Below the pieces are notes generated by a model. It saw only the letters and a program-made list of their open reading frames with translations. It was not told the DNA's origin and made no database searches. This document shows positions 1 through 22,062 of a DNA stretch of 22,062 nt, piece by piece (the stretch's first letter is position 1; every line of letters starts with the position of its first letter). Origin of the DNA: Azoarcus sp. Lineage in GTDB: Bacteria > Pseudomonadota > Gammaproteobacteria > Burkholderiales > Rhodocyclaceae. A program made the translations under genes and the position numbers. The stretch is taken from the NCBI GenBank assembly GCA_031259795.1, contig JAIRLA010000192.1:1-22062 (forward strand), given 5' to 3'.

Positions 1-303
1 AACCTTACCCCTGAACAGCTTGCCAAAGCCAGAGAGTCAGCCAGCCAGCTAAATCCACCCGTGGATTTCGACGCAATGCTTGATGAAGTGGATAGGCTAG
101 GTGTGGAATGCACGGGAGACTTGACAAGAAAGGCAAGAATTATTATTTGTGGACAGAAGATTGAAAATACAAAAAAACAAGAAAATATTGATAGACTTAA
201 GGCTGATACAGAAGCAACAAAGGCTAGAACCGAACAAATCCACAAGGAAAATGCAATACTCATTAAACAACTCCAACAACAAATAAAAGAAAATAAATGA
301 TAG
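1..303 (+). CDS. Hypothetical coiled-coil protein, 5' truncated, TGA-recoding (code 25) organism
   Basis: The frame is open from the first base, so the N-terminus lies outside the window. The visible 100 residues are hydrophilic. The second half, from about residue 50, is rich in Lys, Glu, Gln and Ala with heptad-like spacing, suggesting a coiled coil. Under the standard code it stops at TGA 298-300. Under code 25 that TGA is glycine and TAG 301-303 ends the gene one codon later. It overlaps the next gene's ATG at 297, a typical co-translated arrangement. Base composition (A-rich, many AAA, GAA and ATA codons) is unlike everything after 1205. No family is recognised. A GTG at 61 could be an internal start, but the upstream frame reads as plausible protein, so truncation is preferred. 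Confidence 0.55.
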
Positions 304-1205
304 ACAGTATTATGGGAAATGAAGCTATAAAATCATCCGAAAACACTGAAAGTGTAGAACAACTAAGAGCGAAATATGAGAATATCCAGCCAATGAATAT
401 GTGACCCACAAACGAAACCATAGGGAAGCTTAGGCTTGACGAAATTTTTGATACTTTTGATGAAAATGCTAATACCCCTTTAACTCAAGAAGATAAACAA
501 CAAATTGAAGACTTAGTCTCTCAACTACCCAACTGAAAAGCAGATAAAAATAATACACTTCTTGATATTTCAAAGTTTATCAAAGAACTGTGAAGCGAAA
601 TCACGAAAGAAGATTTGATTGACAATATACATGAAAGGATAAGTACTCAACAAAAAACTACTACAGAAACACACGCTAAACTTGAAAACACATCTACACA
701 TACAGAAGAAAATACAGAAATCCTCCGCCAAGAAAACATCCGCTCCCTTACCAACTCCCTTAACACCCTCCTACCTGCCGACAACTCCAAACCCTACAAA
801 CCCCTTCTAGACAAACTCCAAACCATAGACCCCAACAACCCTTGACCTGAATTTGACGAGATTATTTCCCAACTCAACAACCAAGAAACACTATTATCAA
901 TCTCCCTTGACCTACAAACCCAAGACCACCAAAACGGAACCCATAACTTTGAAACCTTCAAAACCTCAATCATCAACCTAGACCCGAGCTTCAAAGACAA
1001 ATTCCCGCAAGCAGAAACCAACGCAATGCTTGCCCTTTGAACGGACAACCTAAGAAACACCAAGATTACAAGCAACGGCTACAAACAAACCACCGATGAC
1101 GGCTTCACCACATCCGCAACACCGGACGGCACAGCAAGAACCGTAGGACGCACCGACAGCAAACTACACCCTAAAAAGCAACCTGGACACATTGGAATAG
1201 GTTCT
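297..1205 (+). CDS. Hypothetical protein with five in-frame TGA codons, cut at the contig junction
   Basis: Starting at ATG 297 (overlapping the upstream gene's end), one frame runs about 300 codons with no TAA or TAG but with TGA at 402, 534, 591, 843 and 1038. Read as glycine, these give sensible local sequences such as NMGPTNE, LPNGKADK, KELGSEI, NPGPEFDE and LALGTDN. This is the hallmark of code 25 in Gracilibacteria and SR1. The product is acidic and hydrophilic, with no signal peptide or membrane segment; Gln, Glu, Thr and Asn dominate and the middle may be helical. The coding strand becomes C-rich and G-poor after about 720. The frame then runs into unrelated G+C-rich DNA near 1205, so the true C-terminus is missing. 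The end coordinate is the estimated junction, not a stop. No family recognised. Confidence 0.6.
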
Positions 1206-1230
1206 TATCGCCGCCGCCGCAACGCGGCCA
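1195..1230. other. Compositional junction between code-25 DNA and betaproteobacterial DNA
   Basis: Upstream of about 1205 the sequence is A+T-richer and coding only with TGA as sense. Downstream it is G+C-rich and the minus-strand purU stop (TGA, bases 1231-1233) follows immediately. The switch lies inside or next to a CCGCCGCCGC run. No inverted repeat, target-site duplication, integrase or tRNA marks the border, so it looks like an assembly join rather than an insertion site. Confidence 0.6.
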
Positions 1231-2106
1231 TCAGCGGAAAACGATCGTCTTGTTGCCGTGCAGAAGCACGCGGTCTTCGAGGTGATAGCGCAGGCCGCGG
1301 GCAAGCACGGTCTTTTCGATGTCCTTGCCGTAGCGCACCATGTCGGCGACGGTATCGCTGTGGTCGATGCGGATCACGTCCTGCTCGATGATCGGCCCCT
1401 GGTCGAGTTCGGCGGTGACGTAATGGCAGGTCGCGCCGATCAGCTTCACCCCCTTGGCCCATGCCTGGTGATAGGGGCGCGCGCCGACGAAACTGGGCAG
1501 GAAACTGTGGTGGATATTGAGGATTCGTCCCGGACAGGCCGCGCACAGTTCGGGGGAAATGATCTGCATGTAGCGCGCCAGCACCATGGCGTCGCCGCGC
1601 GCTTCCTCGAAAATGCGCCGCATCTCGGCGCAGGCCGCCGTCTTGTTGTCCGGCGCGACCGGCACGTGATGAAACGGAATGCCGTGCCATTCGACAAAGC
1701 CGCGAAAAGTTTCGTGATTGGAAATCACGCACGGAATTTCGACATCCAGTTCCCGCGATTGCCAGCGCGCCAACAAATCGTAGAGGCAATGTTCCTGCTG
1801 GCTGACGAGGATGACCACGCGCTTCTTGACCGCCGAATCGGTGATTTTCCAATCCATGCCGAATTCTGCCGCGATGGGCTGGAAACGCTCGCGCAACTCC
1901 GCCAACATGAAGGGGAGCGAATCGGCGCGTATTTCGATCCGCATGAAATAGCGCCCGACGTCTTCGTCCTCGTCGGGCGGCTGCGCGTGCAGCGCGGTTT
2001 CGAGAATCCAGCCCTGGTGCGAGGAAATGAATCCCGAAACGCGGGCCACGATTCCCACCCGATCCGGGCAGGAGGCGGAAAGCGTATAAAAACGTTCGCG
2101 GTGCAT
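1231..2106 (-). CDS. purU: Formyltetrahydrofolate deformylase
   Basis: PurU hydrolyses 10-formyl-THF to formate and THF in the cytoplasm, balancing one-carbon pools and supplying formate to PurT. The 291-residue product has the usual length. Residues 1-85 form an ACT-type regulatory domain (CPDRVGIVARVSGFI near the N-terminus). Residues 95-291 are the formyltransferase fold, with NIHHSFLPSF (N197, H199) and the ELDQGPI segment (D235) supplying the Asn-His-Asp catalytic set. It lies 20 bases downstream of thrH on the same strand and is probably co-transcribed with it. The stop is TGA, used normally. Its 3' end nearly touches the compositional junction, so the native downstream neighbour is lost. 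Confidence 0.95.
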   Translation of the reverse strand: MHRERFYTLSASCPDRVGIVARVSGFISSHQGWILETALHAQPPDEDEDVGRYFMRIEIRADSLPFMLAELRERFQPIAAEFGMDWKITDSAVKKRVVILVSQQEHCLYDLLARWQSRELDVEIPCVISNHETFRGFVEWHGIPFHHVPVAPDNKTAACAEMRRIFEEARGDAMVLARYMQIISPELCAACPGRILNIHHSFLPSFVGARPYHQAWAKGVKLIGATCHYVTAELDQGPIIEQDVIRIDHSDTVADMVRYGKDIEKTVLARGLRYHLEDRVLLHGNKTIVFR

Positions 2107-2126
2107 GGCGAGTCAAGATAAAAGCG

Positions 2127-2738
2127 TCAGGCCGCGCGCGCGAAGGCCCGGTCGATTTCGGCGCGCAGGGACGTATAATCGCGCGCCACGGGAAATTGCG
2201 GAAATTCTCGCGCCACGTTTTCGGGCGGGCAAAAGAGAACACCGCCGTGCGCGGCCTCCAGCATTGCGGTATCGTTATATGAATCCCCGGCGGCCACTAC
2301 CTTGAAATTCAATTCGCGGAAACGATTCACCGCCTGCCGTTTCTGGTCGGCCATGCGCAGGTGATAACCCGTCACTTTTCCCTCGGCATCGGTTGCGAGG
2401 CTGTGGCAAAAGAGCGTCGGCCAGCCAAGCTGGCGCATCAATGGATGCGCGAACTCATAAAAAGTGTCGGAAAGAATCACCGCCTGGTAATCTTCGCGCA
2501 GGTCATCGAGAAACGCGCGCGCCCCGGGCAGCGGCCCCATGCCGGCGATCACTTCCTGAATGTCGGGCAAGCCGAGGCGGTGTTCCGCCAGGATGCCCAG
2601 GCGGTATTTCATCAGCTTGTCGTAATCCGGCTCATCGCGCGTCGTGCGGCGCAATTCCGGAATCCCGGCGCGCCCGGCGAATTCGATCCATATTTCGGGC
2701 GCCAGCACCCCTTCGAGGTCGAGACAGACGATACGCAC
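2127..2738 (-). CDS. thrH: Bifunctional phosphoserine phosphatase/homoserine phosphotransferase ThrH
   Basis: A HAD-superfamily phosphotransferase that, in the characterised Pseudomonas enzyme, dephosphorylates phosphoserine and can transfer the phosphate to homoserine, linking serine and threonine synthesis. The 203 residues match ThrH along their length: nucleophile motif CLDLEGVL (D7, E9), SDTFYEF (residues 90-96), and the Mg-binding loop GDSYND (151-156). The start is GTG at 2738, chosen because AGGAG sits seven bases upstream. An extended -10 (minus-strand TGTTAGAAT) lies about 40 bases above the start. purU follows after 20 bases. ThrH is shorter than SerB and lacks its ACT domain, which separates the two. 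Confidence 0.93.
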   Translation of the reverse strand: MRIVCLDLEGVLAPEIWIEFAGRAGIPELRRTTRDEPDYDKLMKYRLGILAEHRLGLPDIQEVIAGMGPLPGARAFLDDLREDYQAVILSDTFYEFAHPLMRQLGWPTLFCHSLATDAEGKVTGYHLRMADQKRQAVNRFRELNFKVVAAGDSYNDTAMLEAAHGGVLFCPPENVAREFPQFPVARDYTSLRAEIDRAFARAA

Positions 2739-2776
2739 CGTGAAACTCCTGGATATTTGAATGCATGAAAGGCGCG

Positions 2777-2785
2777 ATTCTAACA
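2777..2785 (-). promoter_or_regulatory. Extended -10 promoter for thrH-purU
   Basis: The minus strand reads TGTTAGAAT, an extended sigma70 -10 (TGn plus TAGAAT), with no good -35 at 17 bases. It lies in the 114-base gap between the exporter's stop and thrH, so thrH-purU probably has its own promoter. Confidence 0.5.
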
Positions 2786-2852
2786 GCAGATGGAAAGCGG
2801 CATGGAATCGCGCCGCCCCGGACGCCGCCGGATTCGGAAAGGAAACGTTTTT

Positions 2853-4034
2853 TCAGCGCCCGGCGCGGCGCGACCACAGGTAAAAAGACAGTAGCGCGAG
2901 CAGGTAACAGGCGCCCGCGCCGAGCGCCAGCGTCAGCGGCGTGCGCCACAGCAGCGGCGCCAGCATGCCCGTGGTCAGCGCGTTGACGCCAACCTGGACG
3001 AAGCCCTGGCAACTCGACGCCAGCCCGCGCCGCGCCGGGAAGAGGTCGAGCGAGATCAGGGTCAGGGACGGCATGATCAACGCCACTCCGAAGTTGTAGA
3101 GCGAGATCGGGGCCAGGATGAATGTCCTTGGCAGGGGCAGGAGCGTCAGCGCGATTTCGACGATGCTGGCGAACGCCATGACGACCAGGCCGGCGCGGAT
3201 CGTGCGCCATTCGCTCCAGCGTCCGGCCAGCCGCGCGGAGGCGAATGAACCGAGCATCATACAGCCCACGGCGGGCAGGAAGAGCGCGGCGAAACCGTGC
3301 GAACCCAGTCCGAGATGCTCCCGGATGAACACCGGGGCCGACACCACGTACAAGAAATAACCGTTGAAAATGACCGCGATGCCCAGCGACAGCAACATGA
3401 AGCCGCGATGGGTCAATACTTCCCGGTACGCGCGCGCCAACGCCGCCGGGGCGAATGGCTGGCGGGCTTCCGGCGGCAGCGTCTCGGGCAGCGTCCGCCA
3501 GCACAGCCACGCCAGCCCGATACCCAGTGCGCACAGGAAAACGAAAATCGAACGCCAGCCGGACAGTTCCAGCAAGGCCCCGCCCGCCAGCGGCGCGATG
3601 GCCGGGGCGATGCCGAAAATCAGCATCACTTGCGCCATCAAGCGTTGCGCCTGCGCGCCTTCGTACAGATCGCGGATCATCGCCCGCCCCACGACCATGC
3701 CGGCGCCGGCGCACACTCCCTGCATGACCCGCCCCGCCCACAGCCACCCGATGGACGGCGCCAGCACACAGATCACCGAGGCCAGCGCGTACAGCAAGGA
3801 AGTGCCGATCAATATCGGGCGGCGTCCGAAGCGGTCGGAGAGCGCGCCATGCCACAGCACCATGACGGCGAACGATGCCATGTAGGCGGTCAGGGTCTGC
3901 TGGACTTCGTTCTGGGTCGCACCCAGTTCGCTGGCCATCGCATGGAACGCCGGCAAGTAAGTGTCGATGGAAAAAGGCCCGATCGCGGCCAGCGCGGCCA
4001 GCGCCACGGGCAGCCAATGATTTTTCGCGTGCAT
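2853..4034 (-). CDS. Bcr/CflA-family multidrug efflux MFS transporter
   Basis: An inner-membrane drug:proton antiporter of the major facilitator superfamily, DHA1/Bcr-CflA group. The 393 residues contain about twelve hydrophobic segments. The first carries the family's PFSIDTYLPAF signature (residues 20-30). The loop after helix 2 has the MFS motif A, LSDRFGRRP (residues 64-72). GRVMQGVCAGAGMVVGRAMIRD follows in the helix 4-5 region, also typical of Bcr/CflA. Substrate cannot be told from sequence; relatives export chloramphenicol, bicyclomycin, sulfonamides or peptides. The start is ATG 4034 without a strong ribosome site. A hairpin separates it from comM upstream. It ends 114 bases before thrH. 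Confidence 0.9.
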   Translation of the reverse strand: MHAKNHWLPVALAALAAIGPFSIDTYLPAFHAMASELGATQNEVQQTLTAYMASFAVMVLWHGALSDRFGRRPILIGTSLLYALASVICVLAPSIGWLWAGRVMQGVCAGAGMVVGRAMIRDLYEGAQAQRLMAQVMLIFGIAPAIAPLAGGALLELSGWRSIFVFLCALGIGLAWLCWRTLPETLPPEARQPFAPAALARAYREVLTHRGFMLLSLGIAVIFNGYFLYVVSAPVFIREHLGLGSHGFAALFLPAVGCMMLGSFASARLAGRWSEWRTIRAGLVVMAFASIVEIALTLLPLPRTFILAPISLYNFGVALIMPSLTLISLDLFPARRGLASSCQGFVQVGVNALTTGMLAPLLWRTPLTLALGAGACYLLALLSFYLWSRRAGR

Positions 4035-4055
4035 GTCGTCTTGTTGTTGTGCAAT

Positions 4056-4094
4056 CCGCCGGAACTGCCCGGCGCGAAAAGCGCTTTCCGGCGG
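4056..4094 (-). terminator. Hairpin between comM and the exporter gene, possible terminator or attenuator
   Basis: CCGCCGGAA (4056-4064) pairs with TTCCGGCGG (4086-4094), and a nested GCGC/GCGC stem around GAAAA sits inside. It begins just below the comM stop. No T-run follows on the minus strand, so it is not a classic intrinsic terminator. It may stabilise the 3' end or act with Rho. Confidence 0.4.
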
Positions 4095-4095
4095 T

Positions 4096-5595
4096 TCAGC
4101 GCGCGCCGCCCGGTTCCCGCCGGTATTGGATCGCTTCCGCCATGTGTACCGCGCCGGGATGCTCGTCGCCGGACAGATCCGCCAGCGTGCGCGCCACCCT
4201 GAGCACCCGATGATACGCGCGCGCCGACAGGTTGAGGCGCTGCATCGCCTTTTCGAGCAGCGCCGCGCCCGCCGCGTCCGGCATGCAGAAGGTTTCGACC
4301 CGCCCCGCGTCGAGCCGGGCGTTGGGCGTTCCCTGCCGGGACATCTGGCGCGCGCGGGCGCATGTCACCCTGGCGCGCACTTCGGCGCTCGATTCGCCCG
4401 TGCGGCGGGCGGAAAGATCGGCGAACGGCACCGCCGGAACTTCGATGATGAGGTCGAGGCGATCGAGCAGCGGCCCCGACAGGCGGGCGCGGTAACGCTC
4501 GATCTGGGCTGGCGTGCAGGTGCACGCCCTGGCCGGATGACCGGCATAGCCGCAGGGGCAGGGATTCATCGCGGCGACAAGCTGGAAACGCGCCGGGAAC
4601 TCGGCCCGCCGCCGGGTGCGCACGACGCTGACCATGCCGCTTTCCAGCGGCTCGCGCAGCGATTCGAGCACCCGGCGGTCGAACTCGGGCAGTTCATCGA
4701 GAAAAAGCACGCCATGATGCGCAAGCGATATTTCGCCCGGCTGCGGTATCGAGCCGCCGCCGATCAACGCCGCCGCCGAAGCCGAATGGTGCGGCGCGCG
4801 GAATGGCCGCACTCCCCAGCGCGCGGCATCGAAGCCGCCGCCGAGCGAGAGCACCACCGCGCTCTCCAGCGCCTCGTTTTCATCGAGCGGCGGCAGCAGG
4901 CCGGGCAGGCGTTGGGCGAGCATTGATTTACCCGTGCCCGGCGGGCCGAAAAAAAGCAGCGAATGTCCGCCAGCGGCGGCTACTTCGAGCGCCCGCCGCG
5001 CCTGCAATTGGCCGCGCACGTCGGCGAGATCGGGGGCGCTCGCCGGCGGCGCGGGCGTGCAGGCGGCGCACGGCGCGATCGGGCTTCGCCCGGAGAGGTG
5101 GGCGCACAACCCCAGGAGGGAATCCACCGGCAATACCGTCACGCCGCGCGCCAGCGCGGCCTCGCCGGCATTGACCCGCGGCAGCGCCAGCGTCTTGCGC
5201 TCCCGCCCGGCGGCCAGCGCCGCGGCCAGCGCGCCGCGAATGCCGCGCAAGCTGCCATCGAGCGACAGTTCGCCGCAAAACTCATGACCGGCGAGCGCGC
5301 GCGCCGGAATTTGTCCCGAGGCGGCGAGAATGCCCAGCGCGATCGGAAGATCGAAACGCCCGCCTTCCTTGGGCAGATCGGCGGGAGCGAGGTTGACGGT
5401 GATGCGGCGCTGGGGAAACCTGAATTGCGAAGTCACCAGCGCCGCCCGCACCCGGTCGCGCGCCTCGCGCACCTCGGTGTCGGGCAAGCCGACGAGTGTG
5501 AAAGCCGGCAGGCCATTGGCCAAATGCACCTCGACCGTGACCTCGGGCGCGGCGAGGCCATCGAGGGCGCGGGTGCGGACAAGCGCGAGCGTCAT
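4096..5595 (-). CDS. comM: ComM/YifB-family AAA+ helicase, Mg-chelatase-like
   Basis: A cytoplasmic AAA+ ATPase; the Vibrio homologue ComM is a hexameric branch-migration helicase that helps integrate incoming DNA during natural transformation. The 499-residue product matches the usual length of about 500. The N-terminal Lon-protease-like (ChlI) domain spans residues 1-180. Walker A GPPGTGKS is at 217-224, followed by FRAPHHSASAAALIGGG and Walker B-region LFLDELPEF. The Cys cluster CPCGYAGHPARACTC is the family's metal-binding-like loop, and a Mg-chelatase C-terminal domain ends the protein. The start at 5595 was chosen over an upstream ATG (5631) because GGAG lies seven bases before it and homologues begin MSLA- or MTLA-like. 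Other competence genes are not in view. Confidence 0.93.
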   Translation of the reverse strand: MTLALVRTRALDGLAAPEVTVEVHLANGLPAFTLVGLPDTEVREARDRVRAALVTSQFRFPQRRITVNLAPADLPKEGGRFDLPIALGILAASGQIPARALAGHEFCGELSLDGSLRGIRGALAAALAAGRERKTLALPRVNAGEAALARGVTVLPVDSLLGLCAHLSGRSPIAPCAACTPAPPASAPDLADVRGQLQARRALEVAAAGGHSLLFFGPPGTGKSMLAQRLPGLLPPLDENEALESAVVLSLGGGFDAARWGVRPFRAPHHSASAAALIGGGSIPQPGEISLAHHGVLFLDELPEFDRRVLESLREPLESGMVSVVRTRRRAEFPARFQLVAAMNPCPCGYAGHPARACTCTPAQIERYRARLSGPLLDRLDLIIEVPAVPFADLSARRTGESSAEVRARVTCARARQMSRQGTPNARLDAGRVETFCMPDAAGAALLEKAMQRLNLSARAYHRVLRVARTLADLSGDEHPGAVHMAEAIQYRREPGGAR

Positions 5596-5642
5596 TCCGA
5601 TCTCCATCCGGGAAAGAAAGGCCCGGTTCAATGAAAGACGGG

Positions 5643-5671
5643 ATTATGACAAAATATTTCGCTTTCAGGAA
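5643..5671 (-). promoter_or_regulatory. Sigma70-type promoter for comM
   Basis: The minus strand has TTCCTG, 17 bases, then CATAAT preceded by TGT (extended -10), in the 98-base gap between cdsA and comM. The -35 is weak but the extended -10 compensates. The predicted transcript starts about 40 bases above the chosen comM ATG. Confidence 0.5.
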
Positions 5672-5693
5672 AACGACATGGCGCGGCGCCGCG

Positions 5694-6536
5694 TCACCAG
5701 AATCTATCGAGCGCGAAGGTAATCGCCACCGCCCCGTGGCAGCCGGGCAGGATGGCCAAAAGGCTGTCGATGCGGTCGAGCACGCCGCCATGCCCGGGCA
5801 GAACCTGGCTGCTGTCCTTGATGCCGGCCTGCCGCTTGAGCATGGACTCGAAAAGGTCGCCAAGAATACCGAGCACGGCGAGAAAAATAAAAATGACCCA
5901 GATGGATAAAAAGGTCAGCCGTATCGCGGGCAAATCCAGAGGCACGGAAGAAAGCAAATAAAAGCCGAACACCACGGTATAAAGCGTAACGCCCGCTATC
6001 GCCCCCCAGACGCCCGCCCAGGTCTTGCCCGGGCTGATGCTCGGGGCGAGTTTTTTCCCGCCGAATTTGCGTCCCGCGAAATACGCTGAAATATCGGACA
6101 CCCAGGCGACGCCAAGCACGCCGAGCAACCACGGCGCCCCCGTCAGAAAGCCCAGCGCGCAGCCGGAGACGACAATCAGGAACGCGCCCAGCGCCAACAG
6201 GCACCAGCGTCCCCACGCCCTCTCCCTGAAACACCACTGCACCTTCAACCAGCATGGCGCGACGACACACCAGAACAACAGCGACAACACGCCAATGCTG
6301 GAAAACTCCAGCAGCAATTGGCCGCCGCGAAGCAGCAACATTGCGCACGAAGCCAGTATGACCGCCCCGAACAATACCCGGCCCGTTTGCCCGAAACCCG
6401 CCAGTCCCGCCCACTCCCAAGCCGCAAGCCCCGCGAGAAGAGCGACCAGCGCCGGCCAGAACCGTGGCAGGCCGAACAGCACGCCCAGCAAAACAACGAG
6501 CAACACGGCCGCCGTAACGATCCGCTTCATCAACAT
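5694..6536 (-). CDS. cdsA: Phosphatidate cytidylyltransferase (CDP-diacylglycerol synthase)
   Basis: An integral inner-membrane enzyme making CDP-diacylglycerol from CTP and phosphatidate, the branch point for phosphatidylethanolamine, phosphatidylglycerol and cardiolipin. The 280 residues contain about eight hydrophobic segments. The family signature is complete near the C-terminus: S-x-L-K-R-(x4)-K-D, then LPGHGGVLDR. The second metal-binding region WVSDISAYFAGRKFGGKKLAPSISPGKT is also intact. AGG lies seven bases before ATG 6536; an ATG two codons further in is the alternative. In many proteobacteria cdsA sits between uppS and dxr/rseP; here its neighbours are dedA and comM, so it could be a second copy or a relocated gene. 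Confidence 0.92.
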   Translation of the reverse strand: MLMKRIVTAAVLLVVLLGVLFGLPRFWPALVALLAGLAAWEWAGLAGFGQTGRVLFGAVILASCAMLLLRGGQLLLEFSSIGVLSLLFWCVVAPCWLKVQWCFRERAWGRWCLLALGAFLIVVSGCALGFLTGAPWLLGVLGVAWVSDISAYFAGRKFGGKKLAPSISPGKTWAGVWGAIAGVTLYTVVFGFYLLSSVPLDLPAIRLTFLSIWVIFIFLAVLGILGDLFESMLKRQAGIKDSSQVLPGHGGVLDRIDSLLAILPGCHGAVAITFALDRFW

Positions 6537-6581
6537 GACATGACCTTTTCCAGGAAACGGGTAGCTCGACGCGCATGCGCG

Positions 6582-7277
6582 TCACCGCCTCCCCCCGCCC
6601 TCCAACTGGACGTCGTTTTCCTTTTCGCGCCGCGTTTTCCCGCAGGCGCGATAGAACTCCACGACGATGGGCAAGACAGAGATAACAATGATGGCTGCGA
6701 TGACAAAATGAAAATTCTTCTGAACGCCGGGAATGTTGCCGAAGAGAAACCCGGCGGTGATGAACGACGCGATCCAGAGAAAACCGCCGACGACGTTATA
6801 AACGATGAAGTGCCGGTACGTCATTCTACCCACCCCGGCGACAAAAGGGACAAAAGTGCGCACGATGGGAACGAAGCGCGCGAGGATGATGGCCCGCCCG
6901 CCATATTTTTCGAAAAACGCATGGGCGCGCTCAAGATGCTTCCTGCGCAGCAGAACCGAATCCTCGCGGGAAAAAACCTTGGGGCCGATCCTGGCGCCAA
7001 TCCAGTAATTGACCGTGTCGCCGATGACTGCGGCGGCCCAGAGCAGGCCGATCATGGCATGGACATCGAGCCCCGTTTCGGGAATGGCGCAGAACGCGCC
7101 CGCGGCGAAGAGCAATGAATCGCCGGGCAGAAACGGCGTCACGACAAACCCCGTTTCGGCGAAGATGATGAGAAAAAGAATAGCGTAAGTCCACACCCCG
7201 TAATCATGGATGATCGCGCCGAGATGGGCGTTGATATGAAGAATGAAGTCGATGACCTGGCGGACGAAATCGAACAT
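6582..7277 (-). CDS. DedA-family membrane protein
   Basis: A DedA/SNARE-associated-domain inner-membrane protein; relatives are needed for membrane homeostasis, proton-motive-force-linked stress resistance and undecaprenyl-phosphate or phospholipid flipping. The 231 residues contain the conserved acidic E41, FLPGDSL (49-55), the GD-(x3)-Y-(x2)-G-(x3)-G block (86-98) and the F-(x2)-R-F-(x2)-P motif with re-entrant loop (132-148). The frame stays open far upstream (to 7748), but only the part from ATG 7277 resembles the family, and AGAAGG precedes it by about eleven bases. It is 45 bases upstream of cdsA on the same strand and may be transcribed with it, fitting a shared role in lipid metabolism. 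Confidence 0.9.
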   Translation of the reverse strand: MFDFVRQVIDFILHINAHLGAIIHDYGVWTYAILFLIIFAETGFVVTPFLPGDSLLFAAGAFCAIPETGLDVHAMIGLLWAAAVIGDTVNYWIGARIGPKVFSREDSVLLRRKHLERAHAFFEKYGGRAIILARFVPIVRTFVPFVAGVGRMTYRHFIVYNVVGGFLWIASFITAGFLFGNIPGVQKNFHFVIAAIIVISVLPIVVEFYRACGKTRREKENDVQLEGGGRR

Positions 7278-7545
7278 GAAATCAAAAGCCTTCTGCAATG
7301 CGCGCGGACATTGGCGCAATCTGGCGCGAAACCCGGTGAAGATTCCGGCGGGAGGGAAGTTACCACATATCGCCCCTTGCCGCCCCCGCCGGACAGGAAA
7401 AAGCAGGGGCCGGGGCATGAAACCCGTTATCTCCTGTGGCGGAAAATGAACGAATGTCATTTTCCTCCCTCTTTCCGGCAATGACCTCGCGCGGTTCGAT
7501 GGCGACGCCCGCGAAAAGCCTGGCCGGCCAGCCATGACGAGTTCT

Positions 7546-7599
7546 TCCGATGGATTCCCCCCGTCCGATGGATTCCTCTCGTCCGATGAACTTCCCTCC
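7546..7599. repeat. Three-unit 18-base tandem repeat
   Basis: Units begin at 7546, 7564 and 7582, each starting TCCGATG and continuing GATTCC or AACTTCC. The spacing is exactly 18 bases; the third unit is the most diverged. Confidence 0.75.
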
Positions 7600-7754
7600 C
7601 CCGCTTGGCGGGCGAGAGGGTGCCCGAAGGGCGGGAGAGGGCTTCGTGCCAAACGGCGCGCAGCGCCGCTGGATAAAAAAGGGGGCGAAGGAAGGGGACG
7701 CCTGTCCACGCCCCACCGCCAAGAAATCAGCGTCGCTGCGCTCCGCACAGAACG

Positions 7755-7793
7755 AACTGGATTGCCACGTCGCTACGCTCCTCGCAATGACGA
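7755..7793 (+). repeat. Dispersed 39-base repeat, copy 1
   Basis: Begins AACTGGATTGCCACGTCGCT and ends CTCGCAATGACGA. The reverse complement lies at 18771-18809 with one mismatch (A for G at the 21st base). A shorter relative (GCGTCGCTGCGCTCCGCA) precedes it at about 7729-7746, as also happens at the other locus. Confidence 0.85.
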
Positions 7794-7939
7794 GGTGGGG
7801 GGCGGCTTTCGTAATGACGAGGTGGGGAGCGGCTTTCGCAATGACGAGGCGGGGGCGGCCTTCGTAATGACGAGGCGGGAGCGGCTTTCGTAATGACGAG
7901 GCGGGGGCGGCTTTCGCAGTGACGAGGCGGGGGCGGCGC
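7783..7939 (+). repeat. Six-unit tandem array, period 26-27 bases
   Basis: The anchor AATGACGAGG (AGTGACGAGG in the last unit) recurs at 7786, 7813, 7840, 7866, 7892 and 7918, giving spacings of 27, 27, 26, 26 and 26. Each unit continues with a G-rich run and CGGCTTTCG. The first unit is the tail of the dispersed 39-base repeat, so the array appears to have grown from that element's end. It stops about 25 bases before the pncC stop codon. Confidence 0.88.
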
Positions 7940-7964
7940 CAGCTATTTCGGAGCGTGTAGACGC

Positions 7965-8450
7965 CTATGCCGCCAGTGCGATGATGCCTTCGAGCGCCGC
8001 GACGACGATCTGGCGGCGAATACTTTCGCGCTCGCCGGGGAAGAAGCGGGTTTCGGCGATCGCGTCGCCATGGCGCTGGCGCCAGGCGAGGCACACCGTG
8101 CCCACGGGTTTGTCGGCGCTGCCCCCGCCGGGGCCGGCGATGCCGGAAATAGCGACAGCGACATCGGCATGACTGTGGGTGAGCGCGCCGGCGGTCATTT
8201 CGTGCACCGTGTTTTCGCTGACCGCGCCGTAGCGGGACAGTGTCGCTGGCGACACATCGAGCAATTCGACCTTGGCTTCGTTGGAATAGGTGACGAAACC
8301 GCGGTCGAACCAGGCCGAGCTGCCGGCCGTGGCGGTGACGGCTTCGGCGATCCAGCCGCCGGTGCAGGATTCCGCCGTGGCGAGCATCCAGCCGCGCGCG
8401 GCCAGCGCTTTGCCCAGATGCGCGGAAAGGGTGGCAAGTTCGAGGTCCAT
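7965..8450 (-). CDS. pncC: Nicotinamide-nucleotide amidase (CinA C-terminal domain)
   Basis: PncC deamidates nicotinamide mononucleotide to nicotinate mononucleotide, recycling NMN made by the NAD-dependent DNA ligase. The 161 residues form a stand-alone CinA C-terminal domain with the usual motifs: ESCTGG (27-32), TYSNEAK (54-60) and the GIAGPGGGSADKPVG loop with its conserved glycines. The start ATG 8450 is two bases below the pgpA TGA and has GGAG eight bases upstream inside pgpA, so the two are translationally coupled. This pgpA-pncC order is common in beta- and gammaproteobacteria. The longer reading starting upstream in this frame crosses pgpA and was not used. Confidence 0.93.
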   Translation of the reverse strand: MDLELATLSAHLGKALAARGWMLATAESCTGGWIAEAVTATAGSSAWFDRGFVTYSNEAKVELLDVSPATLSRYGAVSENTVHEMTAGALTHSHADVAVAISGIAGPGGGSADKPVGTVCLAWRQRHGDAIAETRFFPGERESIRRQIVVAALEGIIALAA

Positions 8451-8452
8451 GT

Positions 8453-8950
8453 TCAGGCTCCGGGCAAAAGAGAACAGAGGCGGGCGAGTATCGCCAATGT
8501 CAACAGCGTATAAACGGCGGCAAGCAGATCGTCGAACATCACGCCGAAACCGTTCTTGAAGTGGCGGTCGGCTTGGCGAATCGGCGGCGGTTTGAGAATG
8601 TCGAACAGGCGGAAAAGCGCGACCGCGATCGCTTGCCAGATGAGCGTTGCCGGGACGAAAAACAGTACCAGCCAAGTGGCGACCATTTCGTCCCAGACGA
8701 TTGCGCCATGGTCGGCAACGCCGAGAATGCGGCCAGTGTATTGCGCCGCGGGAATGCCGGCCAGGAAACCGGCAAGGAGCAGGAACAGGAAAACCGTTTC
8801 CGAAAACGGCGCGCGCAATGGCGCATACAGCAGCCACGCCGCCAGTGTGCCGGCGGTGCCGGGCGCGACCGGCGACAGGCCGGAGCCGAAACCAAGCGAG
8901 ACCAGATGCACGGGGTGGCGCAGGAGCCGGGGGGAAGGACGGGGATCCAT
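8453..8950 (-). CDS. pgpA: Phosphatidylglycerophosphatase A
   Basis: An inner-membrane enzyme that dephosphorylates phosphatidylglycerophosphate to phosphatidylglycerol. The 165 residues show the family's G-x-G-L-S-P-V-A-P-G-T motif (22-32), the acidic VWDEMVATW segment (85-93), the FDILKPPPI turn and a C-terminal FDDLLAA. Hydrophobic segments fit an integral membrane protein. It ends two bases before pncC. In many relatives thiL lies immediately upstream; here thiL is absent and a gene-poor repeat-bearing gap follows, then divergent yoaA. ATG 8950 has no strong ribosome site, but the length agrees with homologues. Confidence 0.92.
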   Translation of the reverse strand: MDPRPSPRLLRHPVHLVSLGFGSGLSPVAPGTAGTLAAWLLYAPLRAPFSETVFLFLLLAGFLAGIPAAQYTGRILGVADHGAIVWDEMVATWLVLFFVPATLIWQAIAVALFRLFDILKPPPIRQADRHFKNGFGVMFDDLLAAVYTLLTLAILARLCSLLPGA

Positions 8951-9332
8951 GGGATGACGAGACGAGCGGAACGGAAGATGATCGTAGCCGGAAAACCCGG
9001 TTTGTGCATATCCCCATCGGGGATCAGGGAATCAGGGATCGGGGATCGGGGATCGGATTTGGATCGGCGCTGTTTCGCTTCGTCTGCAATGCGTTCCCGC
9101 AGCGCTTCGGCGTCCGGATCGTCAGAAGCAATCCACGAGGGGGCACGGTGGTTGCCTGATACCGTCGGCATCGGGTATGTTCTACCCGCCGGGGCGGGGA
9201 TGTCCGCGCCGGAATTTGGACGGAACATCTCTGGAATGCGTGTTTTCGAATTGGAGCCAGTTTTACGATGAAGTTGTGGATTGGGCCATCCTTCTGGTCA
9301 TGCGGGTTTTGGGGTTTCGCCGAGGCCGTGGC
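8951..9332. other. Gene-poor gap between divergent pgpA and yoaA
   Basis: No confident gene. The stretch 9010-9070 is a low-complexity repeat. Between about 9050 and 9171 the minus strand reads a protein-like run (SDDPDAEALRERIADEAKQR) from ATG 9171, but the frame then passes through the repeat and into pgpA in the wrong register. It could be a remnant or chance. Promoters for pgpA and yoaA must be here, but no convincing -35/-10 pair and no LexA-type CTGT-N8-ACAG box was found. Confidence 0.5.
9019..9066. repeat. GGGGATC/GGGATCAG low-complexity repeat
   Basis: About six imperfect copies of an eight-base GGGATCGG or GGAATCAG motif in a row, with an adjoining small hairpin ATCCCC-ATC-GGGGAT (9010-9024). 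The minus strand would encode a PDPRSPIPDSLIPD-type peptide. Confidence 0.7.
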
Positions 9333-11330
9333 ATGCATGGAAATACCGTGAAGCCGCCGGATATGGATCGGGCCGGGACGCTTTCCCGGGTTTTTTCGCC
9401 GGACGGGCCGCTCGCCGATGTGATCCCCGGATTCCGCGCGCGCGAACAGCAGCTTGAAATGGCGCAGCGCATCTTCGAGGCTATCGTCGGCAATCGTGTT
9501 CTGGTGGCCGAGGCCGGTACGGGGACGGGCAAGACTTTCGCTTATCTGGTCCCGGCCTTGCTGGCGGGCGGCAAGGTCATCGTGTCGACCGGCACCAAGA
9601 CTTTGCAGGATCAATTGTTCACCCGCGACCTGCCCGCCGTGCGGGCGGCGCTGAAGGTGCCGGTGACGATCGCGCTTCTCAAGGGGCGGGCCAATTATGT
9701 GTGTCCTTACCATCTCGAGCGCAATCGCCGCGATGGCCGCTTTCTCAGCGCGCGGGACGCCGCCGACATGCGCGCCATCGCCCGCTTTGCGCAAGCCGGC
9801 AAGAGCGGCGACAAGGCCGAATGCACCGAGGTGCGCGAAGATTCCGGGGCGTGGCCGTCGGCGACTTCGACGCGCGACAATTGTCTCGGCCAGGATTGCC
9901 CCGATCTCAAGAAGTGTTTCGTGATGCAGGCGCGGCGCGCGGCGATGGAGGCCGACGTGGTGGTGGTCAACCACCATCTTTTCTTTGCCGATCTCATGCT
10001 GAAGGATGAGGGCGCGGGCGAGTTGCTGCCCAGTTGCAATGCGGTGATTTTCGATGAGGCGCATCAGTTGCCGGAGACCGCGAGCCTCTTTTTCGGCGAT
10101 AGCGTATCGACGTCGCAGGTGCTGGAACTGGCGCGCGATACCCGCTCCGAGACGATGGCCGCGGCGCGCGATTGCGTGGCTTTGATCGACGATACCCGCG
10201 CGCTGGAAAAAGCGGCGCGCGATCTGCGCCTGGCTTTTGGCATGGAGCCAGCGCGTTTGTCGGCGGCGCAGGCGGCGCGACAGCAGGCGTTCGGCGAGCA
10301 ATTGAACGCGCTCGCCGAAAGCCTGCTTCGTTCCATCGCGCTCCTCGAAACACAGGCCGAGCGCTCCGAAGGACTTGCGGCCTGCCTGCGCCGCGCCAAG
10401 GAATTGGAGACGCGCTTCGCGCATTGGCGCAAGTCCGGCGAAGAGGATTTGATCCGCTGGGTCGAGGTGTTTACGCACGCGGTGGTGCTCAATGCCACGC
10501 CGCTCGATGTCGCCGATGTGTTCCGGCGCCAACTCGGCGCGCGCCCGTGCGCGTGGATTTTCACGTCGGCGACGCTGGCGATCGGTACGGATCTCGGCCA
10601 CTACTGCCAGGAACTCGGCTTGGGCGGGCTGGAGCCGCCGCCGCTCGCCGGCGTCTGGGGCAGCCCCTTCAATTATGGCGAGCAGGCTCTGCTCTACGCG
10701 CCCACGGGGATGCCCGGCCCCAATTCGCCCATGTACGCCGAAGCGGTGGCGCGCGTGGCCTTGCCGTTGATCCGCGCCGCGCGCGGGCGGGCGTTCGTGT
10801 TGTGCACTTCGCTCAGAGCGATGCGCCGTATCCACGAATTGATCGCCGAAAGCCTGTGCCAGGACGAAGAGCAATTGCCCCTGCTGCTACAGGGGGAAGG
10901 TTCGCGCAGTGAGTTGCTCGAACGTTTCCGCCGGTTGGGGAACGCGGTGCTGGTGGCGAGCCAGAGTTTCTGGGAAGGCGTCGACGTGCCGGGCGATGCG
11001 CTGTCGCTGGTCGTCATCGACAAGCTGCCGTTCGCGCCGCCCGACGATCCGGTGCTCGCCGCCCGCGTCGAACATATGGAAAAGCAGGGGCTGAGTCCTT
11101 TTCTCCATCATCAATTGCCGCGCGCGGTCATCAGCATGAAGCAGGGCGCGGGACGGCTGATCCGCAGCGAGCGCGACCGCGGCCTCCTCTGCATCTGCGA
11201 TCCGAGAATGATCGACAAGTCTTATGGCAAGGCGGTGTGGCGCAGCCTGCCGCCAATGCGGCGCACCCGCGATGGCGGGGAAGCGGCGGCCTTTCTCGCG
11301 GCCCTGCCGCCGCCGCGCGCGCCGGGGTAA
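9333..11330 (+). CDS. yoaA: ATP-dependent DNA helicase YoaA (DinG/XPD-like, iron-sulfur)
   Basis: A superfamily 2 5'-3' DNA helicase related to DinG and XPD; E. coli YoaA works in DNA damage tolerance and binds HolC of the replicase. The 665-residue product aligns with YoaA along its length. Walker A EAGTGTGKT is at 60-68. Four cysteines (about C124, C184, C189, C195; NYVC, DNCLGQDC, KKCF) are placed to hold a 4Fe-4S cluster. DEAH is at 241-244, followed by TSATL, SFWEGVDVPGD and QGAGRLIRSERDRG. ATG 9333 was chosen because GAGG lies seven bases before it and the residues beyond match the family; the frame opens at 9177 but the extra residues look non-coding. Confidence 0.93.
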   Translation: MHGNTVKPPDMDRAGTLSRVFSPDGPLADVIPGFRAREQQLEMAQRIFEAIVGNRVLVAEAGTGTGKTFAYLVPALLAGGKVIVSTGTKTLQDQLFTRDLPAVRAALKVPVTIALLKGRANYVCPYHLERNRRDGRFLSARDAADMRAIARFAQAGKSGDKAECTEVREDSGAWPSATSTRDNCLGQDCPDLKKCFVMQARRAAMEADVVVVNHHLFFADLMLKDEGAGELLPSCNAVIFDEAHQLPETASLFFGDSVSTSQVLELARDTRSETMAAARDCVALIDDTRALEKAARDLRLAFGMEPARLSAAQAARQQAFGEQLNALAESLLRSIALLETQAERSEGLAACLRRAKELETRFAHWRKSGEEDLIRWVEVFTHAVVLNATPLDVADVFRRQLGARPCAWIFTSATLAIGTDLGHYCQELGLGGLEPPPLAGVWGSPFNYGEQALLYAPTGMPGPNSPMYAEAVARVALPLIRAARGRAFVLCTSLRAMRRIHELIAESLCQDEEQLPLLLQGEGSRSELLERFRRLGNAVLVASQSFWEGVDVPGDALSLVVIDKLPFAPPDDPVLAARVEHMEKQGLSPFLHHQLPRAVISMKQGAGRLIRSERDRGLLCICDPRMIDKSYGKAVWRSLPPMRRTRDGGEAAAFLAALPPPRAPG

Positions 11331-11335
11331 ACGAA

Positions 11336-11361
11336 CGGCGGCATCCCGTGGGATGCCGCCG
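11336..11361. terminator. Perfect hairpin between convergent yoaA and phasin gene
   Basis: CGGCGGCATCCC (11336-11347) and GGGATGCCGCCG (11350-11361) form a 12-base perfect stem with a GT centre (or ten pairs and a wider loop). It lies six bases past the yoaA stop and 25 below the phasin stop. No T-run on either side, so it may act as a bidirectional Rho-assisted terminator. Confidence 0.55.
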
Positions 11362-11386
11362 CGCCGATGCAGGATTCGTGGCGGCG

Positions 11387-11908
11387 CTATTTGCGGCTCT
11401 TGCCCGTGGTGGCGGGCACCTGGACCTGGGTGAAAGCCTGGAAGGCTTCGCTCGAAGCGCGTGTCATTTGCTCCATGGCGACGCGGGTGGTGTTCAGGGT
11501 GCTCTGGATGGCATTCAGCGTATCCTGATCGGCGATGGGCAATCCCTTGAACAGGTTCTGGATCGCGCCAAAAACCTCATGACTGCCCACGGTCAGTTGC
11601 TCGCCGACGAATTTACCCACTTCGGCTTGCGCCTGCGTGGCGATTTCGGCGATTTCGCGCGCGCCGGCGAATACCTTTTCCGCTGTGTTCTGGGCGAAAC
11701 GGGTACGCAGTTGCACGGCTTCCTGGGCATCCCTGGCGCTACTGAGATCCTTGGCGTTCTTGATGCTGTCCTCAAACAACGACTTGGCGACGGCGACCTG
11801 TATCTCGATGACGCGCTGCGTGTTCTCGATTGATAACTGAGCCAGTTGTACGGCCGCTTCAAGACCCTTCTTCTGGAGGTCGTTGATTTGTTCCAGTTTG
11901 GCTGCCAT
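11387..11908 (-). CDS. phaP: Phasin, polyhydroxyalkanoate granule-associated protein
   Basis: Phasins coat intracellular PHA granules and control their size and number. The 173-residue product has the length and amphipathic, Ala/Gln/Glu-rich helical makeup of the family, with the phasin-2 style N-terminus (EQINDLQKKGLEAAVQLAQLSIEN) and an Ala/Thr/Lys-rich tail. There is no signal peptide and no cysteine. AGGG lies seven bases before ATG 11908, and a good sigma70 promoter lies 90 bases further up with a short hairpin-forming leader, so the gene stands alone. PHA synthase genes are not in the window. Presence of a phasin implies that the cell stores PHA. Confidence 0.9.
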   Translation of the reverse strand: MAAKLEQINDLQKKGLEAAVQLAQLSIENTQRVIEIQVAVAKSLFEDSIKNAKDLSSARDAQEAVQLRTRFAQNTAEKVFAGAREIAEIATQAQAEVGKFVGEQLTVGSHEVFGAIQNLFKGLPIADQDTLNAIQSTLNTTRVAMEQMTRASSEAFQAFTQVQVPATTGKSRK

Positions 11909-11982
11909 AGATTTTCCCTCGCATGGTTGTAAATATCACGGCATGAAATGTCCGTGCTTTTGAAAGGAATGATCCCCTGAAC

Positions 11983-11992
11983 GGGGTACCCC
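11983..11992 (-). promoter_or_regulatory. Palindrome in the phasin mRNA leader
   Basis: GGGGTACCCC sits just downstream of the predicted start point and can alternatively pair with a CCCC nearby (CCCCTGAACGGGG). Its role is unknown; it could stabilise the 5' end or be a repressor site, since phasin genes are often controlled by PhaR. Confidence 0.3.
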
Positions 11993-12001
11993 AGCCGTTT
12001 C

Positions 12002-12030
12002 ATTATGCATGCAGCCCGGAATCAGGGCAA
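12002..12030 (-). promoter_or_regulatory. Sigma70 promoter for the phasin gene
   Basis: The minus strand reads TTGCCC, exactly 17 bases, then CATAAT. The predicted start is near 11995, leaving a leader of about 85 bases before the ATG. Confidence 0.7.
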
Positions 12031-12272
12031 GCCGACTTCGTAAAATAAATGCGCGGTAATTTTCCATGAAACAAGGGGGGAATGTCTTTTTCTTGATTTT
12101 TCCCACTAATCCTTTTACATGATATTGCCCGATACGGGTATGTCGTCCAGAAAATCGAATTTAGCGTATTGATTCAATGGCGTTATTTTGGACGAGAGGA
12201 GAACGCGCCGCGCTTCCGCCCGCGCGTTGCGCCCCGGAATACCGTCCCGGCGCGGGCCGGGCGGCAGGTTTT

Positions 12273-14222
12273 TTATTTTTGTTCCCGGCTTTTTTTCCAG
12301 CCCGAAGCGTGTCCTTTGTCTCCGGAGGGGCGTTCATCCCGCCGCTGACTCTTGTTTTTATACGGTGGACGGGAGGCGTCGGAGCCGTTGTCGCGGTGGG
12401 CGCGCTTGTCCCACGGTTTGCCGGACGACTTCTCGTCGCGGCGCGGGCTGGATGCCCGGAAACGGCGCGCGGGAATGGACTCGCCCTCATCCAGCGGGCG
12501 GATACCCAGCGGGTGGCCGCACACCAGGATGCGGCCAAGCGCGGCGAGCAAGTCGGGGGAGAGCCGGGCGGGCAGTTCGACAGTGGAAAAATCATCGAAC
12601 AGGGTGATCTGCCCAATGAAACGGCCTTCGATGCCGCCTTCGTTGGCGAGCGCGCCGACGATTTCCTTTGGAGTCACGCCGTGTCCGCGCCCGACGGCGA
12701 TACGGTAGCCTTGCAGCTTGCCATCGGCGAAAGCGTGGCGGCGGCTGAGGATTTCCTCGCGGCCGGGGCGCGGCTGGCGCGCGCGCGGTGCGCCAGCGGT
12801 GAAGATTTCCTCGCGTGGCGGCTTGCCGTGCTGCTGCTGCGGCGCGGTCGCCAGTTCCCAGCCGCGGCCTTCTTCCTCGATTTGCAACGGCCGTTCGACT
12901 TGGGCGAGGTAGGCGAGCGCGGCGGCGATTTCTCGTGCATCGAGCGTATTTTCCGCGGCGATGGCGTCGACCGTGGCCATGAAAAAATCCAGATCCATGT
13001 CCGGGTCGGCGAGCGTATCCAGCACTTTTTGCTTGAATTGGCTGATCCGCAGGCTGGAGACATCTTCGCGGCTGGGCAGCGCGATCGGCTCGATCGGCTG
13101 GCGGGTGGCGCGCTCGATGGTCTTGAGCATGCGCCGCTCGCGGGGGGCCACGAACAGGATCGCCGCGCCTTCGCGCCCGGCGCGCCCGGTGCGGCCAATG
13201 CGGTGAACGTAGGCTTCGGTGTCGTATGGAATGTCGTAGTTGATGACGTGGCTGATGCGCGGCACGTCGATGCCGCGCGCGGCGACATCGGTGGCGACGA
13301 CGATGTCGAGCGCGCCGGTTTTCAGTTGTTCGATCACCCGTTCGCGCAAAACCTGTGTCATGTCGCCGTTGAGGGCGGCGGCGGCATAGCCGCGCGCGGC
13401 GAGTTTGTCGGCCAGTTCCTCGGTGCTGATCTTGGTGCGCACGAAAATGATGGCGGCGGCGAAGTTTTCTTCGGCGTCGAGGATGCGGGTGAGGGCATCG
13501 AGCTTGTCGACGCCGCGTACCAGCCAGTAACGCTGGCGGATTTTCGCCACGGTCGCCGTGGCGGCGCGGATGTGGATTTCTTCGGGCGAACGCAGGTGGC
13601 GATGGGCGACGGCGCGGATCGCGGCGGGCATGGTGGCCGAAAAGAGCGCGGTCTGGCGCTCCGCCGGCGTATGTTCGAGTATCCATTCGACATCGTCGAT
13701 GAAGCCCATGCGCAGCATTTCGTCGGCTTCGTCGAGCACCAGCGTGGCGAGACCGTCGAGCTTGAGGCTGCCGCGTTCGAGGTGATCCATGACGCGCCCC
13801 GGCGTGCCGACGATGACCTGCGCGCCCCGGGAAAGCTGGCGCAATTGCACCACCATGCTTTGTCCGCCATAAACCGGCAGGACGTGGAAACCCTCCAGGT
13901 GATGGGCGTATTTGGTGAAGGCTTCGGCGACCTGGAGCGCGAGTTCCCGGGTCGGGGTGAGCACCAGCGCTTGCGGATGGGGGCTGGCGAGATCGAGCCG
14001 CGCCAAGATCGGCAGCGCGAAGGCGGCGGTCTTGCCGGTGCCGGTTTGCGCCTCGCCGAGCAGGTCGCGGCCAGCGAGCAGATGCGGGATACAAGCCGCT
14101 TGGATGGGGGACGGCGTTTCATAGCCGACTTCGGCGAGCGTCGTCAGCAAGTCGGCGGGCAGGCCCAGTCCGGCGAAAGAATCCAGCGAGGGCGGGGCGG
14201 AGGGGGATGTCGATTCGGTCAT
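12273..14222 (-). CDS. deaD: DEAD-box ATP-dependent RNA helicase DeaD/CsdA
   Basis: A cytoplasmic RNA helicase that unwinds structured mRNA and helps ribosome assembly, especially in the cold. The 649-residue length is close to E. coli DeaD (629). Motifs in order: Q motif (GYETPSPIQ, 33-41), AQTGTGKT (58-65), PTRELA (90-95), TPGR (140-143), DEAD (164-167), SAT (195-197), and HRIGRTGR (340-347). A DbpA-type RNA-binding domain follows at about 505-577, and a basic Lys/Arg/Ser-rich tail ends the protein. That RNA-binding domain separates it from RhlE and RhlB. It lies 149 bases below cspA on the same strand with a terminator between, so readthrough from cspA could feed it. No clear ribosome site precedes ATG 14222. 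Confidence 0.94.
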   Translation of the reverse strand: MTESTSPSAPPSLDSFAGLGLPADLLTTLAEVGYETPSPIQAACIPHLLAGRDLLGEAQTGTGKTAAFALPILARLDLASPHPQALVLTPTRELALQVAEAFTKYAHHLEGFHVLPVYGGQSMVVQLRQLSRGAQVIVGTPGRVMDHLERGSLKLDGLATLVLDEADEMLRMGFIDDVEWILEHTPAERQTALFSATMPAAIRAVAHRHLRSPEEIHIRAATATVAKIRQRYWLVRGVDKLDALTRILDAEENFAAAIIFVRTKISTEELADKLAARGYAAAALNGDMTQVLRERVIEQLKTGALDIVVATDVAARGIDVPRISHVINYDIPYDTEAYVHRIGRTGRAGREGAAILFVAPRERRMLKTIERATRQPIEPIALPSREDVSSLRISQFKQKVLDTLADPDMDLDFFMATVDAIAAENTLDAREIAAALAYLAQVERPLQIEEEGRGWELATAPQQQHGKPPREEIFTAGAPRARQPRPGREEILSRRHAFADGKLQGYRIAVGRGHGVTPKEIVGALANEGGIEGRFIGQITLFDDFSTVELPARLSPDLLAALGRILVCGHPLGIRPLDEGESIPARRFRASSPRRDEKSSGKPWDKRAHRDNGSDASRPPYKNKSQRRDERPSGDKGHASGWKKSREQK

Positions 14223-14319
14223 GGCGGATCAGGAGATGGGGCGGGCCGCGGAAAACACGGATGAAGCAAGAATACAAAAAGAAAGCGCCGCCGGGATGGC
14301 GAAAAATCCGGCCGGCGAT

Positions 14320-14352
14320 AAAAAACAAACGCGGCCCGCGGGCCGCGTTTGT
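14320..14352 (-). terminator. Rho-independent terminator of cspA
   Basis: A perfect 28-base palindrome (14325-14352; arms ACAAACGCGGCCCG and CGGGCCGCGTTTGT) is followed on the minus strand by six T (14325-14320). It begins 20 bases past the cspA stop. It is the clearest intrinsic terminator in the window. Confidence 0.92.
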
Positions 14353-14371
14353 CTGGAAGACACTGTGCCGG

Positions 14372-14581
14372 TCAGAGCGGGCGGATGTTGGCCGCTTGCA
14401 GACCTTTGGGGCCGGATTTGATCTCGAATTCAACGCGCTGGTTTTCGGCGAGCGTCCTGAAGCCTTTGCCCTGGATCTCGCTGAAGTGGGCGAAAAGATC
14501 TTCGCCCCCCTGTTCCGGTGTGATGAAACCGAAGCCCTTGGCGTCATTGAACCATTTGACGGTGCCGGTTTGAGTGCTCAT
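14372..14581 (-). CDS. cspA: Cold-shock protein, CspA family
   Basis: A small single-stranded RNA/DNA-binding beta-barrel that acts as an RNA chaperone. The 69 residues are full length, beginning GTVKWFND with RNP1 KGFGFI (15-20) and RNP2-like DLFAHF (28-33). The C-terminal [10 protein letters not shown] segment is also conserved. AGGA lies six to seven bases before ATG 14581. The message ends at the strong terminator just downstream, and deaD follows, giving a functional cold-response pair. A gene-free stretch of more than 250 bases above the start leaves room for the long structured leader typical of cold-inducible csp genes, but no promoter was firmly located. Which csp paralogue this is cannot be decided. 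Confidence 0.95.
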
Positions 14582-14867
14582 TTGCGTTCCTGTAAAGAAG
14601 GTGGTTTGTTTGATTGATCGGGCATGCGCCCTGGAAGCCAGCGATCAAGAAACGTATCGAGGGAATCCAGCCAGACAGTTCGCAACGAACACGGAAGGGT
14701 ACCACAGGGACAACGCTTGAATCGACTGCGCTGCCACGATACACGTTTTTCCCGCGCCTGTGCTTTTTTTGAAGCGTTTGCAAGGGGTCTGTTGTTTTTC
14801 CGCATTGACCGGGAGATGCCATGCACTTTGTTGCGCTCGCGGCTGGTAAAAAGGAACTGAGACGGAG
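14582..14867 (-). promoter_or_regulatory. Upstream region of cspA, likely long 5' leader and promoter
   Basis: No gene is supported in either strand. Position and length fit the leader of a cold-shock mRNA. A T-rich stretch (about 14752-14770) and several short inverted segments are visible, but no well-spaced -35/-10 pair on the minus strand was found, and the borders are only positional. Confidence 0.35.
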
Positions 14868-14896
14868 TTGACACGATACAACGACGTAACTAATAT
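14868..14896 (+). promoter_or_regulatory. Strong sigma70-type promoter, plus strand
   Basis: TTGACA (14868-14873), exactly 17 bases, then TAATAT (14891-14896). The -35 is perfect. The predicted start is near 14903, about 205 bases before the aas ATG, so it makes either a long aas leader or a separate small RNA. Confidence 0.75.
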
Positions 14897-14902
14897 CTTC
14901 GA

Positions 14903-15078
14903 CGTGAAGCCGGACGCCCCCTTCATTCCACATTCCATCTCGCCCGGATGCCCGCCGCCGCTGGATGTGCGGCATCCCCGGAGGAGCGGCGGGAAAGTCC
15001 GCTTCTGAATCAACCGGCATTGGCCGGAAGACCCTGGACAATGTGCTCGGCCATGTACGCGCGCGTTGCCGGTTTTTT
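14903..15078 (+). ncRNA. Candidate structured leader or small RNA upstream of aas
   Basis: From the predicted start point to a T6 run, two folds are visible. First, CCGCCGCT (14955-14962) pairs with AGCGGCGG (14985-14992) and stacks on GGATG/CATCC (14963-14967/14973-14977), a 13-pair stem with one bulge. Second, AACCGGCA (15012-15019) pairs with TGCCGGTT (15067-15074), enclosing TGGCCG/CGGCCA (15021-15026/15048-15053), and runs straight into TTTTTT (15073-15078), like an intrinsic terminator. The aas start lies 30 bases later. It matches no riboswitch class I can recognise from memory. It could be an attenuator, a riboswitch, or an independent sRNA. Confidence 0.45.
15012..15078 (+). terminator. 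Terminator-like fold just before aas
   Basis: An eight-pair closing stem (AACCGGCA/TGCCGGTT) around an inner six-pair stem ends in six T. The loop between the two stems is long, so efficiency is uncertain. Its place before the start codon suggests attenuation. Confidence 0.45.
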
Positions 15079-15107
15079 CAACCAAGCATGAAAAAAAGAA
15101 AGCAGTC

Positions 15108-17303
15108 ATGATAAACAAGAATCCGGCAAAAGCCGTGTTGCGCATTTTCTTGTGCGCCGTGTTGCGCATGTTGGCGCGGCTCCTGTTCCGCGTGCGGGTG
15201 CAGGGGATGAAAACGGCGGCGGCGGCCGGCGCCGCGCGCGGGCAGCGTCTGCTGGTGATCGCCAATCACGAATCCTTCCTCGACGGGATATTGCTCGGAC
15301 TGTTCCTGCCGATCGAAAACCCGGTGTTCGTGGTGCATACCGAAGTGGTCAAACATCGCCTGTGGCGTTTCTGGCTCGGGGTGATGGCCGATTATCTCTC
15401 GGTCGATCCGGGCAATCCCATGGCGATGAAGCAGATCGTCCGCCTGATCGAATCCGGCAAGCCGGTGGTGATTTTCCCGGAAGGGCGGATCACGCTCACC
15501 GGCAGCCTGATGAAGGTCTACGACGGCCCGGCCTTCGTGGCGGTGAAAACCGGCGCGACCTTGCTGCCGGTACGGCTGGACGGGCCGTCGCGCAGCTATT
15601 TCTCGCGGCTGTATGCGCGTCCGCGCAAACTCTTTCCGCGCATTACCCTCACCGTACTGCCGACGACGGCGCTGCCGGCGCCGCAAGCGCCGAGCGCCCA
15701 GGCGCGCCGGCGCAAGGCGGGCGAAGCGCTGCGCCACCTGATGCAGGAAATGTTGCTGGCGCAGCCGCCGCAGCACACCCTGTACGGAACACTGTGCGAC
15801 GTGATCGAACTGTATGGCCGGAATCGCCGCGTGGTGGAAGACATCCGGCAGGTGGAGCATACCTACCGGGATCTGCTGAAAATGAGCCTCATGCTTGGAC
15901 GGCTGGCCGGACGCCTGACACAGCCCGGCGAGCGCGTGGGACTCATCCTGCCCAACATGATTCCGACGCTCGGGCTGTTTTTCGGCCTGACAGCGTTTGG
16001 CCGCGTTCCCGCGATGCTCAATTACACGGCGGGCGTCGAGGCCATGCGGTCAGCCTGCGCGGCGGCGGAAATCCGCACCCTGATCACCTCGCGCGCCTTT
16101 GCCGAGCAGGCAAAGCTCACCGGCAAACTTGCCGCCCTGCAAGAATCGGTAAACATCGTCCATCTCGAAGACTTGCGCGCGCAGATGCGCTTTTTCGACA
16201 AACTCTGGCTGCTGTGCTGGGCGCTGTGGTTCCCGCGCCGGGTGGAAAAAGCCGGGGCGTCGCCCGAAGATGCGGCGGTCGTGCTGTTTACCTCCGGCTC
16301 CGAGGGCGCGCCCAAGGGCGTCGTGCTGCCGCACCGGGCGATCATCGCCAACGTCATGCAAATCCGCGCGATCATCGACTTCACGATCGACGACCGCGTC
16401 CTGAACGTCCTGCCCATTTTCCACGCCTTCGGGCTGACGGCGGGAACGCTGCTGCCGGTGCTCACGGGCGCGAGTCTCTTCCTGTATCCCTCGCCGCTGC
16501 ACTACCGCGTGATTCCGGAACTCGCCTACGACCGCGGCTGCACGGTGATGTTCGGCACCAGCACCTTCCTGGGAAATTACGCGCGCTTCGCGCACCCCTA
16601 CGATTTCTACCGCCTGCGCTACGTCGTCGCCGGCGCGGAAAAGCTCGCCGCGACGGTGCGCGAACAATGGTTCGAAAAATTCGGCATCCGCATCCTCGAA
16701 GGCTACGGCGCGACCGAGACCGCGCCGGTGATCGCCGTCAACACGCCGATGGCCTACCGGGGCGGCACCGTCGGGCAATTCCTTCCCAATGTCGAATACC
16801 GCTTGCAGCCCGTACCGGGCATCGCGCGCGGCGGCCTCCTGCACGTGCGCGGCCCCAACGTGATGAGCGGCTACCTGAAAGCGGACAAACCCGGCATATT
16901 GCAGATACCGGCCTCGGACATCGGGCCGGGATGGTACGAAACGGGCGACATTGTCGACGTCGATGACGACGGTTTCGTGCACATCATCGGGCGGGTCAAG
17001 CGCTTTGCCAAGATCGCGGGCGAAATGGTGAGCCTCGAAACAGTGGAAAAACTGGCGCAGACCGCGGCGCCCGGCGCGCAGCACGCCGCCTCCAGCCAGC
17101 CCGACGCAAGCAAGGGCGAAGCGCTGGTGCTCTTCACCACCGATGCCGCGCTCGACCGCGCCGCGCTGCAAAAGGCGGCGCAACAAACGGGCGTCCCCGA
17201 ACTGGCGGTGCCGCGCAAGATCATGCATGTAGAAGCGCTGCCGCTCCTCGGCACGGGCAAGACCGACTACGTCACCCTGAAGCGCATGGCCGAAGAAATC
17301 TGA
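15108..17303 (+). CDS. aas: Bifunctional 2-acylglycerophosphoethanolamine acyltransferase/acyl-ACP synthetase
   Basis: Aas re-acylates lysophosphatidylethanolamine at the inner membrane using fatty acid activated on bound acyl carrier protein. The 731 residues match E. coli Aas (719) throughout. The PlsC-type acyltransferase domain (about 1-220) has NHESFLD (53-59, the HX4D motif) and FPEGR (123-127). The AMP-binding synthetase domain follows, with LFTSGSEGAPKG (393-404), EGYGATE (531-537) and the WYETGDI and KRFAKIAGEMVSLE blocks. The start ATG 15108 fits homologues; a TTG at 15066 in frame would add 14 unlikely residues. lplT follows after 36 bases, so uptake and re-acylation are likely co-expressed. 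A structured leader precedes the gene. Confidence 0.95.
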   Translation: MINKNPAKAVLRIFLCAVLRMLARLLFRVRVQGMKTAAAAGAARGQRLLVIANHESFLDGILLGLFLPIENPVFVVHTEVVKHRLWRFWLGVMADYLSVDPGNPMAMKQIVRLIESGKPVVIFPEGRITLTGSLMKVYDGPAFVAVKTGATLLPVRLDGPSRSYFSRLYARPRKLFPRITLTVLPTTALPAPQAPSAQARRRKAGEALRHLMQEMLLAQPPQHTLYGTLCDVIELYGRNRRVVEDIRQVEHTYRDLLKMSLMLGRLAGRLTQPGERVGLILPNMIPTLGLFFGLTAFGRVPAMLNYTAGVEAMRSACAAAEIRTLITSRAFAEQAKLTGKLAALQESVNIVHLEDLRAQMRFFDKLWLLCWALWFPRRVEKAGASPEDAAVVLFTSGSEGAPKGVVLPHRAIIANVMQIRAIIDFTIDDRVLNVLPIFHAFGLTAGTLLPVLTGASLFLYPSPLHYRVIPELAYDRGCTVMFGTSTFLGNYARFAHPYDFYRLRYVVAGAEKLAATVREQWFEKFGIRILEGYGATETAPVIAVNTPMAYRGGTVGQFLPNVEYRLQPVPGIARGGLLHVRGPNVMSGYLKADKPGILQIPASDIGPGWYETGDIVDVDDDGFVHIIGRVKRFAKIAGEMVSLETVEKLAQTAAPGAQHAASSQPDASKGEALVLFTTDAALDRAALQKAAQQTGVPELAVPRKIMHVEALPLLGTGKTDYVTLKRMAEEI

Positions 17304-17339
17304 ACCGCCGCCGCGCCTTTCCGTTCCCGATCCCCGCGA

Positions 17340-18740
17340 ATGAACAAAATGCCCCCATCTCCCGAGCGCGCCAACGAACGGCATTCCCAATTCTCCCTGC
17401 TCCGCGAAAAGCGCTTCTGGCCGCTTTTCGCCACCCAGTTCCTGGGAGCCTTCAACGACAACGCCTATAAAAACGCCCTGATGGTATTGCTGGCCTTCCG
17501 CGCCGCCTCGTGGACGGACATCGCCCCGGAAATGCTGGCCAACCTCTCGGCGGGCCTGTTCATCCTGCCCTTCTTCCTTTTTTCCGCCACGGCCGGACAA
17601 CTGGCCGACAAATTCGACAAAGCGCGGCTGGCGCGCCTCGCCAAAGCGCTGGAGATCGCCATCATCCTCATCGCGGCGCTGGGTTTCGGGCTGCACAGCC
17701 TGCCCGTGCTGCTGACGGCGCTTTTCCTGCTCGGGCTGCAATCCACCCTGTTCGGCCCGGTGAAATACGCCATCCTGCCGCAGCATCTCCACCCCGCCGA
17801 ACTGGTGGGCGGCAACGCCTTGGTGGAAGCGGGGACATTCATCTCCATCCTGCTGGGCACCCTCACGGGCGGCCTGCTTGCCGGACTCGACGACGGCATC
17901 GCCTGGATCGTCGGCATCTGCCTGGCCGTGGCGGCGGGCGGATTCTGGGCGAGCCGCCGCATCCCCGCCGCGCCCGCGCCCGAACCGGCGCTGAAAATCA
18001 CCGCCAATCCGCTCGCGGAAACCTGGCACTGCATCGGTTTCGCGCGCCGCGAGCGCAGCGTATTTCTTTCCATCCTGGGAATCTCGTGGTTCTGGACCTA
18101 CGGCGCGCTACTGCTGACGCAGTTTCCCGTCTACACGAAAGTCGTGCTTGGCGGCGGCGAAAGCCTGGTGACGGCGCTGCTCGCGGTCTTTTCGGTAGGC
18201 ATCGGCGCGGGCTCGCTCCTGTGCGACAAACTCACCCGGCGGCGCGGCAAACTCGTGGAACCGGGACTGGTACCCCTTGGCGCGCTGGGCATGGTCATCT
18301 TCGGCATCGACCTGTCGTTCGCCGCGCCCGCGCCCGCGGGCGGCGCGGCGCTGCTGCCGCTCGCCGAACTGCTCCGCGACGGCGGCACATGGCGCGTCCT
18401 CCTCGACCTGCTGTTCCTCGGCGGCTTCGGCGGCATCTATTGCGTGCCGCTCTACGCCCTCGTACAACAGCGCAGCCAAGCGCAATACCGCGCCCGCATC
18501 ATCGCCGCCAACAACATCTTCAACGCGCTCTTCATGGTGGCGGGCGCACTGGGCGCAAGCGCCTTCCTGCACCACGGCCACGGCATCCCCGCGCTCTTCC
18601 TGCTGGCGGCGGCGCTGCATGGCGTGGTCACAATCTATATATTCAGCGTCGTACCGGAATTCCCCCTGCGCGCGCTGGTATGGCTGGGGTGGCGGCGCGG
18701 GGACAAACCCAATGACGAGGGGCGAGGGGGTTCGCAATAA
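17340..18740 (+). CDS. lplT: Lysophospholipid transporter, LplT-type MFS
   Basis: An inner-membrane major-facilitator protein that flips lysophospholipids inward for Aas. The 466 residues contain about ten to twelve hydrophobic segments and the family's FNDNAYKNAL signature (38-47), then LADKFDKARL after helix 2 and a FGPVKYAILPQ segment (138-148). Placement directly downstream of aas supports the role; in E. coli the order is reversed, and in many proteobacteria LplT, PlsC and Aas are one fused polypeptide. It is longer than E. coli LplT (397), the gain lying in loops and the tail. The last nine residues (NDEGRGGSQ) and the stop are encoded by a dispersed repeat. No clear ribosome site precedes ATG 17340; ATG 17349 is possible. 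Confidence 0.9.
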   Translation: MNKMPPSPERANERHSQFSLLREKRFWPLFATQFLGAFNDNAYKNALMVLLAFRAASWTDIAPEMLANLSAGLFILPFFLFSATAGQLADKFDKARLARLAKALEIAIILIAALGFGLHSLPVLLTALFLLGLQSTLFGPVKYAILPQHLHPAELVGGNALVEAGTFISILLGTLTGGLLAGLDDGIAWIVGICLAVAAGGFWASRRIPAAPAPEPALKITANPLAETWHCIGFARRERSVFLSILGISWFWTYGALLLTQFPVYTKVVLGGGESLVTALLAVFSVGIGAGSLLCDKLTRRRGKLVEPGLVPLGALGMVIFGIDLSFAAPAPAGGAALLPLAELLRDGGTWRVLLDLLFLGGFGGIYCVPLYALVQQRSQAQYRARIIAANNIFNALFMVAGALGASAFLHHGHGIPALFLLAAALHGVVTIYIFSVVPEFPLRALVWLGWRRGDKPNDEGRGGSQ

Positions 18741-18852
18741 CGCCCCCACTTTGCCAATAACGCCCCCACTTCGTCATTGCGAGGAGCGCAGCGACGTGGC
18801 AATCCAGTTCCACCCATGCGGAGCGCAGCGACGCGGTAATCCAGTTCGTTCC
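18711..18852 (-). repeat. Composite dispersed repeat at the 3' end of lplT
   Basis: The 39-base core at 18771-18809 is the reverse complement of 7755-7793 with one mismatch. It is flanked by AATGACGAGG in direct orientation at 18711, two copies of CAATAACGCCCCCACTT 20 bases apart (18735 and 18755), and a second partial copy (GAGCGCAGCGACGCGGTAATCCAGTTCGTTCC-like, 18820-18852). AATGACGA (18711-18718) and TCGTCATT (18771-18778) are an inverted pair. It fills the gap between convergent lplT and the hydrolase gene. Confidence 0.82.
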
Positions 18853-18880
18853 ATCCGGCGCGTGAGCGCCGCTGTTGCGC

Positions 18881-19606
18881 TTACTTTCCGCTCTCGATAA
18901 AGGCGGCGATGCTGTCGATGACGGCGGCGGTGTGCGCGAGGTGGGGGGAGTGGCCGCAATTGTCGATTGCCAGCAGTTCGGCGTGCGGGGCGTGGCGCTT
19001 GATGGCTTCGATTTGGTCGAGGGTGGCGTATTCGTCCTGTTTTCCCTGTATGGCGAGGATGGGGCAGGGGATGGCGGGCAGGAGGGGGGCGATGTTCCAG
19101 CCGCGCCTTTCCGGGTCGAGCCAGGTATTGCACCAGCCGTAGAAGGCGGAGTCGACGTCGAGGTGGTATTTCGCCAGTTGTCGGCGCAATTCGCCTTGTT
19201 CGTAGGCGGCGCGCGCTCGCGCGATGCCGGCCAGGCAGATTTCTTCGACGCAATAGTGCGGCGCGATGGTGATGATGCCGGCGTAGCGCGGCGGTGCGGC
19301 GGCCGCGTTTTCCCCTGCGTTCGCGGTTTTGCTTGCCGCCGCGATCAGGGCGATGCTGCCGCCGTCGCTGTGTCCGAGCAGCCATGGCCGTTCGATGCCG
19401 AGCGCTTCGAGCAGCGCGGGCAGGACGGCGCGGGCTTCGCGTTCGAGGTAGTCGGCGGGGAAGGGTTCGCCGTGCGGCCTCGGGGTGGATGCGCCGTAGG
19501 CAAAGCGCGAGTAGATGAGGCCGCGCCATTGCAGGCGTTCGCACAGGGCCGCGGGGAAGCCGCGCCATAGTTTGATGCAGCCCAGCCCTTCGTGCAGGAA
19601 AACCAT
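18881..19606 (-). CDS. Alpha/beta-hydrolase fold enzyme
   Basis: A serine hydrolase of unknown substrate, probably cytoplasmic. Visible features are FLHEGLG (oxyanion-loop region at the start), the nucleophile elbow GHSDGG, a late GKQDEY (likely catalytic Asp) and GHSPH (catalytic His). The annotated ATG 19606 begins almost on the first core strand, so about 36 residues of natural N-terminus are missing. The same frame continues upstream as protein-like sequence (ITLPPG, LQLEYLRIEP, DGPVMVFLHEG) with no ATG or GTG until a TAA at 19703-19705, beyond which ATG 19720 with a GGAG site lies in frame. Either an in-frame stop disrupts the gene, or a non-standard start is used. It converges on lplT across the repeat. 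Confidence 0.8.
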   Translation of the reverse strand: MVFLHEGLGCIKLWRGFPAALCERLQWRGLIYSRFAYGASTPRPHGEPFPADYLEREARAVLPALLEALGIERPWLLGHSDGGSIALIAAASKTANAGENAAAAPPRYAGIITIAPHYCVEEICLAGIARARAAYEQGELRRQLAKYHLDVDSAFYGWCNTWLDPERRGWNIAPLLPAIPCPILAIQGKQDEYATLDQIEAIKRHAPHAELLAIDNCGHSPHLAHTAAVIDSIAAFIESGK

Positions 19607-19720
19607 GACCGGCCCGTCCGGCGCGGCTTTTTCCGGTTCGATCCGGAGGTATTCCAGTTGCAGGGGGCGGGTTCGGGAGGCGCCGGGGGGAAGGGTGATG
19701 AATTAGTGCGAGTCGTTCAT
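19607..19720 (-). other. Probable true 5' end of the hydrolase gene, interrupted by TAA
   Basis: ATG 19718-19720 follows GGAG by about ten bases and reads Met-Asn-Asp-Ser-His, then TAA (19703-19705), then 32 open codons up to ATG 19606 that resemble the N-terminus of this hydrolase family. A single-base change or sequencing error at the TAA would restore a 279-residue protein. Confidence 0.55.
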
Positions 19721-19796
19721 CAAATACTGACTCCGGTTGGAAACCTCCCCTTCAGGGGGATAGTTGAGCGCGGGAGGGGCGTGACCTCTTCCGCGC

Positions 19797-19828
19797 GTTG
19801 CCGCCCGGTCACGAGCGTGGATTGAAAC
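19797..19828 (+). repeat. Solitary type I-C CRISPR-like repeat
   Basis: These 32 bases begin GTTGCC, contain TCACG in the middle and end GCGTGGATTGAAAC, which is the 3' end of common type I-C repeats. The length is also right for I-C. Only one copy is seen and no cas gene, so this is not an array. It overlaps the last codons of zapE on the other strand. Chance resemblance is not excluded. Confidence 0.35.
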
Positions 19829-21050
19829 ATGTCGTCGTTGCGGTCTCCGCGGGTTCTTCTTGCCGGTGCGGTTCGGCCAGGTATGCGCGCGTGCGCATCT
19901 CCGTCAGGCGGCTTGCGGTGCGCGCGAATTCATTGGCGTGCATGCCTTCGGTGTAGAGTGCGGGCGCTTCGCCCGCCGCGCTGGCGATGAGCTTGACGCG
20001 AAAGTCGTAGAGTACGTCGATGAGCCAGGTCAGCCGCCGCGCTTCCGCCGCTTCGCCGGCGTGCATGAGCGGAATTCCCGACAGCAGCAAGGTGTGGTGG
20101 GCGCGGGCGATTTCGAGGTAGTCGTTCTGCGAGCGCGCCGTGCGGCAGAGCGCGTCGAATTCGAACCACACTACGCCCGCGGCGCGCGCGCGCACGGGCA
20201 GGCGGCGTTCCAGGATTTCGATTTCTCCCGCTTGCGGCGCGCTTCCCGCCAGGCGCTGGAAGTCGTCCGCCAGCCGCGCGTCGGCGCTGGCGTCCGCCGG
20301 TGTCAGCCACGATTCGATTTGCTCCAGCGTGCGCAGGCGGTAGTCGATGCCGTCGTCGACTTCGAGTACGTCGAAACGCGCTTCGATGAGTTTGATCGTG
20401 GGCAGGAAGTTGATCCGCATCAGGCCGTCCGGGTAGAGGCCGCCGGGCGGGTAGTTGGAGGTCATCACGAGGATCACGCCGCGCGCGAACAGGGCTTCGA
20501 GCAGGCGGCCAAGGATCATGGCGTCGGCGATGTCGGAGACGTGGAATTCGTCGAAGCAGAGCAGGCGGGTTTGCGCGGCGATGCGTTCGGCGATTTTTTG
20601 CAGGGGATCGGGCAGGTGGTTGAGGCGGCGCAGGTCGTTCTGTATTTCTTGCATGAAGGCGTGGAAGTGGACGCGGCGCTTTCTCCGGTAGGGTACCGAG
20701 TCGAAAAAGCAGTCCATCAGGAAGCTCTTGCCGCGTCCGACGCCGCCCCAGAGGTAGAGGCTTTTGGGTTCGGATGGGTGGATGAGCATTTTGCGCAGTT
20801 TGTTGCGGCGGGCGGCCTTGAAGGCGAGCAGTTCGGTGTAGAGCCGTTGCAGGCGCATGGCCGCCGCTCGTTGCGCCGCGCCGGCTTCATGGCCGCGCGC
20901 GCGCAATTTGGATGCGCAGGCGTCGAGTACGCCATGTTCGGGGGCGTCGAGAATTTTGTGGGGAGACATGCCGGGGGCTGGGGGGCGTGGAACGTTTTCC
21001 GGGTCTGGAGGGGCAGGGGGGGCGGTTCGATCGTCGATGCGGCCCGCCAT
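19809..21050 (-). CDS. zapE: Cell-division protein ZapE (AFG1-like ATPase)
   Basis: A cytoplasmic AAA-type ATPase; in E. coli ZapE joins the divisome late and affects Z-ring stability. The 413-residue product shows Walker A GGVGRGKS (102-109), then HFHAFMQEIQ, Walker B CFDEFHVSDIADAM (165-178), TSNYPP and the LAxxFxxLTWLIDVLYD-like C-terminal block. ATG 21050 overlaps the thioesterase stop as TGATG, suggesting coupled translation. Homologues usually begin near the ATG at 20969 (MSPHKIL), so the first 27 Pro-rich residues may not be native; that ATG has no ribosome site. Family similarity ends at YLAEPHR; the last 17 residues are an extension that runs over the CRISPR-like sequence. Confidence 0.92.
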   Translation of the reverse strand: MAGRIDDRTAPPAPPDPENVPRPPAPGMSPHKILDAPEHGVLDACASKLRARGHEAGAAQRAAAMRLQRLYTELLAFKAARRNKLRKMLIHPSEPKSLYLWGGVGRGKSFLMDCFFDSVPYRRKRRVHFHAFMQEIQNDLRRLNHLPDPLQKIAERIAAQTRLLCFDEFHVSDIADAMILGRLLEALFARGVILVMTSNYPPGGLYPDGLMRINFLPTIKLIEARFDVLEVDDGIDYRLRTLEQIESWLTPADASADARLADDFQRLAGSAPQAGEIEILERRLPVRARAAGVVWFEFDALCRTARSQNDYLEIARAHHTLLLSGIPLMHAGEAAEARRLTWLIDVLYDFRVKLIASAAGEAPALYTEGMHANEFARTASRLTEMRTRAYLAEPHRQEEPAETATTTCFNPRS

Positions 21051-21559
21051 CAGGCTCTGTGCCCTTCTCCGGGGGTGGCTTTGTGCGCTTGTTCGGCCAG
21101 CGCGCCGGTGTCGACGCGGAAAAAAATGGAATCGCCTACGGCGGTGAGTTCGTCATTGGCGCGAATTTCGCAGATCACGCGCGTCTTGCGCCCGGTTTCG
21201 CCTTCCACCCATGCGCAGAGATGGAGCGCGACCCCCATTGGCGTGGGTTTCAGGTACCGGATGCCCAGTTGCCCGGTGACACAGTTGATTTTGGGCAGGC
21301 TGCCCGCTTCGCGCCCTTCGGCGCGGTAATGGTGCGCCATGGCCGTCCAGTTGGAATGGCAATCCACCAGCATCGCCAGGAATCCTCCGTAGACCAGCCC
21401 CGGCCAGCTCGTGTATTTGCGCTCCGGCTCCACTACGGCGACGACGTGCGCGCCGTCTTCGGCCCAATAACTTTTGATGCGGATACCATCGGGATTGGCC
21501 GGCCCGCAGCCGTAACAAATGCCGTCCGGCCCGCACACGTCCTGCAACGCTTTCATCAT
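21050..21559 (-). CDS. PaaI-like hotdog-fold thioesterase
   Basis: A small acyl-CoA thioesterase of the hotdog superfamily, substrate unknown. The 169 residues carry the N-terminal CYGCGPANPDGIRIKSYW motif common in this subgroup, then the helix-start block WPGLVYGGFLAMLVDCHSNWTA, where the conserved acidic residue of the active site is expected, and a beta-sheet half with LGIRYLKPTPMG. AAGGA lies six to seven bases before the double ATG at 21554-21559. It is the first gene of a two-gene unit with zapE (TGATG overlap). Candidate A+T-rich -10 elements lie upstream near 21605-21618 and 21678-21683. Confidence 0.88.
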   Translation of the reverse strand: MMKALQDVCGPDGICYGCGPANPDGIRIKSYWAEDGAHVVAVVEPERKYTSWPGLVYGGFLAMLVDCHSNWTAMAHHYRAEGREAGSLPKINCVTGQLGIRYLKPTPMGVALHLCAWVEGETGRKTRVICEIRANDELTAVGDSIFFRVDTGALAEQAHKATPGEGHRA

Positions 21560-21790
21560 GGATTTCCTTTTCGTCAGGGATCGTTTCCAGAAACTCCGGA
21601 GATTTTATATTTTATACATATAAGCGTCTGGTTCCGCCGGTTTATCTGAAAATGGGGCAAAGCGTGCGGCTGCGCGATTTTAGGACATTTCGCCTGAGCG
21701 TGACGAGCGAGGGCGTCCGGACGCCCGAGGAATCGACGATCACCACGCAACCCCGGGCCATCCCCACGGGACGTCCGCATCCGGAAGTCA

Positions 21791-21799
21791 TGCTAGAAT
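21791..21799 (+). promoter_or_regulatory. Extended -10 promoter for the FAD-dependent dehydrogenase gene
   Basis: TGCTAGAAT matches TGn-TAGAAT, the same form as at thrH. No -35 match at 17 bases. The predicted start is near 21806, giving a leader of about 110 bases. Confidence 0.5.
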
Positions 21800-21809
21800 C
21801 AGCGGCCCC

Positions 21810-21869
21810 TGGCGGAACAGCCCGCGCCTCGACGGCGCGGCCCGCCAAGTCGGCAAGATCGCCTTGCCG
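21810..21869 (+). promoter_or_regulatory. Two-hairpin 5' leader
   Basis: Outer stem TGGCGG/CCGCCA (21810-21815/21842-21847) encloses CCGCGCC/GGCGCGG (21822-21828/21834-21840, loop TCGAC). A second hairpin CGGCAAG/CTTGCCG (21851-21857/21863-21869, loop ATCGC) follows. No T-run comes after. Function unknown; mRNA stability or regulation is possible. Confidence 0.4.
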
Positions 21870-21914
21870 CCCGCTCGCACTCCGCCGCCCACACTGACGT
21901 CCCCATTCTTTCCG

Positions 21915-22062
21915 ATGCTGCGCCTCACCGAACTGCGCCTGCTGCTCGACCACGCCCCCGCCGACCTGCCCGCGGCCATCGCCCGGCGCTTGCGCATCGC
22001 CCCCGCGCGACTCGCCTCCTTCACCATATTCCGGCGCGCCTACGACGCCCGCAAAGGGCTGA
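21915..22062 (+). CDS. FAD-dependent dehydrogenase (COG2509-like), 3' truncated by window end
   Basis: Only the first 49 codons are visible, from ATG 21915 to the window edge. The N-terminus reads LRLTELRL, then an IARRLRI segment, and ends FTIFRRAYDARKGL. This opening (a small N-terminal domain with an F-(x3)-R-x-Y-D-A-R-K stretch) is characteristic, as I recall it, of long uncharacterised NAD(P)/FAD-dependent oxidoreductases of about 540 residues. The flavin-binding GxGxxG motif would lie beyond the window. It is divergent from the thioesterase and has its own leader and extended -10. Confidence 0.65.
   Translation, partial: MLRLTELRLLLDHAPADLPAAIARRLRIAPARLASFTIFRRAYDARKGL

Follow-up and report, generated by a model that had tools for sequence, protein, structure and literature searches.

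A TGA-recoded gene at the end of a probably betaproteobacterial contig: a possible decaying cassette behind purU

The DNA analysed here, called the window below, is a stretch of 22,062 nucleotides that constitutes the entire contig C137 of the MAG G000 (2.4 Mb, 308 contigs, 78% complete). This MAG is GC-rich and probably betaproteobacterial; right of position 1200 or so the contig has ordinary genes, and this GC-rich host DNA represents 95% of it. The GC fraction is 0.39 from position 1 to 300, 0.41 from 301 to 1197 and 0.64 right of 1200. The question raised by this locus is how a piece of 1.2 kb with a lower GC content, which carries a long reading frame containing TGA codons, came to stand next to the genes of a bacterium that uses the standard code. 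The explanation that we favour, with moderate confidence, is that the left 1.2 kb represent a truncated, decaying two-gene cassette that originated in a bacterium with recoded TGA, or in mobile DNA of such a bacterium, and became integrated just behind the purU gene of a standard-code betaproteobacterium. The original prediction had seen Patescibacteria DNA at the left end of the window; the recoded gene is present, but it is joined to a contig that is host DNA for 95% and its relatives are embedded in contigs of an Accumulibacter MAG. The features of this region are the following.

1-300, plus strand: last 99 codons of gene A, the 5' part with the signal peptide being lost at the contig end; stop TGA at 298-300, then TAG at 301-303.
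312-1160, plus strand: gene B, first 283 codons or so, for the N-terminal part of a protein whose homologue has 535 aa, with TGA as a sense codon; start taken from the relatives L003 and L004.
1161-1200, plus strand: homology to B continued in the next frame, NYTLKSNLDTLE (compare DYSLKSDIDSTT in the homologue P0049), to the TAG at 1198-1200; frame shift near 1160.
1195-1212, no strand: junction between the low-GC piece and the host DNA, some 20-35 bp past the stop codon of purU.
1231-2106, minus strand: purU-like host gene (formyltransferase, ACT; Pfam Formyl_trans_N, 1.1e-40), with a TGA stop.

The frame 297-1195 comprises 299 codons with no TAA, no TAG, five TGA and no TGG, and the other two plus-strand frames contain 13 and 9 TAA or TAG codons over the same stretch. 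In none of 2000 dinucleotide-preserving shuffles was any of the six frames free of TAA and TAG, which rules out a frame open by chance and confirms the predicted opening of about 300 codons from position 297. The TGA codons announced at 402, 534, 591, 843 and 1038 are all present and correspond to residues 36, 80, 99, 183 and 248; the preceding gene does end with TGA-TAG (298-303). The start at 297 stands only as the start of the recoded frame, since L003 and L004 place the beginning of B at an ATG equivalent to position 312. At the other end, the last 12 codons or so of the frame do not belong to gene B, the homology switching frame near 1160, and under code 25 the same frame happens to stay open across the antisense strand of purU as far as 2783. 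Gene B is thus a broken copy in the window, both truncated and frame-shifted.

A profile search with A detected at least two contigs of the Accumulibacter sp. MAG Ncb351_bin41 (G060), which carry the loci L003 and L004. In both, B lies behind A, with TGA at three codons where the window has TGA too, so that TGA occupies the same three sites in all three B loci. The dN/dS ratio of B is 0.28 between the window and L003 and 0.22 between L003 and L004 (window and L004 are saturated at synonymous sites), and the differences at the three codon positions are 35/23/43 and 25/16/40 for these two pairs, respectively. Because TGA is kept at the same three sites and dN/dS is about 0.2-0.3 with two loci of another genome, B is a real protein-coding gene, TGA-recoded, and not noise. 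An ordinary pseudogene with stop mutations is ruled out, as diverged copies share the positions of their TGA codons and no TAA or TAG has appeared.

The protein databases contain few relatives of B. A search over a longer length range recovered P0049, a metagenome protein of 535 aa with 66% identity to B over 94% of the query; the only other homologue in the protein search is P0003 (306 aa, 44%). The contigs of P0049 and of the A homologue P0033 both measure 2205 bp, and those of P0003 and of the A homologue P0039 both measure 3328 bp; given these matching lengths, the A-B pair is probably conserved around P0049 and P0003 as well. B gave no accepted match in Pfam, PHROGs, NCBIfam or the PDB sequences (only hits below the cut-off), and no relatives were detected among the genome contigs, viral contigs, phages and plasmids searched. 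Its structural model is weak (pLDDT 65.1, pTM 0.41); it predicts an all-helical, partly coiled-coil protein and has no Foldseek match at E <= 0.001 in the PDB or among viral models. A phage or plasmid origin was considered and rejected, no relatives being present in phage, viral or plasmid records.

Gene A is better represented. The protein search returned 43 matches including the window gene itself, hence 42 homologues, so that the claim that both proteins are unrecognised does not hold. Five homologues bear organism names: Betaproteobacteria (1), Candidatus Accumulibacter (2) and Candidatus Peribacteria (2); several come, presumably, from termite guts. The two proteins from a Candidatus Peribacteria bacterium (P0031 and P0041), from a MAG with the locus prefix LBQ24, are on contigs of 54 and 51 kb and constitute the best lead to a donor. 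The relatives of A possess a signal peptide and two invariant Cys, and the model of the homologue P0005 (pLDDT 86.5) displays two short helices and one long helix; judging from these features, A is probably a small exported protein of helical or coiled-coil type. Counted as glycine codons, TGA accounts for 0 of 11 in A (four loci) and for 11 of 21 in B (three loci), with a Fisher p of 0.0045, homologous sites not being independent. Among the 149 Gly of the 42 A homologues none is replaced by W, and the three W are all at a Leu position, a count that is biased since TGA would not appear in homologues predicted under code 11. The original view of a recoded pair is therefore retained for B only, no glycine codon of A being TGA. 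In overlapping sets of genomes, A was found in none of 59 others, none of 394 others sampled evenly across the family and none of 98 relatives of G060; because it is missing from the 394 family genomes and the 98 relatives, A is foreign and patchy.

In G060, a fragmented metagenome assembly, A is present on the contigs C69, C29, C86 and C342 and B on C69, C29 and C233, thus at five loci in all.

L003 (C69): between hemB and an amidohydrolase-like gene.
L004 (C29): behind the T6SS genes tssK (VasE) and tssL (DotU) and before a membrane-protein gene, which we take to be tssM (its 218 available residues match no family).
L007 (C86): between an outer-membrane efflux gene and a Metal_resist gene.
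L008 (C342): remnant of A with a TAG, in surroundings richer in GC.
L012 (C233): between a relA/spoT gene and a homocysteine methyltransferase gene; remnant of B that keeps TGA at site 36, and a tail of A.

Host genes are found on both sides of the foreign segment at L003, L004, L007 and L012, and on one side only in the window; the flanks of the embedded copies are of high GC on both sides. A is intact at L003, L004 and L007, B is cut at L003 and L004, and the place of the cut differs in each locus. The cassette is thus present in host contigs at several stages of decay, and the G060 copies look like integrated, decaying recoded DNA rather than only misbinned contigs. The segments L003:1836-2360 and L004:5920-6400 extend from the signal peptide region of A to roughly codon 40 of B; compared in successive windows they share 84-97% identity, and beyond this point the identity falls to 45-78%. 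The dS between the two loci is 0.24 for A and 0.89 for B. This step in similarity would be a sign of a recombination or gene conversion tract, and the A copies are closer than the B copies, as if retention or homogenisation in the host had preserved their likeness. By tblastn, 60 G060 stretches (365,700 bases, 7 wholly masked) and 40 G000 stretches (332,148 bases, 3 wholly masked) contained no additional copy of either gene, and no recoded-looking low-GC islands were seen in them, the larger islands being, by eye, ordinary standard-code genes.

Some smaller elements accompany these loci. Imperfect GACAG-rich repeats (GAAGACAGAGGACAG-like) are intergenic in G060, some of them at the edges of inserts (L003:1-245, L003:2980-3180, L004:5660-5860, L007 near 3000 and L046:58-540). 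They were rejected as an insertion signal, being absent from the window and found elsewhere in the G060 contigs too. By eye, additional scrambled fragments of low GC are visible in the low-GC part of L003. Further scraps, one of them inverted, lie at L003:2690-2960 behind the truncated B, and one reads ...GNTGAGGT-TGA-PVATSSGQSLP, with the TGA in a Gly-rich context.

In the window, the limit of the host DNA was located by comparison with the 13 same-genus genomes that possess a full-length orthologue of the purU-like gene. The closest relative found, L078 (94.6% DNA identity), matches from purU down to position 1212, which puts the end of the low-GC piece at about 1200-1212; the other 12 match down to 1223-1231, so that all 13 matches end at 1212-1231. 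Behind purU, L078 contains other DNA with a terminator-like stem followed by an ompW-like gene (by eye). The low-GC piece is placed between genes, behind a host stop codon. Under our preferred explanation the junction would be biological; the contig end inside A would fit an assembly break in a multi-copy gene.

The main competitor of an integrated cassette is an assembly chimera, in which the end of a contig from a recoded Patescibacteria, or from its phage, would have been misjoined to a betaproteobacterial contig. The sharp step in GC at about 1200, the division of G000 into 308 contigs and the presence of host DNA on a single side in the window all fit such a misjoin, as does the fact that the ompW-like region of L078, expected beyond the insert, was not found in G000; in addition, contamination of bins by recoded contigs is documented in PMC8629427. 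However, the pair or its remains are located between host genes at four loci of another MAG (L003, L004, L007 and L012), and the eroded, partly GC-adapted copies L008 and L012 are unlike products of chimerism. We therefore regard a chimera as less likely than integration, although it is the most probable of the alternatives, and at the junction of the window, near 1200, both readings fit the data. Pure misbinning is unlikely, given the embedded copies in G060, but less clearly so for the window itself.

As to the amino acid encoded by TGA, the five sites are as follows.

402-404, plus strand: site 36; TGA in L003, L004 and the fossil L012; W in P0049.
534-536, plus strand: site 80; TGA in L003 and L004; W in P0049 and P0003; GGA (Gly) in L007.
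591-593, plus strand: site 99; TGA in L003 and L004; W in P0049; Gly in P0003.
843-845, plus strand: site 183; W in P0049.
1038-1040, plus strand: site 248; W in P0049 and P0003.

With reasonable confidence, we favour Gly over Trp. At site 80, the codon of L007 (the third A locus) is GGA, opposite the W of P0003 and the TGA of the window; two alignments differ in the placement of P0003 at this site, and the one used gives W. The frame of L007 matches P0003 with 14 of 31 residues identical, a score reached by none of 500 shuffles. The scores of the same piece against P0049 and against the window protein (P0001) were reached by 159 and 26 of 500 shuffles, respectively, so the link between L007 and B rests on P0003; the B profile search of G060 gave no match at L007. 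The prediction that Gly is plausible at all five TGA is thus supported at two aligned sites, 80 and 99, and faces W at all five in P0049. The original prediction had taken Trp at these positions as pointing to code 4. W does occur at five of five sites in P0049 and at two in P0003, both being predicted proteins whose underlying codons were not seen; a code-4 gene caller writes TGA as Trp, and the W of P0049 are probably TGA codons read in this way.

Some phages recode only part of their genes, and the donor could be a code-4 bacterium or a phage with TGA read as Trp that infects standard-code hosts. The W of P0049 and P0003 agree with this possibility, and a phage of partial recoding would be in keeping with a pair in which the standard code suffices for A and not for B. 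P0003 starts at a TTG three codons after the place of the in-frame TGA in L007, which would fit a call under code 11 whose W are true TGG. No TGG is found among the in-frame codons of B in the three loci, but this says little on Trp versus Gly, because A-ending codons dominate (89% of the Lys, Glu and Gln codons in these genes), TGG is expected to be rare anyway and its absence has a probability of about 0.2 under Trp; the codon test was set aside as uninformative. Against Trp stand the GGA of L007, aligned through P0003, and the Gly of P0003 at site 99; against the phage version, the lack of viral, phage or plasmid relatives. The sites are also mostly in loops or near helix ends of the B model (7 of 10 W positions and 18 of 18 true Gly, for 52% of all residues), a test that is weak, as is the model. 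We hold the Trp reading to be rather improbable.

The host cells appear to use the standard code. The purU-like gene ends with TGA, as does its orthologue in L078, and G060 possesses RF2 (493.7 bits for a cut-off of 370). G000 has no RF2 above this cut-off (best match 269.6 bits, in a bin 78% complete whose genes end in TGA); the match is perhaps RF1, and RF2 is probably missing through the incompleteness of the bin. The tRNA-Gly(UCA) that the original prediction proposed to look for in the same bin was not obtained: in each of the two bins, G000 and G060, ARAGORN was applied to 30 of the 34 tRNA loci and detected no UCA anticodon. The two MAGs would belong to one family, which we take to be Rhodocyclaceae.

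Under our preferred explanation, a cassette from a recoded bacterium or its mobile DNA would integrate into the chromosome of a standard-code host. In the donor, A would be exported and B read through TGA as a full protein. In the host, A would be translatable as it is and B would stop at the first TGA after about 30 codons; B would for this reason be dead on arrival and erode, and A may stay in use. The copies suggest more than one arrival of DNA from a recoded microbe, which may live on these bacteria, the cassette having presumably made several separate entries.

A more elaborate version, which we consider doubtful, is a cassette built for two codes: A, readable in both, would be made and exported by the colonised host, and B would be readable only in the symbiont. 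Repeatedly seeded into host chromosomes by the symbiont or its mobile DNA, such a cassette would leave A to persist and B to erode. The absence of TGA from A, the lack of W in place of Gly among the A homologues, the intact A beside a cut B at L003 and L004, and the closer similarity of the A copies are consistent with it. That B still functions in the betaproteobacteria, its TGA codons being suppressed or read through, is very improbable: the conserved TGA and the constraint on the protein speak for it, but the constraint can date from the donor, neither bin has a UCA tRNA in 30 of its 34 tRNA loci, G060 has RF2, and B is truncated at different points, frame-shifted in the window and a fossil in L012.

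For the cassette as we favour it, the source is most likely a symbiont that lives with such betaproteobacteria and reads TGA as a sense codon, or else mobile DNA of this symbiont; we infer a Patescibacteria-type episymbiont of the JAEDAM01 or Absconditabacteria kind. The bacteria that read UGA as Gly (JAEDAM01 / Gracilibacteria BD1-5 and Absconditabacteria SR1; code 25) resemble the segment by frequent sense TGA, low GC and TAA or TAG stops, and at two sites of B other homologues have Gly. The class JAEDAM01 (UGA=Gly) is described in PMC11393006 as an episymbiont of Zoogloea (order Rhodocyclales), and this host is likewise a betaproteobacterium. In contrast, the DNA studied here is embedded in standard-code betaproteobacterial contigs, and no marker gene, tRNA-Gly(UCA) or genome of a donor carrying B was found.

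Two other known situations are comparable. Contamination of assemblies by recoded contigs, a known trap according to PMC8629427, also places recoded DNA in the bin of another organism; whole contigs are concerned there, whereas here the DNA adjoins host genes within contigs, in five places of one MAG and in a single place of another, and some copies are eroded. PMC10746230 reports phages that are compatible with recoded CPR as well as with other bacteria and would offer a route for DNA between two codes, but those phages are described there as avoiding in-frame TGA, whereas B is full of TGA and no phage gene or homologue was found here. Our searches of the open-access literature showed no earlier description of recoded DNA that had become part of a host genome, though one may have escaped them.

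A change of genetic code is regarded as an obstacle to the exchange of genes between organisms. Repeated integration, if true, would mean that the DNA crosses between codes and the message does not; it would explain stretches with in-frame TGA that resemble misbinning, and the hosts of uncultured recoded episymbionts could be named from fossils in host chromosomes. A testable pair of host and symbiont is offered by the Accumulibacter relatives (of termite-gut type or other; their termite origin is our assumption) and a recoded partner.

Finally, the host part of the window contains an inverted repeat of 72 bp, 90% identical between positions 7730-7801 and 18763-18834, which corresponds to a dispersed host repeat; shorter related pieces are located at 7782-7833 and 7888-7937.
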